Source: Natronorubrum aibiense (GTDB lineage Archaea > Halobacteriota > Halobacteria > Halobacteriales > Natrialbaceae). Taken from it: a stretch of 64,000 nucleotides of DNA. The stretch is from assembly GCF_009392895.1 (NCBI RefSeq), contig NZ_CP045488.1:1054001-1118000 (forward strand). Direction: 5' to 3'. Below, one piece after another: positions 1 through 64,000 of this stretch. The notes beneath the pieces are model-generated. The model did not search any database and was not told the origin of the DNA. It saw nothing but the letters and a program-made list of their open reading frames with translations. Within the stretch, counting starts at the first letter, position 1. Each line of letters starts with the position of its first letter. Both the position numbers and the translations under genes were made by a program.

Positions 1-548
1 GCGTCTCGAGGGTCCGGATCGAACGACGGCTCGTCCGCGAGCCCGTTGTATCGGGCCCGGAGTACGACGTTCTCGTCGACGTAGTAGGTAACACGCGTGT
101 CTCGCTCGGTTGACGTCGGAAGCTGTCGTGTCGCAGTCGTCAGGTTGTATACGATCGAGACCAGAATCGCCTCGCGCCGGTCGTCCGACTCGAGGGCGTC
201 CATCTGCTGGGTCTGCAACTCGAACTCGAACGTTCGCGTCTCCGAACCGTACTCCTCGACGAACGCGTTTCGCCGATACGTCCGTTCGAACTCGAGGACG
301 TACTGGTCACCCGTCTCGAGCAGCGACGTCGGTCGCGACGGATACGATCCCGGCTCGATCGCGTTTTCCTGTTCCGGTGGGAGCGGATCTGGTCGCTCGC
401 TGTTGACGCAGTCGTATTCATCCGTGGATACGACCCTGGGCTCGTCCGGGTCGTCGTCGGTGAACTGGTCGTCGAAACAACCGGCAAACGCGACGGAAAA
501 CGACACGGCGGTGGCGAGGAGGGCGCGACGCGAACGGGGTGTGCGCAT
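1..548 (-). CDS. Tat-dependent lipoprotein, unknown function (partial)
   Basis: The coding sequence starts at 548 and runs off the left edge, so only the N-terminal ~182 residues are seen. The first 23 residues form a twin-arginine lipoprotein signal: an SRRALL motif at residues 6-11, an alanine/valine-rich stretch, and a lipobox FAGC ending at Cys23. An Asp/Glu-rich spacer (DDQFTDDDPDEP) follows, as usual for haloarchaeal lipoproteins. This predicts export by the Tat system and lipid anchoring on the outer face of the membrane. The rest resembles no family I can name. It is transcribed leftward and its upstream region faces the 3' end of ftsY. Confidence 0.8.
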   Translation of the reverse strand, partial: MRTPRSRRALLATAVSFSVAFAGCFDDQFTDDDPDEPRVVSTDEYDCVNSERPDPLPPEQENAIEPGSYPSRPTSLLETGDQYVLEFERTYRRNAFVEEYGSETRTFEFELQTQQMDALESDDRREAILVSIVYNLTTATRQLPTSTERDTRVTYYVDENVVLRARYNGLADEPSFDPDPRD

Positions 549-678
549 ACGATAGTGTCAATTAGATATTGTATGTAGTTTTCGCATTCGTATCAATCGA
601 TTGTCCTTCCGCTGTAATCGACGCAGACGCTCGCTCGTGGTGAGTCCCGCCGATAGAAAATCGAACGCGGCCGCGTCG

Positions 679-2052
679 TTACTCGTCTGCGAGCAGGCGA
701 TCGACCATCTCGTCGGGGTCGAACCGCTCTAGGTCGTCGTAGCCCTGTCCAACGCCGAGGAAGAGGATCGGCTTCCCGGTAACGTGGGCGACCGAGATCG
801 CCGCCCCGCCGTTGGAATCCGCGTCGGCTTTGGTCAGGATCGCGCCGTCGATCTCGGCGGCGTCGTTGAACTCGCGGGCGCGGTTGACCGCGTCCTGTCC
901 AGCGACGGCCTCGTCAACGAACAGCGTCATGTCGGGACCGACGACCCGATCGATCTTCTCGAGTTGGTCCATCAGCCCTTCGTCGGTGTGGAGTCGACCC
1001 GCCGTATCGCCGAGCACGACGTCGACGTCGTTCGCCTCGGCGTACTCGACGGCGTCGTACAACACGGCGGCGGGATCGCCACCCTTCTCGTGGGCGATGA
1101 GTTTCGTATCTAACGCGTCGGCGTGTTCTTGGATCTGCTCGTTGGCCCCGGCGCGGTAGGTGTCGCCGTTGGCCATCACCGTCGAGAAGCCGCGTTCCTC
1201 GAAGTAGCGGCTCAGCTTCGCGATCGAGGTGGTCTTTCCGACGCCGTTGACGCCCGTGAAGACGATGGTGACGGGTTTGTCCTCGATGGCGATGCGCTCG
1301 TCGAAGTCGAACTGTCCGACGCTGATCACGTCGTAGATCGCGTCGCGCAGTGCCTCCTCGACGACCTCGCCGGTCGAGGTCGTAAACGTCCGCGTCTCGC
1401 CGACTAACTCCTCGCGGATGTTGTCGAGGATCTCCTCGGCAACGCCCATCTCGACGTCGCTCGAGAGCAGCGCCATCTCGAGTTCGTGCAGTGGGTCCTC
1501 GAGGTCTTCTTCCTCGATGACGAACTTCCCCTTGACGAGCGATCTGGCTTTGGCCCCGAAGCCGGTCGAGTTGGAGTCGTCGTCCGACTCCTCCGACTCG
1601 TCCGGTTCGTCGTCCACCGCAGCATCGTCCGCCGCTGGGTCCGGTTCGTCGTCCGCGTCCGGTTCCACGTCGCCCTCGTCAATCTCGATCTCGGCATCCG
1701 ACAGAGGTTCCTCGACGGCGGCTGCGCTCGCCGCTGATTCGGTTGCCGGTGCTGTCTCGGCCTCGGATGGCTCGTCGTCGACACCGGCATCGGCCGCTTC
1801 AGCGGTAGTATCTGGGGCTTCCGTCGCCTCGGATGCTGCCTCCGCGTTGGCTTCAGCGTCCGCCTCTGTGGCTGCGTCTGCTTCGAGTTCCGACTCCTCG
1901 AGTTCCTCGAGTTCGTCTTCGTCGACTTCCTCGAGTTCGTCTTCGTCGACTTCCTCGAGTTCGTCTTCGTCGACTTCCTCGACGTTCTCTTCGGCGGCTT
2001 CTTCGGCGTCTTTCCGGAAGCTCCCGAGTTTCTTCTTCAGGTTATCGAACAT
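679..2052 (-). CDS. ftsY: Signal recognition particle receptor FtsY
   Basis: SRP receptor GTPase (457 aa) that docks SRP-ribosome-nascent chain complexes at the membrane. The NG domain fills the C-terminal ~285 residues, with P-loop GVNGVGKT at 267-274, DTAGR at 349-353 and TKAD at 407-410. The N-terminal ~160 residues are a very acidic A domain (Asp/Glu/Ala) that includes three tandem copies of the eight-residue unit EEVDEDEL, encoded by a 24-bp DNA repeat. The start ATG is followed by MFDNLKKKLG, the typical amphipathic N-terminus. It is the last gene of rpl18a-pfdA-ftsY, 21 bp after pfdA, an arrangement conserved in archaea. Confidence 0.97.
   Translation of the reverse strand: MFDNLKKKLGSFRKDAEEAAEENVEEVDEDELEEVDEDELEEVDEDELEELEESELEADAATEADAEANAEAASEATEAPDTTAEAADAGVDDEPSEAETAPATESAASAAAVEEPLSDAEIEIDEGDVEPDADDEPDPAADDAAVDDEPDESEESDDDSNSTGFGAKARSLVKGKFVIEEEDLEDPLHELEMALLSSDVEMGVAEEILDNIREELVGETRTFTTSTGEVVEEALRDAIYDVISVGQFDFDERIAIEDKPVTIVFTGVNGVGKTTSIAKLSRYFEERGFSTVMANGDTYRAGANEQIQEHADALDTKLIAHEKGGDPAAVLYDAVEYAEANDVDVVLGDTAGRLHTDEGLMDQLEKIDRVVGPDMTLFVDEAVAGQDAVNRAREFNDAAEIDGAILTKADADSNGGAAISVAHVTGKPILFLGVGQGYDDLERFDPDEMVDRLLADE
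1912..1983. repeat. 24-bp tandem repeat within ftsY (3 copies)
   Basis: Three adjacent 24-bp units (1912-1935, 1936-1959, 1960-1983) are identical except for the last base of the third. They encode repeated EEVDEDEL in the acidic A domain of FtsY. Being a multiple of three, copy-number change would keep the reading frame. Confidence 0.85.
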
Positions 2053-2073
2053 AGTAGCGGTGGGGTGCCGACG

Positions 2074-2523
2074 TTATTCGTCGGGGCCCTGCCCCTGGCC
2101 CATCTGCTGCATCTGCTGTTGCATGGCCTGCTGCTGGAGCTGCTGGGCCTGCTGCTCGAGTTCCGTGCTCTCGGCCTCGAGTTCCGCGATCTCGCTGTTG
2201 ACCTCGTCGATGCGGTCGTCGAGGTTTTCCTTTTTGTTCTCGAGGGCATCGACGGCGTCGTCCTGCTCGAACTCGCCAGCGTAGTCCGCACCGAGTTCGA
2301 CGATCACTTCGTCGATGTCTTCGACGGTCGCGCGGAGGTAGGCACCGCCGCCGAGTGGGACCTGTACCGTCGAGTCCGTCTCGAGGGTCTCGATCGCGTC
2401 GATGGCCTCGTCGGCCTCGGTTTTTTCCTGCTGGATGTCTTCGACGTCCGCTTCGAGCGCTTCGATCTCCTCTTGGATCTGCTGGATCTCCTGAGAGAGC
2501 TGCTGGAGTTGCTGCTGACCCAT
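2074..2523 (-). CDS. pfdA: Prefoldin subunit alpha
   Basis: Alpha subunit (149 aa) of the hexameric prefoldin holdase chaperone, which passes unfolded proteins to the thermosome in the cytoplasm. Two long coiled-coil helices flank a central beta region containing VQVPLGGGAYLRA, the family's hallmark. The C-terminal tail is Gln/Met-rich (QQQAMQQQMQQM) and ends in acidic residues. The start codon overlaps the rpl18a stop by one base (TAATG), so the two are probably translationally coupled. ftsY follows 21 bp downstream. Confidence 0.95.
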   Translation of the reverse strand: MGQQQLQQLSQEIQQIQEEIEALEADVEDIQQEKTEADEAIDAIETLETDSTVQVPLGGGAYLRATVEDIDEVIVELGADYAGEFEQDDAVDALENKKENLDDRIDEVNSEIAELEAESTELEQQAQQLQQQAMQQQMQQMGQGQGPDE

Positions 2524-2696
2524 TATTCGCTAACCTCCTCGAGCTCGATCTCGCTTCGCTTCAGTCCGTGCTGGCTCCCGAGCTGGGAGAGTACGTGCTC
2601 GCGGGCGACGTTTTCATTTTCGGCGTCGATCGTCGTTTCGAACGGCGCGTAGCCGTCGCGGCTCTTGAACTGGCCAGTGACCGTAAATTGACTCAT
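2523..2696 (-). CDS. rpl18a: 50S ribosomal protein L18Ae (LX)
   Basis: A 57-residue protein beginning MSQFTVTGQFKSRDG, the archaeal ribosomal protein LX/L18Ae found on the large subunit. Length and the VTGxF N-terminus match the family, and the conserved order rpl18a-pfdA-ftsY supports it. Its stop overlaps the pfdA start by one base. Confidence 0.93.
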   Translation of the reverse strand: MSQFTVTGQFKSRDGYAPFETTIDAENENVAREHVLSQLGSQHGLKRSEIELEEVSE

Positions 2697-2878
2697 GACT
2701 ATCCCTCCGGCGGGCAGTCGGAAGAATCTTCCCTTCCCACTCGAGGAGCGCTCGAGCGAATCTCGGCACCGATTCCGACCGTTTATCGGTCGCTACTGGC
2801 CACATGACCCGTTCTCGTAACAGGCGACCGTACTGCCGGGTGCCAAACGGTTTTGCCGGGCGCGCCGTATCCTCTGGT

Positions 2879-3196
2879 ATGAGCGAACTCGATCCAAGCG
2901 ACCTCCTGCCCAGCGAGCGGATGCAGACACAGGCCCTCGAGGGAGCGGTCACCCAGATCCATCGCGGCCACCAGTACGCCGAGGTCGGTGATACGTTCAC
3001 CATCGACGAGACGACGTTCGAGGTCACCGACGTGACCGAACGCACGCTCGGCGAGTTGACGGACGAGGATGCACAGGCCGAAGGAATGGACGACCTCGAG
3101 GCCTACCGCCGACTACTCGAGCGAGCCCACGACAATTTCGAGTGGGATGACGAAAGCGAGGTCGTCCGCCACCGCTTCGAACGACGAGCGGAGTAG
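2879..3196 (+). CDS. ASCH domain-containing protein
   Basis: A 105-residue protein starting at MSELDPSDLLPS. Residues ~10-105 resemble the ASCH/PUA-like beta-barrel fold: LPSERMQTQALEGAVTQ at the N-terminus, then a YAEVGDTF strand and EVTDVTERTLGELTDEDA before a final helical acidic stretch. ASCH domains bind RNA or act in RNA metabolism, but no specific substrate can be inferred. It lies between rpl18a and eif6 on the opposite strand, so it is transcribed separately from the ribosomal genes around it. An upstream ATG at 2804 gives an unlikely Arg-rich extension, so I chose 2879. Confidence 0.82.
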   Translation: MSELDPSDLLPSERMQTQALEGAVTQIHRGHQYAEVGDTFTIDETTFEVTDVTERTLGELTDEDAQAEGMDDLEAYRRLLERAHDNFEWDDESEVVRHRFERRAE

Positions 3197-3326
3197 CGTC
3201 TCGAGTCCGCAGCGTGGTATTGGGCCGAATGTAGCTGTCTGGTCGACCCGACAGCCGACGCTGGGAAGATACGGCGTCACCGCGAAAAGGACTGGGCAAT
3301 CAGTATCGACGAGAACGACGAATCGA

Positions 3327-3992
3327 TCAGTCCAGATAGCCCAGCGCGTCCTCGATCCGACCGAGTTCCGGGCCGGTCGTATCCGTCCCGACGACGTAGC
3401 CGGCGTCGTTTGCGATCAGACCCGAACCGACGAGCGGCGCGCCGTAGTTGACGGTGCCGACGTCGGCGCGGACGTCGAGTGCGTCCTCGAGTGCGTCGAG
3501 TTCCTCGTCGGTCGCTTTGGGATGACAGAGCACGCCCGAGTTCGTCGCGACCGCAGCCGTGCCAACGGTTCGGACGCCGGCGAGGTCGCCGCGTTCGACG
3601 GGGACCTCGAGCGTCTCTTCGACGATCTGAATCGTCTCTCGCGGGAGGTCGGGGTGGACGTACGCGCCGTAGTCGTTGGCGAGGACGACGTTGCCGGCAG
3701 CGTTGATCTTGCCCGGGAGTTCCGCGACGGGGAGGTCGACTGCGTCCTCGAGTCGCTCGCGTTCGTACTCGAGCACGCGAGCACTGACCAGCAGCCCGTT
3801 CTCGTTACCCGTGGCTAACGCACCGACCGTCGAGGAGCCGCCGACGGTCGTCTGGATTGCGGGCACCTCGAGTTCGTCGGTCAGGTCGGCGACGACGTCG
3901 TCATCGACGTCCGGACGGACGATCACGCACGAGTCGGTAGCGCGGGCGAAGACACCGACGTACGCCGACCCGGCGAAAGCGAGACGTTTCAA
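3327..3992 (-). CDS. eif6: Translation initiation factor aIF6
   Basis: A 221-residue ribosome anti-association factor that binds the large subunit and blocks premature joining with 30S. The protein has the five-fold pseudosymmetric pentein repeats typical of eIF6/aIF6, seen as recurring segments such as [39 protein letters not shown] and [12 protein letters not shown]. Length matches the archaeal family. It starts 2 bp after the rpl31e stop and is the third gene of rpl39e-rpl31e-eif6, a standard archaeal order. Confidence 0.96.
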
Positions 3993-3994
3993 AT

Positions 3995-4273
3995 TTACTC
4001 GGCGACCTCGGCCTCGACGACAGCCTCACCGTCTTCGTCGAAACGCGCCGCGCGGACACGGAGCTTCCGTGGCGGGTTGGAACGGCCCTGCGACCAGACT
4101 TCCTCGTTGATCGAGGGGTCCAGTCGGATGGCGTCCTCGTCGACTGCGAAGTGTTTGGCGAGGTGCTCACGAATGAGTCGCATCGCGTAATCGGCGGCCT
4201 CGTGGTTGGCTCCTTTCTTCACGTCACGCAGTGGAACGGTAACGACACGTTCCTCGAAATCACTTGCACTCAT
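3995..4273 (-). CDS. rpl31e: 50S ribosomal protein L31e
   Basis: A 92-residue protein beginning [20 protein letters not shown], the L31e large-subunit protein located near the peptide exit tunnel. The family features [10 protein letters not shown], an alanine-rich helix and the [15 protein letters not shown] region are present. It is 2 bp downstream of rpl39e and 2 bp upstream of eif6. Confidence 0.96.
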
Positions 4274-4275
4274 CG

Positions 4276-4428
4276 TTATTCGTCAGTGTCGTTGCGCCGC
4301 CAGTTGCGTCGCTTGGGGTTTCGCTGCACTTCCATGTTGGTCTTCATCATGACCCAGGCCGGAACGCGGCTGTTCTGGTTCTCGAGTTTGGCAAGACGCT
4401 TTTTCTTGCCCTTCGACTTCTTACCCAT
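4276..4428 (-). CDS. rpl39e: 50S ribosomal protein L39e
   Basis: A 50-residue very basic protein beginning [19 protein letters not shown], ending in an Arg/Asn-rich segment and an acidic tail (NDTDE). L39e lines the peptide exit tunnel. The length agrees with the family (about 50 residues); the longer in-frame start at 4470 adds residues not seen in L39e. It is the first gene of the rpl39e-rpl31e-eif6 operon. Confidence 0.95.
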
Positions 4429-4494
4429 AGTAGCCGGACGTAGCCCGCGGTGGCATAAAATCTTGTCCATCTCGAGGACGCACGCAGTACGGCC

Positions 4495-5469
4495 TCAGTC
4501 CAACGGTTCCCGCCGGCTGAGGCGCTCGAGCGTGCGCGTGACGGCCTCGAGGGTCGCCTCGCTCAGTTCGGTCGTGTACGTCCAGTGCTCGACGCCCTCG
4601 TAGCCGTCGTGGCGGTGAAACGCATCGTGGTCGACACAGCCGCGGCCGTGCCAGCGAGTGCCGCCGCCGATCTCGTCCGGGCCGGCGTAGGCGGTTGCCA
4701 TCGGCGAGACGCGAAGCGTGTTCTCGTCGGTTCGAACGGCGGTTCCGAGGTCGTGCGCGCAGCGGGAGTCACCGACCGAGCCGACGATATCCGCGGGGAG
4801 GAACGTATGGAGCGTCTCGTGAATCGCCATGTTTCGCGTCACTGGCCGCGAGTCCCAGACCTCCGTCGCACCGACGTTCGCGACGGTGCTCGCGTCCCCG
4901 CTCGTCCCGTCGATATCGGCGCCGACGATCGCGTTCGGTGCCAGCGTCCCGCCGTAGCCGACCCGGAAATTCGACGGTGCCCAGCACAACAGCAGGTGGC
5001 AGGCCGAGCCAGTGAGGACGTTTCGCGCTCGCAACCGATCGTGAAAGACCTCGAGTGTCGTCTCGAGGGTCGGCATAACGGCTTCGGACGATAGCGGGGC
5101 CGCCGAAAGCGGAAAGCGAACCAGTCGGCCGCGTTCGACGCGTGCCTCGAGCCCCTCGAGACGCGATCGTTCGTGGGCGTACGCGAGCACCTGCTCGAGG
5201 GCGTCTTCGACGGCCGACAGCGCGTCACGAAACGCCGGCGGCCAGTTCTCTCGAACCCCGTCGAACCGGGATCGGAGCCAGCCTCCAACCGACACCGGAC
5301 CGGGATATACGCGGACGTGGAGCGGGCCGCCGTCGATGGACTGCTCGGCGGCACTCCGGGTCGTCCTCGAGACGGCGGCCGCGCCGCCGATCGATGTCAG
5401 TAGTTCTCGGCGGCTGACAAATCGTCTTGTCCCGTCCGCGGATCGGCGATCTCGGGATGAAGGGATCAC
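4495..5469 (-). CDS. Tat-exported HExxH protein, putative metallopeptidase
   Basis: A 324-residue protein of unknown family. Residues 17-35 hold a twin-arginine motif (VSRRELL, Arg20-Arg21) followed by a short Ala/Gly-rich stretch, suggesting Tat export. HETLH at residues 217-221 is a zincin-type HExxH motif, preceded by a helix-like RNMAI. Several downstream His and Cys residues (CAHDLG; the His/Asp-rich CVDHDAFHRHDGYEGVEH) could supply a third metal ligand or disulphides. A secreted zinc peptidase is plausible but is inference from one motif and the signal. It is convergent with nothing close; rpl39e lies downstream in the same direction, 66 bp away. Confidence 0.7.
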   Translation of the reverse strand: MIPSSRDRRSADGTRRFVSRRELLTSIGGAAAVSRTTRSAAEQSIDGGPLHVRVYPGPVSVGGWLRSRFDGVRENWPPAFRDALSAVEDALEQVLAYAHERSRLEGLEARVERGRLVRFPLSAAPLSSEAVMPTLETTLEVFHDRLRARNVLTGSACHLLLCWAPSNFRVGYGGTLAPNAIVGADIDGTSGDASTVANVGATEVWDSRPVTRNMAIHETLHTFLPADIVGSVGDSRCAHDLGTAVRTDENTLRVSPMATAYAGPDEIGGGTRWHGRGCVDHDAFHRHDGYEGVEHWTYTTELSEATLEAVTRTLERLSRREPLD

Positions 5470-5590
5470 GGCTGCTCACCGACGGGTCGGGACACCATCG
5501 CGTCCTGACTTCTACATCGCCCACCGACATGACGGTTTAACTTGCAGTGGCCGTCGACTCAAGAACGAGCCCGGGTACCCGGCGACGACG

Positions 5591-6148
5591 TTACTCGAGC
5601 GAGAACTGCGCGACCGTCGAGTACTCTGGTCCCTCGCTGGTGAGTGTGCTCTCGGTCAGGCACACCTCGTCGACGTGGGTTTCGCCGATCGTCGGCTCGC
5701 GCTCGGTGACGAGGTCCTGCACCAGTTCCTTCCCACCGGCGTGGTCCATCCGCGCGAGCGTAACGTGTGGCGTAAACTCGTGGGACTCCGCCTCGAACCC
5801 TAGGTCGGTCGTTCGGCGTTCGATCGCCTCGTGCAACCGGGTGAGTTCCTCGCCACCGGTTTCGGTGCCGACCCAGACGACGCTGATGTACTCGAGGCTC
5901 GGGAAGACGCCGAGGCCACCGTAGCGGACGGTGAAGGGGTCGACGTTGGCCTCGTCGACGGCGGTCTCGAATTCGCGCTCGACGGCCGGTAGGCGGTCTT
6001 CGTCGACGTCACCGAGGAACTTCAGCGTCACGTGGGCCTGTTCGGGGTCGGTGAAGTTGAGCCCGCTCGCGTCTTCGAACTCGGCTTGCAGGTCGGCGAA
6101 CGCCGACGCGAGGTCGTCGGGAAGGTCGACGCTGACGAACAGTCGCAT
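5591..6148 (-). CDS. thpR: RNA 2',3'-cyclic phosphodiesterase (2H family)
   Basis: A 185-residue 2H-phosphoesterase hydrolysing 2',3'-cyclic phosphates on RNA ends, formerly called 2'-5' RNA ligase. Both HxTx motifs are present: HVTLKF at residue ~39 and HVTLARM near residue 127, spaced as in ThpR/LigT. The N-terminus MRLFVSVDLPDD is the typical first strand, so I used the ATG at 6148 rather than the one at 6193. It is divergent from the oxidoreductase gene at 6235. Confidence 0.93.
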   Translation of the reverse strand: MRLFVSVDLPDDLASAFADLQAEFEDASGLNFTDPEQAHVTLKFLGDVDEDRLPAVEREFETAVDEANVDPFTVRYGGLGVFPSLEYISVVWVGTETGGEELTRLHEAIERRTTDLGFEAESHEFTPHVTLARMDHAGGKELVQDLVTEREPTIGETHVDEVCLTESTLTSEGPEYSTVAQFSLE

Positions 6149-6234
6149 ACGTGGTCGTTCGCGGGCAGCGTACTCAATGGTAGGGGTGGTCACGACCCCC
6201 GCGCCGGCCGGCTCACTCGTTAGGGCGTTCGATT

Positions 6235-7881
6235 ATGTCGGCTGAGAACCTGCGTTCAGTGATGACCGACGTTGCCGTACTTGGCGGCGGAATCGGCGGG
6301 CTCACCACAGCCCACGAACTCGCCGAACGAGGGCTCGACGTGACCGTCTACGAAGCCAACGACCGCTTCGGCGGAAAGGCTCGGTCGATATCGATCTCGG
6401 ACGAGCCAACGGCGTTACACGGCGAACACGGCTTTCGGTTCTTCCCGGCGTTTTATCGCCACGTCATCGATACGATGGCGCGAACACCCGACGGGTCGGG
6501 AACTGTCGAGGACAACCTCGTCGAAACCGACGCGACGCTCATCGCGAACATCGACGGGCCGGACCAGATCGCCGAGACGCGGACGCCGAACTCGCTGCGT
6601 GGCTGGCTCGAGGCGCTGCGTCCGGCCTTTGCCGAGAATCTGCCACAAGAGGACGTTCGCTTCCTGCTCGAGCGACTGTTGTACGTGCTGACTGCCTGTG
6701 AGGAGCGACGCGAGAACGAACTCGACGACGTTTCGTGGTGGGACTTCATCGACGCCGACAACCGTTCGCAGGCGTTTCGCGACCGACTGGCTTTCGCCAC
6801 GCAGTCGCTCGTTGCCCTCCGGCCGCAGGTCGGGAGCGCCAGAACGATCGGGACGATCTACCTGCAACTCCTGTTCGGCCAACTCGATCCCACTCGACCC
6901 ACCGAACGCGTCCTGAACGGGCCGACCAGCGAGGTCTGGATCGACCCCTGGATCAGCTATCTCGAGGACCTCGGCGTCGCGTTCCGACCGAACGCGCCGA
7001 TAACGGAACTCGCGTTCGACAGCCGCCGGATCACCGGTGTCGAACTGGCTGGCGGCGAGACGGTCACGGCCGACGAGTACGTCCTCGCCGTCCCGGTCGA
7101 GGTCGCCACCGACCTCATCACACGGCCCATGGGTCGTGTCGCGCCCGAACTCGAGCGAATCGGTCGCCTCGAGACGGCTTGGATGAACGGCATTCAGTTC
7201 TACCTGACCGAGGACGTCGAACTGACGCGGGGCCATCAGGTCTACGCCGACGCGCCGTGGGCGTTGACGTCGATCTCTCAACGCCAGTTCTGGACGGGCT
7301 ACGACCTCGAGACACACGGCCCCGACGAGGTCGAGGGTGTCCTCTCGGTGATCGCGTCGGACTTCGAGACGCCGGGGATCCGCCACAAAAAGCCCGCGAA
7401 GGCGTGTACGCGCGAGGAGATCGCCGAGGAGATCTGGGCGCAACTGAACGCCCACCTCAATGCGACCGACACGGTGCTCGACGACGACATGCTCGTCGAC
7501 TGGGTGCTCGATCCGGCGCTCGTCGAAACGGACGCCGGCGTCGAGAACCGCTCGCCGCTGTTGATCAACACCGTCGGGTCGCTTCGGAACCGCCCGCCAG
7601 CCGATCCGGCCATCGACAACCTCACGCTCGCGAGCGATTACGTCCGGACGAACTCAGATCTGGCCTCGATGGAGTCGGCCAACGAGGCCGGCCGTCGTGC
7701 GGCGAACGCGATCCTCGAGCGCCACGGCCGAGCGCCGACGGTCGAGGTTTGGGACCTCGAGGAGCCGGCCGTCTTCGAGCCGTTCAAACGACAGGACCGG
7801 GTGCGGTATCGGCTCGGGATGCCCCATCCGGGCGCGGTGACCCAGTCGGTTCGCGGGCTCACCAGACGGTTCGGCCCGTAG
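6235..7881 (+). CDS. FAD-dependent amine oxidase/desaturase-type oxidoreductase
   Basis: A 548-residue flavoprotein. The N-terminus has the FAD-binding Rossmann motif GGGIGGLTTAHELAE followed by EANDRFGGKARS, the arrangement of phytoene desaturase, hydroxysqualene dehydroxylase (HpnE) and monoamine-oxidase-like enzymes. The C-terminal NLTLASDYVRTNSDLASMESANEAGRRAAN segment is the second FAD-contact region of these families. The substrate cannot be read from sequence; carotenoid or isoprenoid oxidation is one possibility. A second start, MTDVAVLGGG at 6262, is equally plausible. It is divergent from thpR and is followed 80 bp later by a TPR gene on the same strand. Confidence 0.85.
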   Translation: MSAENLRSVMTDVAVLGGGIGGLTTAHELAERGLDVTVYEANDRFGGKARSISISDEPTALHGEHGFRFFPAFYRHVIDTMARTPDGSGTVEDNLVETDATLIANIDGPDQIAETRTPNSLRGWLEALRPAFAENLPQEDVRFLLERLLYVLTACEERRENELDDVSWWDFIDADNRSQAFRDRLAFATQSLVALRPQVGSARTIGTIYLQLLFGQLDPTRPTERVLNGPTSEVWIDPWISYLEDLGVAFRPNAPITELAFDSRRITGVELAGGETVTADEYVLAVPVEVATDLITRPMGRVAPELERIGRLETAWMNGIQFYLTEDVELTRGHQVYADAPWALTSISQRQFWTGYDLETHGPDEVEGVLSVIASDFETPGIRHKKPAKACTREEIAEEIWAQLNAHLNATDTVLDDDMLVDWVLDPALVETDAGVENRSPLLINTVGSLRNRPPADPAIDNLTLASDYVRTNSDLASMESANEAGRRAANAILERHGRAPTVEVWDLEEPAVFEPFKRQDRVRYRLGMPHPGAVTQSVRGLTRRFGP

Positions 7882-7961
7882 CGCGCTATCTGCGAGTCCG
7901 GACCGACGACGGCGATAGCCGGGTCGCAGCCCTTAACAGTCGTCATCGCCAACACGGGATA

Positions 7962-8840
7962 ATGACTGACCGAGAGGGCGATCGCGACCACCGCTTTTCG
8001 GAAGGCGAGGGCTTCGACGACCCCTACGACGAGTTCGATCTGGACCCGCCGGAGTTGAACGTCGATCCGTCGAAGGTCGACCCGGTCGACTCCCGCGTCC
8101 TCACCGACACGCTCGACACGCGTAACGTCGATCAGGACGAGGTCGACGCAAGCGAGTTGCTCGACGTCGGACTGAACTACATGCAGATCAACCGCTACGA
8201 GCAGGCGACCGAGGCCTTCGAGCGAACCGCTCGCTTCGCCGAGGACGAGCGCATCGAACAGGAGGCGTGGGTCAACAAAGGCGTCGCCCACGCCGAACTC
8301 GAGGAGTACGACGAGGCGATCGGGGCCCACCGCGAGGCACTGCGGATCGACGACCAGAGCGAACACGCCGCGACGGCCGAGACGAACCTCGCGTACGCAC
8401 TCTGGGAGTTCGGCGAGACCGCACAGGCCTTAGAGCACGCCGAGCGCGCCGTCGAGATCGACGAGCGATTCGCCGAGGGCTGGTTCAATCGCGCCTTCTT
8501 CCTCTCGGAACGCGGGCTGGCCGAGGAAGCGCTGCACTGCATCGACAACGCGATTCGACTGGGCATGCGCAACGCGAAAGTGCTCGAGGAAAAGGCCGAG
8601 ATCCTCGAGGAACTGGGTGAGTACGACGAGGCCGAGGAAATCGCCGAGGAAGCGAACGAAATGCGCGAACGGGCCGAACAGCGCATGGTCGAAGATCGCA
8701 AGGAAATGCAGGGCCACATGCCGCCCGGTGTCGACGAACACTCCCAACAGGGCCAGCAACGGAATCACCAGGGCGGGGCCGAGATCACGGATCCCGGCCG
8801 TGCCTCCGAGCGCGACGACGACGAGTGGCAACTCGAGTGA
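7962..8840 (+). CDS. Tetratricopeptide repeat protein
   Basis: A 292-residue acidic protein. Residues ~65-235 contain about five TPR units, with the repeat pattern of small and large hydrophobics seen in LNYMQINRYEQATEAFE, GVAHAELEEYDEAIGAHREAL, AYALWEFGETAQALEHAERA and NRAFFLSERGLAEEALHCI. The N-terminal ~60 residues are acidic and unstructured in appearance, and the C-terminal tail is Gln/His/Gly-rich. TPRs act in protein binding; the partner is unknown. DUF424 follows 6 bp downstream, so the two are probably one operon. Confidence 0.9.
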   Translation: MTDREGDRDHRFSEGEGFDDPYDEFDLDPPELNVDPSKVDPVDSRVLTDTLDTRNVDQDEVDASELLDVGLNYMQINRYEQATEAFERTARFAEDERIEQEAWVNKGVAHAELEEYDEAIGAHREALRIDDQSEHAATAETNLAYALWEFGETAQALEHAERAVEIDERFAEGWFNRAFFLSERGLAEEALHCIDNAIRLGMRNAKVLEEKAEILEELGEYDEAEEIAEEANEMRERAEQRMVEDRKEMQGHMPPGVDEHSQQGQQRNHQGGAEITDPGRASERDDDEWQLE

Positions 8841-8846
8841 GAACGG

Positions 8847-9137
8847 ATGATCGTCAACGAACGACAGACACCCGAGGGATTGCTCGTCTCGGTCTGTGAC
8901 GAGGACGTCCTCGGCGAGACGTTCGAAAGCGAGGGCGTCTCGCTGACCGTCACCGAGGAGTTCTACGGCGGCGAGACGGTCGGCGATGAGACCGTCGTCG
9001 ACAGTCTCGCTCGAGCGACCGTCGCCAACATCGTCGGCACGCAGGCGGTCGAACTCGCGATCGAGGCCGGGTTCGTCGACGAGGCGAACGTCCTCGAGGT
9101 GGGGTCGACGCTGCACGCACAGTTGCTGTGGATGTAG
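8847..9137 (+). CDS. DUF424 family protein
   Basis: A 96-residue archaeal protein of unknown function. The family pattern is recognisable: MIVNERQTPEGLLVSVCDEDVLG, then the FYGGETV segment, then TVANIVGTQAVELAIEAGFVDEANVLEVG. It begins 6 bp after the TPR gene and is probably co-transcribed. No catalytic motif is evident. Confidence 0.9.
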   Translation: MIVNERQTPEGLLVSVCDEDVLGETFESEGVSLTVTEEFYGGETVGDETVVDSLARATVANIVGTQAVELAIEAGFVDEANVLEVGSTLHAQLLWM

Positions 9138-9164
9138 TCGGCGACACCGAAGGCAGCACGCGGA

Positions 9165-10040
9165 CTACAGATCAGTTTTCGTGAACCGATAGTAGCCGAT
9201 GGCGATGGGGACGACGAGCCAGAACAACAAGACGACGACGCCGAACCAGTCCTCGAGGTAGAACGGCACCTCACCCGCGTACCGTTCGGCCGGCGTCATC
9301 TGAGACGCCTCGAAGTCCTCGAGACCGTACTGGAACGTAAACGAAGGGACGGACCCTTCGACGACGGTGCTCGCGAGCGTCGTATAGGCCGACATCGGGT
9401 TGAACTGCTGGACGACGAGATACCACGTTTCGGCTTCGATCGGCGGCCCTCGATCGTAGATGAGATAGTACGGACCAGCCGTGAGGAGTTCCCACAGGGC
9501 GACGAAAATCATGTAGATGCCGACGACGATCGCCATCGATTTCCCACGCGTCGAGACGCCGGCGGAGACGCCGACCGCGAGGCCGGCGAATGCGAGGCCG
9601 AACAACAGTGTGATCGCGCCAAAGGACAGCCAGTCGACCACCGGCACCGAGCCGAAAAAGACCGCACCCAACACGAGTGCCACGAGAAAGGCGAGGACGA
9701 CGGCCGTGCCGACGACGGCCATTCGCCCGAGCAGTTTTCCGAAGACGACATCGGTCCGATTGGGCGGCAGGCCAAGCAGGAGTTTGATACTGCCCGAGCG
9801 ACGCTCCCCGACGACGGCCATGTAGCCGGCGATCAGGGCGGCGATCGGCACGATCGTCTGTAGCGGGAACCCCAGAAAGCCAAGCACCTCAGCCGCTGTT
9901 GGGTCGTCGGCCGTGTACCAGATCGCCGTATAACCGATGGCGACGATGCCGACGAGGAGCCCGATCAGCGCCCAGAGCAGTTTCGATCGCCCGGCATCCT
10001 CGAACTCCTTGCGGGCGACGGTCGTGATATGCGACGTCAT
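9165..10040 (-). CDS. ABC-2 type transporter permease
   Basis: A 291-residue integral membrane subunit of an ABC exporter, with about six predicted transmembrane segments (for example LLWALIGLLVGIVAIGYTA, VVLAFLVALVLGAVFFG, IVVGIYMIFVALWELLTA, FGVVVLLFWLVVPIAIGYY). The ABC-2 signature region GERRSGSIKLLLGLPPNRTDVVFGK lies between TM2 and TM3, and HITTVARKEFEDAGRSK at the N-terminus is typical of haloarchaeal permeases. Its start overlaps the stop of the ATPase gene by 4 bp (ATGA), indicating co-translation. Substrate unknown. Confidence 0.93.
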   Translation of the reverse strand: MTSHITTVARKEFEDAGRSKLLWALIGLLVGIVAIGYTAIWYTADDPTAAEVLGFLGFPLQTIVPIAALIAGYMAVVGERRSGSIKLLLGLPPNRTDVVFGKLLGRMAVVGTAVVLAFLVALVLGAVFFGSVPVVDWLSFGAITLLFGLAFAGLAVGVSAGVSTRGKSMAIVVGIYMIFVALWELLTAGPYYLIYDRGPPIEAETWYLVVQQFNPMSAYTTLASTVVEGSVPSFTFQYGLEDFEASQMTPAERYAGEVPFYLEDWFGVVVLLFWLVVPIAIGYYRFTKTDL

Positions 10041-11014
10041 CGGTTCCCCTCCGGCGTCACGGCAGTGGCTCCGGGATCGGTAGTCGCCTGTCCGCCACTC
10101 TCGCTGTCATCGTTCGTCAGCGTGGTAAACAGCGACTCGAGCGAGACGTCGTCGATCCGTACGTCTCGAATCGTCGCCCCCGCACCGTCGAGCGCGACGA
10201 CGAGGGATGCCTTCGCCGCCGGATCGGTGATCGAACACTCGAGGGTGTGACCGGAGGCGACGACGTCGGTGACGCCCACGACGTCGCGTGCGGTCTCGAG
10301 CAGGTCGTCCGCGGTTGCATCGAGCGTGAGTTCCATCGTCGCCCCGCCACCGATCGACTCGCGGAGCCCCTCGATGGTGTCGACGGCGACGAGGGAGCCC
10401 TCGTTTAACACCCCGATACGGTCACAGACCGCTTCGACGTGTTCCAAGATGTGACTCGAGAAGAAGACGGTCGTCCCCCGTTTGGCTTCGCGGTGGACGA
10501 GGTCTTGCATCTCGCGGATGCCGTGGGGGTCGAGGCCGGAGGAGGGCTCGTCCATGATGAGCAGGTCGGGATCGCCGACCAGCGCCATGCCGGTTGCGAG
10601 GCGCTGGCGCATCCCCTTCGAGTAGTCGCCGGCCGGCCGCGCGGCGTCTGCAGCCGAGAGGCCGACACGCTCGAGGAGCGCGTCGGGATCGTCCGTCGCG
10701 GCTTTGGTCTCGATCGCGAACTCGAGATGGCGCCGGCCCGAGAGACGAGGATAGATGTCGAACCCTTCAGGAAGGACGCCGACGCGGGGACTGATCGCGT
10801 CGGCCTCCTCCTGAGCGTCGTAGCCGAGCACCGTCGCCGACCCCGCCGTCGGGCGGGTAAAGTCGAGTAACATGTTGATCGTCGTTGACTTCCCGGCCCC
10901 GTTTGGTCCCAAAAAGCCGAACACCTCTCCGTCGTCGACCGTGAGATCGAGGTCGTCGACGGCAGTAAGCTCACCGTACGCTTTCGTCAAGCCGTGCGTT
11001 TCGATCGCAGCCAT
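10037..11014 (-). CDS. ABC transporter ATP-binding protein
   Basis: A 325-residue ATPase pairing with the permease downstream. Motifs: Walker A GPNGAGKST near residue 38, signature YSKGMRQRLA, Walker B LLIMDEPSSGLDP, and the H-loop SSHILEHVEAVCD. The C-terminal ~100 residues form an extension of the kind found in ABC-2/CcmA-type ATPases, and the tail is Gly/Thr-rich. It overlaps the permease start by 4 bp. It is divergent from sufS, the two separated by ~385 bp. Confidence 0.95.
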   Translation of the reverse strand: MAAIETHGLTKAYGELTAVDDLDLTVDDGEVFGFLGPNGAGKSTTINMLLDFTRPTAGSATVLGYDAQEEADAISPRVGVLPEGFDIYPRLSGRRHLEFAIETKAATDDPDALLERVGLSAADAARPAGDYSKGMRQRLATGMALVGDPDLLIMDEPSSGLDPHGIREMQDLVHREAKRGTTVFFSSHILEHVEAVCDRIGVLNEGSLVAVDTIEGLRESIGGGATMELTLDATADDLLETARDVVGVTDVVASGHTLECSITDPAAKASLVVALDGAGATIRDVRIDDVSLESLFTTLTNDDSESGGQATTDPGATAVTPEGNR

Positions 11015-11398
11015 CGTGTTGGGTAGTACACATTATTGGCACATAATCGACGGGTTGCGGTTTCAGGGTCGGAAACTCCGCTGGTGACAGCGGTCGACGG
11101 TCAACCGTCGATTGTTAGACATTCCCAAACTAGTTTGGCAACACTCACATGTCGGCTGCAATACAACGAAAGCATGGTAGGGAGCGGCTGTCCTGACCAC
11201 GACCTATTAGGGCATCGCCGACCACCCCTCCCACCACCAGCTGCCATCCTCCCCCTCCCGTCGTCTCGCGTCTGCTGTCGACAGTACCGACACCCGACAC
11301 TGCCCACCGACACAGGCCGTCGAAACGGGACGGTTTCGCCCGCTCGAGCAGTCAGAGACCGAAGGAGTGTTTTGTCTGGGATACCTGCTAGTCACACA
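11015..11398. other. Intergenic region between ABC and sufS genes
   Basis: A 384-bp gap between divergent genes with no credible coding sequence. It holds an AT-rich stretch at ~11028-11050, likely the promoter of the ABC operon, and a perfect 14-bp palindrome at 11125-11138. The remainder, up to the sufS start, is C-rich and unremarkable. Confidence 0.6.
11125..11138. promoter_or_regulatory. Perfect 14-bp palindrome, possible operator
   Basis: CCAAACTAGTTTGG is its own reverse complement and sits between the divergent ABC-transporter and sufS genes, about 110 bp upstream of the ABC ATPase start. Dyads of this size are typical binding sites for dimeric winged-helix or RHH regulators. Nothing in the window identifies the regulator. 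Confidence 0.4.
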
Positions 11399-12643
11399 AT
11401 GAGTCAGCAGAACCTCGAGCCGCTGGACGTCGAGGCGATCCGCGAGGAGTTTCCGATCCTCGAGCGGGAGTTCGACGGCCAGCAGGTCGTCTACCTCGAT
11501 AACGCGGCGACGACCCAGACGCCGGATCCGGTCGTCGACGCGATGAGCGACTACTATCGCGAGTCCAACGCGAACGTTCACCGGGGCATCCACCACCTGA
11601 GTCAGGAGGCCTCGGTCGCCTACGAGGAGGCCCACGACCGCGTCGCCGAGTTCATCGGCGCCGACGGCCGTGAAGAGGTCATCTTTACGAAGAACACGAC
11701 CGAAAGCGAGAACCTGATCGCCTACTCGTGGGGCCTGAACGAACTCGAGTCCGGCGACGACGTCGTCCTCACGGAGATGGAACACCACGCCTCGCTCGTC
11801 ACGTGGCAACAGATCGCCAAGCGAACGGGGGCGAACGTCGAGTACATCCGCGTCGACGAGACCGGCCGACTCGATATGGACCACGCTCGCGAGTTGATCA
11901 GCGACGACACTGCGCTCGTCTCCGCCGTCCACGTCTCGAACACGCTCGGCACCGTCAACCCCGTCTCCGAACTCACTGATCTCGCCCACGAACACGGCGC
12001 GCTCTCGTTTATCGACGGCGCACAGGCCGTCCCCAACCGGCCCGTCGACGTCGGCGAGATCGACGCCGACTTCTACGCCTTCTCGGGCCACAAGATGGCC
12101 GGCCCGACCGGGATCGGCGTCCTCTACGGCAAACAATCCCTGCTCGAGGACCTCGAGCCCTACCTCTACGGCGGCGGCATGATCCGTAAGGTCACGTTCG
12201 AGGACTCGAGTTGGGGCGATCTCCCCTGGAAGTTCGAACCCGGGACGCCACCGATCGCCGAAGCCGTCGGCCTCCACGCCGCGATCGACTGGCTCGAGGA
12301 GCTTGGAATGGAGCGCGTGCAGGCTCACGAGGAGGAACTCGCCGCCTACGCCTACGACCAACTCGCAGCCGAAGGCGACGTCGAGATCTACGGCCCCGAG
12401 GGCGGCCCCGACCGCGGGGGACTGGTCAGTTTCAACCTCGAGGGAGTCCACGCCCACGACCTGACGTCGATCCTGAACGACCACACGGTCGCCGTACGGG
12501 CGGGCGACCACTGTACCCAGCCGCTGCACGACAAACTCGGCGTACCGGCCTCGACTCGCGCGTCGTTTTACGTCTATAACACGCGCGAGGAGGTCGACAA
12601 ACTGATCGCTGCGTTAGACGACGCGCGGGCGCTGTTCGCGTAG
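11399..12643 (+). CDS. sufS: SufS-type cysteine desulfurase
   Basis: A 414-residue PLP enzyme that takes sulfur from cysteine for Fe-S cluster assembly. The start MSQQNLEPLDVEAIREEFPIL matches the class II (SufS/CsdA) N-terminus. The substrate-site YLDNAATTQ is at 32-40, the PLP lysine is Lys232 in SGHKMAGPTGIG, and the persulfide-forming Cys is about residue 372 in GDHCTQP. A much longer upstream reading is possible but has no relation to the family. The partner scaffold sufU lies 2.6 kb downstream on the same strand. Confidence 0.95.
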   Translation: MSQQNLEPLDVEAIREEFPILEREFDGQQVVYLDNAATTQTPDPVVDAMSDYYRESNANVHRGIHHLSQEASVAYEEAHDRVAEFIGADGREEVIFTKNTTESENLIAYSWGLNELESGDDVVLTEMEHHASLVTWQQIAKRTGANVEYIRVDETGRLDMDHARELISDDTALVSAVHVSNTLGTVNPVSELTDLAHEHGALSFIDGAQAVPNRPVDVGEIDADFYAFSGHKMAGPTGIGVLYGKQSLLEDLEPYLYGGGMIRKVTFEDSSWGDLPWKFEPGTPPIAEAVGLHAAIDWLEELGMERVQAHEEELAAYAYDQLAAEGDVEIYGPEGGPDRGGLVSFNLEGVHAHDLTSILNDHTVAVRAGDHCTQPLHDKLGVPASTRASFYVYNTREEVDKLIAALDDARALFA

Positions 12644-12864
12644 CGTCTGCAGGTTTTTTATCGAACGCGCTGACCAACGCTGCGTGTCAGCTGTGTCTTT
12701 TCCGGCAGTCCCTTGAGCAGTGAGCCATCGGCGACGGGACGCGGGCCGCCCTCAACGTCCACACGAGTGGGCTGCAGCCGTAGTCGGTGTGTGAGCCGCC
12801 AGTTCGTTGTGAAAGTTTGTTTGTGATAGGAACAAATATGTTGTATTGTCAGAGAGGGGCTGGT

Positions 12865-13953
12865 ATGCGTCGAATGCGGATACTGTTGGTCGTATCGTTC
12901 GTCGTCGTCGGAACGCTTGCGCCGATGACCGGGCTCGGAGCCGCCGGGAACGAAGCACCGTCAGCTGGGTCGTCGACTGCCGCGGAGTGTTCGTACCCCA
13001 TCACGAAAACCGACGCCACCGGGACGGACGTCACACTCGAGGACGAACCCGAGACGGTCGTCACACTCACCCCGAGCCCCGCCCAGACGATCTGGGATAT
13101 CGGTGCCGACGAGAAGGTGATCGGCCTCACGAAACACGCCGAGAACCTCGAGGGGTCCGAGGAGCGAACGTCGGTCTCGACCGAGGCCGAGACGATCCAG
13201 CCCGAGATCGTCGTCGACCTCGAGCCCGATCTCGTCCTCGCCACGGACACGTCGTACGTCTCCGAGGAGACGATCGAGACGCTTCGGGAAGCCGGATTGA
13301 CCGTCTACTACATCCCCGAGGCGACATCGCTCGAGGAGGTTCGTGATCGGACGCGACTGATCGGCTCGCTCGTCGGGGCGTGTGACGGCGCCGCCGAGAC
13401 CGTCGATTGGATGGACGAGGAACTGGCAGTCGTCGACGCCGCGATCGACGGCGAAGACCAGCCAGACGTGCTCTACACGTTCTTCGGCTACACCGCCGGC
13501 TCGGAGACGTTCGTCCACGACGTCATCGAGGCCGCCGGCGCGACGAACGTCGCGGCCGAAGCCGGCGTCGAAGGGTATCACGAACTCAACGACGAGATCG
13601 TGATCGATTCCGACCCCGACTGGATCATCACGAACACGAACTCTCCCGAGGTGCCAGAGGCACCGGCGTACCAGTCGACGACCGCCGTCCAGAACGACCA
13701 GACGGTCGTCGTCAATATCAACGAACTGAACCGCCCCGGGCCGCGGACCGTCGACGCGGTCACAGAGTTAGCAGAAACGTTCCATCCCGACGCCTACGCG
13801 GCGGCCGTCGACGACGCCGAGACGCCCGCTGAAACGGACGACTCGGATGATGAGTCCGAAGATGACGAACTCCCCGGATTCGGTGTCGGCGCGGTCGTGA
13901 TCGCGGCCCTGCTGTTCGTGATGATGACCCTCCGACGGACAGGCCGGTTCTGA
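12865..13953 (+). CDS. btuF: B12-type ABC substrate-binding protein, PGF-CTERM anchored
   Basis: A 362-residue extracytoplasmic binding protein of the BtuF/FepB (periplasmic-binding type III) fold. A Sec-type signal (residues 1-30, MRRMRILLVVSFVVVG) is followed by YPITKTDATGTDVTLEDEPETVVTL and IWDIGADEKVIGLT, typical of cobalamin/iron-chelate binding proteins. The C-terminus has an acidic linker, ELPGFGVG, a hydrophobic helix and a short RRTGRF tail: a PGF-CTERM signal processed by archaeosortase A, which lipid-anchors the protein. I chose ATG 12865 because it begins the signal peptide and lies ~29 bp from an AT-rich box. No permease or ATPase is adjacent, so the cobalamin assignment is by fold only. 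Confidence 0.82.
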   Translation: MRRMRILLVVSFVVVGTLAPMTGLGAAGNEAPSAGSSTAAECSYPITKTDATGTDVTLEDEPETVVTLTPSPAQTIWDIGADEKVIGLTKHAENLEGSEERTSVSTEAETIQPEIVVDLEPDLVLATDTSYVSEETIETLREAGLTVYYIPEATSLEEVRDRTRLIGSLVGACDGAAETVDWMDEELAVVDAAIDGEDQPDVLYTFFGYTAGSETFVHDVIEAAGATNVAAEAGVEGYHELNDEIVIDSDPDWIITNTNSPEVPEAPAYQSTTAVQNDQTVVVNINELNRPGPRTVDAVTELAETFHPDAYAAAVDDAETPAETDDSDDESEDDELPGFGVGAVVIAALLFVMMTLRRTGRF

Positions 13954-14052
13954 TCCGGTGGGGTCATACACGTCCCGGCTCCGGATAGCCGGGACGTCCA
14001 GCGGACAGCCGGTTGCAGTGGATTTTTCATCAGGTCCCGATCACTGACACCC

Positions 14053-14691
14053 ATGCTCGAGACCGTCCGAACCCGCGCCCGCCCGTACTTCGAGGATGCC
14101 CCGCCAGCCCACGACTGGCACCACGTCGAACGGGTCGAGACGCTCGCGGAGACGTTACTCGAGCGCCACCCGCAGTCGGCGTCGGTGGACGGCCGCGTGG
14201 TGTCCCTCGCGGTCTTTCTCCACGATATCGGCCGCAACAAGGAAGACCGTGGCGAGATCGACGATCATGCGATCTGGGGTGGCTGGGAAGCAGGACGGAT
14301 TCTCGAGGCCGTCGGCGTGGCCCCGGAGACGATCGAGCACGTCCAACACTGTATTCGCGCCCATCGGTACTCGAACGAGATCGACCCCGAGACGCTCGAG
14401 GCGAAACTCCTCTGTGACGCGGACAACCTCGACGCCCTCGGTGCGGTCGGCATCGCCCGCGCGTTCGCCCACGGGGGGACGCTCGGCTCGCCGGTGTACG
14501 ATCCCGATGTGCCGGTCGCTGCCGACGACACGAGCGCCGGGCAGACCCAGTACAATCACCTCCGAAAGAAAATCCTCGACCTCCCCAATCGGATGTACAC
14601 CGACGTCGGCCGAGAACTGGCCCGGACTCGCGGTCGATTCGTACGCACGTATCTCGAGCAGTTCGACGGCGAACTGGCCGGCGAGCGATAA
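14053..14691 (+). CDS. HD domain-containing phosphohydrolase
   Basis: A 212-residue protein of the HD superfamily (metal-dependent phosphohydrolases acting on nucleotides or related phosphoesters). Likely ligands are His24 in DWHHVERV, His57-Asp58 in FLHDIGR, and the Asp in LLCDADNLDALG near residue 124, in the usual H...HD...D order. It resembles the YedJ/YpgQ-like small HD proteins, whose substrates are poorly defined. It is a cytoplasmic protein without a signal; the neighbours on the same strand are btuF upstream and a small membrane protein downstream. Confidence 0.92.
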   Translation: MLETVRTRARPYFEDAPPAHDWHHVERVETLAETLLERHPQSASVDGRVVSLAVFLHDIGRNKEDRGEIDDHAIWGGWEAGRILEAVGVAPETIEHVQHCIRAHRYSNEIDPETLEAKLLCDADNLDALGAVGIARAFAHGGTLGSPVYDPDVPVAADDTSAGQTQYNHLRKKILDLPNRMYTDVGRELARTRGRFVRTYLEQFDGELAGER

Positions 14692-14801
14692 CAACTGCGG
14701 ACAGTGGGCCGTCGCCGCTCAGTCGCAACGAACAACAACAACAAACTCGCACAGAGTTTTTAGTCATCGCGAGTGTACCATCGCATGCCGAGGTGAGAAC
14801 G

Positions 14802-15050
14802 ATGTACGAGAAACGCATCCGCCGTCCCCAACGAGGTCCGGTCGACGCGATCGTCGACGTTCTTACCGCGGCAACCCGGTACGATCTGCTCCTCGCGATC
14901 GTTCCGGTTGCGTTCGCGGTTGCACTGGTCACAGCGATTGCACTGGGTGTCTCGATCGGTCAGACGCTGCTCATCGCAGCGATCGTCGGCGTCTTCGTCA
15001 TCGCCGACGCCTGTTACCTCAATCCCCCGATCGACCAGGGGTCGCCGTAA
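14802..15050 (+). CDS. Small two-helix membrane protein
   Basis: An 82-residue protein of unknown function. A basic N-terminus (MYEKRIRRPQRGP) precedes two hydrophobic helices, about residues 28-47 and 52-70, then a short NPPIDQGSP tail. I chose ATG 14802 over the GTG at 14793 because GAGGTG, a ribosome-binding-site-like sequence, lies just upstream. No recognised domain. Confidence 0.75.
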   Translation: MYEKRIRRPQRGPVDAIVDVLTAATRYDLLLAIVPVAFAVALVTAIALGVSIGQTLLIAAIVGVFVIADACYLNPPIDQGSP

Positions 15051-15243
15051 GCAGTATCGACCAGCAACCGTTCGGTGTGCTCGAACGGTACACCAGTTCT
15101 GAAGACCGCACCCGCGTATCCGATCCCACAGTACACTGGCCCCTCCGTTTCCGTCGTCGCCGAGCGACGTAACCGTTCGTCGTAACGTGACAGCGCCAGC
15201 CCCGGAACCCTTTTACAACTCTCAGTGCTACCCGAAGGTACCA

Positions 15244-15663
15244 ATGGGACTGGGCTCGGATATGTACCGACAGCAGATCCTCGACCACTACAAGAACCCG
15301 CGTAACTACGGGGAACTCGAGGATCCGACCTTCACCCACATCGGCGAGAACCCGATGTGTGGTGACGAGATTCGCATGGACGTCAAACTCGCCGACGACG
15401 AGGAGACGATCGAGCAGGTCGCCTTTTCCGGCGACGGCTGTGCGATCAGCCAGGCCTCCGCGAGTATGCTCTCAAAAGAACTGCGCGGAAAAACGGTCGC
15501 AGAGTTGCTCGAGATGGACCGCGACGACGTGATCGACATGCTCGGCGTCGACATCTCGCCGATGCGCATCAAGTGCGCCGTGCTGGCCGAAAAGGTCGCT
15601 CAGGATGGCGCAGAGATCTATCAGGGCGAACTCGACGTCGAGAAGACGACGACCGAAGACTGA
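15244..15663 (+). CDS. sufU: SufU/IscU-type Fe-S cluster scaffold
   Basis: A 139-residue scaffold that receives sulfur from SufS and assembles Fe-S clusters. The three conserved cysteines are Cys39 (NPMCGD), Cys66 (GDGCAIS) and Cys111 (IKCAVLA), with the neighbouring Asp41. The N-terminus YRQQILDHYKNPRNYG is the family hallmark. I used ATG 15244, which is ~30 bp after a TTTTACAA box, consistent with a leaderless or short-leader mRNA. sufS lies 2.6 kb upstream on the same strand, separated by three unrelated genes. Confidence 0.95.
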   Translation: MGLGSDMYRQQILDHYKNPRNYGELEDPTFTHIGENPMCGDEIRMDVKLADDEETIEQVAFSGDGCAISQASASMLSKELRGKTVAELLEMDRDDVIDMLGVDISPMRIKCAVLAEKVAQDGAEIYQGELDVEKTTTED

Positions 15664-15910
15664 GGCCGTTCGTTCGGCGCCGAAGACCGGGTTCTGTTCG
15701 TTCGATCGTCACCACGCGTTTCCCGACCGCGGGTCAGTTACTGCTCAGGACCGACCTCGGATAGCGGGTTCAAGACGATACCGTGTTCGATCGCGTGTGT
15801 GGGTCGTTCGGGACGATCACCGTCCCCGAGATCGTTGCACGCGACCCCGTCAGCGCACTCTCACTCCGTGCAAAGATAGGCTTTTGCTAACTGAAGACAT
15901 ACAGTAGTCG

Positions 15911-16165
15911 ATGAACGACGGGCGGTCGGTGAGAGACGATTCTGTCGCTGACATGATCATCAGCGCAGTGGCCGATGCGGAAGGAGTCGATACCCTCGAG
16001 TTGCCGCCGCTGTGGGACGTGATCGATCCCGACGCGCTCGAGGCAGTTTTCGCGCCGTCAAACGGTGGTCGGTTCGGTGACCGTATCGGTCGGCTTTCGT
16101 TCGAGTACTGCAGCTACGTAGTTACTGTCGAGTTCGGTCACTCGACCACGGTCACACTCGAATAA
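15911..16165 (+). CDS. HalOD1 output domain-like protein
   Basis: An 84-residue protein of the haloarchaeal output-domain type (HalOD1), found alone or at the end of signalling proteins. Recognisable features: SVADMIISAVADAEGVDTLELPPLWDVIDPDALEAVF, then FEYCSYVVTVE and a short terminal strand. Its molecular role is not established. A second HalOD1-type gene lies at 51497. The 247-bp gap upstream holds no other gene. Confidence 0.85.
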   Translation: MNDGRSVRDDSVADMIISAVADAEGVDTLELPPLWDVIDPDALEAVFAPSNGGRFGDRIGRLSFEYCSYVVTVEFGHSTTVTLE

Positions 16166-16195
16166 CAGACAGGGTCGGCCTCGACGCGAACCGCG

Positions 16196-17227
16196 TTACT
16201 CCGGTTTCAGTCCGCCGTCCTGAACGCGCATGACGGCTTCGCCATCGGCAAGGTTCGGTGCGTCGACCAGACGGACGATCCGCTTGTCGCCTTTGGATTT
16301 GCGCAGATAGATCCGGAACGTCGATTTGTGGCCGAGAATGTTGCCACCGATCGGCTGGGTCGGGTCGCCGAAGTAGGAGTCGGGGTTCGAGGCGACCTGA
16401 TTCGTGACGATGACGGCGGTGTTGTAGAGGTTGCCGACCTTATCGAGGTCGTGGAGGTGTTTGTTGAGTTTCTGCTGTCGGTCTGCGAGTTCGCCACGAC
16501 CGACGTACTCCGCTCGGAAATGGGCGGTCAGCGAGTCGACCGCCAGCAGGCGGACGGGATACTCCGACTCTTCGTGTTCGCCAGCCAGTTCCTTCGCTTT
16601 CTCGGCCAGCAGCATCTGGTGGTTGGAGTTGAACGCCTTCGCGACGTGGATCTTGTCGAGGATGTCCTCGATGAGTTCGTCTACTGCGCTCTCGTCGGCC
16701 GCCGAGCCTTCGATTTCGCGGTCCTCGAGCGTCGCGTTGATGACCTCGTCGTCGAGGCCACGAACCATGTCGTCGATTCGCTCCGGCCGGAAGGTGTCCT
16801 CACTGTCGACGAAGATGGCGCTGCCGTGCAGTCCGCCGACTTCCTTCGGGAGCTGGACGTTGACGGCCATCTGGTGAGTGACCTGAGATTTACCGGAGCC
16901 GAACTCACCGTACACTTCGGTGATCGACTGGGTCTCGATACCGCCACCGAGCAGGTCGTCGACCTCGTCGATATGCCAGCTCAGTTTCCCGATCTCGTTT
17001 CGTCGCTCGAGGACGGTCGACCCGGTCTCGAAGCCGCCGATGTCGGCGGCGTCACGGGCGGCGCGAACGATGTCCGCGGCCGTCGACTCGCCGACGTCGG
17101 CCGTGTTCGACAGTTCCGACGGCGACGCGACGGCGAGACTCTGGAACGAGTCGAAGCCAGCGTCGTGAAGCTTGTCTGCGGTTGCGGGGCCAACACCGGG
17201 GAGCGTCTCGAGGTCTGCTTCAGGCAT
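16196..17227 (-). CDS. radA: DNA repair and recombination protein RadA
   Basis: The archaeal RecA/Rad51 recombinase (343 aa), which forms filaments on ssDNA and drives strand exchange. An N-terminal helix-hairpin-helix domain ([16 protein letters not shown], residues 9-24) is followed by the ATPase core with Walker A GEFGSGKS at 107-114, Walker [13 protein letters not shown], and the L2-region [25 protein letters not shown]. No intein is present. A TATA-like GTTTATAC (17251-17258 on the opposite strand) lies ~28 bp upstream of the ATG, consistent with a leaderless mRNA. Confidence 0.98.
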
Positions 17228-17250
17228 ACTCAGTCGTTGTGCCGGACCCC

Positions 17251-17258
17251 GTATAAAC
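17251..17258 (-). promoter_or_regulatory. TATA box of radA
   Basis: GTTTATAC read on the minus strand, centred ~28 bp before the radA ATG. That spacing puts the transcript start at or next to the ATG, the leaderless pattern common in haloarchaea. Confidence 0.6.
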
Positions 17259-17376
17259 CCTCGTTAACAGGAGGGTGAAAGTGAAAGTGCAAGACTGCGA
17301 GGGGGTACTCGAGAGACGGACGACAAATTTATACGGAAACACGCGGTTCGTGCCGACCGGCGACCAGCGAGAAGAT

Positions 17377-18570
17377 TCAGCGACCGCGGGCGTCGGCGTC
17401 CCACTCGAGGCAGGCGAGACGCTCGCCGGTGGCGACGTACAGCGCTTGCTCGCCGATCGCTGGCGAGCCGGTCACAGTATCCTCGAGGCCGTAGTGCCAG
17501 GACAGGTCGCCGTCGTCGGCGACGTCGATGCCGTACAGCGACCCGGTCGCGTCGCCGACACAGAGGACGTCGCCGGCGAGCACGGGACTCGAGGTGACTG
17601 CGCCGTCCAGAGCGATGCCTTTCTTCGCGAACAGCCAGCCCCGAAGTTTCCGCCGGCCGAATGTCGTATCGGTGACGTGGAGATAGCCATCCGCGGCCCC
17701 GACGAACGTCATATCGGCATCCTCAAGGATGGTCGCCGCCGAGGTGAACGACCCTTGAATCTCGTAGGTGAACCAGGACTGGCCGCTACTGGCGTGTAAC
17801 GCGACCAGCGTCCCCTCGTCGTCGGCAACGTACACCCGGTCGCCGACGACCGTCGGCCCATCGACGATCGTCCCGCCGATCGGTGCGTCCCAGCAGTCTT
17901 CGCCGGTCGCCGCTTCGAGTGCCCGGATCGTCCCGTCGGCGGTGGCGACGTAGACGCGGTCCTGATCGTGTATTCCGTCGTCGGCGTCCATCTGTGCGTC
18001 CTCGAGCGACAACAGATCGAGATCCTGTTCGTCCTCTTGACGGGCTCCCCAACCCCCGTGGCGGTCTCTATCTCGCTCGCCGTCGACAGCCGGCGCACCC
18101 ACGACGGGCGTGTCCGTCTCGTGTGTCCAGACGACCTCGCCGCTGTCGGCCTCAAGCGCCGAGAGCCCGGCTGTGTGGCCAGCGTAGAGCGCCTCTCCCG
18201 CGAGTGCGAGCGGGGCCTCGAGCCCACCCGGAAGGTCGGTCCGCCAGCGTTGCTCGCCGGTCGCAGGCTCGAGGGCGTAGACGACACCCTCGTCCGTGGC
18301 GAGATACAGGGCGTCGCGGGTGACGACCGGTGCCATCTCGGTCGCCGCCGTCGTCTCGAACACCCAGCGACGGCGGCCGGTGTCGCGCTCGAACGCGTAG
18401 CAGTTCCCGTTGCTCGTTCCGACAAAGACGGTGTCCCGATCGAGAACCGGCGACCCGGCGGGGCCGACGAGGTCGGCCGTCCAGCGAGCTGCGATCTGAC
18501 GGGGCCCCTCGAGGTCGCGTCGACACCCCGAATGCTGGGGGTCGCCTCTGAACTGAGTCCAGTCTGTCAC
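17377..18570 (-). CDS. PQQ-type beta-propeller repeat protein
   Basis: A 397-residue protein starting with GTG at 18570. Repeated blades of the PQQ/WD-like type are visible (for example RVYVATADGTIRALEAATGEDCWDAPIGG, RVYVADDEGTLVALHASSGQSWF, LYVATGERLACLEWDA), each with a Tyr/Ala-Leu-Ala/Thr-G pattern, about seven blades in all. An acidic insert near residues 165-200 (DRDRHGGWGARQEDEQDLDL) interrupts the series. There is no signal peptide, so it is cytoplasmic or unusual; it lacks the catalytic residues of quinoprotein dehydrogenases as far as I can see. Probably a structural or binding propeller. Confidence 0.85.
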   Translation of the reverse strand: MTDWTQFRGDPQHSGCRRDLEGPRQIAARWTADLVGPAGSPVLDRDTVFVGTSNGNCYAFERDTGRRRWVFETTAATEMAPVVTRDALYLATDEGVVYALEPATGEQRWRTDLPGGLEAPLALAGEALYAGHTAGLSALEADSGEVVWTHETDTPVVGAPAVDGERDRDRHGGWGARQEDEQDLDLLSLEDAQMDADDGIHDQDRVYVATADGTIRALEAATGEDCWDAPIGGTIVDGPTVVGDRVYVADDEGTLVALHASSGQSWFTYEIQGSFTSAATILEDADMTFVGAADGYLHVTDTTFGRRKLRGWLFAKKGIALDGAVTSSPVLAGDVLCVGDATGSLYGIDVADDGDLSWHYGLEDTVTGSPAIGEQALYVATGERLACLEWDADARGR

Positions 18571-18870
18571 TACCGACGAGTACCGAACGAACCGATATAA
18601 CGTATGCGACAGTCAGCGACAGATGCAGATCGGTGTGCTCGATGCGACGCGAAACGTAGCCCTGACTCGGGACTCTCGAGTGGTCAGAAGGATCGGCAGG
18701 AACCCGGGACAACTGGTGTATGGCGCAGTTGATGATGATGTGGCGTGGTGGGTGTCCTGCCGTATGGCTCGTTATGCGGCCACGGCTCATACCAGTGGTG
18801 CCAACAGAGTTTGGTCACTCACCGAACAGCCGGTTTGATCTCGGTCAAACTCGAAGGCGTTCGTGATGGC
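18571..18870. other. Intergenic region upstream of the propeller gene
   Basis: A 300-bp gap. The TATA-like GTTATATC (18594-18601, minus strand) lies ~27 bp upstream of the GTG start of the propeller gene. Beyond it I see no coding sequence, strong palindrome or repeat. Confidence 0.5.
18594..18601 (-). promoter_or_regulatory. TATA box of the propeller gene
   Basis: GTTATATC on the minus strand, 27 bp before the GTG start at 18570, again giving a leaderless arrangement and supporting this GTG as the start. Confidence 0.55.
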
Positions 18871-19476
18871 TCACTCCCAAGGATGGGTTCCGCCCGAACT
18901 CGGCCAGAGCGGGTACCAGTACTCCTTGTCGCGTTCGATCTCGAGTTCGCCGTCCAGTGTCGACTCGAGTTTGAACTCCGCGCTCGAGTCGCGTTCGCGA
19001 CCGGGCCGGGGCGCGAAGGGATAGAAGGCCCCGCGGCGAAACGAGTAGATCCAGTAGGCCGTTCCGTCGCGGTCTTCGTAAGCGAACACCGCCGCGAGCA
19101 GCCGCGAGCCGTAGCCGTGTTCGATGAACGTGTCCGCGGCGAAGTGCATGCTCGTGATCAGGTCTTCGGGGTTGTCGTCCTCGAGGACGACCCAGTGATA
19201 GCCGTGGTCGTCGCTGGTCACGGAGAACTCGGTTCCTGTCTCCTCGCGGCCCGCCGCGAGGATGGCTTCGACCTCGTCGACGGCGTCCTGAAAGCTCCGG
19301 GAGTCGACGCCGGAGAAACAGAGCGCGCCGACGTCCGTCGAGTCGTAGCCAAGGTCGGCCTCCATCGTGAGGTAGGCGGTGCTCATCCCGAAGAGATCGT
19401 CCGGATCGGCGTCGCGTCTGGCGTCCGTCTCGGCGCGCAAGCCGAGGACGGATCGGAGTCCGTCGAGCAGTCCCAT
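18871..19476 (-). CDS. pspAB: PspA-associated protein PspAB
   Basis: A 201-residue soluble protein beginning MGLLDGLRSVLGL. The sequence, with YHWVVLEDDNPEDLITSMHFAADTFIEHGYGSRLLAAVFAYED and the FRRGAFYPFAP segment, matches the family annotated PspAB, which occurs next to htpX in haloarchaea. Its biochemical role is unknown; membrane stress response is inferred from the association with PspA and HtpX. It is 24 bp downstream of htpX on the same strand. Confidence 0.85.
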   Translation of the reverse strand: MGLLDGLRSVLGLRAETDARRDADPDDLFGMSTAYLTMEADLGYDSTDVGALCFSGVDSRSFQDAVDEVEAILAAGREETGTEFSVTSDDHGYHWVVLEDDNPEDLITSMHFAADTFIEHGYGSRLLAAVFAYEDRDGTAYWIYSFRRGAFYPFAPRPGRERDSSAEFKLESTLDGELEIERDKEYWYPLWPSSGGTHPWE

Positions 19477-19500
19477 ACGATCACAGAGGGTGGCGATCCC

Positions 19501-20376
19501 TTAGAACGATTGCATCTCGCGCTCGAGGGAGCGCAGCTGTTCGACCCGTCGCTCGGTCGGCGGATGGGTGCTAAAGAGGCGGCCGACGACGCCGGACTTG
19601 ATCGGGATGATGAAGAAGGCGTTCATCTCGGCTTCCTCGCGCATGTCGGTTTTCGGGACCTTGTCCATCTTCCCGGAGATTTTCAGGAGCGCGGAGGCCA
19701 GCGCCGAGGGGTTACCGGTGATCGCGGCCGCGCCGCGGTCGGCGGCGTACTCGCGATAGCGCGAGAGCGCCCGAATCAGGAGGTAGCTGATGATCCAGAC
19801 GAGCAAGGAGACGAGGATGGCGACGACGACCCCGCCCTGATTACGGTTGCGGCCGCCGCCGAAGAAGGCCCCCCAGCGGACGATCATGAACGCGATCGTC
19901 GAGAGGAAGGAGGCGATCGTCATCACCATCATATCCCTGTTTTTGACGTGGGCGAGTTCGTGCGCGAGGACGCCGTCGAGTTCGTCCTGATTGAGCGTTC
20001 GCATGAGTCCGGTCGTCACCGCGACAGCCGCATTCTTCTGATTGCGGCCGGTCGCGAAGGCATTGGGAACCTGTGAGTCGACGACTGCGACTTTCGGCTT
20101 GGGGAGGTCAGCCTGCTGTGAGAGGCGTTCGACCGAGCCGTGGAGTTGCGGATACTCGTCGGCCGAGACCGTCTTCGCACCCATACTCTTGAGCGTGAGC
20201 GTGTCACTGAAGTAGTACTGGACCAGCGACATCCCGCCGAACAACATCCCGAAGACGAGCAGATTGCCGCCAATGTAGGCGGTGATCACCCCCGCGAAGA
20301 CGATGTACAGCGCAAACAACAGAAACATCGTCAGGAACATCCGGAACCGAAGCCCCCAGTCTGCCTGCCAGTTCAT
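19501..20376 (-). CDS. htpX: Membrane protease HtpX
   Basis: A 291-residue membrane zinc endopeptidase of the M48 family, involved in quality control of membrane proteins. HELAH is at residues 139-143, with the further Glu ligand probably in the SRYREYAADRGAA segment. Transmembrane helices are at ~13-33, 35-50, 155-175 and 185-205. I chose ATG 20376 (MNWQADWGLR) because the family starts there and a TTATT box is ~27 bp upstream; the longer start at 20418 adds unrelated residues. pspAB follows directly. Confidence 0.93.
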   Translation of the reverse strand: MNWQADWGLRFRMFLTMFLLFALYIVFAGVITAYIGGNLLVFGMLFGGMSLVQYYFSDTLTLKSMGAKTVSADEYPQLHGSVERLSQQADLPKPKVAVVDSQVPNAFATGRNQKNAAVAVTTGLMRTLNQDELDGVLAHELAHVKNRDMMVMTIASFLSTIAFMIVRWGAFFGGGRNRNQGGVVVAILVSLLVWIISYLLIRALSRYREYAADRGAAAITGNPSALASALLKISGKMDKVPKTDMREEAEMNAFFIIPIKSGVVGRLFSTHPPTERRVEQLRSLEREMQSF

Positions 20377-20657
20377 ACCTCGAATGAGGCGGTCCGGACG
20401 AATAAGTGTCACCGACACGACTGCCGTGCACGTGAACGATCCTCACACGTGTTCTGACCGTGAGAGCAACCCCTTCGTTTCACATGGAGACCGATGGACA
20501 TGGCGTCGTCTGACACGGCCACAGACACCGTTCGTGACAAATACGTGATTGTCGGGCGGTCCTCGAGTGCGGCCGCTGAAAAATGGCCTCCGGAACCGCC
20601 GTTACGATCGCCGGGTGGAACACGCCGTTTAACTCGCTGAGACACCAACAGAGGATA

Positions 20658-21797
20658 ATGAGTGAATCACGTGCGTTCTGTCCTCGCTGTGGCGATCCGG
20701 TTCCCGATCGATCAGCGAGCGATGCGGACGACGAGTCTGCGGTCGATCCGCTTCGGCCCGGTGCGGAGGTCGAACTCTGCGATGCGTGTTATTTCGAGGA
20801 TTTCGACTTCGTGGATGCGCCGGATCGAATCGACGTCCGTGTCTGCGCCCAGTGTGGGGCCGTCTATCGCGGTAACCGGTGGGTCGACGTCGGCGCGAAA
20901 GATTACACCGACATCGCCATCGAAGAGGTCAGCGAAGCCCTGAGCGTCCATATCGACGTCGAAGACGTCGCCTGGCAAGTCGAACCCGAACAGATCGACC
21001 CGAATACGATCCGGATGCACTGTTACTTTACGGGTGTCGTCCGGGGTACCCCGGTCGAAGAACAGGTGATGGTGCCGGTCAAGATGGCCCGCCAGACCTG
21101 TACCCGCTGTGGGCGAATCTCCGGCGACTACTACGCGAGTATCGTCCAAATCCGTGCCGAGGACCGAACTCCAACGAGCGAGGAGACCGAGCGAGCGAAA
21201 GAGATCGCGAACCAGATCGTCGCAGATATGGAGGCGACGGGCGATCGCAACGCCTTCGTCACCGAAGTCGGCGAGGTCGACGACGGCCTGAACATCAAAG
21301 TCTCGACCAACAAAATCGGCAAGAAGATCTCGAACAAGATGGTCGAGGAGTTCGGTGGCACCGTCAACGACGCCGAAACGCTCGTCACCGAAGACTCCGA
21401 CGGCAACGAGGTCTACCGGGTGACGTTCGCTGTTCGCCTGCCGCCGTACCCACCGGGCGACGTCATCGACCTCGCGAACGACGATGAGGGACCGGTGCTC
21501 GTCCGCAGCGCTCGAGGCAACCTCAAAGGCGTTCGACTGACGACCGGCGAGCGCTACGAAGCGAGCTACGAGGAGGGCGACTCGCCCGAGGCGCGCAAAC
21601 TCGGCGAGCGCCAGGACGCCGTCGAGGCCACCGTCGTCACCGTCGAAGACGACAACGCGGTACAGGTGCTCGACCCCGAAACGTATCAGGCCAAAACGAT
21701 CGCGCGGCCGGACTACTTCGATCCCGACGCCGAGACGGTACCCGTCCTCAAGAGCCGTGCCGGCCTGCACGTGCTGCCGGACGAGAACGATGAGTGA
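20658..21797 (+). CDS. NMD3 family ribosome-associated protein
   Basis: A 379-residue archaeal homologue of NMD3, the 60S export/quality-control adaptor; the archaeal role is probably in large-subunit maturation or translation quality control. Four Cys-pair zinc motifs are present: FCPRCGD (Cys8/Cys11), LCDACY, VCAQCGA and TCTRCGR. An eIF5A/PUA-like beta region follows at the C-terminus. ATG 20658 follows GAGGATA and a TTTAA box ~30 bp upstream. The stop overlaps the taw2 start by 8 bp. Confidence 0.92.
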   Translation: MSESRAFCPRCGDPVPDRSASDADDESAVDPLRPGAEVELCDACYFEDFDFVDAPDRIDVRVCAQCGAVYRGNRWVDVGAKDYTDIAIEEVSEALSVHIDVEDVAWQVEPEQIDPNTIRMHCYFTGVVRGTPVEEQVMVPVKMARQTCTRCGRISGDYYASIVQIRAEDRTPTSEETERAKEIANQIVADMEATGDRNAFVTEVGEVDDGLNIKVSTNKIGKKISNKMVEEFGGTVNDAETLVTEDSDGNEVYRVTFAVRLPPYPPGDVIDLANDDEGPVLVRSARGNLKGVRLTTGERYEASYEEGDSPEARKLGERQDAVEATVVTVEDDNAVQVLDPETYQAKTIARPDYFDPDAETVPVLKSRAGLHVLPDENDE

Positions 21798-22947
21798 CGA
21801 CGAACCCGACCCGGACTCGCCGACCGACGATCCGGTCGCCGTCGACCACGCCCTCGAGCAAGCCGGTGCGGAGACCGACGCGCCACTCGCTGCGATCGTC
21901 GCGAAACCACAGACGGAGACGGCCCTCGAGTCGCTTCGCGCCGAAGGCGTCTACGACGACTCGAGACGGGTCCGCGAGGACGGCCCGGAACGAGTCGCCC
22001 TTCCGGTGACGGCGCCGCCGACCGACACCCGCGTCCTCGAGGTGGTTCGCCAACTCGAGCCCGAACCCCGAAACCCGGACCTCAAGGCGCTGCTTGCCGA
22101 CCGCGGCTGGAGCGATGACGCGCTCGACTCGGCCCCGGGGTCGTGGGCCGTCATCGGCTCGGTGATTCTCGTGACGGTACCCGACGACTGTCACGACGAG
22201 ACGGACTTAGCCGAATCCCTGCTCGAACTCCACGGCGAAGCCGACAGCGTGCTCGCGGACGAGGGGATCGAAAACGACGGTGACGCCGGGACCTACCGCG
22301 AGCCACGAACGCGCCTGCTCGCGGGCGAGTGCGACACCGAGACGATCCACACGGAACACGGAACGCGCTACGGACTCGATCCCGCGAAAGTGATGTTCTC
22401 GCCGGGGAATCAGGCCGAACGTGCTCGGCTGGGCGACCTCGTCACGGCCGACGAGACGGTCTTCGATATGTTCGCCGGGATCGGCTACTTCACGCTCCCG
22501 ATGGCACGCGCCGGCGCGCAGGTGACGGCAACCGAACTCAATCCGACCGCCTTTCGGTACCTGCTCGAGAACGCGATGTTGAACGACGTCGGCGACCGCG
22601 TCGACGCCTACATGAGCGACTGCCGCGAGCTCGCCGGCGAGGTCGACGCCGATCGGGTCGTGATGGGCTACTACGGTAGCGCGGACGATTCAGAGGACGA
22701 CGCTCACGGCACCCGAACCGACGAGGCCCACGAGTTCCTCCCGAGTGCCCTCGAGGCGCTCGTCCCCGGCGGCGTCGTCCACTACCACGAGGCGACGCCG
22801 GAGTCGCGGCTCTGGGAGCGCCCGATCGCGCGGCTGAAAGCGGCGGGAGAAGACGCTGGACGGGACCTCGAGATCCTCGAGAAACGCCAGGTCAAGAGTC
22901 ATAGCGCCGGCGTCGAACACGTCGTCGTCGACGCCCAGTTCGAATAG
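21790..22947 (+). CDS. taw2: tRNA wybutosine-pathway methyltransferase-like enzyme (Taw2)
   Basis: A 385-residue Trm5/TYW2-superfamily enzyme. The SAM-binding motif I is DMFAGIGYFTLPMARAG, followed by TATELNPTAFRYLLENA, and HYHEATPESR at the C-terminus. In archaea Taw2 adds the aminocarboxypropyl group to the wyosine precursor at position 37 of tRNA-Phe; the family also holds methyltransferases, so the specific assignment is moderate. The N-terminal ~150 residues contain the variable D1-like region. It starts within the last codons of the NMD3 gene. Confidence 0.85.
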   Translation: MSDDEPDPDSPTDDPVAVDHALEQAGAETDAPLAAIVAKPQTETALESLRAEGVYDDSRRVREDGPERVALPVTAPPTDTRVLEVVRQLEPEPRNPDLKALLADRGWSDDALDSAPGSWAVIGSVILVTVPDDCHDETDLAESLLELHGEADSVLADEGIENDGDAGTYREPRTRLLAGECDTETIHTEHGTRYGLDPAKVMFSPGNQAERARLGDLVTADETVFDMFAGIGYFTLPMARAGAQVTATELNPTAFRYLLENAMLNDVGDRVDAYMSDCRELAGEVDADRVVMGYYGSADDSEDDAHGTRTDEAHEFLPSALEALVPGGVVHYHEATPESRLWERPIARLKAAGEDAGRDLEILEKRQVKSHSAGVEHVVVDAQFE

Positions 22948-23022
22948 GATCGGCGCAGCGAGCCACGGCCTCGGAAACCGAGCGTCGTGACATTCATGCC
23001 GGCGGAGAGTGTTATCCCGCGT

Positions 23023-23109
23023 ATGGACAGAAACCAGCTCATCGCGCTTACGTTCGCGTTCCTCATGGTCTCCTCGATGGTCGCCTGGGGCGCACTCGCC
23101 GCATTCTGA
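23023..23109 (+). CDS. Small membrane protein, 28 aa
   Basis: A 28-residue open reading frame, MDRNQLIALT followed by a hydrophobic helix (residues 6-28, Ala/Leu/Val/Met/Phe) ending AALAAF-like. It has a charged N-terminus and a single transmembrane helix. GGAGAG lies 15 bp upstream. It stands between taw2 and the convergent helicase gene, with no overlap. Short length makes it uncertain, but the hydrophobic pattern is unlike random shadow sequence. No function is known. Confidence 0.5.
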   Translation: MDRNQLIALTFAFLMVSSMVAWGALAAF

Positions 23110-23196
23110 ACCACCTTCTTCTCCGTACACCTCAGCGCTGCCGGGAGCAACTGCTCGCTGTCGGTTGCTTTCGCCTCGAGTCTCGCCAGTCAGCCG

Positions 23197-25032
23197 TCAG
23201 CCGTCCGTATCCCAGACGTCAGCCAGCGGACTCGAGGACGACGACCGACCCGACCGCCGCGAACGAGAGCGCGTTCGGTTCGAACGTGTCGACCCCGTCC
23301 GCTCGCCACCGCCGCCGCTTCGAGTCCCCCCACTGCTGCCAGCGGTCGCCGCAGCGGGGTCGAACACCGGTAGATCCGGCTGGCTCATCCGGTCGACCTG
23401 CACCGCGAACCAGTCGGGCATGTCCGTTCGCGCTCGCTCGAAGCAATCCAGCAGACTCGAGTCGGCGAGATACGTCGCCCCGTAATCGTCGGGCGCGCGA
23501 ACGACACGGCCACAGGCTTGAATGACGGTGCGCAGCGTCGTCCGGTAGTACCACGCCCACTGGCCGTCCTCGAGTCGGTGGGCGACTCGAGAATCGCCGG
23601 TATTGAGAAATGGGGCCTTACAGAGCACTTGCCAGCGACAGAGGTCGCCTTTGAGGTCGAGCGCTTCCTCCATCTTCACCGACAGAAAGACGTCGGGCTC
23701 GTCGCTAGCTTTCCACTCCTCGAGGGCGGCATCGCGGCCGTCGCGGTCGTGTGTTCGCACGCGATCGCCGACGCCGAAGTCGGCGAGTAACTCGGCGAGT
23801 CGTTCCTGAATGCTGTAGGAGTGGGCGTGGATCAACCCCTTCTCGTCGGGGTGGTGTTGCATGAGTCGGACGATCGTGCGGGCGATCTTCGGCGTCGTCT
23901 CGGATCGCTGGTCGTAGGTCATTTTCCCCTGCGTGACGTCGTACAACGGCCGGTTCTCGACGGGGAACGTGTGTTCGACGTCGACCAGCGCGACGGTGGC
24001 AGGATCGAGCCCGACCTGCCGACAGAACGCGTCCTTGTTGAGGATCGTCGCCGATAGCAACGCGAACTTGTTGCCTCGGTCCCAGACGGTGTGTTGGAGA
24101 TACTTCTCGGGGCTCATCGGCTTGATCGTCAACGGCCCGCCCGCGGGGTCATCGTCCTCGTCGCGACGCTGTGCACGTGCACTCGAGGGCTCGGATTGAT
24201 CGACCAGCCACGTCGTCGGACTCTGTGGGTCGCGGTAGTCCGAGACGAACCACTCGAGTTCGCCGATGAGCTCCTGGAGTCGATCGCGCGTTCGGACCTC
24301 GGCCGCCGAGAGCGACTCCTGGGCAAGGAGGTCGTCTTTCCGGCGCGTACAGATCTGGGCGACGTTTTCGGCGTACTGGACGGCGCGCTCGAGATCGTCG
24401 ACGACGGGGACGCGGAGATCGTCCCAGAACGGCACCGTGCGCGGGCCGAGCTGGATCGTCGCGTACATCTCGGCCCACTCGGCGAGGCCGTGGGCCTCGT
24501 CGACGACGACGACGTCGCGCTTGCGAAACACCTCGCTGCCGGCGGTCTGCATGAAGTACGCGAGCGTCATCGCCGCGATGTCTCGGTTCGAAGCGATCGC
24601 CCGGTCGGAGAAGTACGGACAGCGGTGCTTGACGGAACAGTCGTAGCCGCGCTCGCGGACACAAGGGGCCTGATTGACTGGCGTCTCGCGCTCGTCAGGC
24701 AGGATGCAGGTGTAGTTCGACTTCCCGCGAATGACGTTCAGATCGGCGAGCAACTCGTCGGCCGCGACGTCGTCGAGTTGTGAGACCTGCGGGGTCGTGT
24801 AGTAAGCCCCAGTGGCGTCGCTGGGGTCTGCTTCGTCGATCCGCCGGGCACAGCCGGCGACGGCACGGGCGAGCAGGGACTTGCCGCTGCCTGTCGGTGC
24901 GCGCACGAGCACGACGTCGTTACCAGCCGCGAAGGCATCGCGAATGTCGCGGAGGGCCTGCTCCTGAGCCCCGCGGTAGCTCGGTGCGGGAAACTCATCG
25001 AAGATCCGCTCGGGATTCACCGTTCGTTCCAC
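23197..25032 (-). CDS. XPD/DinG-like Fe-S DNA helicase
   Basis: A 611-residue superfamily 2 helicase. Walker A APTGSGKS is at 45-52, DEAH at 178-181, and between them lie four cysteines (109, 124, 132, 138) with the spacing of the XPD/DinG/Rad3 iron-sulfur domain. The C-terminal HD2 portion contains SVKMEEALDLKGDLCRWQ and IQACGRVVRAPDDYGATYLADSS, motifs V and VI. The last ~45 residues are Ser/Arg/Gly-rich. It probably unwinds DNA 5'-3' in repair. It is transcribed leftward from just before the tRNA-like element. Confidence 0.93.
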   Translation of the reverse strand: MERTVNPERIFDEFPAPSYRGAQEQALRDIRDAFAAGNDVVLVRAPTGSGKSLLARAVAGCARRIDEADPSDATGAYYTTPQVSQLDDVAADELLADLNVIRGKSNYTCILPDERETPVNQAPCVRERGYDCSVKHRCPYFSDRAIASNRDIAAMTLAYFMQTAGSEVFRKRDVVVVDEAHGLAEWAEMYATIQLGPRTVPFWDDLRVPVVDDLERAVQYAENVAQICTRRKDDLLAQESLSAAEVRTRDRLQELIGELEWFVSDYRDPQSPTTWLVDQSEPSSARAQRRDEDDDPAGGPLTIKPMSPEKYLQHTVWDRGNKFALLSATILNKDAFCRQVGLDPATVALVDVEHTFPVENRPLYDVTQGKMTYDQRSETTPKIARTIVRLMQHHPDEKGLIHAHSYSIQERLAELLADFGVGDRVRTHDRDGRDAALEEWKASDEPDVFLSVKMEEALDLKGDLCRWQVLCKAPFLNTGDSRVAHRLEDGQWAWYYRTTLRTVIQACGRVVRAPDDYGATYLADSSLLDCFERARTDMPDWFAVQVDRMSQPDLPVFDPAAATAGSSGGTRSGGGGERTGSTRSNRTRSRSRRSGRSSSSSPLADVWDTDG

Positions 25033-25145
25033 GGCGCGGCCGCATCCTAAAGGCTACGGACCGTTGCTCGCACTGAACTATCACGCGAACTAACCAGCGA
25101 CTGAATCCGGCTATAGGCACCGATTACCCGCGGGTAGCCAGCCGA

Positions 25146-25153
25146 TTACAAAT
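25146..25153 (+). promoter_or_regulatory. TATA-like box of the tRNA-like element
   Basis: TTACAAAT, ~30 bp upstream of the first base of the tRNA-like sequence at 25181, in the position of a haloarchaeal TATA box. Confidence 0.4.
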
Positions 25154-25180
25154 ACGAAATCCGCCCTCGGTGTGAGATAC

Positions 25181-25268
25181 GGAAGGGTCGCTCAGCGGAA
25201 GAGCACCGCGGTGTCACCTGACCCGCGGCGGCACTATGCCTCGTGGCGTTCGAATCCCACCCCTTCCG
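25181..25268 (+). tRNA. tRNA-like element with irregular anticodon arm
   Basis: An 88-nt sequence with a perfect 7-bp acceptor stem (GGAAGGG/CCCTTCC) and discriminator G, a 4-bp D stem (GCTC/GAGC) with loop AGCGGAA, and a canonical T-loop TTCGAAT. The T stem GTGG-C-G/CCCAC needs one bulged C to pair. Between them, CCGCGG pairs with CCGCGG but encloses ~11 nt instead of 7, so no standard anticodon loop results; a short GGC/GCC variable arm follows. A TATA box lies upstream and a T-run (25270-25274) follows, so transcription is likely. It may be a degenerate tRNA, an unusual class II tRNA, or a tRNA-derived RNA. I cannot assign an amino acid. Confidence 0.5.
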
Positions 25269-25314
25269 CTTTTTCCCCACGTCTCCGGCAACCAGTCGGC
25301 GGAATCGGCGTCGC

Positions 25315-25560
25315 TTACAGCACACCGAACCGAGAGGTTTCCTCGTCGACCTGCTCAAGTCGGTCGATATCCGCTGCGGTCGGCTCACCGTCGTCCGGCA
25401 ACGCCTCGATACAGGGATAACACAGCAGATGGCTCGTTCCGTCCGCGAGCTCCAGCGTCATCGCGGTCCCCTCGCTGCCCTCGCCGAACGTCCAGAGGTT
25501 GGCGATGCCGCCCGTGACCGTGACCGGTCGACCACAGCCGTCACAGGAGTCCGTTGCCAT
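25315..25560 (-). CDS. Small zinc-ribbon protein (DUF7571-like)
   Basis: An 81-residue protein beginning MATDSCDGCGRPVTVTGG. Two Cys pairs, CDGC near residue 6 and CYPC near residue 48 (SHLLCYPCIEALPDDGE), suggest one zinc site. The function is unknown; I recognise it only as a conserved haloarchaeal family, DUF7571 by my recollection. It is divergent from the YkgJ-type gene and convergent with the tRNA-like element. Confidence 0.75.
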   Translation of the reverse strand: MATDSCDGCGRPVTVTGGIANLWTFGEGSEGTAMTLELADGTSHLLCYPCIEALPDDGEPTAADIDRLEQVDEETSRFGVL

Positions 25561-25639
25561 ACTCGAGGCAGGGGGCCGAGCGCTGAAAGACGTTCCCCCG
25601 CACCGATCGCTTATATACAGTGTCGTGGTACCGCTGCCC

Positions 25640-26557
25640 ATGGAGGTGAACTGCGAAGGTTGTGCGGGCTGTTGTCTGGACTGGCGGCCGCTGCTCGAGG
25701 CCGAAGGCGACGGGACGGACCACCAGCGACGGCGGCCGTTCGACGATTCGAACGCGACGCGAGCGCCGCTCGACGACGACCCCATTTTCGTCCCGCTGAC
25801 CCGCGACGAGATCCGGGCGTTTCTCGAGGCGGGGCTGGCGGCCGCACTGACGCCACGGTTCTGGCACGCACGAGAGACGTCCGAAGGCGTCGAGATCGAC
25901 GGTCGCTCGATCGCCGCTGTCGCCGGCCGGCCGGTCTTCTTTGTCGGCCTGCAAAAGCCGCCGAAACCGGTCGCTCCTGTCGGACGCGAGGAGCCGACGT
26001 GGCTCCCGACGTGTGTCTTTCTCGATCCGACGACGCTGCAGTGTCGCGTCCACGGCGGCGAGCACTTCCCCGAGGAGTGTGGCGCGTATCCGAAACACAC
26101 CCTCGCACTCGAGCAAGAAACGGAGTGTGAACGCGTCGAGTCGGCCGGGGGCGGCGAGCGCCTGCTCGATGCGGCCGTCGACGATGACCTTGATGGCCTC
26201 TTGCTAGGCTCGCAGGCCCTCGGTGCGAAGCTGTTCGCCCACCCCCAACCGGACGTACTCGAGGGCGTCATCGACCGCGCTGCGAACGGAGCACTGACGG
26301 CGACCGACCGTGCAGAGTGTCTCGCCGTCGCCGCAGCCTCGAGTCCCGGTACGCTCGCGACGTCCGACTATCACTACGAGCAGGCGCTGGACCGCGCGCT
26401 CAAGCAAGAAACGGACGCGTCGTGGGTCGGGCCGGCGATCCGCGAGTGGCAGCGCCGACGGGACGCCGCCGAAGGAGTACCGTCGCCGGCTGTCGCCGAA
26501 CGCGTCGAGGACGAGCGTGGCGCGCCCGAAACGCCGGGGTGGGACGCCCTCGAGTGA
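25640..26557 (+). CDS. YkgJ-type cysteine cluster protein
   Basis: A 305-residue protein starting MEVNCEGCAGCCLDWRP. The N-terminal CxxCxxCC cluster with a downstream VFLDPTTLQCRVHGGEHFPEECGAYPKHTLAL segment is characteristic of the YkgJ family (zinc- or iron-binding cysteine cluster). The C-terminal ~150 residues are acidic and specific to haloarchaea. Function is unknown; a metal cofactor is likely. I used ATG 25640 since the longer reading is outside the family. Confidence 0.88.
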   Translation: MEVNCEGCAGCCLDWRPLLEAEGDGTDHQRRRPFDDSNATRAPLDDDPIFVPLTRDEIRAFLEAGLAAALTPRFWHARETSEGVEIDGRSIAAVAGRPVFFVGLQKPPKPVAPVGREEPTWLPTCVFLDPTTLQCRVHGGEHFPEECGAYPKHTLALEQETECERVESAGGGERLLDAAVDDDLDGLLLGSQALGAKLFAHPQPDVLEGVIDRAANGALTATDRAECLAVAAASSPGTLATSDYHYEQALDRALKQETDASWVGPAIREWQRRRDAAEGVPSPAVAERVEDERGAPETPGWDALE

Positions 26558-26612
26558 GCGCAGTCTCGTCGTCGGGAACGACTGTTAAGGCCGTCCCAGC
26601 CGAACGAGGGCT

Positions 26613-27554
26613 ATGAACGTACTCGTGACGGGGGCGACAGGCTTCGTTGGCCGACGACTCGTCGACGCCCTACTCGAGACGGCCCACGACGTGACCGTCC
26701 TCGTCAGAGACGCCGATGCCTACGACCAACCCGGCGACGTCACGGTCGTCGAAGGCGACGTCCTCGAGCCGGGCGGATTCGAGGCGAGCCTCGAGGACGT
26801 CGACGTCGCCTACTACTTGATCCACGCGATGGACGCCAGCGGGGACTTTGCCGCGCGGGATCGACTCGCAGCCCGGAACTTCGAGCGAGCGGCCAGCGAC
26901 GCCGGCCTCGAGCGGATCGTCTACCTCAGCGGGCTCGGCAGCGACGCGGACCAACTTTCGAGTCACCTCGCCTCGCGCAGAGAAGTCGAAACGATACTCG
27001 CGGCCGGATCTGCTGACGTAACGGTCCTCAGGGCGGCGGTCATCGTCGGCGACGGCAGTGCAAGCTTTCGGATGGTCCGCCAGCTCGCGACGCGGCTCCC
27101 GGTGATGATAACGCCGCAGTGGATCGAGACGCCCTGCCAGCCGATCGCGATCGACGACGTCGTCGCGTACTGTCTGGCCGTCCTCGAGCGACCGGAGACG
27201 GCCGGCGGAACGTACGAGATCGGCGGACCGGACGTCCTCACCTACCGAGAGATGTTGATCGAGACGGCCGAAATCGCGACCGGCCGGCGGCCGCTGATCG
27301 TCCCGGTGCCGATCCTGAGCCCACGGCTCTCGGCGTACTGGGTCGGGCTCGTCACCGACGTTCCGAAAGAACTCGCCTACCCACTGATCGGCGGCGTTCG
27401 CAACCCCGTCGTCGTCACGGATGACAGACTGGCACAGCTCGTCGACGTCGAGCCGACGCCGTTCGACGTCGCCGTCCGACGGGCGCTCGACACCGACCAC
27501 GAGGCGACCCCGCACCTCGAGACACGGACACAGCCGAGGCGGGACGCCGAATGA
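26613..27554 (+). CDS. NAD(P)-binding atypical SDR (NDUFA9-like)
   Basis: A 313-residue Rossmann-fold protein. MNVLVTGATGFVGRRLVDALL has the GxxGxxG nucleotide motif, followed by VRDADAYDQPGDVTVVEGDV, DVAYYLIHAMD and IVYLSGLGSD, a pattern of atypical short-chain dehydrogenases related to the complex I NDUFA9 subunit and NmrA-like proteins. The Tyr-x3-Lys catalytic pair is absent, so it may bind nucleotide without classical oxidoreductase activity. Its stop overlaps the start of the next gene (ATGA), indicating an operon. Confidence 0.88.
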   Translation: MNVLVTGATGFVGRRLVDALLETAHDVTVLVRDADAYDQPGDVTVVEGDVLEPGGFEASLEDVDVAYYLIHAMDASGDFAARDRLAARNFERAASDAGLERIVYLSGLGSDADQLSSHLASRREVETILAAGSADVTVLRAAVIVGDGSASFRMVRQLATRLPVMITPQWIETPCQPIAIDDVVAYCLAVLERPETAGGTYEIGGPDVLTYREMLIETAEIATGRRPLIVPVPILSPRLSAYWVGLVTDVPKELAYPLIGGVRNPVVVTDDRLAQLVDVEPTPFDVAVRRALDTDHEATPHLETRTQPRRDAE

Positions 27555-28237
27555 CGTCGCCGGAGTACGGCGAGACGTGGGTCTACGAAAGTCTCGTCGG
27601 GACGGTTCCCGGACTCGACATCTCGGCTCGAACGGCGGTTGCACTCCAGTTTCTCGGCTTCGAAGCCGCGATTCTCGTCGTCGCGACCGTCTACGACCTC
27701 CCGGCGGCCGTGCTCCCCGGCACGGCCGCCGTCGTCGTCGCGACGATCGGCAGCTGGCTGATGATTCAGTTCAGTCGCACCGTGCGCGACCTTCCGACAC
27801 CGGCCGCGTACCGACGGCTGCTGTTCGGTTCGAGCATCGACGTCGTCCTCGGCGTGTTCGCGTTCGTCACGCTGGTTACGTATCTGTTCGTCGTCGAGCC
27901 GGACTCGAGCGGGCAGTCACTCGTGACCGATCTGTTCGGAGCCGAGCCGCCGGCGGTCGCGATTTGGCTCGCGTTGCTCGTCCTCTGGGACGTCGTCTAC
28001 CGGATCGGTACCTGCTGGTGGGCGAGTCTCGTCGGTTGCTGGCGGGCGATCGTCTACGAGTTCGACCCGGCGACGACACACCGGTACCGACGAGCCGACG
28101 CGATCAACATCGCCTTTGCCGCGGTACAGCTGTTGTTGGTTCCGTTCGTGCTCGAGGACTCGTTGTTAGTCGCTGTACTCGCCAGCCACGTCGTCGCCGT
28201 CGTCGCGGTTACGGCGCTCTCACGAACGCTCCAGTAG
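27551..28237 (+). CDS. Polytopic membrane protein, unknown
   Basis: A 228-residue protein with about six hydrophobic helices (AVALQFLGFEAAILVVATVYD, VLPGTAAVVVATIGSWLMI, VVLGVFAFVTLVTYLFVV, AIWLALLVLWDVVYRI, INIAFAAVQLLLVPFVL, VLASHVVAVVAVTAL). It overlaps the SDR gene by 4 bp. It resembles a haloarchaeal family of unknown function (I recall DUF7530). A link to the SDR partner is implied by the coupling but nothing more. Confidence 0.8.
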   Translation: MTSPEYGETWVYESLVGTVPGLDISARTAVALQFLGFEAAILVVATVYDLPAAVLPGTAAVVVATIGSWLMIQFSRTVRDLPTPAAYRRLLFGSSIDVVLGVFAFVTLVTYLFVVEPDSSGQSLVTDLFGAEPPAVAIWLALLVLWDVVYRIGTCWWASLVGCWRAIVYEFDPATTHRYRRADAINIAFAAVQLLLVPFVLEDSLLVAVLASHVVAVVAVTALSRTLQ

Positions 28238-28284
28238 GACGGTCCGAAAATGGGCTCACTCGACGCTCATGTACTCCCGAACCA

Positions 28285-28458
28285 CTAGTTCGATTTGATC
28301 TGCTCGAACTGGTCTAGCAACTCCTCGGCCGACTCACCGGAGTCGTACTCGACTTTTCCGTGATAGATCGTCCGCTCGTCGTCGAAATCGGCGTCGACCC
28401 TCGAGGCTTGCCGTTCGCGTCGCTCGTGTTCGTCTTCGTCATAGGCACCCATTGACAT
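28285..28458 (-). CDS. Small acidic protein (DUF5786-like)
   Basis: A 57-residue acidic protein, MSMGAYDEDEHERRERQAS, ending EELLDQFEQIKSN. The pattern (a GAYDEDE start, FDDERT, a YDSGESAEELLDQF helix) suggests the conserved haloarchaeal DUF5786 family. It is divergent from the gene at 28535, with a ~76-bp shared promoter region. No function known. A start at 28452 is also possible. Confidence 0.7.
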   Translation of the reverse strand: MSMGAYDEDEHERRERQASRVDADFDDERTIYHGKVEYDSGESAEELLDQFEQIKSN

Positions 28459-28534
28459 AGCGAGTAATATCATGTTATACGCTCACGCACATCAATGTAA
28501 CGGTCGTTCATTTCGCTGTTTGGACGTAACACGT

Positions 28535-29569
28535 ATGGCTCCCCACACCGTAATAAGCGGCGTGGCACGGCCGCTTCGCTTTCGTTATTCGCCCACGTTC
28601 TGGAGCGAACAGCGAGTTCGACAGAAGATTCTTCAGCCGCTCCGCTCGAACATCGGCGCCCGCGCAGTGACGCCGCGGTTCGAGATCGGGGCAGACTGGG
28701 AGACACACCGCTTCGAGATGCAAAACGGCGATCTCGCACTCTTTGCGCGAAACGACGAGGAAGCATACTGGATGGGCAACACCGAGACGCCCTCGTCACT
28801 GTGGCGAACTGACAAGTTCGGCTGGCAATCAGTTCCCTATCACGTCGCCCGCTGGAGCAAGCGCGAACTGCTCGCGACTCTGCACGAGGAGGAGCCGTGG
28901 CTCGCGGACTACCCACACATTTCGTGGTACTTTCTCCCCGTGTTTATGTCCAAAGACGGCCGCGAGTCGACGCGCGCGTTCTTCCGCGAACACGCCGCCG
29001 GCTTCCCCGACGCGGGCCGCCGCGAGACGACCCGCTTTTTCGAGGAGTTCTTTTCGACCGGCGTCCTCGACGACTACCGACACGTCATGTCCGGCAAACT
29101 GGGCACCAGCGACCACGTCGACCGCGTCCGCATGAGCGCCGCGATGGGTGAGTTCATCGCCGCGAAGGTCCTCACCGACGCCGGCTACGACATCGTCCCC
29201 GAGATCGAGGTCACGACGGGCCACTCGCTGGATTTCCGCGCCAAAGACGACGAGACCAACGTCTTAGTCGAGGTCACCCGGCCACAGCCGCCGGCCAACC
29301 GCGCAGCCGCCGGCCCCGTCGCCGCCGTCCGCGACACTGCCGAGACGAAGACCAACGGCCAACTCGCCGAACACGGCGGCGGTGCCGTCCTCTTCGTCGA
29401 CTGCTCGAGTTTCCGTGACGACGAATGGAACGCCGTCCGCGGCGAACAGCCCGACGTGCGCCATCGCCCCGCCGTGGTCTATCGCGCCCGACCGAACGGT
29501 CGGGTCGAGGGCTATCGGAAGGGGTCGGTTCCGCTCGAGCTTACCGACGGCCTCGAGTTGCTGGACTGA
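28535..29569 (+). CDS. DUF5784 family protein with nuclease-like motif
   Basis: A 344-residue haloarchaeal protein starting MAPHTVISGVARPLRFRYSP. No described function. Residues ~205-260 hold a sequence resembling a PD-(D/E)xK nuclease core: GEFIAAKVLTDAGYDIVPEIEV, then SLDFRAKDD, then VLVEVTRP, i.e. E...D...ExT with the usual helix-strand-strand order. The N-terminal part is aromatic-rich (SPTFWSEQRVRQ, HISWYFLPVFMSKDGR). The nuclease suggestion is inference from pattern only, with Thr in place of the usual Lys. It is divergent from the DUF5786-like gene. Confidence 0.8.
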   Translation: MAPHTVISGVARPLRFRYSPTFWSEQRVRQKILQPLRSNIGARAVTPRFEIGADWETHRFEMQNGDLALFARNDEEAYWMGNTETPSSLWRTDKFGWQSVPYHVARWSKRELLATLHEEEPWLADYPHISWYFLPVFMSKDGRESTRAFFREHAAGFPDAGRRETTRFFEEFFSTGVLDDYRHVMSGKLGTSDHVDRVRMSAAMGEFIAAKVLTDAGYDIVPEIEVTTGHSLDFRAKDDETNVLVEVTRPQPPANRAAAGPVAAVRDTAETKTNGQLAEHGGGAVLFVDCSSFRDDEWNAVRGEQPDVRHRPAVVYRARPNGRVEGYRKGSVPLELTDGLELLD

Positions 29570-29651
29570 TTCAACGACAGAGCTCGACCGTTCCGACGTC
29601 CCGTCCAGTCCCGTTCTCGACGAGTTTGTGACAGAAGTTCCTCTTGGCATA

Positions 29652-29659
29652 CCTATATG
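29652..29659 (+). promoter_or_regulatory. TATA box of the alcohol dehydrogenase gene
   Basis: CCTATATG, centred ~28 bp upstream of ATG 29684, favouring a leaderless transcript starting at that codon rather than at the ATG at 29657, which overlaps the box. Confidence 0.55.
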
Positions 29660-29683
29660 ATCGGTGATGCCAATTACCATGGT

Positions 29684-30745
29684 ATGCGTGCAGCAGTACT
29701 CGAGGAACATGGCGAACCGCTCACGATCAAAGACGTCGACGCGCCCGACCCCGACCCGACCGGGGCAGTCGTCGAAGTCGAAGCCTGCGGTGTCTGCCGG
29801 AGCGACTGGCACGGCTGGCAGGGCGACTGGGAGTGGCTGAATCTCGAGACCCAGCCGGGGCAGATTCTGGGTCACGAACCCGCGGGCCACGTCGTCGCCG
29901 TCGGCGACGAAGTCGAAGGCGTCGCTGAAGGCGACCACGTCGCGATTCCGTTCAATCTCGGCGATGGGGCCTGCCCACGGTGTCAGCGCGGTCACTCGAA
30001 CATCTGTGAGAACGTCATGCCGCTTGGCTTCGTCGAGCAGGCCCAGGGCGCGTTCGCCGAGCAGGTGCACGTCCCCGTCGCCGACCACAACCTCGTCCAC
30101 CTGCCCGACGGCGTCTCGTCGGTCGACATGGCCGGACTGGGCTGTCGGTTCATGACGTCGTTCCACGCGCTGGCCCACCGTGCCGACATCGGCGCGGGCG
30201 ACTGGGTCTCGATCCACGGCTGTGGCGGAATCGGCCTCTCTGCGGTCCACATCGCCGACGCGCTCGGCGCGAACGTCGTCGCCGTCGATCTCACGGACGA
30301 CAAACTCGAGCGCGCGACCGATCTCGGTGCTGTCGAAACGGTCAACGCCGAGGATATCGAGGACGTGCCCGGCGAAATCAAGTCGATCACCGATGGCGGC
30401 GCGAACGCCTCGATGGATGCGCTGGGTATCGCGACCACGTGCCAGAACTCCGTGCTCAGTCTCGACGCCCACGGCCAGCACATCCAGGTCGGGCTGACGA
30501 CACAGGACGAACAGGGGATGGTCTCCCTGCCGACCGACGCGATGGTGATGCAGGAAATCGAGTTCATCGGCTCGCTCGGCATGCCGCCGACGCGCTACGA
30601 CGAAATCTTCCGGATGGTCTCGACCGGCAAACTCGAGCCCGAAAAGGTCGTCTCCGAGACGATCGGTCTCGAGGACGTCAACGACAAGCTCGCGTCGATG
30701 ACCGACTACGAGACGGTCGGCATTCCAGTCATCGACGAGTTCTAA
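29684..30745 (+). CDS. Zinc-dependent alcohol dehydrogenase
   Basis: A 353-residue medium-chain dehydrogenase/reductase. The catalytic zinc site is Cys38 in CGVCRSDWHG and His64-Glu65 in LGHEPAGH. In the structural-zinc lobe three Cys (97, 100, 108) are seen and the position expected for the first is Asp94. The NAD-binding motif is GCGGIGLSAVHIADALGA, with VAVDLTDDKLERA consistent with NAD preference. The substrate is unknown. I start at MRAAVLEEHG, the family N-terminus, which also fits the TATA box position. Confidence 0.93.
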   Translation: MRAAVLEEHGEPLTIKDVDAPDPDPTGAVVEVEACGVCRSDWHGWQGDWEWLNLETQPGQILGHEPAGHVVAVGDEVEGVAEGDHVAIPFNLGDGACPRCQRGHSNICENVMPLGFVEQAQGAFAEQVHVPVADHNLVHLPDGVSSVDMAGLGCRFMTSFHALAHRADIGAGDWVSIHGCGGIGLSAVHIADALGANVVAVDLTDDKLERATDLGAVETVNAEDIEDVPGEIKSITDGGANASMDALGIATTCQNSVLSLDAHGQHIQVGLTTQDEQGMVSLPTDAMVMQEIEFIGSLGMPPTRYDEIFRMVSTGKLEPEKVVSETIGLEDVNDKLASMTDYETVGIPVIDEF

Positions 30746-30907
30746 ACGGGCGCGCCGCTCGAGTCCGTCTGTCTCATCCTGGTTGGATCGCTACTCGTGG
30801 ACGCGAAAGACCATCGTACGAGCTGGCGGGCAACTCTAGATAGCGATAGACTCGTCGCTCCTGTCGTCGCTCGAGTCGCAGAAAAACGTCGCCGTTATCG
30901 GCCGTCG

Positions 30908-31195
30908 TTAGAACGACATCGGCTCGGGTGCGTACGGGCTCCCCAGCGGTGTCGGGTCGCGGTCGCTGTAACCGATTCGGCCGACCGCCTTGTTGCTGAC
31001 GGCACAGGAGAGCGCAAGCCGGACGTCCTCCGGCGACTCGAACGTTTCGGACTCGAGGCGAGCGAGTACATCGCCGACCGTCTCGGAACCGTTCTGGAGT
31101 TCGAGGGTCCGATCGCCGTACTCTTCGATCAGTTCCTCGGTCGTGACGGGATAGTTGCGGTCAGCAGCGAATTCGCCGGAGCCGTTTGGGAACAT
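30908..31195 (-). CDS. DUF5789/DUF2795-like small protein
   Basis: A 95-residue protein beginning MFPNGSGEFAADRNYPVTTEEL. The body LIEEYGDRTLELQNGSETVGDVLARLESETFESPEDVRLALSCAVSNKAVGRIGYSDRDP resembles the haloarchaeal DUF5789 family (fold related to DUF2795), which has no known function. A TATA box on the minus strand at 31220-31229 lies 29 bp upstream of this ATG. A 5-bp-stem inverted repeat sits between the two. Confidence 0.78.
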   Translation of the reverse strand: MFPNGSGEFAADRNYPVTTEELIEEYGDRTLELQNGSETVGDVLARLESETFESPEDVRLALSCAVSNKAVGRIGYSDRDPTPLGSPYAPEPMSF

Positions 31196-31197
31196 TA

Positions 31198-31213
31198 CAC
31201 CCGTTTGTGGGTG
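31198..31213. promoter_or_regulatory. Inverted repeat in the promoter of the DUF5789-like gene
   Basis: CACCC-GTTTGT-GGGTG, directly upstream of ATG 31195 and overlapping the expected transcription start. Its position suggests a regulator site. The TATA box (GTTTATAATC, minus strand, 31220-31229) is just beyond. Confidence 0.4.
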
Positions 31214-31355
31214 AACAATGATTATAAACATTGTGCATGTAGGTTCTCTAGGAGAGCCATACACCTTATATTCCTAGAATAGGACGAGGACGCGTACCCT
31301 CCCGGAACCAAGACGGAGAAACGACTTTACGAATATCACCCCTCAGCTCGAGTGA

Positions 31356-32156
31356 ATGCCCTACGCCGACCTGCACGTCCACACGACGCGCTCGGACGGA
31401 AGCCTCGACCTCGAGGCCGTGCCAGCTGCGGCCCGCCGTGCCGGTGTGGCCGTCGTCGCGGTGACGGATCACGACCGGATGCAGCCGTTCGACGCGCCGG
31501 TGGTCGACCGCGATGGCGTCACGATCATCAACGGGATCGAACTCCGCGTCTCGACGCCGGACGGACAGCGCGTCGATCTGCTTGGCTACGGGGTCGACCC
31601 AACGCCAGAACTCGAGGAACTCGTCGCGGGGATTCAGCGAAACCGGGTCGAACGGGGGCAGGCGATCGTCGGCTGCGTCGAGGATCGCCTCGGGATCGAC
31701 CTCGGTGTGACCGTCACGGACGGGTTCGGTCGGCCACACGTCGCTCGAGCGATCGACGCCCACCCCGAGGTGGGATACGACTACGCGGGGGCGTTCGAGG
31801 AACTCATCGGGTACGGTGACCCCTGTTACGTCCCGCGGGACGTGCCGTCGTTCGAAGACGGACTGGGCGCACTCGATGCGTCGTGTCGACTCGTCTCGCT
31901 CGCCCATCCGCTTCGTTACCGCGATCCCGAGGCCGCACTTGCACTGACGACCGACCCAGCGCTGTCAGCCGTCGAGTTCCATTATCCCTACACGCGAAGT
32001 CACGAGGACGGCCAGCGACTCGTCGCGGATGCGATCGACCGCAACGACCTGCTCGTAACTGGTGGGACCGACGCCCACGAGGACGAACTCGGCGTTGCTG
32101 GCCTATCACGAGCCGAGTACGAACAGTTACAAATCGAAGAGAGATCAGGTAACTAA
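31356..32156 (+). CDS. PHP domain phosphoesterase
   Basis: A 266-residue protein of the PHP (polymerase and histidinol phosphatase) superfamily. The metal-binding motif DLHVHTTRSDGS is at residues 5-16, then VTDHDRMQPF, SLAHPLRY and GTDAHEDELG at the C-terminus, in the normal order of PHP motifs. Such proteins are metal-dependent phosphoesterases, for example nucleoside 3',5'-bisphosphatases; the substrate is not determined here. Cytoplasmic. Confidence 0.92.
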   Translation: MPYADLHVHTTRSDGSLDLEAVPAAARRAGVAVVAVTDHDRMQPFDAPVVDRDGVTIINGIELRVSTPDGQRVDLLGYGVDPTPELEELVAGIQRNRVERGQAIVGCVEDRLGIDLGVTVTDGFGRPHVARAIDAHPEVGYDYAGAFEELIGYGDPCYVPRDVPSFEDGLGALDASCRLVSLAHPLRYRDPEAALALTTDPALSAVEFHYPYTRSHEDGQRLVADAIDRNDLLVTGGTDAHEDELGVAGLSRAEYEQLQIEERSGN

Positions 32157-32212
32157 CGTAAATCATCGCCGAGAGCGGAGGGTTCAATGCAACGTGGTTC
32201 CAACGGCTATCC

Positions 32213-32377
32213 ATGAACTGCCACTACTGTGACCGAGAGGCTGCCTTTGCCGCCGAATCGGAGGGCCTCAAGGTCGGTCTCTGCGAGGAACACTTCCGCG
32301 AGCGCCTGCAGGAACTCGCCGAAGCCGACGGCCTCGAGACCTTGAAAGAGAAAGTGGACGTCGACCGGGCTGAGTAA
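32213..32377 (+). CDS. Small zinc-binding protein (DUF6757-like)
   Basis: A 54-residue protein: MNCHYCDREA then a helix, VGLCEEHF, and a helical tail. The C-x2-C-x21-C-x2-H arrangement suggests one zinc site. It appears to belong to the haloarchaeal family DUF6757, function unknown. It is 56 bp downstream of the PHP gene and convergent with the ferredoxin gene. Confidence 0.75.
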   Translation: MNCHYCDREAAFAAESEGLKVGLCEEHFRERLQELAEADGLETLKEKVDVDRAE

Positions 32378-32405
32378 CTCAGTCGAATCGACGAATACGC
32401 ACAGC

Positions 32406-32738
<333 letters not shown>

Positions 32739-32933
32739 TCATACACAAGCGGCGCGTACTTAAAAGTATATACGCATCGAATGCCGCCGCGTCACCCTCG
32801 AATCCAAGGCGAATACCGTGGTTCTGGTCGACTTCGTGTCGACTCGGCGTGTGGCGGACGATATCCGGAACGACGGGGACTCGACCCCGGGACGAGGGAT
32901 ACACACTTGTCCGGTGAGGTTCACGGCCATCGT

Positions 32934-33956
32934 ATGCACCCCGACGTCAGGGTCGTCAGCACCGGCGGCACGATCGCGAGCACCTCGAGCGAGGACGAAG
33001 ACAGCAGCGAGACTGGAAAAACGCCCGACGTTTCCGGCGGCGACCTCGTCGAAGCCGTTCCCGAAATCGCCGAGCACGCCTCGATCGACGTCGACGACGT
33101 CTGTCAGCGCTCGGGCTTTCAGATGGATGTCGAAAATGCCGGGCGGGTCATCGATACGATCGAACGTGCCGCGCGTGAGGGCGTCGACGGCGTCGTCGTC
33201 ACCCACGGCACCGATACCATGGCCGAGTCGGCCTACTACGCGGACGTTGTTCTCGAGGCCGACGTCCCGGTCGTCTTCACGGGCGCCCAGCGGCCGTTCG
33301 ACGAGTTGGGAACCGACGGCCCGACGAACCTGTTGTTGGCCGTCCACGCTGCAGCCGACGAGCGGTTCCGAACAGCGGGCGGCAGCTATCTGGCGTTCAA
33401 CGACGCCGTCCACAGCGCTCGATGGGTCGTCAAATCCCACACGAGTAAACTCGAGACGTTCGCCTCCCCGAGTCACGGTCCCGTAGCCGAACACACTCCG
33501 AACGGGCTGCGAACGCTGCGCGAACCGGGGCGCTACTCGAATCCGATTTCGGGCGCGCGCATCGACCCCGACGTTCGGGTCGAACTCGTCACGAACGCGA
33601 TGGGCGTCGACGGCCGACAGGTCGAACGCGCGCTCGAGGACGACGCCGACGCCGTCGTCGTCGCTGGAACGGGGCTGGGGAACACGACCGGCGCGCTCGG
33701 TGTGACGCTCGAGGACGCCATCGACGCGGGGGTGCCGGTTATACTCACCTCGCGCTGTCACGCCGGGACGACGGCCGGGCTGTACGGCGGCCCCGGTGGC
33801 GGCCGGACGCTGCTCGAGGCCGGGGCGATTTCGGGCGGCGACCTCCCACCGTGGAAGGCCCGGCTCCGGACCGCGCTGGCTCTCTCGGCGACTGACGGCT
33901 CGAGCGCCCATCGCCGAGTTCGAGATGCGTTTGCGGAGATCGACTCACTCGTCTGA
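32934..33956 (+). CDS. L-asparaginase, type I/II family
   Basis: A 340-residue asparaginase converting asparagine to aspartate and ammonia. The nucleophile Thr is in STGGTIAS near residue 13, and the second active-site segment [11 protein letters not shown] supplies Thr, Asp and, further on, the Lys in [10 protein letters not shown]. The C-terminal region contains [16 protein letters not shown] use ATG 32934 ([13 protein letters not shown]); upstream in-frame readings are not family-like. It is followed 83 bp later by hemB. Confidence 0.93.
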
Positions 33957-34039
33957 GGGGAAGTGGCGCTCTACGCCGGAGCGTCGCGAGCGCCAGCGTC
34001 GAACGCACCGCTTTTGGCCGCTCCGTCAGTAACGCCGGT

Positions 34040-35047
<1,008 letters not shown>

Positions 35048-35570
35048 GACGGCGTCGGGGATCGCCAGCGGCGACGTCGCCTACTGGCGACGGTCGTCGA
35101 AGTCAAGCCCGAACGGGGACGCGGTTCGACACACAGTCGGTCGATTTTGAGCGGTGTTCGGTACGTATACAACCGGCGTTCGGACGAACGTCCAGCGCCC
35201 GCCCAGCGGGCGAGCGCGGGCGGCAACATCTGCCGCGCAGGAGCGATATAACGGCCGAAGTCACCACCTCGAGTACGTTTCATCGAATTATCCTCCGAAA
35301 CTGGGTTGACAAACGCGAGGTATGTGTCCACGGATCGAAAAATACGCAATATTCGATACCCTTATACACATTGTATCACCTTTAAATTTGTTCACTTGTT
35401 CCTATTACGCCAAGATAAATAGCCAATTGTCAACGCTAAGCCTTATACTATGCTAGATCATCGAGATGAAACGTGAATCAGAAGAAATACATGAAGTCAA
35501 TTGGCTTGGGCGTAAACGAACGTCTACAAATAACTGAGTGCGATGTGGACGGATCGGAGGTGAGCAGTTG
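35048..35570. other. Intergenic region upstream of the ammonium transporter
   Basis: A 523-bp gap. The first ~200 bp is GC-rich and featureless. From ~35330 it is AT-rich, with several TATA-like boxes (TTATACAC near 35372, TTTAAATT near 35381, TTATACTA at 35443-35450), as expected for a regulated nitrogen gene. A ribosome-binding site precedes the transporter ATG. No credible gene is seen. Confidence 0.6.
35556..35563 (+). promoter_or_regulatory. Ribosome-binding site of amt
   Basis: GGAGGTGA, 7 bp upstream of ATG 35571, a strong Shine-Dalgarno sequence and unusual in this window of mostly leaderless genes. It fixes the start at 35571 rather than at the GTG at 35538. Confidence 0.7.
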
Positions 35571-37223
35571 ATGGACCCGATACTCCTGCAGGCGGAGACG
35601 GAGATGTTGACCGAGGCGATCAACAACACGTGGATTCTGATCGTCACGTTCCTCATCTTCTTCATGCACGCTGGCTTCGCCATGCTCGAGGCGGGACAGG
35701 TGCGCTCGAAAAACGTGGCAAACCAGCTGACGAAGAACCTGCTGACCTGGAGCGTCGGTGTGACGGTATTCTTCCTCATCGGCGTCGGGATCGAAAGCGT
35801 CGTCGCCGGTGGCAGCTTCGAGCCCGCGTTCATGGGTGAGCCGAGTAGTTGGATCGGCTGGCTTTACGGTGCCGTCTTCGCCATGACCGCGGCGACCATC
35901 GTTTCGGGGGCCGTCGCTGGTCGTGCGAAACTCCGCGCGTACATCGGCTACACGTTCCTGCTGGCCGCAGTCATCTACCCCGTCGTCACCGGGATCACGT
36001 GGGCTGGTGGCTACATCGAGACGCTCACTGGAACGCCGTTCGCCGACTTCGCGGGCGGGATGATCGTTCACGGGATGGGCGGCATCGCCGGCCTCACCGC
36101 CGCGTGGATCCTCGGGCCGCGCATGGACCGGTACAACGACGACGGCACTGCAAACGTCATTCCCGGCCACTCGCTGACGTTCGCCGTCCTCGGGACGCTC
36201 CTGTTGGCCTTCGGCTGGTACGGCTTCAACGTCGGCACCTCGGCCATCATCGGCGAGGGCGTGTTCCTCGGTGACCAGCTCGGTCGTGTCGCCATGGCCA
36301 CGACGATCGCGATGGCCTGCGGTGCGATGGGTGCCGGCCTCGTCGCGTGGCTCAAGACCGAGAAGGTCGATACTCTGTACGTCGCCAACGGCCTGCTGGC
36401 AGGCCTGGTCGGGATCACCGCGATCCCCGACACTGTCTCGTGGTGGGGCGCGTTCGTCGTCGGCGGTCTCGCCGGCGCGCAGCTCCCGATCGTCTTCGGG
36501 TTCGTCGAAGAGCGACTGAAGATCGACGACGTGTGTGCGGTGTTCCCCGTCCACGGCTCGGCCGGGGTCCTCGGCACGCTGCTGTTCCCGTTCGTTGCCG
36601 CCCCGGGCGTCGTCGATAGTATCGCGAACGCGTTCATCGCCCAGCTCACCGGTGTCGTCCTCATCACCGTCTGGACGGTCGGTGCGACCGCCCTCATCTG
36701 GTTCGTATTCAAGGCTGCCGGCCAGGCTCGAGTCACGCCAGAACACGAACGCGACGGACTCGACGTCTCCGAACACGGCGTCGACACCTACCCCGAGTTC
36801 GGCCAGCCGGATATCGCCACCGACGGCGGTTCCACTGGCAACGGGATCATCCGTTCCGACGGTGGCAACCCGAACACCGGCGAGATCAAGATGGTCACAG
36901 CGATCGTCCGTCCCGACCGACTCGGGGCGATCAAGCAGTCGCTCGCCGAGATCGGCGCGCCGTCGCTGACCGTCACCAACGTCTCCGGTCGCGGCTCCCA
37001 GCCCGCGAAGAAAGGCCAGTGGCGCGGCGAGGAGTACACGGTCGACCTCCATCAGAAGGTCAAAATCGAGTGCGTCGTCGCCGACATCCCCGCCGGCGAA
37101 GTCGTCGACGCGATCGGCGAGGCCGCAAACACCGGCGAACCGGGCGACGGGAAGATCTTCGTCGTCCCCGTCGAAGACGCCTATCAGGTTCGAACCGGCA
37201 AGACCGGCCCGGACGCTGTCTAA
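35571..37223 (+). CDS. amt: Ammonium transporter fused to a PII domain
   Basis: A 550-residue fusion. Residues ~1-410 are a complete Amt channel with about 11 transmembrane helices; the conserved twin histidines are His167 in [10 protein letters not shown] and His328 in FPVHGSAG. After an acidic linker, residues ~438-550 form a full PII (GlnB/GlnK) domain: [11 protein letters not shown] at the first strand, the T-loop with Tyr in RGEEYTVDL, the B-loop [11 protein letters not shown] and the C-loop [14 protein letters not shown] normally blocks Amt as a separate GlnK trimer; here the regulator is covalently attached to each subunit. ATG 35571 follows a strong ribosome-binding site. The gene is not followed by a separate glnK. 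Confidence 0.94.
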
Positions 37224-37478
37224 ACCGGACAATCGGTGAAACTCTCGTAATCGATACTCTGACGCCCGCATCGGCGTCGGTCGTCGCCGGTTGGTCCCCG
37301 GTGGCTGCCACACACTCACCGTGTGTTCGTTCGTTTCTCCATCGAGCGGGATCGATTTTCCGTCTTTTCGCGGTTCCATCGAACCCGTAGCATCTGCCCT
37401 CGAGTCCCAGACCCGACTCGAGACGCGAACGATCGAACCCCGGTACTACTTTCCCGTCCCATTGCCAACTCACCGGGT

Positions 37479-38825
37479 ATGAACGACGACAACTCACGCG
37501 ACCTGTACGACCGGGCGCTCTCGGTAATGCCCGGCGGCGTCAACTCGGCAGTTCGAGCGGCGATCGAGCCCTATCCGTTCTTCGTCCAGAAAGGCGACGC
37601 GGGCCACGTCATCGACGCCGACGGCAACCGGTATATCGACTGGGTGATGGGGCTTGGCCCGCTGCTGCTGGGCCACAGCCTGCCCGACCAGGTACAGGCA
37701 GCCATCCAGCAACAGGCAAGCGCGGGACCGATGTACGGAACCCCGACGGAAGTCGAAGTCGACCTCGCGGAGTTCGTCGTCCGGCACGTCCCGAGCGTCG
37801 AGAAGATCCGCTTCGTGAACTCCGGCACCGAAGCGACCGTTTCGGCGGTCCGACTCGCCCGCGGCCACACCGGCCGCAACAAGATCGTCGTCATGCAGGG
37901 CGGCTACCACGGCGCTCAGGAGTCGACACTCGTCGAGGGCAACGCCGAGAACCCGGCCCCCTCCTCGGCGGGGATCCCACAGTCGTTCGCCGAACACACC
38001 CTCCCGGTCCCCTTCAACGACGAAGACGCCATGCGCGAGGTCTTCGAGGAACACGGTGACGACATCGCTGCGGTCCTCACCGAGCCGATTCTGGCCAACT
38101 ACGGCATCGTCCACCCCGAGGACGGCTATCACGAGTTCCTCCGGGAGCTCACGAACGAGCACGGCTCGCTGCTGATCTTCGACGAAGTGATCACCGGCTT
38201 CCGCGTCGGCGGGCTGGGCTGTGCCCAAAGCGAGTTCGGTATTACGCCAGATCTGACGACGTTCGGCAAAGTCATCGGCGGCGGCTTCCCCGTCGGCGCG
38301 ATCGGCGGCCGCGCCGAAATCATCGACGACTTCGCCCCCGCCGGCGACGTCTTCCAGGCCGGCACCTTCTCCGGTCACCCCGTCACGATGGCCGCCGGCC
38401 TCGAGACCCTGCAGTTCGCCGCCGAAAACGACGTCTACGGCCACGTCAACGGCCTCGGCGAGCGGCTTCGCAGCGGGCTGACCGACATCGTCGCCGATCA
38501 GGCACCCAGCTATACGGTCACCGGCACCGACAGCATGTTCAAGGTGATCTTCACTCGCGACGGGCCGGGCAAGGACTCGCTCGAGGAACAGTGTGCGGCG
38601 GGCTGTCGGCAGAACCCGACCTGTCCACGCTACGACTACTGTCCGAAAAACGCCGCCGGCGTCAAAAACGCCGAAACCGACCGCTGGCGGCGCGTCTTCT
38701 GGGGCCAGATGAAAGCGCAGGACGTCTTCCTCTCACAGAACCAGTTCGAGTGTCAGTTCGTCAGCTACGGCCACACCGACGAGGACGTCGAACGGACGCT
38801 CGAGGCGTACAAGCACGCACTGTGA
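37479..38825 (+). CDS. hemL: Glutamate-1-semialdehyde 2,1-aminomutase
   Basis: A 448-residue PLP enzyme making 5-aminolevulinate in the C5 pathway. The start [27 protein letters not shown] matches the family. The PLP lysine is Lys264 in TFGKVIGGG, with [10 protein letters not shown] upstream. The C-terminal portion contains a Cys-rich segment ([17 protein letters not shown]) usual in archaeal HemL. hemB lies 2.4 kb upstream, beyond amt. Confidence 0.96.
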
Positions 38826-38936
38826 GCGGTCAGCAGGGCCAACTGGCAGCGAGACCGACGCGACGATGCTAGCGCAGGAATCGACAGCCGACCCCACCGC
38901 GAGCCGAACGGCCGTCGAAAGCGGCCGGATCCCGTC

Positions 38937-39611
38937 ATGACGCCACGCACCGACGGGATCGACTGGGCGCGACTCATCGAGCGACTGCTGTACCTGTTCC
39001 CACCGGTGATCGGGGTGGGAATCGTCGGCGTATTACAGGAGACGGAACCGGGTGTCCCTGGCCTCCAGTGGGGACTGTTTCTGGTCAGCAGTTTCGGGTA
39101 CACGTTCCTGACGATCGGGTTGCTCGTTGCCATCTTTTTCGACGCGCGACGGATTCGCCGACAACCGCGTGCGAGCGGGCACTGGACACCGAACCCGTGG
39201 CTCAACGCCGCGTTCGCACTCGTCTGGGCACCGGCGGCGGGCGTGTTCTATCTCCTTCGACGCCACAGGCGGTTCGGAACGCGACCGGGGTGGTCCGGCT
39301 GGTGGACCGTCGTGGCGCTTTCGCTCGCAGCGACGATGTTCGGTGCGCTCGCGGCAGGGATAGCCGTCCTGCTCGTGCTTCCGGGCCTGTTTCTGACCGC
39401 GATCGGAGTGGCTGGTGCGATCGCCTTCGGGACGTTTCCGATCGCGATCCATCAGGACGCCGCATACGTCAGCACGTACAGCACCGACTGGCGACCGAAC
39501 CCGGGACTCTACCTCGGAATCGCGTTTTTGAGTCTTTTCGTCCCCCCGTTACAGCCGATCGTTGCGGGCTACTACCTCCTCAAGCGGCGCAAGACGATGG
39601 AGCTGACGTGA
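38937..39611 (+). CDS. Polytopic membrane protein, unknown
   Basis: A 224-residue protein with about five or six predicted helices (LLYLFPPVIGVGIVGVLQ, WGLFLVSSFGYTFLTIGLLVAIFF, WLNAAFALVWAPAAGVFYLL, WWTVVALSLAATMFGALAAGIAVLLVLPG, LYLGIAFLSLFVPPLQPIVAGYYLL) and basic loops. No recognised family. It begins 112 bp after hemL. Confidence 0.72.
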   Translation: MTPRTDGIDWARLIERLLYLFPPVIGVGIVGVLQETEPGVPGLQWGLFLVSSFGYTFLTIGLLVAIFFDARRIRRQPRASGHWTPNPWLNAAFALVWAPAAGVFYLLRRHRRFGTRPGWSGWWTVVALSLAATMFGALAAGIAVLLVLPGLFLTAIGVAGAIAFGTFPIAIHQDAAYVSTYSTDWRPNPGLYLGIAFLSLFVPPLQPIVAGYYLLKRRKTMELT

Positions 39612-39776
39612 CTCGAGGGCTGGCGCGTGGTTCATACGGGCCGCTTGTACGCTACGTTCGTCCAACCACAGCACGGTCGCAGTCGTCCCAGTAATCGGCA
39701 CAGCAAGTCTTGGTCGAACTCGAGTTATAGAGATTTGAGGAGCGTGCGGCTTTAGCTGCAGGAGGATGTCAAGGAA

Positions 39777-40346
39777 TTAGTTCCCGTTGTCGTACTCGTA
39801 CTCGTGTTCGGGGTCCTCGACGCCTTCGGTGCGAGAACCGACCCAGGCACCGAGTGAAAGGCCGTAGACGAGATGTCCGGCGTGAAACAGCGCCAGTTCG
39901 TCCGTACCGAGTCGGATATCGAGCAACTCCTTCAACATGATCTGCGAACCGAACGCGGACAACGCCATTCCATAGACCGAGCCCCAGACGAGCCCGCGCT
40001 GCTCGGGTTCGATCGACCGCTCTGCGTCCTGCAGTGCGAACAGCGCGCCGAAAAGCGCCCCCGCCTGCACCCCGTAGAGCAGGTGCAAAGCGAGGCCGGC
40101 AATCGGATGGTCCGCCGGGTCGTCACCCGTCACATACTGGGCCCAGAAGTTCGCCGACGGCGGCAACGACCGTAAAATCGGGAGCCGGAACGCGGTCATG
40201 ATAAGCGTCGCGACGAACCCCGCCTGAAGCCCGCGAGCGGCAGCGTAGGCGGCGTGTTCTCCACGGGATTGGCTTTCGACCGCCTCGGGCCCTTCCCGCG
40301 GCTCACTCGTCGATCGCAACCGTCGTAATCGATCGGATACGGACAT
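39777..40346 (-). CDS. Membrane protein (DUF6789-like)
   Basis: A 189-residue protein starting MSVSDRLRRLRSTS. After a soluble acidic ~40 residues come four hydrophobic helices (AARGLQAGFVATLIMTAFRLPIL, IAGLALHLLYGVQAGALFGALFAL, GLVWGSVYGMALSAFGSQIML, LALFHAGHLVYGLSLGAWVG). The His-containing FHAGHLVYG segment and glycine-rich helices resemble the DUF6789 family of small haloarchaeal membrane proteins. Function unknown. A start at 40367 would add seven residues. Confidence 0.72.
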   Translation of the reverse strand: MSVSDRLRRLRSTSEPREGPEAVESQSRGEHAAYAAARGLQAGFVATLIMTAFRLPILRSLPPSANFWAQYVTGDDPADHPIAGLALHLLYGVQAGALFGALFALQDAERSIEPEQRGLVWGSVYGMALSAFGSQIMLKELLDIRLGTDELALFHAGHLVYGLSLGAWVGSRTEGVEDPEHEYEYDNGN

Positions 40347-40460
40347 AGTTCTCTCGAGCCCATACATCCCACGAGGAGCGACTTAACGCTCGGGCGCGCG
40401 GCTGACGGCTTGCCGTGCACTGGTGTCGGTATCCGGGACGGCCAGACGCGCTATGAAGTA

Positions 40461-40481
40461 CCTCGGGGACAAGCCCCGAGG
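40461..40481. repeat. Palindrome, copy 1 of 2
   Basis: CCTCGGGG-ACAAG-CCCCGAGG, an 8-bp stem. The same palindrome recurs at 40781-40801 with a single loop change, and both are flanked by GCTTCAC on one side. Paired palindromes of this kind delimit IS200/IS605-derived elements. Confidence 0.7.
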
Positions 40482-40780
40482 CTTCACCGTTTTGTCCATG
40501 TCGCCCAGAAATGGGCGGATGGACGCAGGTGAATTTAATTCCCCTCGACCTTCCCGAACTGGGTCGGTTGGAATTACCACCCGAACACCTCGCTGGTGTC
40601 CGTGAGGGTCGGTCGCTCCACCACGACCCGACAACTCCCGTCTCACCGCCAGTGGCGGGTTTTGAGAGGAGTCGCATTCCATCAGCCAAACGACCGCTTC
40701 ATATTGAGGTCTTCAATATCCTTCGCGGTCGTTACCCTATGCGACGAGACGTGGTTTGTTACATATTTGACGGGCTTCAC

Positions 40781-40801
40781 CCTCGGGGTCAAGCCCCGAG
40801 G
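40781..40801. repeat. Palindrome, copy 2 of 2
   Basis: CCTCGGGG-TCAAG-CCCCGAGG, same stem as copy 1, 320 bp away in direct register. Confidence 0.7.
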
Positions 40802-41159
40802 CACTCGCCCTGTTCAGTCTGTAGATACTCCGTTTGCTCGCTCAGTTCGAACTGGGACCATGGTAACGGTCGAGGCGAAATTCGAGCGCACACTGTCCTC
40901 GAGGCCGTCGAGACGGTTTGCGAAGAGTGATCGGCGCCGTCGTGATCCGTCTCCCCGCGTCGGTGCGACGCGCTCGATACCCTATCTGTCTCGTTCGATT
41001 TCGACATCGTTCGAGTTTTGCGGTGTGCTGACGATAAACGTCCAGAATACAATCGTCTTCGATCGACTAAACCTCTCATTGGCCAAGTTTCTGGACTAAC
41101 GTCCGGGAATATTGCACTTTCCGATACGGACGTGGAGGTTGGGTTGGTAGGATTCGGTA

Positions 41160-41516
41160 ATGGACGCCGACGTACCGACCGAGTGGCACAGCGACGCGTG
41201 TCGGACATATACCCCAGCCGACAGCGACCGAGAACTACGGTATCAAACGTATCAGCACGAATCAGGAGATATCCGGCTGAAAGTCGCGCCGGCGTCGCTC
41301 GACGGCGATGACCACCCCGGCTACGCGCTGACCGCAACGACGTATCCCGGACTCGATCTCTCCGAGACGATCCGCATCAGAGTCGTCCTCACGTTCGATC
41401 GCTGCGATCGAATCGCGATCCAGTTTATGAACCTCTTCTCGGCCAGTTACGATGGCCCCGGCTCGCTCGAGGACGCCCTCGAGTACGCGTCTCATCGAAC
41501 GCGAGAGCACCGATAA
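41160..41516 (+). CDS. Hypothetical protein, haloarchaeal
   Basis: A 118-residue acidic soluble protein starting MDADVPTEWHSDACRTYTPA, with no family I can name. Alternating hydrophobic strands (YALTATTYPGLDLSETIRIRVVLTFDRCDRIAIQFM) suggest a beta-rich fold, and the tail SLEDALEYASHRTREHR is helical. Codon use and acidity are like the neighbours, so it is probably real. Confidence 0.65.
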   Translation: MDADVPTEWHSDACRTYTPADSDRELRYQTYQHESGDIRLKVAPASLDGDDHPGYALTATTYPGLDLSETIRIRVVLTFDRCDRIAIQFMNLFSASYDGPGSLEDALEYASHRTREHR

Positions 41517-41533
41517 CGCTCGAGTTACCACCC

Positions 41534-41556
41534 CTCACGGGAGCCTATCCCGTGAG
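41534..41556. terminator. Stem-loop downstream of the hypothetical gene
   Basis: CTCACGGG-AGCCTAT-CCCGTGAG, an 8-bp perfect stem 18 bp after the stop at 41516. A transcript-ending or RNA-stabilising role is plausible; an AT-rich run follows from 41577. Confidence 0.4.
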
Positions 41557-41616
41557 TGGATTTCTCGATAACGGTCTTTAGTTTACAATATCAAAACTAT
41601 ATTTGGCAAATCATAA

Positions 41617-41778
41617 ATGGCGCACGACCCAACAGTTCGTATGGCAGCCGGAAAACCGACCGATCCGATCGAGTTCGAACCCGCTGACGAGACCGACGTT
41701 CCAGTCTACCTCCCCGGTACACCCACGCTGGGCTTCACACGCTTTCTCGAGCGATTTTACGACGAGTTCGTTCGCTGA
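41617..41778 (+). CDS. Small hypothetical protein, 53 aa
   Basis: A 53-residue protein: MAHDPTVRMAAGKPTD, an acidic middle, VYLPGTPTLGFTRFLERFYDEF. A TTTACAATAT box lies ~30 bp upstream of the ATG and CTATATTT is nearer (41597-41604), so transcription is likely; a second ATG at 41641 may be the true start. Acidic composition and the aromatic C-terminus look like a real haloarchaeal small protein. Its last 22 bp overlap the 3' end of the convergent molybdopterin oxidoreductase gene. Confidence 0.5.
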   Translation: MAHDPTVRMAAGKPTDPIEFEPADETDVPVYLPGTPTLGFTRFLERFYDEFVR

Positions 41779-43943
41779 TTCGACGGCAAACGCGATTTGG
41801 CGGCCAGTTCACGACTCGCTGAGCGATCGCGAGGACCCAGCGTCTCGAGTCGCACGGCACACTGTTTGAGGTTGGGCTCGCTCGAGCGTGGGTCGACGTC
41901 GGAGAGGGTGAGCTCGTTGACCGCGGGGTGGTGGATTGGCAGCCAGACGACGCCCTCGGGGACTGACGCGTCCGGTTCGATGCAAGCGATGATCGACCCG
42001 CGTCGGGAGACGATCCGTCCGTACCGTTTGTGGCCGCCACCGTCGACGTCGCAGCCGCGTGCATCGGCGACGACGTCTACAGTTTCGGGGGAGAGCCGCG
42101 CCGTCGGCGCCTCGGCCGTCTCGTTCCTGACACCCGTGTTGTACGCGTCCGAACGGCGTGCCGTCGTCAGCGTGAGCGGGTAGGCGTCGTCGGTCGACTC
42201 CGGCAGCGCCTGCGTGTCGCCCGTCGAAAATCGCGCACGACCGGATGGCGTCGGAAACGACCACGATTCGCCGTCGTTCCCGGCTTCGGAACGGGCCTCG
42301 TCACCGGGCGTCGAGCGCTCGTAGTAGCGATAGCCGGCCGAGTCGTCGGGTTCGGGTGCGGGCCATCGGACCGCCGGTTCGGCCTCGAGACGGTCGTAGC
42401 TGATCCCCGAGAGATCCGCGGCGGCGCCGGCAGTCAGCGCTGCCAACTCGTCGAAGACGGCCGCGGGTTCGAGTGGGTCGTCGAACAGGTCCGGAACGAG
42501 TCGGTCGGCGAGGTTTCCGATTATTTCGAGGTCGGGTCTGGTGGCCCCCGCTGGCACCGTCGCGGCGCGAACGCGTGAGACGGTCCGTTCCATGTTGATC
42601 GTCGTTCCCGACGACTCGCCCCACGTCGCCGCTGGCAGGACGACGTCGGCGAGGGCGACCGTGTCGGTGTGGAAGGCATCCTGCACGACGAGAAAGGCGT
42701 CCTCGAGTCGCTCGCGGACGTACGTCGCGTCGGGCATCCCGGCGGCGGGATTCGTCGCGACCGCGTAGACGGCCGCGATGTCGTCGCCGATGGCGTCGAT
42801 GGTACCAACCGGACCGGGGCCGGGGTCGTCGGGGAACCGTGACGGCGGAACGTTCCACGCGGCGGCGACGTCGGCGCGGACGTTCGAGTCGGTAAACGGC
42901 CGGTGGCCGGGCCACGTCCCTTTCGACGAGCAGACGCGGGCTCCCATCGAGTTCGCCTGCCCGGTCAGCGAGAACGGCCCCGAGCCGGGACGGAGATTGC
43001 CCGTCGCCAGACAGAGATCGATCAACGCGCCCGCGGCCACCGTGCCGTTGACGCTCTGGTTGATTCCCATCCCCCAGTAGAGCAGTGTGGGGGCCTCGAG
43101 CGCCTCGGCGAGTCGGTCGACGTCCACAAGCGAGACGCCGGCGGCGTCGGCCGCGCTCGCGGCGTCGGGCAGTCGCTCATGCAGGTCATCGAAACCATCA
43201 GTCGCCGCAGCGACGAACGCCTCGTCGACGCGACCCGTTTCCACGATGCGGGCGAGCACGGCGCGGGCGAGGTCGACATCGCTGCCCGGCTCGAGTGGGA
43301 CGTGGTAATCCGCGGCCGCGGCGGTCTCGCTTGCGATCGGGTCGACCACGAGCAGTTCGGCGCCGTCCTTGGCGGCAGACTGTGCGATCCACCGGAACAG
43401 TACGGGGTGGGCGACGGCCGGATTCGCCCCCCAGACGAGATGGGTGTCGGCGTCTGGAATGTCGTCGTACGTCGGCGGCGGTGCGTCGCTGCCGAACGCA
43501 TCGTAGTAGGCGGTGACCGCCGACGCCATACACAGCGTCGTGTTCGCGTCGTAGTATCGAGTGCCGAAGCCGCCGCGGGCGAGTTTGCCCAGCGCGTAGG
43601 CCGCTTCGTTAGTCTGCTGGCCGCTGCCCAGCACGGCGACGCCGTCTGGACCCGTCTCGAGTGCTCGCTCGAGGCCGGTAGCCGCCCGCTCGAGTGCCGT
43701 CTCCCAGGTTGTCGGGGCCAGTTCGCCGTCGCGTCGCACGAGCGGCCGGTGGACTCGCGTGCCGTTCGGGTCGACAGTCTCGCCGATCCCGCGCCGACAG
43801 GCGAGACCGTCGGTAACCGGGTGGTCGAGGTCGCCGCGGACGCGCTCGAGGGCGGTGCCCTTCTCGTCGGATTGTTGGACGAGTCCACAGCCGACCGCAC
43901 ACCGCATACACGTCGTCGGGACGCGCTCGGTCACGGGAACCAC
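41757..43943 (-). CDS. NasA-like assimilatory nitrate reductase (molybdopterin oxidoreductase)
   Basis: A 728-residue enzyme of the DMSO reductase superfamily. Four N-terminal cysteines (12, 15, 19, 49; CMRCAVGCG...ACRRG) bind a [4Fe-4S] cluster, followed by molybdopterin-binding segments (LVWGANPAVAHPV, LLYWGMGINQSVNGT, GQANSMGARVCSS, TNPAAGMPDA, VLPAATWGESSGTTINMERTVSR) and a C-terminal MoCo-binding domain. The pattern is that of NasA-type assimilatory nitrate reductase, cytoplasmic and without a Tat signal. Other superfamily members, such as formate dehydrogenase, cannot be excluded; no nitrite reductase or transporter gene is adjacent. Confidence 0.8.
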   Translation of the reverse strand: MVPVTERVPTTCMRCAVGCGLVQQSDEKGTALERVRGDLDHPVTDGLACRRGIGETVDPNGTRVHRPLVRRDGELAPTTWETALERAATGLERALETGPDGVAVLGSGQQTNEAAYALGKLARGGFGTRYYDANTTLCMASAVTAYYDAFGSDAPPPTYDDIPDADTHLVWGANPAVAHPVLFRWIAQSAAKDGAELLVVDPIASETAAAADYHVPLEPGSDVDLARAVLARIVETGRVDEAFVAAATDGFDDLHERLPDAASAADAAGVSLVDVDRLAEALEAPTLLYWGMGINQSVNGTVAAGALIDLCLATGNLRPGSGPFSLTGQANSMGARVCSSKGTWPGHRPFTDSNVRADVAAAWNVPPSRFPDDPGPGPVGTIDAIGDDIAAVYAVATNPAAGMPDATYVRERLEDAFLVVQDAFHTDTVALADVVLPAATWGESSGTTINMERTVSRVRAATVPAGATRPDLEIIGNLADRLVPDLFDDPLEPAAVFDELAALTAGAAADLSGISYDRLEAEPAVRWPAPEPDDSAGYRYYERSTPGDEARSEAGNDGESWSFPTPSGRARFSTGDTQALPESTDDAYPLTLTTARRSDAYNTGVRNETAEAPTARLSPETVDVVADARGCDVDGGGHKRYGRIVSRRGSIIACIEPDASVPEGVVWLPIHHPAVNELTLSDVDPRSSEPNLKQCAVRLETLGPRDRSASRELAAKSRLPSNQRTNSS

Positions 43944-44113
43944 CGTCTATCCGGGTGGGCGTGATCCGTGGTCTCTCTCATGGCGAACTCGAGACTCGAG
44001 GTCAAACTCCCGCTCACAGCGTCGTGTATGGCGACAGCCACTAAACCGTACTCGGTTACACGCCGACGAAGGCACAAAAATCGGGGTACAGCTAACCGAA
44101 TCGGCCACGGCCA

Positions 44114-45061
44114 CTACCGCCCGACCCATTTCAGGACGAGCAACGTTCCCTCGAACAGCAAGATCATGGTGATCGCGACGAGGATGGGGGCCATCATCGT
44201 TGGGTCCATCGTGAACATGAACGACAGCCCCGCGAAGGCCGCCCAGAAGTAGAGTCGCTTCTGGGCCAGCCAGCGACGGGTCGTCACGCCCATCATGATC
44301 GCGAGCATGATAAACAGCGGAATCTGGAAGACGACGGCGAGGAAGCCGATCAGCGTGATGATCAGGTTGAACGTGTCGCCGAGCGCGTAGGCGATGTTCG
44401 CGCTACCTTCGGCGTAGAACGTGAAATACTGGAACAACACCGGTAGGACGAGGATGTACGAAAACAGCATGCCGACACCCGCGAGCACGACGCTCGTCGG
44501 CACGGCCGCGAGGTAGTACTTGCGCTCGTGGGGATACAGCCCCGGCCGCATGAACAGGTAACACTGGTAGACGAACATCGGCAGCGCGACCATAATTCCC
44601 AGCAGCGCCGAGAGCTTGATGCGCGTCAGCCACAGCTCGAGTGGGTGGTAGACGTGTGGCGGCGGCACCTCCTCGACGGCGTAGGGAAACACGTTGAACC
44701 AGATGTGCTCGAGGGCCTGGGATGCCCACAACAGCCCGATCGCGGTGCCAGCCGCGCCGACCAGCAAGACGACGGCGAGCCGTAGGACCATCTCCTCGAT
44801 GTGGTCAGCAAGCGGCATCTCCTCGTCGTCCGGCGGCGTCGAGATGCCGCCGACATCGTCATCGGGGTCGGGATACTCGGGCTCACCGCCGTGTTCGTGG
44901 TGGTCACCGACGACACCCTCGCCGTCCGTTTCGACCGGGTACTCGGATTCACCACCGCTCTCGTCGGCGGTCGGCGGCCGCTCGTCTGGAGATTCTCCTG
45001 ACTCTGCGGAGTTATCGACGGGATCTTCGGCGTCTCCACCGTCGGCCGACTGGTCCGACAT
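44114..45061 (-). CDS. tatC: Twin-arginine translocase subunit TatC (TatCo type)
   Basis: A 315-residue TatC, the receptor of the Tat export pathway. The N-terminal ~95 residues form a very acidic cytoplasmic extension (Glu/Asp/Gly/Pro). Six transmembrane helices then follow with conserved TatC features: ADHIEEMVLRL at the start, LSALLGIMVALPMFVYQCYLFMRPGLYPHERKYY and FNLIITLIGFLAVVFQIPLF. This matches TatCo of other haloarchaea. It is divergent from the larger TatC gene. A TATA-like GCCTATAACC (minus strand, 45086-45095) is 29 bp upstream of the ATG. Confidence 0.93.
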   Translation of the reverse strand: MSDQSADGGDAEDPVDNSAESGESPDERPPTADESGGESEYPVETDGEGVVGDHHEHGGEPEYPDPDDDVGGISTPPDDEEMPLADHIEEMVLRLAVVLLVGAAGTAIGLLWASQALEHIWFNVFPYAVEEVPPPHVYHPLELWLTRIKLSALLGIMVALPMFVYQCYLFMRPGLYPHERKYYLAAVPTSVVLAGVGMLFSYILVLPVLFQYFTFYAEGSANIAYALGDTFNLIITLIGFLAVVFQIPLFIMLAIMMGVTTRRWLAQKRLYFWAAFAGLSFMFTMDPTMMAPILVAITMILLFEGTLLVLKWVGR

Positions 45062-45203
45062 CTACCGAGACATAGAACCGCCAGCGGTTATAGGCCTTTT
45101 TCTTACGAGCACTTGCCGAGAGCCACGCGCACTCGAAATCGACGATTAGGACACGCTCACTCGAAAGGTTGATAACTGGATGTCAGTTACCCACAGCCAG
45201 TAA

Positions 45204-47561
45204 ATGAGTTCTGCCGTCGACGAAGATACGGCCAAAGCTATCGCCACCGGCCGAGAGACGATCGGCACTCTGCTTTCTAGCGCCCAGACGCATCTCCAGA
45301 AGGTGTTTATCGTCTTCGTCATCGGCTTCATCGGCTCGTTTTACGCCCTTCGCATCTGGATTTGGGACTTTCTCGAGGCGACGGCGAAAGCCGAAATGGC
45401 ACAGTACGTCGCCGATCAAACGGATATCATCACGCGCACGCCGTTCGAGGTCATCCTCTTACAGGCCAAAATCGGCATGTTCGCCGGGGTTCTCGTGGCG
45501 ATTCCGGCGCTCCTGTATCTCTCGCGTGATGCACTCAAACAGCGAGGCTACGACAGTGCCGTCCCAATCTCGCTTGGGTCTATCGTCGGATTCGTGCTGA
45601 GCGCGTTCGTCCTGTTCTGGGGCGGCGTCATCTATGCGTACACGATCTTCTTTCCCTACGCCTTCGACTTCCTCGCGCAAAACGCCGTCAGCGTGGGCGT
45701 CAAACCCAGCTTCGGTATCACCGAGTTCACCGAGTTCATCGCCCTGCTAACCATCTCGTTCGGGTTGGCCGCCCAACTGCCGCTGCTCATGGGCGTGCTC
45801 GCGTACACCGAGATCGTCCCCTACGAAACGTTCCGGGACAAGTGGCGCCACGCCATCGTCGGCGTCACCATCTTCGGCGCGTTGTTCTCCCCGCCGGACC
45901 CCTTCACGCTGGTGATGTGGGCGCTGCCGATGGTCGCGCTGTACATCTTCAGTCTCGGACTGGCGAAAGTTGTCACGAACATCCGTCGTCGGGGGGCCGC
46001 CGAAACCGACCTCAGCGGTACATCCCACGTCAAACGGACCGTCCTCCAGTTTACCGGCGTGCTGGGTCTCATCGCCGTCCTGACCGGAACGTTCGTCAAT
46101 CAGGGTGGCTTCGACGTGCTCGAGGAATCGGTCTACCCGCTTTTCCCGTCGTGGCTGCGACCCGGCTCCGGCGGCCCCGGCGGTCTCGAGGCCATCGCGG
46201 TCGAACACGGCTTGCTCGGTGACGCCGCAGTCGGCCTCCTCGTCGCTGCCGGCGTCGGCTTCCTCGTTCTAGTCGTCTACACGATCAAAGTCCTCCGAGC
46301 GCCGGTCTACCCCCGCGAGGACGACATCCGACGGGCGGACGACCCCGAGGACGTCGACTTCGAAACGCTCGCCGCGGAGGATATCGCGGACGTCCCCGCA
46401 CAGGTCTTTCTCGCGATGGACGAAGACGAGGCGCTCGACTACTCCCGGCAGGCGATGTACGACGACGACCGGGAGAAAGCACAGGCGATCCTCGACCGAT
46501 TCGACGCGCTCGAGGAGGACCGACAGGGCGAGACAAACGGCTCGAGCGGCGGGTCAGGTGCTGGTGGCACGAGCGCCAGCGCGCAGGGTGGCGCTGGCGG
46601 CGACAGCGAGGAGGGTGGCATCTTCTCGAGCACCGCCGCCGGAATGCTCGATCCCTTCACCGAGGAGGAGACGACCGAAGAGGACATCGGCGGCTACGCC
46701 TACGACGTCGCGTTTATCCTCAACAGCCTCACCTCGAAGATGTTCCGCATCGTCGGCGTGTTCATGCTCGTCATGGGTGGGACGTTCTTCTGGCTCTACA
46801 GCGGCGGCCTGCGGACGGTGTACTCGCAGTTCCTCTCCGGCGTACCGGACGAGGTGCTGCTCGAGATCGCCGAACGCAACGAGGAGACGAGCGATGCAGC
46901 CGGCGCGATGACAGGCCAACTGATCGACCAGATGGATCTGGTTATCGCGCTCCATCCGGTCGAAGTGCTGATCTTCGAAGTGAAGGTGAGCGTGCTGGCG
47001 GCGATCGTCGCCGTCTTGCCCATGGTGTTGTACTACGCCTGGCCCGCGATGAAAGAACGCGGGCTGGTCTACGGCGATCGGCGCACGTTCATCGCGTGGG
47101 GTGGCTCGCTGTTCGGTGGCTTCGCGCTCGGAACCTACCTCGGCTTCTACTGGGTCGCCCCGGCGATCATCTCGTATCTCGTCACCGACGCGCTCACCAA
47201 CGGCATGGTCGTTTCCTACCGGATCAGCAGCTTCTTCTGGCTGGTGATATTCACGACCGTCGGCATCGGCTTCTTGATGAACATCGTCGTCACGATGGCG
47301 TTGTTCCACGTCGGCGGCATCGTCAGCTACCGGACGATGCTTCGACGCTGGCGTCCCGTCGTCGTCGGGATCTTCACCATCGCGGCGGTTGCCAGCCCGA
47401 AAGGTATCCTGACGATGTTGCTGTTTGCCATCCCGATCGCCCTGACCTATCTGCTGGGACTAGCCGTGCTCTACCTCCTCACGGGCGGCGGGCGGCTGTT
47501 CGGCGGTGGCGGCAGCAAGCCCGCACCCGAGTCGGACGCTGACGGTGCCATCGTCGAATAA
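45204..47561 (+). CDS. tatC: Two-domain twin-arginine translocase TatC (TatCt type)
   Basis: A 785-residue protein containing two TatC domains joined by a hydrophilic linker. Domain 1 (about residues 1-270) has six helices with LLTISFGLAAQLPLLMGVLAYTEIVPYETFRDKWRH; domain 2 (about 505-755) has the matching VIFTTVGIGFLMNIVVTMALFHVGGIVSYRTMLRRWR. Extra helices and an acidic Gly/Ser-rich region (~375-500) lie between. This is TatCt, the fused form described in haloarchaea, giving ~14 transmembrane helices. It is divergent from the single TatC gene, the two separated by 142 bp. Confidence 0.94.
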   Translation: MSSAVDEDTAKAIATGRETIGTLLSSAQTHLQKVFIVFVIGFIGSFYALRIWIWDFLEATAKAEMAQYVADQTDIITRTPFEVILLQAKIGMFAGVLVAIPALLYLSRDALKQRGYDSAVPISLGSIVGFVLSAFVLFWGGVIYAYTIFFPYAFDFLAQNAVSVGVKPSFGITEFTEFIALLTISFGLAAQLPLLMGVLAYTEIVPYETFRDKWRHAIVGVTIFGALFSPPDPFTLVMWALPMVALYIFSLGLAKVVTNIRRRGAAETDLSGTSHVKRTVLQFTGVLGLIAVLTGTFVNQGGFDVLEESVYPLFPSWLRPGSGGPGGLEAIAVEHGLLGDAAVGLLVAAGVGFLVLVVYTIKVLRAPVYPREDDIRRADDPEDVDFETLAAEDIADVPAQVFLAMDEDEALDYSRQAMYDDDREKAQAILDRFDALEEDRQGETNGSSGGSGAGGTSASAQGGAGGDSEEGGIFSSTAAGMLDPFTEEETTEEDIGGYAYDVAFILNSLTSKMFRIVGVFMLVMGGTFFWLYSGGLRTVYSQFLSGVPDEVLLEIAERNEETSDAAGAMTGQLIDQMDLVIALHPVEVLIFEVKVSVLAAIVAVLPMVLYYAWPAMKERGLVYGDRRTFIAWGGSLFGGFALGTYLGFYWVAPAIISYLVTDALTNGMVVSYRISSFFWLVIFTTVGIGFLMNIVVTMALFHVGGIVSYRTMLRRWRPVVVGIFTIAAVASPKGILTMLLFAIPIALTYLLGLAVLYLLTGGGRLFGGGGSKPAPESDADGAIVE

Positions 47562-47660
47562 GGCGCTCGCGCCCGAGTCACCACACGGTGGCCCGACGGC
47601 GGGCGATCGAGTTGTATACGGACTGTTAAGAGACTCCCCTTCGAACGGTCACGCAGACTG

Positions 47661-47837
47661 ATGCCCAAGATCAGCGTCGAAATTCCACAGGAACTGCTCG
47701 AGGATCTGGACGAACACGTCGGCGACGACGGCAAATTCGTCAACCGCAGCGACGCCATCCGCGCGTCGATCCGGAAGACGCTCGACATTTTGGACGAGAT
47801 CGACGACCGCCACGACCGTCTCGAGGACGAACGCTAA
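47661..47837 (+). CDS. Ribbon-helix-helix (CopG-like) regulator
   Basis: A 58-residue protein MPKISVEIPQELLEDLDEHV followed by FVNRSDAIRASIRKTLDILDEID and a charged tail. The strand ISVEIP with the NRSDAIRASI helix is the RHH DNA-binding pattern (CopG/NikR N-domain). It probably dimerises and binds DNA; no target is identifiable. It is ~100 bp after TatCt. Confidence 0.85.
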   Translation: MPKISVEIPQELLEDLDEHVGDDGKFVNRSDAIRASIRKTLDILDEIDDRHDRLEDER

Positions 47838-47899
47838 CACCCGTTACTGTTGGCAATCATGAAAGGTGTTATATGTTGTGAGTAGCGTGCCATACTGCA

Positions 47900-48167
47900 A
47901 TGACTGCTCCAGTTGCGGAACGATTGGACGACGCCAATATCCGAACCCTCGAGCTCCCCGCGACGCCAACGACACAGCGCGGCGCTGCACGAGGCGATCG
48001 GTCACCTCTACGACGAACTGGCGATCGCTCGCCAACGGTCTGAAGCCGGGAGTGATTTCTCCGATGACCTGTTCGACGACCTCGAGACGCTATACGTCGT
48101 GACTGCAGAAGCGTCCGCCACAGAACTCGAACTTACGTATCGCCTCGAAGACGGAGACGAAACGTAG
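47900..48167 (+). pseudogene. Frameshifted small haloarchaeal gene
   Basis: Two overlapping frames read as one protein with a +1 shift. From ATG 47900, 25 bp after a TATATG box (47868-47875), frame 1 gives MTAPVAERLDDANIRTLELPATP, acidic and haloarchaeal in character. After ~47970 the sensible sequence continues in the next frame as RQRHSAALHEAIGHLYDELAIARQR to EATYRLEDGDET at 48167. The 268-bp span is one base too long for a single frame. It is either a recent disruption, a sequencing error, or a recoding event. If only the second frame is used, a TTG at 47913 could start it, but its first residues are non-halophilic. Confidence 0.6.
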
Positions 48168-48205
48168 TCAGCGCTCGACTCGTCGGTTCGCGCTCGGCCA
48201 GTCGA

Positions 48206-48988
48206 TTACTCGTCGTCGACCGGCTCGGCGAATCCGAAGTTCGGCTTGACGTCTTCGATCCGAACCGTCAGTTCGTCGCCGAGTTCGGCGTCGGAGATGA
48301 ACAGCCGGTAGCCGTCGACGGAGGCGATCCCGTCGCCCTCCGAGCCGACGTCGATGATCTCGACCTCGAGTTCGTCGCCCGGTCGGAGTGGCGCGGTGAG
48401 CCGGCCTTTGGCGATGAAGTAGATCTCGGACGACTCGTCGCGGCTGGCTTTCGGCGACGTCGCACGGACGTACTGGAACTCGTCTTCGATGTCGGCCCGG
48501 AAGTCGTCGACGTCCGGCCCCTCGAAGACCTTGACGACGAAGTTGCCGCCGGTGTCGAGCAGCTCTAGTGCGGTCTCGAAAGCCTGTCGAGCGAGATACA
48601 GTGAGCGGGCCTGATCCAGCGAGTACTCACCGGACATGTTGGGTGCCATGTCCGAGACGACAGCGTCGACGGGGCCGCCCGCGGCATCGATGACGCGCTC
48701 TCGAGTTCGGTCTTCGGTCATGTCGCCCCGGAGCGTTTCGACCCGGTCGTCGAGCGTCGAGTCGTCGAGGGCCTTGATTCGCTGGAGGTCGACGCCGATG
48801 ACCGAGCCCGGCGGGCCGACCTTCTCGGCGGCGACCTGCAGCCAGCCGCCGGGTGCGGCTCCGAGGTCGACAACCGTATCGCCGCCCGAAATGACGTTCT
48901 CGAGGTCGTCGAGCTGTTTGAGCTTGTAGGCTGCTCGACTCCGATACCCCTGCTGTTTCGCTTTGTTGTAGTATTGATCTCGTGACAT
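48206..48988 (-). CDS. rlmE: 23S rRNA (uridine-2'-O)-methyltransferase RlmE/FtsJ
   Basis: A 260-residue SAM methyltransferase modifying the ribosomal A-loop uridine. Motifs: YRSRAAYKLKQLDD (catalytic Lys), SAM motif DLGAAPGGWLQVA, SDMAPNMSG and NFVVKVFEG, giving the K-D-K-E set. The C-terminal ~65 residues are a TRAM domain (GDELEVEIIDVGSEGDGIASVDGYRLFI...ELTVRIEDVKPNFGFAE), typical of haloarchaeal RlmE. Its start codon is near 48988; a palindromic repeat lies 94 bp upstream. Confidence 0.95.
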   Translation of the reverse strand: MSRDQYYNKAKQQGYRSRAAYKLKQLDDLENVISGGDTVVDLGAAPGGWLQVAAEKVGPPGSVIGVDLQRIKALDDSTLDDRVETLRGDMTEDRTRERVIDAAGGPVDAVVSDMAPNMSGEYSLDQARSLYLARQAFETALELLDTGGNFVVKVFEGPDVDDFRADIEDEFQYVRATSPKASRDESSEIYFIAKGRLTAPLRPGDELEVEIIDVGSEGDGIASVDGYRLFISDAELGDELTVRIEDVKPNFGFAEPVDDE

Positions 48989-49323
48989 GGATTGGTACGT
49001 ATGCGGTCACTGTCTCGGCTGGTATCGGGGACGATACTGCCCGACGGCACCACCGATTTTCGTCGCCGGTCGCGCCGTGTGATACGGTCTGCTGTAACGA
49101 TTTACCGGCGCAACCGCAGGACGGCTCGCGGTCGCGCCGGAATTGACTTACAGCAGGCCGTATGACGAACTGACCGTATTCGTTCCGCTAGTACGGGCCA
49201 GACGCGGAAAGACCTGCTGAAAACGAGTCGTGGGAGACGGCGGGTCGTCTCACAGGAAAAACCACTGTGTCGGCGGCCGCTGCCAACGGGTTCGATCGGC
49301 TACAGAGACGCTGCAGCGGTCAG
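48989..49323. other. Intergenic region between rlmE and the uracil-DNA glycosylase gene
   Basis: A 335-bp gap between two leftward genes. It contains the first copy of the long palindromic repeat (49082-49163) and otherwise no coding sequence; the TATA region of rlmE is not clear. Confidence 0.55.
49082..49163. repeat. Palindromic intergenic repeat, copy 1
   Basis: 82 bp. The outer arms ATACGGTCTGCTGTAA and TTACAGCAGGCCGTAT pair with one mismatch; the inner arms CCGGCGCAACCGC and GCGGTCGCGCCGG pair with one mismatch. Similar elements are at 51829-51908 and 54089-54174. Confidence 0.85.
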
Positions 49324-49884
49324 TCACGCCGACTCGAGCGCCGTCTCGAGGTCCGATTCGAGCGCATCGACCTTGTCTCGATTGTACAGCGCCGCCGCAG
49401 GGTGAAAGGAGGGCACGACGCGTCGGCCCTCCCGGTCGAACTCGCGGCCGTGTACGTCGGTGATCGACTCGTCGGTCTCGAGAATCTCGGCCGTCGCGAA
49501 ACTGCCCATCGGCACGAGCACGGACGGATCGACGCGCTCGAGTTCGGCCTCGAGGACCGGCCACCAGGCCTCGATTTCGGCGATGTAGGGATCGCGGTTC
49601 TCCGGCGGTCGTACCTTGACCAGGTTGGTGATGTAGCACTCGCGCCGATCGGTGCCGATCGACTCGAGCGCGCGGTTCAGTTGCTGGCCGGCCTGTCCGA
49701 CAAACGGCTCGCCATCGCGGACCTCCTGTGCACCGGGTGCTTCGCCGACGAGCATCACAGCCGCCGAGAGCGGCCCGACGCCGGGAACAAACCGTTCGGG
49801 ATCGTACTGGTCGTCCGGAACCGCCTCGAGTGCGTCCGCGAATACGGTCTCGAACTCCCACGCTGTGTCGCCCGGGTCCGTCAT
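49324..49884 (-). CDS. Uracil-DNA glycosylase, family 4-like, lacking Fe-S cysteines
   Basis: A 186-residue uracil-DNA glycosylase. Motif A is LVGEAPGAQE (47-54), followed by FVGQAGQQL and CYITNLVKVRPPENR, and the second active-site motif is SFHPAAALYN near 155-164. These define the family 4 (UDGa) fold. The four cysteines that hold the [4Fe-4S] cluster in thermophile UDGa are missing: no Cys pair occurs before motif A, and only one Cys remains. Cluster-free relatives occur in halophiles, so the enzyme may still be active. I start at MTDPGDTAWEF; longer readings have a non-family N-terminus. Confidence 0.88.
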   Translation of the reverse strand: MTDPGDTAWEFETVFADALEAVPDDQYDPERFVPGVGPLSAAVMLVGEAPGAQEVRDGEPFVGQAGQQLNRALESIGTDRRECYITNLVKVRPPENRDPYIAEIEAWWPVLEAELERVDPSVLVPMGSFATAEILETDESITDVHGREFDREGRRVVPSFHPAAALYNRDKVDALESDLETALESA

Positions 49885-50032
49885 CGTGACCGCACTACGT
49901 CCGGCTCCGAAAACGGCCTTGGCCCTGCAAGCGCACCCATCGATGTACACCAGTATCGCCGTCGTTGAGGGCTCGAGCCGAGGTGCACATTCAGGGCTTA
50001 TCGTTACGCGTCCAGTCGGAGTGGATCATCGT

Positions 50033-50302
50033 ATGACAGACGTTCCAGATGTCGAGATGGTCGAGACAGAAGACGACTACATCCACGTCCGGTTTCGGGA
50101 TCCAGACCGGTACGACGAGATTCGAACGCCCGACTGGGCGGAACAGCCGGCGGAGTCGGTATCCGAGGGCAGCGAGGTTCGAACCGGCAAGCCCGAGGGC
50201 GAAGACAACTGGGAGGTGACCAGCGTGTTGATTCAAAAAAACGTCGGCGAGGAGAAAGCCGAGGAGCAAGCGCGCGAAATCGTCGAAAAGATCGAGTCGT
50301 GA
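50033..50302 (+). CDS. Small acidic hypothetical protein
   Basis: An 89-residue protein MTDVPDVEMVETEDDYIHVRFRDPDRYDEIRTPDWAEQPA, then WEVTSVLIQKNVGEEKAEEQAREIVEKIES. The central strand-rich part and helical tail suggest a small globular fold; it seems conserved in haloarchaea but I know no function. Its stop overlaps the next gene's GTG start by 3 bp. Confidence 0.72.
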   Translation: MTDVPDVEMVETEDDYIHVRFRDPDRYDEIRTPDWAEQPAESVSEGSEVRTGKPEGEDNWEVTSVLIQKNVGEEKAEEQAREIVEKIES

Positions 50303-50460
50303 GCGCGTCGGTCGTCGTCGACGGCGACAACCGAGACTGTGGTGGCGAACTCAAAACCGGACTCGTCTGGGGTCCGGACGTCCAGCGCGAGTATCCGCTC
50401 CGACACGATGCGATCGGTGCGATCACCGACGAGGAGATCCGGTTACGCGACGAGTACTGA
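50299..50460 (+). CDS. Small hypothetical protein, 53 aa
   Basis: A 53-residue protein beginning with GTG, reading MSASVVVDGDNRDCGGELKTG then WGPDVQREYPLRHDAI, ending EEIRLRDEY. The start lies inside the stop of the preceding gene (GTGA), indicating translational coupling. Composition is like real haloarchaeal proteins. Function unknown. Confidence 0.55.
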   Translation: MSASVVVDGDNRDCGGELKTGLVWGPDVQREYPLRHDAIGAITDEEIRLRDEY

Positions 50461-50531
50461 CGGACGACTGTGGTGTCAACACCGGTACTGATTCCGTCTC
50501 GAGCGCAAGTCGCCCGCGCGTAAAGGGTGCC

Positions 50532-50539
50532 TTTTTATG
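50532..50539 (+). promoter_or_regulatory. TATA box of pcn
   Basis: TTTTTATG, centred ~28 bp upstream of ATG 50564, giving a leaderless pcn transcript and favouring that ATG over the upstream one at 50537. Confidence 0.55.
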
Positions 50540-50563
50540 CCAACCGTCCATACCCTGACGCAT

Positions 50564-51307
50564 ATGTTCAAGGCCATCGTGAGCGCGGAAACGCTCACCA
50601 GCGCGCTCGATTCGGTAAGTGTGCTGGTCGACGAGTGCAAAATCCACCTCGAGGAAGACGGCCTCGAAATCCGGGCCGTCGATCCGGCCAACGTCGGGAT
50701 GGTCGACCTCTCGCTCGATGCGGCTGCGTTCGAATCCTACGAAGCCGACGGCGGGCTGATCGGCGTCGACCTCTCGCGGCTCGAGGACATCGCAGGCATG
50801 GCCGAATCCGGCCAACTCGTCCAGCTCGAACTCGACGAAGAGACGCGCAAACTCCACATCCAGATCGACGGGCTCGAGTACACGCTCGCGCTCATCGATC
50901 CCGACTCCATCCGACAGGAGCCCGACATTCCGGATCTCGATCTCCCCGCGGAGGTCGTCCTCGAGGGCAAAGACGTCAACCGCTCGGTCAAAGCTGCCGA
51001 CATGGTCTCCGACCACATCGCACTCGGCGTCGACGAGACCGAGGAGTACTTCTACGTCAACGCGGAGGGTGACACCGACGACGTCCACCTCGAGTTGACC
51101 AGAGACGAACTGATCGACCTGCAGGTCGGCCCGGCACACTCGCTGTTCTCGCTCGATTATCTCAAGGATATGAACAAGGCGATCCCCTCGGCAACCGAGG
51201 TCACTCTCGCACTCGGCGAGGAGTTCCCGGTCAAGATCTACTTCGGCTTCGGCGAGGGACAGGGACAGGTCACCTACATGCTCGCGCCGCGCATTCAGAG
51301 CGAATAG
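50564..51307 (+). CDS. pcn: DNA polymerase sliding clamp PCNA
   Basis: A 247-residue clamp (the normal PCNA length) that encircles DNA and tethers polymerase, ligase and nucleases. The start [24 protein letters not shown] is family-typical. The interdomain and C-terminal segments ([57 protein letters not shown]) match archaeal PCNA, including the acidic surface expected for a halophile. The PriL gene is 1.7 kb downstream. Confidence 0.97.
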
Positions 51308-51496
51308 GGTCGTTTCCGCCGACCAAGCCGTTCTTCTCGCGAGACAGCAAGACTCTTGAGCCGACACACTGGTCCAGCTGTCGGGTCCGTCAGTCAGAAC
51401 GGGAGCGTTGCCTTTCGTGCTAGCATTTGACTAGCTACTTAAAAGGAGTATATAGAAAGGTGACGGCCTACCGGTCTCTCTCGAGAACGACAGTGT

Positions 51497-51829
51497 ATGC
51501 CCTCCAGCGACGACGTCACAGACACACCAGTGGCTAACGAATCGCAGTTCGTCACGACGTTCGATCCGGAAGCCGGTGAACAGGCCAGCGAGGCGGTTAT
51601 CACGGCGGTCGCCGCACTCAGTGATACCAGACCAGCCGAGCTGACGCCGCTCTATGAGTCTGCCGACCCGGACGCCATCGATGCACTGGTCGCCCACGCT
51701 CGGCGAGCCGACACCGCCGGCACACATCAGTTGCAGTTCCGATACGAAGGGTTCGATGTCGACGTCCGAACCGACGGTCAGATACAGCTCCGCGACGTGT
51801 CCGTTCCGACGAGTGCAAACGGTGTGTGA
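51497..51829 (+). CDS. HalOD1 domain protein
   Basis: A 110-residue protein of the same HalOD1 family as the gene at 15911. After an acidic N-terminus, EQASEAVITAVAALSDTRPAELTPLYESADPDAIDALVAHARR is the conserved core, then a strand region (HQLQFRYEGFDVDVRTDGQIQLRDV). No receiver or sensor domain is attached. TATA-like AAAAGGAGTATATAG lies ~45 bp upstream. A palindromic repeat begins at the stop codon. Confidence 0.88.
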   Translation: MPSSDDVTDTPVANESQFVTTFDPEAGEQASEAVITAVAALSDTRPAELTPLYESADPDAIDALVAHARRADTAGTHQLQFRYEGFDVDVRTDGQIQLRDVSVPTSANGV

Positions 51830-51908
51830 GACGGTCTGCTATACCGATCTACTGCCGTCACCAGCGACGGGTCGGTGATCGGCGGTAATTGACGACAGCA
51901 GTCCGTAT
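51829..51908. repeat. Palindromic intergenic repeat, copy 2
   Basis: 80 bp, starting at the stop codon of the HalOD1 gene. Outer arms AGACGGTCTGCT and GACAGCAGTCCGTAT, with inner arms CTGCCGTCACC and GGTGATCGGCGG. The order and the AATTGAC spacer match copy 1. Confidence 0.8.
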
Positions 51909-51932
51909 GACGGCACGTACCGCCACGCCCGA

Positions 51933-52799
51933 TCACTCGTGGTCGTCGAGAAACGCCAGTAGCTCCTCGTTGACCCGGTCGGCGTCCTCGATGAAAAACA
52001 GGTGTGAGCCGCCCTCGACGTACTCGAGTCGCGCATCCGGAATCGCTTCTTTCAGCAGTCGACCGTTCACGGCGGGCACGACCCGATCGTCGGTGCCGTG
52101 CAGAATCAGGGTCGGCACCCGCAGTCGGCTGAGCCGGTCGCTGACGTCGAAGTTCAGGACGGCCGCAGCCTGTGCCTCCCGCGCCGGTTCGGTGGCGTCT
52201 TGCTCGAGTCGCCACTCGATGATCCGGTCCATCAGGTGCGGGTTCCGGTTCGTAAAGCGGTCGTTGAACGCGGGGCGCATCCGGTGGCGGAGCGTCTCCC
52301 GTTGGCTCGCCCTCTTCGGGACGTCGAAGATGAACTCCTGGGTCTCCTCGGGAACCGGAGCGGCGTCGGGTCCGCCGTGACTCGTACAACAGAGCGTGAG
52401 CGTCTTCGCGCGAGTGTACTCGAGCGCGTAGCGCTGGGCGATCATCCCGCCCATGCTCGCGCCGACGATGTGTGCCTCGCGGATGCCGGCGTCCTCGAGG
52501 ACGGCCTCGAGGTCGGCCGCGAGGCCGCCGATCGAGTAGCCGGCTGCTTTGAAAATGAGCGGCGCGCGCAGTTTGCGGGGAAGCCGCGGGATGAGCGGTG
52601 GCAGACCGGGATCGGACCGGCCCGTCCCGCGGTTGTCCGGGGCGACGACGTCGAAGGCGTCGGAGACGGCGTCGCGCTGCCAGCGCCACATCCAGCGACC
52701 GTAGCCCAATCCCTGCACGAAGACGACCGGCGTGCCGCCGTCTTCGCTCTCGTCGTACTCGTAGTAAATCGACACGCCGTCTCGGAGCGCCCATGACAT
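51933..52799 (-). CDS. Alpha/beta hydrolase
   Basis: A 288-residue alpha/beta-fold hydrolase. FVQGLGYGRWMWRWQ has the oxyanion region; the nucleophile Ser115 is in the elbow GASMGG; the acid is likely in HGTDDRVV and the base in GGSHLFF. Substrate unknown (esterase, lipase or C-C bond hydrolase). I start at MSWALRDGVSIYYE; the longer in-frame upstream sequence is not family-like. It lies between the HalOD1 gene and PriL, on the opposite strand. Confidence 0.92.
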   Translation of the reverse strand: MSWALRDGVSIYYEYDESEDGGTPVVFVQGLGYGRWMWRWQRDAVSDAFDVVAPDNRGTGRSDPGLPPLIPRLPRKLRAPLIFKAAGYSIGGLAADLEAVLEDAGIREAHIVGASMGGMIAQRYALEYTRAKTLTLCCTSHGGPDAAPVPEETQEFIFDVPKRASQRETLRHRMRPAFNDRFTNRNPHLMDRIIEWRLEQDATEPAREAQAAAVLNFDVSDRLSRLRVPTLILHGTDDRVVPAVNGRLLKEAIPDARLEYVEGGSHLFFIEDADRVNEELLAFLDDHE

Positions 52800-53006
52800 A
52801 CTCGAGATGACGTGTCGGACACCCTTTAACTCAACCCTCGAGATGCGAGCCGAGAACCGGGCGACCGAAGCGACGGCTTCGGTCGTCGACCGCGCTCGAG
52901 CGAGGGTAATACGCACTAGCGATCCGTGCAAAACGTGATTACCGGCGGACACGACGCGCTGGATAATCAGCGGCTTTAACCGCGGCGCAGTAATATCGAA
53001 TTACCG

Positions 53007-54089
53007 ATGCAGCGACTGCACGCCCGGTACCCGTTTCTCGAGGCGGCCCGCGATGCTGTGGCGACGGAGGCCATCGATCTGGCCACCGTCGTCGAACAGG
53101 ACCGGGCGGTCGTCGACCGCGCCCGCGAGCGCGTCGTGGCGGCACTCGAGGACGGCGAGACCGGTGATCCACACCGAGATCCCCGTATCGAGTTGCTCTC
53201 CTACCCCGTCGCACGCGTGCTCGTCTCGATGGTCGACGAGCGCATCCTCGTGCGCAAGTACGCCCGTGCCGAGGCCACGACCGCGTACGACCGGTTTACT
53301 GCCGATTTCGAGGAAACGACCGAACTCAAAAGCGTCGCGTCGACGGGACTCGACCTCGAGACACTGCTTTCGGAGTTCGACCTGAAGGACGTCGTGTGGG
53401 AAACGACCGATGGCTACCGGATCGACGTCGGTACCTATCTACCGCTAGCCGAAGACCTCTGGGACGACGACTGGAATCTGGTCAACCGCGCGCTGGCCGA
53501 CGGCGAAGTGCCGGTTTCGGAGGCCGAACTCCTGACGCTGCTGCAGGAAGCCGTTCGGTCCCGAATCGAGGACGGACTGCCGTTCGACGTCCCCGACGTC
53601 ATCGCGGCCGCACTCGAGGACGACGTCGCCGAGATCCGGGACGTGCTGGCAGACCTCGAGTTAACTCGCGAGATCGACACCGTCGTCCCGGAGCTGTTCC
53701 CGCCGTGTATGAAAGCTCTATTAGACGACATTCAGAAAGGCGAGCATCTGCCGCACCACTCCCGATTTGCGATCACCGCCTTTCTGACGAGTATCGGTAT
53801 GGAAACCGACGAGATCGTCGAACTCTACCGGATCAACTCGTCGTTCGGCGAGGAGATGACGCGCTACCAGACCGACCACATTCGAGGAGACTCCTCACCG
53901 ACGGAGTACTCGGCCCCCTCGTGTGCGACGATGCAGTCGTACGGCGACTGCGTGAACAAAGACGACCTCTGTGACGAAATTCCGCACCCGATGGCCTACT
54001 ACGAACGGCGGATTGACGACACCGACGACGAGGAGATCGACGACTGGCGCGAACGCACCGACGACGGTGAGCAAGCGAGTGGCGACTGA
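53007..54089 (+). CDS. priL: DNA primase large subunit PriL
   Basis: A 360-residue large subunit of archaeal/eukaryotic-type primase, which initiates primer synthesis with PriS. Four cysteines bind a [4Fe-4S] cluster in the C-terminal domain: Cys234 (PPCMKALL), Cys306 (SCATMQ), Cys315 (GDCVNK) and Cys322 (LCDE). The start MQRLHARYPFLEAARDAV matches the family, ~25 bp after a TAATATC box. A palindromic repeat begins at its stop codon. Confidence 0.97.
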   Translation: MQRLHARYPFLEAARDAVATEAIDLATVVEQDRAVVDRARERVVAALEDGETGDPHRDPRIELLSYPVARVLVSMVDERILVRKYARAEATTAYDRFTADFEETTELKSVASTGLDLETLLSEFDLKDVVWETTDGYRIDVGTYLPLAEDLWDDDWNLVNRALADGEVPVSEAELLTLLQEAVRSRIEDGLPFDVPDVIAAALEDDVAEIRDVLADLELTREIDTVVPELFPPCMKALLDDIQKGEHLPHHSRFAITAFLTSIGMETDEIVELYRINSSFGEEMTRYQTDHIRGDSSPTEYSAPSCATMQSYGDCVNKDDLCDEIPHPMAYYERRIDDTDDEEIDDWRERTDDGEQASGD

Positions 54090-54174
54090 TACGGTTTACC
54101 GTAGTCAATTACCGTTACCGCCGATCGCCGACCCGTTCTGGCGATCGGCGATAAATAGTCACAGCAATTCGTAT
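54089..54174. repeat. Palindromic intergenic repeat, copy 3
   Basis: 86 bp, starting at the PriL stop codon. The arms are less regular: ATACGGTTTACCGTAGTCAATTACCG... and ...ATAAATAGTCACAGCAATTCGTAT, with an inner pair CGCCGATCGCC/GGCGATCGGCG that is perfect. In reverse complement it aligns with copy 1 (ATACG, TGCTGT, ATTTA and AATTGAC in the same order). Confidence 0.75.
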
Positions 54175-54287
54175 GAGATGGGCTTCGATAGTAGCCACTG
54201 AACGTCCGTCTGACGACAACAGTTCGGCGCGTCGAGAAAGAGACTGCGTATCGAGTGTGTTCGTCGTGTGATGTCCGTCTGACCGGA

Positions 54288-54551
54288 TTAGAACGAACCC
54301 TGTGCGTCCGGATCGCCGTCCGTCTCGAGTCCGTCGTCGGGATCGTTCAGCACGTACGCCAGTGCGACGCCGACGGCAGTCAACAACACGATGAAGCCGA
54401 CGATCGCACCGACGAGTAGCTGCCCACCCTCGGGCGAGAGTCCGCCGTTGGTAGCACCGTACTGGGAGCCGATGCCGATCATGGCACCGAGCATCAAGAA
54501 GACGGCGGTGACGGCGACGACGATTTCGATGAGTTGCTCGCGCTCGACCAT
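54288..54551 (-). CDS. Small two-helix membrane protein
   Basis: An 87-residue protein starting MVEREQLIEI. Two hydrophobic helices (IVVAVTAVFLMLGAMIGIG and LLVGAIVGFIVLLTAVGVALAYV) flank a Gly-rich turn; the tail is acidic. It resembles haloarchaeal DUF7472-type proteins near priL, with no known function. I chose ATG 54551 because the longer reading is Arg/Pro-rich and atypical. Confidence 0.72.
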   Translation of the reverse strand: MVEREQLIEIVVAVTAVFLMLGAMIGIGSQYGATNGGLSPEGGQLLVGAIVGFIVLLTAVGVALAYVLNDPDDGLETDGDPDAQGSF

Positions 54552-54781
54552 TATCGATTCGATTCCGCTGACCGATGAAAAGCGCTTCGAAGGGCGTCTC
54601 GGTGACCCACGTTGCAGAAATGGTCGAGCCCCGGGGCTGAGACAGCCACACCCCTTATAAGCGGCCACCCGGCAGTTGTCGGCACATTCGTTATACCCCT
54701 CGAGTGCCTACTACTGTCGAATAGCCACCCGACCAGCCACGGCTGATCGGTCACCCGCCGATCGGCACACTCGACGCACCC

Positions 54782-55405
54782 ATGAACACAACAGCGTCAC
54801 CGAAAACCCCCCTGCCAGTACCGTCAGGCGACCGCCTGGAGGAGCGTTCGCGCCGAGCTCGTACCGAACCGATGTCGGTACTCCCGCTCGGCGACGGCCT
54901 CTACGAGGTCGAGTCAGCCAGCGATCACACGTATCTCGTCGACCTCGAGGGCGGTCGCTGTACCTGTCCAGATCACGTCTTTCGCAACGCCCGTTGTAAA
55001 CACATCCGCCGGGTCGCCATCGAAATCACCGAGGGTCGGACGCCGCCGCCGGGTGAGATTGCCGTCCCGTGTCACGATTGCGATGTGGCGGTGTTCGTCG
55101 ACGAAGACGACTCCGAGCCGTGCTACTGCGAGGAGCATACGATCTGGCCGGGCGATACGGTCGTCGACCGCGAAACCGGCGATCGGCTCACCGTCGTCGA
55201 CGTCTCCGTGCTGCGAGCCGACGCCGTCCGCGTCGACGCGGCCGGCTGTACCGTCGCCGAGTACGGCACGAACGAGAACTACGAGCCCGACGTGCCCGTC
55301 GTCGGGGCGATCTATCCGCATGCGACCGTGGCCCGCCACGGTGTCGTCCCCGAGTCGCTGAAGGTGTACGTCTTCCCGCGAACGCGACTCGAAAAGGAAC
55401 CGTAG
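54782..55405 (+). CDS. SWIM zinc-finger protein
   Basis: A 207-residue protein. After a charged N-terminus, YEVESASDHTYLVDLEGGRCTCPDHVFRNARCKHIRRV at ~40-78 is a SWIM finger (Cys60, Cys62, Cys72, His74), a DNA- or protein-binding module. A second group CHDCDVAVF...CYCEEH could form another zinc site. The C-terminal half has a beta-rich region (DTVVDRETGDRLTVVDVSVLRADAVRVDA). Function unknown. Confidence 0.88.
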   Translation: MNTTASPKTPLPVPSGDRLEERSRRARTEPMSVLPLGDGLYEVESASDHTYLVDLEGGRCTCPDHVFRNARCKHIRRVAIEITEGRTPPPGEIAVPCHDCDVAVFVDEDDSEPCYCEEHTIWPGDTVVDRETGDRLTVVDVSVLRADAVRVDAAGCTVAEYGTNENYEPDVPVVGAIYPHATVARHGVVPESLKVYVFPRTRLEKEP

Positions 55406-55532
55406 TCCGTTTTCAGATCACAGACCCGTCGTCGACGGCCGAACTGCGATCCTCGAGTCCAGAAACGACCGGAAACGAGTCTTCCGTTGACTCACGCCCG
55501 TTTTATTGTCGATAGCCAACAACCGACATAGT

Positions 55533-57365
55533 ATGGACGCGGGCATCGACTACGGCCGATTCGACGAGGGACGGGGCATCAACTACTGGAAACTCGATCA
55601 CACGATCAGGCGCGAACTTCGGCGCAGCTATACCGAAGACGAGTTCGAGTGGGCCGAATCGCGGCTCGCCGAGTTCGGTGACCTCGTCGGCCACACCATC
55701 GCCGACAACGCCGATTACATCGACGATCACGGGCCGGAACTCGAGCCCTACGACAAACACGGCGAGGTGCACAATTACGTCCGCTACCCGGCCGAGCAAC
55801 TCGAGAACGAGCGACTGGTTTACGAGATGGGCATCGTCGCAGACGCGTTCGATGCTCCACCGGGGCGGGACGAACCGATGCCGTTGTCGCACAACCTCGC
55901 GATGCAGTATCTGCTGTGTTATGCCGACCCCGGCTTCGACTGCCCGGTAGCGATGACCGCTGGCGCGGCGCTCGTCTTGGAGAAGTTCGACGACGGCTCA
56001 CTCTCGGCGTACTACGAGGGGTTGACGAGCCGCAACTACAATGACCTCATCGAGGGGGCGATGTTCCTCACCGAAAAGCAAGGCGGCAGCGACGTCGGCG
56101 CGAACGAAACGCGAGCCGAGTACGACGAGGACGAGGGCTGCTGGCGGCTGGACGGCGAAAAGTGGTTCTGCTCGAATATCGACGCCGAAGGCACACTCGC
56201 ACTCGCCCGGACCGACGACGCCCCCGAGGGAACGGCCGGGCTCTCGATGTTTCTCGTTCCCCACGCCTATCCGGACCTCGAGAGCGGTCCCTACACCAAA
56301 GGCGACCGCCTCGAGGACGGCCCACTCGCACCCGAGGCGGTCAACGACCAGCTGTATCGCCGCCTCAAGGACAAACTCGGCACCATCTCGGTCCCGACGG
56401 GCGAAGTCGAGTTCGACGGCACGAAAGCCCTCCTCGTCGGCGAACAGGAACGCGGGTTCAAACAGATGGCCGAGATGCTCAACCTCGAGCGACTGTCGAA
56501 CGCCGCGGCCTCCTGTGGCATCATCGGTCGGGTGTTGCTCGAGAGCAAGACCTACGCGGCAAACCGCGATGCGTTCGGCGATACGATCGACCAGTACCCG
56601 CTAATGCGGGCAGATTTGGTCGATATGGCCGTCGACCACGAGGCTGCGGTGGCGTACGTTTTCGAGACCGCGCGGCTGTTTTCGGCACGCGAGCGGGCCG
56701 AGCGCGCTGGGCGAGATGCTGACGAGACCTACCGCTTGCTGCGACTGCTGATTCCGATCGCGAAGCTGCGAACTGCCCGGATGGCCGTCGAGACGGCTTC
56801 CTACGGCATGGAGATCCACGGCGGCAACGGCTACGTGAACGACTTCGTCACGAACCGCCTGCTCCGGGATGCGCAGGTGCTGCCGATCTGGGAAGGCACC
56901 GAGAACATCCTCTCGCTGGACGTGCTCCGCGCGCTCGAGCGCGAGGACGCTCACGAACCGCTGTTCGAGACGATCGAGGACCGGCTCGCGAGCGTGTCGC
57001 ATCCAACGCTCGCCGGGCCCGCCGAGACGGTCGAAGCCGAGTACCACGACCTTGCGGGCGCGCTCGCGACGCTGGCGACCGAGGACGCGGAATACGCCCA
57101 GCTACGGGCCAAGGAACTGGCACACTACGTTTTCGATGTCTTTACTGCGGCGCAGTTGCTCGAGCAAGCCCAGACGCAACTCGAAGCGGGGAACGGACGG
57201 CTGGCACTGGTCGCTCGACGGTTCGTCGCAAACGAACTCGAGACACGAGACGCACGCGGAATCGCGAGTGGCGATCAGCTGGCGCTCAAAGCGTTCGACT
57301 CGATCGTGCGGTACGCGCCGGTCGATCCCGAGACGCTGACGGAGACGATCGGAGTGGACGACTGA
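55533..57365 (+). CDS. Acyl-CoA dehydrogenase
   Basis: A 610-residue flavoprotein of the acyl-CoA dehydrogenase superfamily. MFLTEKQGGSDVGANETRA and WRLDGEKWFCSN are the central FAD-contact segments; RLSNAAASCGIIGRVLLESKTYAANR and IHGGNGYVNDFVTNRLLRDAQVLPIWEGTENI mark the C-terminal helical domain. Length and a ~90-residue N-terminal extension resemble the AidB/long-form subgroup. Substrate unknown. Start MDAGIDYGRFDEGRGINYW is the plausible one. Confidence 0.92.
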   Translation: MDAGIDYGRFDEGRGINYWKLDHTIRRELRRSYTEDEFEWAESRLAEFGDLVGHTIADNADYIDDHGPELEPYDKHGEVHNYVRYPAEQLENERLVYEMGIVADAFDAPPGRDEPMPLSHNLAMQYLLCYADPGFDCPVAMTAGAALVLEKFDDGSLSAYYEGLTSRNYNDLIEGAMFLTEKQGGSDVGANETRAEYDEDEGCWRLDGEKWFCSNIDAEGTLALARTDDAPEGTAGLSMFLVPHAYPDLESGPYTKGDRLEDGPLAPEAVNDQLYRRLKDKLGTISVPTGEVEFDGTKALLVGEQERGFKQMAEMLNLERLSNAAASCGIIGRVLLESKTYAANRDAFGDTIDQYPLMRADLVDMAVDHEAAVAYVFETARLFSARERAERAGRDADETYRLLRLLIPIAKLRTARMAVETASYGMEIHGGNGYVNDFVTNRLLRDAQVLPIWEGTENILSLDVLRALEREDAHEPLFETIEDRLASVSHPTLAGPAETVEAEYHDLAGALATLATEDAEYAQLRAKELAHYVFDVFTAAQLLEQAQTQLEAGNGRLALVARRFVANELETRDARGIASGDQLALKAFDSIVRYAPVDPETLTETIGVDD

Positions 57366-57375
57366 CCGCACACCT

Positions 57376-57897
57376 TCACTCGAGCAGCGTCGCGGCTTCC
57401 TCGATCTCCATGACGCCCTGTTCGACGGCCGTGAGCACGCGAAGCACGTCCTCGTCCGGCCCGTCGTCGCCGTCGTCGCCGAGCTCCGCTAAAGTGACCT
57501 TCTCCGAGCGGCCGACGAACTCGGCGAAGTCGGTGCCGTCGGCGAGTGCGGTTTCCTTTTTGACCCGGTAGTTGCCGCCGTCGGTAACGTAGAGGTCGGC
57601 AGGGTGGAAGAAATACCAGTCCTCGCGGTCGAAGCGGACGCCGATCCGGGGTTTCGCGCCGAAGTTCTGTGCGAAGTACGTCAGCGCTTCGACCTCCTCA
57701 CCGGTGAGGTAGATCGGGTCGCCGGCGCTGGATTTGGCCTCGATCGCGTAGAACCGCTCGCCGTCGCCGGCGAGCACGTCGGGGAGTTCGCGTTCCGTCG
57801 CCGAGCCGCTTGCGGGGGCGCGCATCACCGCGAAACCGGCCGCATCGAGTTCGTTGACGAGTTCCCGTTCGCGGCGGTCGCCCTTCGCCTGAGACAT
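57376..57897 (-). CDS. hjc: Holliday junction resolvase Hjc
   Basis: A 173-residue structure-specific endonuclease that cuts four-way junctions. The catalytic set fits the archaeal Hjc nuclease core: Glu10 in KGDRREREL, Asp40 in PDVLAG, and Glu53 and Lys55 in AIEAKSS. The C-terminal ~50 residues beyond the core are acidic and specific to haloarchaea. It is convergent with the acyl-CoA dehydrogenase gene, 10 bp away. Confidence 0.93.
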
Positions 57898-58017
57898 ACC
57901 GGACTCTCGCCGGCGACCGGTAATAAAAGAACGGACGGCACGGCGGAACGGAGACGGATGGCGATGTGGGTGGTCGACGGTGGGTGAAAACAGCGAACGG
58001 CCCTCGAGCGCTGGCGG

Positions 58018-58830
58018 CTACAGCGGAACGGCCGCGACGGCCTCGAGCAGCATCGACGGAGCTGGTTCAGCCGTCTCGATGTCGTACTCGACGGCGAGAT
58101 AGAGGACGCCGAACTGGAAGGCGTTCAGTGCGGCGTGGGACGCAATCGGCACGACGAGGTTGTCGGTTTTCGCGTAGAGGTAGCCGAAGATGAGCGCGCC
58201 GCCGAACATGATCGCAAGCGAAGAGGCAGTCGCGAGCATCGAGTCGGCAAGGGTCACGTACATCGGGAAGTGAACGAGCGCGAAGATGGTACTCGCGAGC
58301 ACGACAGCCTGCATCCGCGTGAACGCATCGTAGAGGCGCTTCTGGACGACGTTCCGGAACAGGAACTCCTCGGCCGGCGCGTTGAAGAAAAAGACGATGA
58401 CGATCATGATCAGGATCATCGTCTGGTCTTGGCCGACGACCTCGACGACGTTACTCTCCGCGGCCGGCACCGAGAGGAGTTGCAGGAGGATGTTGATGCC
58501 GAACAAAAACAGGAGGCTAGCGACGATCCCGCCGAGGACGTACCACCAGCCCGTTTTCGTCGGCATGCGGAGGTCGACGTACGACCAGCCGCGGCCGGTG
58601 GCGGCGAGATAGACCCCCCCTGCCAACGCCATGCCGACGAAGTTCAAGATCAGATATAGCGTTCGGCTCTCGATCGAGGCGTTACCGACTCCCTCGAGCA
58701 GCGCTGGGTCGATAAGCATCGCTGGAACCGTCGCGATACTGGCCCCGACGAGTCCGAAAATCGTTAGTCCGACGGCGACGAGCGTCGATCGAAGCGGCGC
58801 ACCGTCACGATGTTGGGAGGACGTCTCCAT
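58018..58830 (-). CDS. CPBP family intramembrane glutamic protease
   Basis: A 270-residue polytopic membrane protein of the CPBP/Rce1 (CAAX-protease-like) family. The catalytic EEFLFRN (Glu154-Glu155, Arg159) and the histidine motifs ALVHFPM (His187) and SHAALNAFQFG near 230 are present in the family order. About seven or eight helices. The substrate is unknown; bacteriocin immunity or membrane protein processing is suggested for relatives. It is on the same strand and downstream of the giant regulator gene. Confidence 0.92.
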   Translation of the reverse strand: METSSQHRDGAPLRSTLVAVGLTIFGLVGASIATVPAMLIDPALLEGVGNASIESRTLYLILNFVGMALAGGVYLAATGRGWSYVDLRMPTKTGWWYVLGGIVASLLFLFGINILLQLLSVPAAESNVVEVVGQDQTMILIMIVIVFFFNAPAEEFLFRNVVQKRLYDAFTRMQAVVLASTIFALVHFPMYVTLADSMLATASSLAIMFGGALIFGYLYAKTDNLVVPIASHAALNAFQFGVLYLAVEYDIETAEPAPSMLLEAVAAVPL

Positions 58831-58974
58831 ACGCAGGTCTATGGGTGCGTCCTCCTTGGGTGTTCCTTTCGCCGAACTCGTGTAACCCGGCGTGCGGTGT
58901 GCGGCGAGCCGATGACACGCGTCACGGCGACGGGTCGCCCACGGCCCGTGGACGGGAGTTTCAACAACTCCACG

Positions 58975-61900
58975 CTACACCCCTTCAGCGAGAAGTAGCG
59001 GTTCGTCCTCGAACAACTGCTCGAGCAGTCTCTGTTGGCCGATGCGGAGATGGCGGTTGACCGTCGGCTGGGTGACCTCGAGCATAGCGGCGATCTCCTC
59101 GCCGGTACTCTCGCGAGGCCACTCGAAAAAGCCGGCCAGATACGCCGTCCGGAGCACCTCGAACTGGCGGTCGGTCAGTTCGTCGAACAGCGACGTCACC
59201 AGTTCCTGTCTGGTGTGTGTCGTCCGCTGGACGTGCCGGCGCGACCGTAACTCGACGGCGTCGTAGTGGTCCTCGAGCATCTCGACGAACTCGCGAACGT
59301 CGGTCGTCGTCGGCACGTCGACGGTGATGTCGATCGACGTGCCGGTGGCGCGGATCGATCGTGGGCTGGCCCCGTGGCGAACCAGTCGCGAGGCGACGAC
59401 ATCGCCAGAGACGGTCGCCTCGAACAGACAGTCGCCGTCGGACTCGGTGACAAGTCGAGACCCCGTCACGGAGACGAGCGTCTCGAGGACGTCCTCGACG
59501 TCGGCCGCCGGGACGCCGCTGGTCTCGAAAAAGAGGACCGTTTCCGCCCCCGAATGAGTCCCGAGTCCTTGGTAAACGACGTCCGCACCGGTCGCGGACG
59601 CGATCCGAGACAGAATGTCGTCGGCGGCCTCGAGGTCGAGCGAGAGTTCGACGAGTGTCTCGGCGTGGAGCGCTTCCTGCGTTTTCGCCGCGTTGATGGC
59701 GTTCGCGATCCCCTCCCCGAGTTCCGCGAACACGGTGCGCTCGAGGTCACCGAACGCGTCCGGTTCGTCCGCGTAGACCGTCAGGACGCCGTAGCCGTAC
59801 TCCTCGAAGGCGATCGGCACTGAGACGACCGATTGGAAGCCCGCATCGAGGGCGCTCCGTCGCCACGGCTCGCGTTTGAGGCCGTCGACGACGTTTTCGA
59901 CGACCGTCGGCGTCTCCGAGCGAACCGTCTGGAGTGCCGGCTCGCCGGCGTCGGCTTCGAGATCGAGCGAGAGCGTGTCCAGATACTCCGGTTCGGTCCC
60001 GGCCCAGCTGCGTGGCTCGAGCGTCGTCCCGGTCGCATCGAGCGCGCCGATCCAGGCGAACGAGACCGTCTCGGCCTCGAGGAGCCGCTCCGGAACGGTT
60101 CGCTCGATTTCGCTGCGGCTGTCGGCACCGATGAGCGAGCGGTCGATTCCTCTGATGATCTCGGTGATCTGGATCTGGCGTCGAAGGCGGCTGTTCTGGG
60201 CTTCCAGTTCCGCGTCGCGGTCGAGCAGGGTCGCCTCGCTCTCGAGGCGGTCGAACGCTGCCTCGGTCGTCGCGACGAGCGTCTCGACGAACTGGCGCGT
60301 CTCGTCGTCGATCGTTGACGGTGGCGCGAGCAGGACGAACACGCCGTGGTTGCCGATCGGAACCAACAATCCACCCGAGATCTCGTCGCCGAACAGGGGC
60401 GCTCGACCGTCGATATCGGTGTCGTCGACGACCGTCTGGGTTCCCGTTACGTACGTGTTCCAGAGGACGGAGTCGTCGTCACCGACGGCGACCGACGGGC
60501 TCCCAGTAGATCGCACCTCGAACTCGGGCGTCGAGGCGACCGATTCGAATCGATTCGTCTCGCCATCGAGCAGATAGACGCTCGCACTGCCCGACTCGAG
60601 TAACTCCGCGGCCGTCTCGACGACGAGTTCGGCGACCGCAGGCGTCGTCTCCGCGTTGAGCAGTCCGCGAGCCGTCTCGTGAAGCGACTCGAGCGCCAGT
60701 TCTCGGCGCTTCTGGTCGGTGATATCCTGCACCGAGCCCCGGTAGGTGCGGAGGTCGCCGTCGTCGTCGTGGATCGGTTCGCCCATCGCCCGCACCCACG
60801 TCGTGTCGTCCGCGTCGGTGTCCAGTCGTGCTTCCAACGCGTAGTCCGTCTCGGTCTCGATCGCAGTCTCGAGTTGGTCGCGGACGCGCGGTCGGTCATC
60901 CGGATGGTAGCAGTCGATCGTCGTCTCGAGGGTCGGCGTCACGTCGCGAGACAGCCCGTGCAGACGGTACAGTTCCTCGGTCCAGGTCGCTTCCGGCGGG
61001 GTGGCGCTGATGTCGAGTTCCCAGCCGCCGACTTTCGCCATCCGCTGGACGCGCTCTAACAGATCCGTCGATCGCTCGAGTTCGCGTTCGCGCTCCTTGC
61101 GCTCAGTGATGTCGCGGATGACGCCCGCGGTTCCGGTGAACTCGCCGTCGTCCATCGGTAACAGAGCGACGTGTGTCTCCGTCTCGATCGTGTCGCCGTC
61201 CGCAGTGATAATATCGCCCTCAAAGGCCTCGTACGGCGTCCCCTCCCGAAGGAGGTCACGAACCAGCTCTCTGGCCAGTTCGAGTTCGTCCGGTGGCAGG
61301 AGATCCGAGACGTCGGTACCGATCAGCTCCGTCGGCTCGTAGCCCGCGAGCGGTTCCATCGCATCGTTGACAAACTGGAACGTTCCCGAGGCATCGAGCG
61401 TGTAGACGGGGTCACCGATCGCCTGAATGATCGTCTCGTAGCGCTCGAGTTCGCGTTCACGTTGCTTGCGCTCGGTGATGTCGTTGTTGATCCCGACCAT
61501 GCGTTGGCGCCCGTCTTCGCCGGTCACCAGCCGGCCGCGAGCGCCGACCCAGATCCACTCCCCGTTCTCGTGGCGCATTCTGAACCCGTGTTGATACAGC
61601 TCGTCGTTCTCGATCGCACGCTGGAGTTCCCGCTCGATCCGCTCGAGGTCGTCCGGATGGATCCGTTGTCTGAAGACGCCGTACGTGCCACCGAATGCGC
61701 CGGGTTCGAGACCGACGATCCGTTCGAGCGTCTCGCTCCACTCGAGGTCGCCCGTTTCCAGATCCAACTCCCAGATACCCGTGTTCGTCCCCTCGAGTGC
61801 GAGCTCGAGGCGCCGTTTCGTCTCGCGCAGGTCCCGTTCACGTCGCTTTCGGTCGGTAATGTCCTGTATCGAGCCGCGGAGTCTGACGACCTCGCCGTCC

Positions 61901-63384
61901 TCGCGGACCGGCTCGCCGATGGCCCGGACCCAGCGCTCGTCGTCGCCGTCGGCCGGGACGATCCGGAGTTCGAGATCGTACGGTTCACCTGGTTCGATCG
62001 CGCGGTCGACCGCCGATCGGAGCTCGTCCCGATCGTCCGGGTGATAGAACTCGATCGCCTCCGAGAGTCCGACGTCGGGATCGGGCTCGAGACCGTAAAT
62101 TCGGGCGACTTCCTCGGACCACTTGAGATCGTGAGACTCCTCACGAACGTCGAGTTCCCAGGCCCCGACCGTGGCCAACTGCTGGGACTGCTCGAGCAAT
62201 CGGGTGGTGCGCTCGAGTTCGCGCTCGTTTTCGACCCGTTCGGTGACGTCGGTGATGACCCCCTCGATCGCCTCGAGCGAGCCGTCGTCGTCGAAGATGC
62301 CGCGGCCGCGTTCGATGACCCAGCGGCGCTCCCCGTCGGCTGTCTCGATCGGGAACGTCGTGTGAAACAGCTCCCGCTGGGAAACGGCATCCCGTACGAT
62401 CTCCCAGCGGTCGTCGTGGCCCTCGAGTACTACATCCGAAAACCAGTCGACGTCGTCGCCGATGAGTTCGTCCGCCTCGTAACCGGTCAGCTCACGACAG
62501 CCGTCACTGACGAACTCGAACGAACAATCGCGCCCGGTTCGACAGCGGTAGACCATCCCCGGGAGGTTGCTCATCAGCGTCGTCAGCTGGCGCTCGCGTT
62601 CGCGAAGGGTTTGCTCGCGTTCCTTGCGGTCGGTGATGTCTCGGCTAATCACGAGAAAGCGATCCTCGTCCCCGAGGTCGGCTCGAATGAGGTGGATCTC
62701 GACGGGAAGCGTCGAGCCGTCGCGGCGTCGATACTGCCCCTCGAACTTCCGCCGGCTGTCAACTGACACGCTCTCGAGGAGCGCCCGAACGTCGGCTGCG
62801 TCGAACAACTCGTCGTGTTTCCAGATCTTCGTTCCGAGCAGGTCGTCCTCGGTATATCCAAGTTCGTCACAGAACCGCTGGTTCACGTCGACGATCGTCC
62901 CGTCGGTATCGAGCACGTCGATCATATCGGGTGAGCGTTCGAACAGCGCCTCGAGCCGTGCGCTCGGCGTCTCCGATCGTCGCTCGCGCTCGGCCAGCCG
63001 GCGTTCTCGCTTCTCGACTGCCGTCGCCATCGCGTCGACGGCGTCAGCCAGTCGACCGAGGTCGTCGTTTCGCTCGGGATCGACGGAGACGCCGTCGTTT
63101 CGAATCCGGGCCGCTCGGTCGGCTTCGGTGTCCGTCGGCGATCGCTCGTCGTCGATCGACGCTGCCAATGCTTCGACGTCGGCTGTCAGTCGTTCGATCA
63201 CCGTCTCGCGGCTGCCACCACCGTGGACGGCGAGTCCGACGAGCAGTGGCGACCCGATCGGTAATTCCGGGCCCGGTCCCACGACCGAAAGCAGCGAGAC
63301 GACACCGATTCCAAATACGAAAAGCAGCGTCTGCCGATCAGCGACGGGGTTGAGTGAAGTCCCACGAAACGACGGGAAAGCCAT
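58975..63384 (-). CDS. Multi-PAS/GAF bacterio-opsin activator-type regulator
   Basis: A 1469-residue sensor-regulator. A hydrophobic helix at ~18-37 and perhaps a second at ~43-56 anchor the N-terminus. Then come six PAS domains (about 145-255, 262-385, 390-520, 520-650, 650-775, 775-905), two GAF domains (about 905-1040 and 1075-1235), a bacterio-opsin activator PAS/GAF region (~1240-1390) and a C-terminal HTH-10 DNA-binding domain (~1400-1455; LTDRQFEVLRTAYLAGFFEWPR). There is no kinase or receiver, so it is a one-component transcription regulator acting directly on DNA. Its target may be neighbouring genes; the ligands are unknown. It is the longest gene in the window. Confidence 0.92.
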   Translation of the reverse strand: MAFPSFRGTSLNPVADRQTLLFVFGIGVVSLLSVVGPGPELPIGSPLLVGLAVHGGGSRETVIERLTADVEALAASIDDERSPTDTEADRAARIRNDGVSVDPERNDDLGRLADAVDAMATAVEKRERRLAERERRSETPSARLEALFERSPDMIDVLDTDGTIVDVNQRFCDELGYTEDDLLGTKIWKHDELFDAADVRALLESVSVDSRRKFEGQYRRRDGSTLPVEIHLIRADLGDEDRFLVISRDITDRKEREQTLRERERQLTTLMSNLPGMVYRCRTGRDCSFEFVSDGCRELTGYEADELIGDDVDWFSDVVLEGHDDRWEIVRDAVSQRELFHTTFPIETADGERRWVIERGRGIFDDDGSLEAIEGVITDVTERVENERELERTTRLLEQSQQLATVGAWELDVREESHDLKWSEEVARIYGLEPDPDVGLSEAIEFYHPDDRDELRSAVDRAIEPGEPYDLELRIVPADGDDERWVRAIGEPVREDGEVVRLRGSIQDITDRKRRERDLRETKRRLELALEGTNTGIWELDLETGDLEWSETLERIVGLEPGAFGGTYGVFRQRIHPDDLERIERELQRAIENDELYQHGFRMRHENGEWIWVGARGRLVTGEDGRQRMVGINNDITERKQRERELERYETIIQAIGDPVYTLDASGTFQFVNDAMEPLAGYEPTELIGTDVSDLLPPDELELARELVRDLLREGTPYEAFEGDIITADGDTIETETHVALLPMDDGEFTGTAGVIRDITERKERERELERSTDLLERVQRMAKVGGWELDISATPPEATWTEELYRLHGLSRDVTPTLETTIDCYHPDDRPRVRDQLETAIETETDYALEARLDTDADDTTWVRAMGEPIHDDDGDLRTYRGSVQDITDQKRRELALESLHETARGLLNAETTPAVAELVVETAAELLESGSASVYLLDGETNRFESVASTPEFEVRSTGSPSVAVGDDDSVLWNTYVTGTQTVVDDTDIDGRAPLFGDEISGGLLVPIGNHGVFVLLAPPSTIDDETRQFVETLVATTEAAFDRLESEATLLDRDAELEAQNSRLRRQIQITEIIRGIDRSLIGADSRSEIERTVPERLLEAETVSFAWIGALDATGTTLEPRSWAGTEPEYLDTLSLDLEADAGEPALQTVRSETPTVVENVVDGLKREPWRRSALDAGFQSVVSVPIAFEEYGYGVLTVYADEPDAFGDLERTVFAELGEGIANAINAAKTQEALHAETLVELSLDLEAADDILSRIASATGADVVYQGLGTHSGAETVLFFETSGVPAADVEDVLETLVSVTGSRLVTESDGDCLFEATVSGDVVASRLVRHGASPRSIRATGTSIDITVDVPTTTDVREFVEMLEDHYDAVELRSRRHVQRTTHTRQELVTSLFDELTDRQFEVLRTAYLAGFFEWPRESTGEEIAAMLEVTQPTVNRHLRIGQQRLLEQLFEDEPLLLAEGV

Positions 63385-63570
63385 AGGCAGAGTACGAAGC
63401 CATCACAGATGATATGAGTGGTTTATATCCTTTAGAGGATGGTAATAGATTTACATTTATACCAAAAATCATCTATAAGGTTAGATGTATTATATATAAT
63501 CGAGCGCTCGGAGTCCGGTTTAGCGCATTTTCTCCTCGAGTCCGTCTCTATCTTTCTGCGAGGAGAGAAT

Positions 63571-63643
63571 CCCGTCGTTTACGGCGTTGACGAGAGCGGA
63601 GCTCTCGTTCGCACATCAGAACGCAAAGCGTTCTGAGGACGGG
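63571..63643. repeat. Nested hairpins, TnpB right-end-like
   Basis: CCCGTC (63571-63576) pairs with GACGGG (63638-63643), enclosing ACGAGAGC-GGA-GCTCTCGT (63590-63608) and AGAACGC-AAA-GCGTTCT (63618-63634). The following GAGTGAATCTGAC resembles the termini of haloarchaeal IS1341-type elements. Confidence 0.55.
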
Positions 63644-63779
63644 AGTGAATCTGACAACGCCAACACAACCACCGTTCAGCAGCAGAATGTATATATAAGT
63701 CGAATCGCTCCGTAGCATGACGTACACCGAGGCGGTCACACCGCCCACTCAAATGCACAATATCGGGACTCCGAGACCT

Positions 63780-63980
63780 AGAACGTTTGAGACACCCTGT
63801 TGAACCGCTGTGGTGTCTCGGTCAGCAAGATAACTCCGAGTCCCCTGCCGGGATAGGAGTAACGGCAGTGTGGCCCTGCCAGCGGCCTGTCATGCCGACA
63901 GGTCGTAAACCAGCAAATATCCCAACCTAACGGTGCGGTGCCGTGGGAAGCCTCGCCGTTTACGGCGAGGAGGAGGTCAC
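63780..63980 (+). ncRNA. Possible omega-RNA/right end of a TnpB element
   Basis: A run of structured, non-coding sequence: GAGACACC...GGTGTCTC, a GCCGGGATAGGAGTAACGGC segment, then GGTGCGGTGCCGTGGGAAG leading to the perfect 8-bp hairpin CCTCGCCG-TTTA-CGGCGAGG (63951-63970) and AGGAGGTCAC. From memory this is the conserved 3' end of haloarchaeal TnpB elements, where the guide (omega) RNA is encoded. No intact tnpB is upstream in this window, so it is an orphan or remnant. Not confirmed. Confidence 0.4.
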
Positions 63981-64000
63981 ACCATACTGTAGCCCTCCGT

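Follow-up and report, generated by a model that had tools for sequence, protein, structure and literature searches.

A short segment of the 64,000-nucleotide stretch of Natronorubrum aibiense DNA analyzed here (the window) is very probably an independent gene whose product is a conserved tRNA-like RNA of haloarchaea that does not decode. Together with its homologues, it constitutes a new family of predicted tRNA-like RNA genes conserved across haloarchaea, and a literature search found no description of this family. Selection appears to keep the acceptor stem, the D-arm, and a T-arm with a mandatory one-base bulge in its stem, and at the anticodon position to require no more than a closed hairpin of some kind. 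The RNA probably acts outside protein synthesis.

Architecture of the tRNA-like element

The element is tRNA-like by construction and falls outside the tRNAs on two points, its anticodon loop and its T stem (Table 1). It consists of a 7-bp acceptor, a 4-bp D stem with a 7-nt loop, a 23-nt central hairpin, and an 11-nt variable arm, and the window copy retains the sequence of the elbow bases U8, A14, G15, G18, G19, C48, U54, U55, C56, and A58. RNAfold predicted this same structure, at -42.1 kcal/mol with z = -3.08, and 1 of 200 shuffles was equally stable. The first-pass annotation had described an intact acceptor, D-arm, T-loop, and discriminator, a bulged C in the T stem, and a long variable region. 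Sequence and fold both agree with the first of these, the bulge is seen in the pairing GTGG[C]G/CCCAC, and the variable region is confirmed as a 4-bp arm, GGCA-CTA-TGCC; the observed tRNA-like element is real. The same annotation drew a CCGCGG/CCGCGG helix around an open loop of about 11 nt. The helix stands and the open loop does not, as the fold places an inner GUC/GAC stem after a bulged U to give a 9-bp hairpin with a 4-nt apex, ACCU.

Table 1 Features of the tRNA-like element and its upstream region in the window
Feature	Positions	Strand	Basis
TATA-box-like element ATTACAAATA, -36 to -27 from the acceptor stem	25145..25154	+	
Whole tRNA-like RNA, mature body 88 nt	25181..25268	+	Fold, covariance model R1, family conservation
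Acceptor stem 5' strand GGAAGGG, paired with 25261-25267	25181..25187	+	
D-arm GCUC-AGCGGAA-GAGC (A14, G15, G18, G19)	25190..25204	+	
Anticodon-position arm CCGCGG-U-GUC-ACCU-GAC-CCGCGG, a hairpin without an anticodon loop	25206..25228	+	
Variable arm GGCA-CUA-UGCC (4 bp); spacers of 1 nt and 2 nt (UC), same as in the genome's tRNA-Ser	25230..25240	+	
T stem 5' strand GUGGCG, six bases against five, bulged C at 25247	25243..25248	+	
T-loop UUCGAAU	25249..25255	+	
T stem 3' strand CCCAC	25256..25260	+	
Acceptor 3' strand CCCUUCC and discriminator G73, no encoded CCA	25261..25268	+	

The acceptor strand GGAAGGG is identical across the full-length Natrialbaceae copies retrieved by BLAST, with the sole exception of the divergent copy L042, in which one AU pair has become UA by a compensatory change. 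L042 and L156 share the compensated acceptor GGUAGGG/CCCUACC and a variable arm of 8-9 bp, and they possibly represent a third subtype. An 8-bp acceptor with C-1, as in tRNA-His, was considered and rejected because position -1 varies, being C in 82% of Natrialbaceae copies and T, A, or G elsewhere.

In the T stem, five of five pairs form only when one base is bulged (2/5 otherwise), and this was the case in 174/174 distinct copies. None of these 174 has the unbulged 5-bp T stem of an elongator tRNA, which is present in 48 of the 49 ordinary tRNAs of the genome. The bulged base is C or U, and from one subtype to another it is displaced by a single position. The pattern used for searching constrained the acceptor, a portion of the D-arm, the T-loop, and the 3' T strand and left the 5' T strand and the central arm free, so that neither the bulge nor the variability was built in. 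As the subtypes were split by GTGGCG, the constancy of the bulge inside the Natrialbaceae subtype (the 80-copy profile) is by construction.

The element does not have the properties of a decoding tRNA

ARAGORN reported no tRNA in the window, and Rfam gave no match above the gathering score there. A whole-genome search with the Rfam tRNA model returned 49 tRNAs that do not include the window element, which was not reported at the gathering cutoff of the elongator tRNA model (RF00005). With RF00005, three of the seven homologues tested (L144, L148, and L178) score 40-48 bits, and where ARAGORN made any call on a homologue, it was "tRNA-???" or an unrelated anticodon; tRNA finders tend to miss or miscall members of this family. 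The Rfam matches below the gathering score, Plastid-psbl-rps4 and mir-790, were dismissed as chance, the former being the reverse complement of the T-arm.

An atypical class II tRNA had been one of the first readings of the element. In the decoding sense, this reading is refuted by the missing conserved anticodon, by arms that are too short or capped with UUCG, and by the complete Ser/Leu set found elsewhere. Only 2 of the 174 distinct copies can be drawn with a 5-bp stem and a 7-nt loop (5+7+5), and these two are what speaks for a working, decoding tRNA that has an intron or an atypical anticodon loop. Against it, no anticodon triplet is conserved in the 174 copies, and the apical loops, mostly of 3-5 nt, comprise 92 different sequences, with several arms ending in UUCG. 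Among the 80 Natrialbaceae-type copies, the central and variable arms together take 74 different sequences. The shortest central arms have 14-15 nt, for example CCACC-UUCG-GGUGG in L144, whereas an anticodon arm needs 17 nt; because they are too short to hold an anticodon loop, an intron is excluded for these copies, and an intron-containing archaeal tRNA was rejected on the basis of these lengths and of the UUCG-ended arms. Moreover, the 49 tRNAs of the genome include four Ser anticodons (GGA, CGA, GCU, and UGA) and five Leu anticodons, and the element is therefore not needed for decoding; the comparison of anticodon repertoires proposed in the first-pass annotation thus finds it redundant. 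Taken together, we regard a decoding tRNA as extremely improbable.

The family is widespread in Halobacteria, and its central arm covaries

A DNA search of the genus gave matches in 10/10 genomes, one of which (G007) has a decayed remnant only. Within the family, BLAST retrieved the element from 109 of 125 genomes and 27 of 29 genera, almost always as a single copy. The search was extended to the class with covariance model R1 first and a pattern search second. The window copy, itself among the 32 training sequences of R1, scores 106.1 bits (E = 2.4e-20). The pattern GGWAGGGTNGCYC-N48..78-CRANTCCCRCCCCTWCC matches in 182/391 genomes and 44/86 genera of Halobacteria, and a reversed control pattern gave zero matches in the same 391 genomes. 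Among archaea of the same phylum outside Halobacteria, 0/124 genomes match, and in our sample neither the genus coded g33 nor the family f2 has the element. When prokaryotes were scanned with one genome for each species, at least 120 stretches were returned, and among the matches listed all but one bear haloarchaeal names, the exception being a "Euryarchaeota archaeon" with a copy like that of Halalkalicoccus. The homologues are 78-112 nt long.

Because the BLAST retrieval involved no selection by pattern, its copies form the set with the least bias. Among them, those of full length and of the common type agree within a few bases in the acceptor, D-arm, T-arm, and G73, and their anticodon-position and variable arms vary between genomes. 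In an alignment of 32 sequences, 95.7% of the pairs are standard, ten pairs have changed on both sides, and on each of the five measures the structure counts are above those of 500/500 shuffles and of every slid control. The anticodon hairpin contains compensatory changes (GC/AU, CG/UA, and others; helices 3 and 4), and the hairpin is thus maintained as a helix whose sequence can vary. The covariation of the anomalous arm, which had been put forward as a check, was thus followed across relatives, and the arm covaries as a stem. The discriminator is G73 in 133 of the 174 copies, A in 40, and C in 1, and copies from Haloferax and Halobellus have no clear variable stem.

A decaying tRNA, another early reading, is refuted by the class-wide conservation of the top half and the T-stem bulge, together with the compensatory changes in the anticodon hairpin. 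The relaxed constraint and decay across relatives that mark a tRNA pseudogene were not found, and true decay occurs only in L010 (G007) and L011 (G009), at the helicase locus described below, where the D-arm and central arm are destroyed and the acceptor is shortened, with the T-arm remaining. G009 has an intact copy, L009, at another locus, which suggests that L009 replaced the resident copy, and G007 appears to have lost the element. These two decayed copies at the usual locus and the patchy distribution outside Natrialbaceae count in favor of a functionless tRNA pseudogene or integration remnant. However, real decay looks different from the class-wide conservation and covariation seen here, G009 has an intact copy at another locus in addition to its decayed one, and no copy was present in viral contigs or phage records. 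As a general explanation, a pseudogene is already refuted by this conservation, and we judge it very improbable for the element. A viral or mobile origin was likewise rejected, as neither phage records nor viral contigs gave a match; one copy lies on a Halorientalis plasmid.

Promoter and genomic context

The TATA box noted upstream in the first-pass annotation is confirmed, and its position is strongly conserved at -36 to -27. In the 80 Natrialbaceae-type copies, positions -34/-33 are 100% A+T and positions -30 to -27 are 89-99% A+T, within an upstream region otherwise rich in G+C; judged by its sequence, this block is a good archaeal TATA box. In the alignment of the genus, the element and the TATA box are constant and the flanks drift. 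The fixed distance suggests a short leader and processing by RNase P. The T-run that had been noted downstream is not conserved, TTT or longer following only 22-26% of the homologues, and a conserved T-run terminator was rejected.

In Natrialbaceae, the element lies between genes for a DinG/XPD-type helicase (PF13307) and DUF7561/DUF7531 proteins in 154/158 loci, duplicates included. A second form is located directly downstream of sdhA, recognized by eye from translations, in many Haloarculaceae/Haloferacaceae-type genomes, and both forms coexist in some genomes. No functional partner is common to the gene contexts of the helicase-locus form and the sdhA form.

Several copies are unusual. L141 is a type-A copy at 58771-58860 of the 120-kb Halorientalis plasmid NZ_CP019069.1, about 9 kb from a FemAB-like gene, and its genome has an sdhA-type copy on the chromosome. 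L054 (minus strand, ~G045:C4:4254-4425), from a genome with a completeness of 55%, has about 70 bp of extra sequence separating its variable arm from its T-arm, which may reflect an insertion, decay, or an assembly error. Halegenticoccus has several full-length copies per genome (L224, L249, L258, and L266), some of which have no obvious upstream TATA box and adjoin glycosyltransferase and asparagine-synthase-like genes. In Haloarcula and Halorientalis (L186, L194, L197, L231, and L250), a AUGCCAGAA-like motif recurs in the central loop and could be a base-pairing or protein site.

Possible roles outside translation

The conserved parts of the element would be those contacted by RNase P, tRNase Z, the CCA enzyme, synthetases, and elbow-binding proteins. 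Of the earlier suggestion of a tRNA-derived regulatory RNA, the tRNA-derived, non-decoding part holds, given the conserved body and the missing anticodon loop. We tentatively put forward, as a quite possible account, an aminoacyl carrier that is transcribed, processed, charged, and used outside the ribosome, all steps after transcription being ones that we infer. Its own TATA box would drive transcription, and the transcript would be trimmed by RNase P and tRNase Z, receive CCA, and be recognized through its tRNA-like top half. The Natrialbaceae form could then be charged by seryl-tRNA synthetase (SerRS). The T-stem bulge should weaken binding to the elongation factor EF1A and the ribosome, and with this bulge and no anticodon the charged RNA would stay outside translation, where a non-ribosomal enzyme could use it as a donor of aminoacyl groups or as a sink for them, perhaps in modifying cell-surface glycans or lipids.

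SerRS ignores the anticodon, and charging by this enzyme is conceivable because of the tRNA-Ser variable-arm geometry and G73. The ordinary tRNAs of the same genome nearest to the covariance model are tRNA-Ser(UGA) and tRNA-Ser(GCU), at 50.3 and 42.8 bits, and the 2-nt UC spacer is that of tRNA-Ser, tRNA-Leu having 3 nt by our reading. The long variable arm, serine spacing, and G73 are found together in the window copy and the Natrialbaceae type, not class-wide; serine identity is not conserved, as 40 of the 174 copies have A73 and the variable stem is unclear in Haloferax and Halobellus. In addition, the D-arm resembles that of class I tRNAs such as tRNA-Ala(UGC), unlike those of tRNA-Ser and tRNA-Leu, which counts against a serine carrier. 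Together with the conserved top half, the Natrialbaceae features and the bulge favor, as the most likely function, a carrier or a decoy excluded from translation.

As a decoy or regulator, the RNA would never be usefully charged, and its top half would titrate or regulate a tRNA-binding protein, with RNase P, tRNase Z, an aminoacyl-tRNA synthetase, archaeosine transglycosylase, and EF1A as candidates. The conserved contacts of tRNA-processing and elbow-binding proteins, the drift of the discriminator between G and A that is expected if charging is irrelevant, and the position just downstream of sdhA in many genomes are consistent with this reading, but no target is known and a plain decoy leaves the bulge in all 174 copies unexplained, and we consider it somewhat unlikely. 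Another possibility is a ribonucleoprotein in which the tRNA fold shields an apical hairpin and displays it. Hairpins that are stable and variable, set on an elbow that is intact, would suit such a scaffold, and other tRNA-like RNAs, the YrlA Y RNAs and the trypanosomatid signal recognition particle (SRP) tRNA-like RNA, act in ribonucleoproteins; the hairpin on display, however, is conserved less than any other part, with 74 variants among 80 copies, making a scaffold improbable.

For the aminoacyl carrier, gene neighborhoods offer a lead to a partner. In Halorussus, Haladaptatus, Halegenticoccus, Halomicrococcus, and others, the element is in or beside surface-glycan gene regions (roles assigned by eye, partly by Pfam), and one neighbor is a FemAB-like protein (PF13480, by Pfam). 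Bacterial FemX-type members of the FemAB-like superfamily use aminoacyl-tRNA. All 16 type-A genomes outside Natrialbaceae have a FemAB-like gene, in 13 of them 4-68 kb away on the same contig. Outside the family, the gene occurs in 64/94 element-bearing versus 66/196 element-free genomes, counts that ignore phylogeny and genome size, and is thus missing from 30 of the 94; in the genome of the window, the FemAB-like genes are on another contig. A control flippase from the same islands co-occurs equally, being present in 7/7 type-A genomes tested, and the FemAB-like link is therefore not specific. A PDB sequence search gave no homologue, and no paper naming both FemAB and haloarchaea was found in a literature search. 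The co-occurrence is suggestive, not specific, and we treat the association with FemAB-like and glycan genes as a weak lead. That the whole class has an aminoacyl-carrier RNA family, barred from the ribosome by the bulge and serving a non-ribosomal transferase, e.g. a FemAB-like one, in surface glycan or lipid modification, appears unlikely.

Comparison with known tRNA-like RNAs

If tRNA-like genes without an anticodon are kept throughout a class, this would demonstrate that tRNA bodies are maintained in cells for roles other than decoding. The signature of the family, a T-stem bulge combined with a free anticodon hairpin, is testable, and the family is present in culturable genera, including Haloferax and Haloarcula. 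It provides a clean setting in which to study the role of a tRNA body from which decoding has been removed.

The bacterial YrlA tRNA-like module and the trypanosomatid SRP tRNA-like RNA are likewise cellular, non-decoding tRNA-like RNAs; compared by description only, they have no sequence relation that we could see. The tRNA-like domain of tmRNA also combines a tRNA top half with a replaced anticodon arm. Unlike tmRNA, the element is archaeal, has about 78-112 nt, and contains neither a reading frame nor pseudoknots; ARAGORN reported no tmRNA in the window or the homologues, and tmRNA was rejected on the missing tag reading frame and pseudoknots and on the length. tRNA-Sec and allo-tRNAs have a long variable arm and are charged with serine, and the element resembles them in its long variable arm and in the serine charging that would be expected. 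It differs in its 7-bp acceptor, 4-bp D stem, 5-bp bulged T stem, and lack of an anticodon, and tRNA-Sec was rejected because the acceptor is not 8-9 bp and there is no UCA anticodon. Comparing the element with haloarchaeal class II tRNA-Ser, the two are alike in G73 (window copy), the variable-arm spacing of 1 nt and 2 nt (UC), the acceptor, the T-loop, and the elbow bases, whereas the element is set apart by a class-I-like D-arm with a 7-nt loop, a bulged T stem, and a hypervariable central hairpin in place of an anticodon loop.
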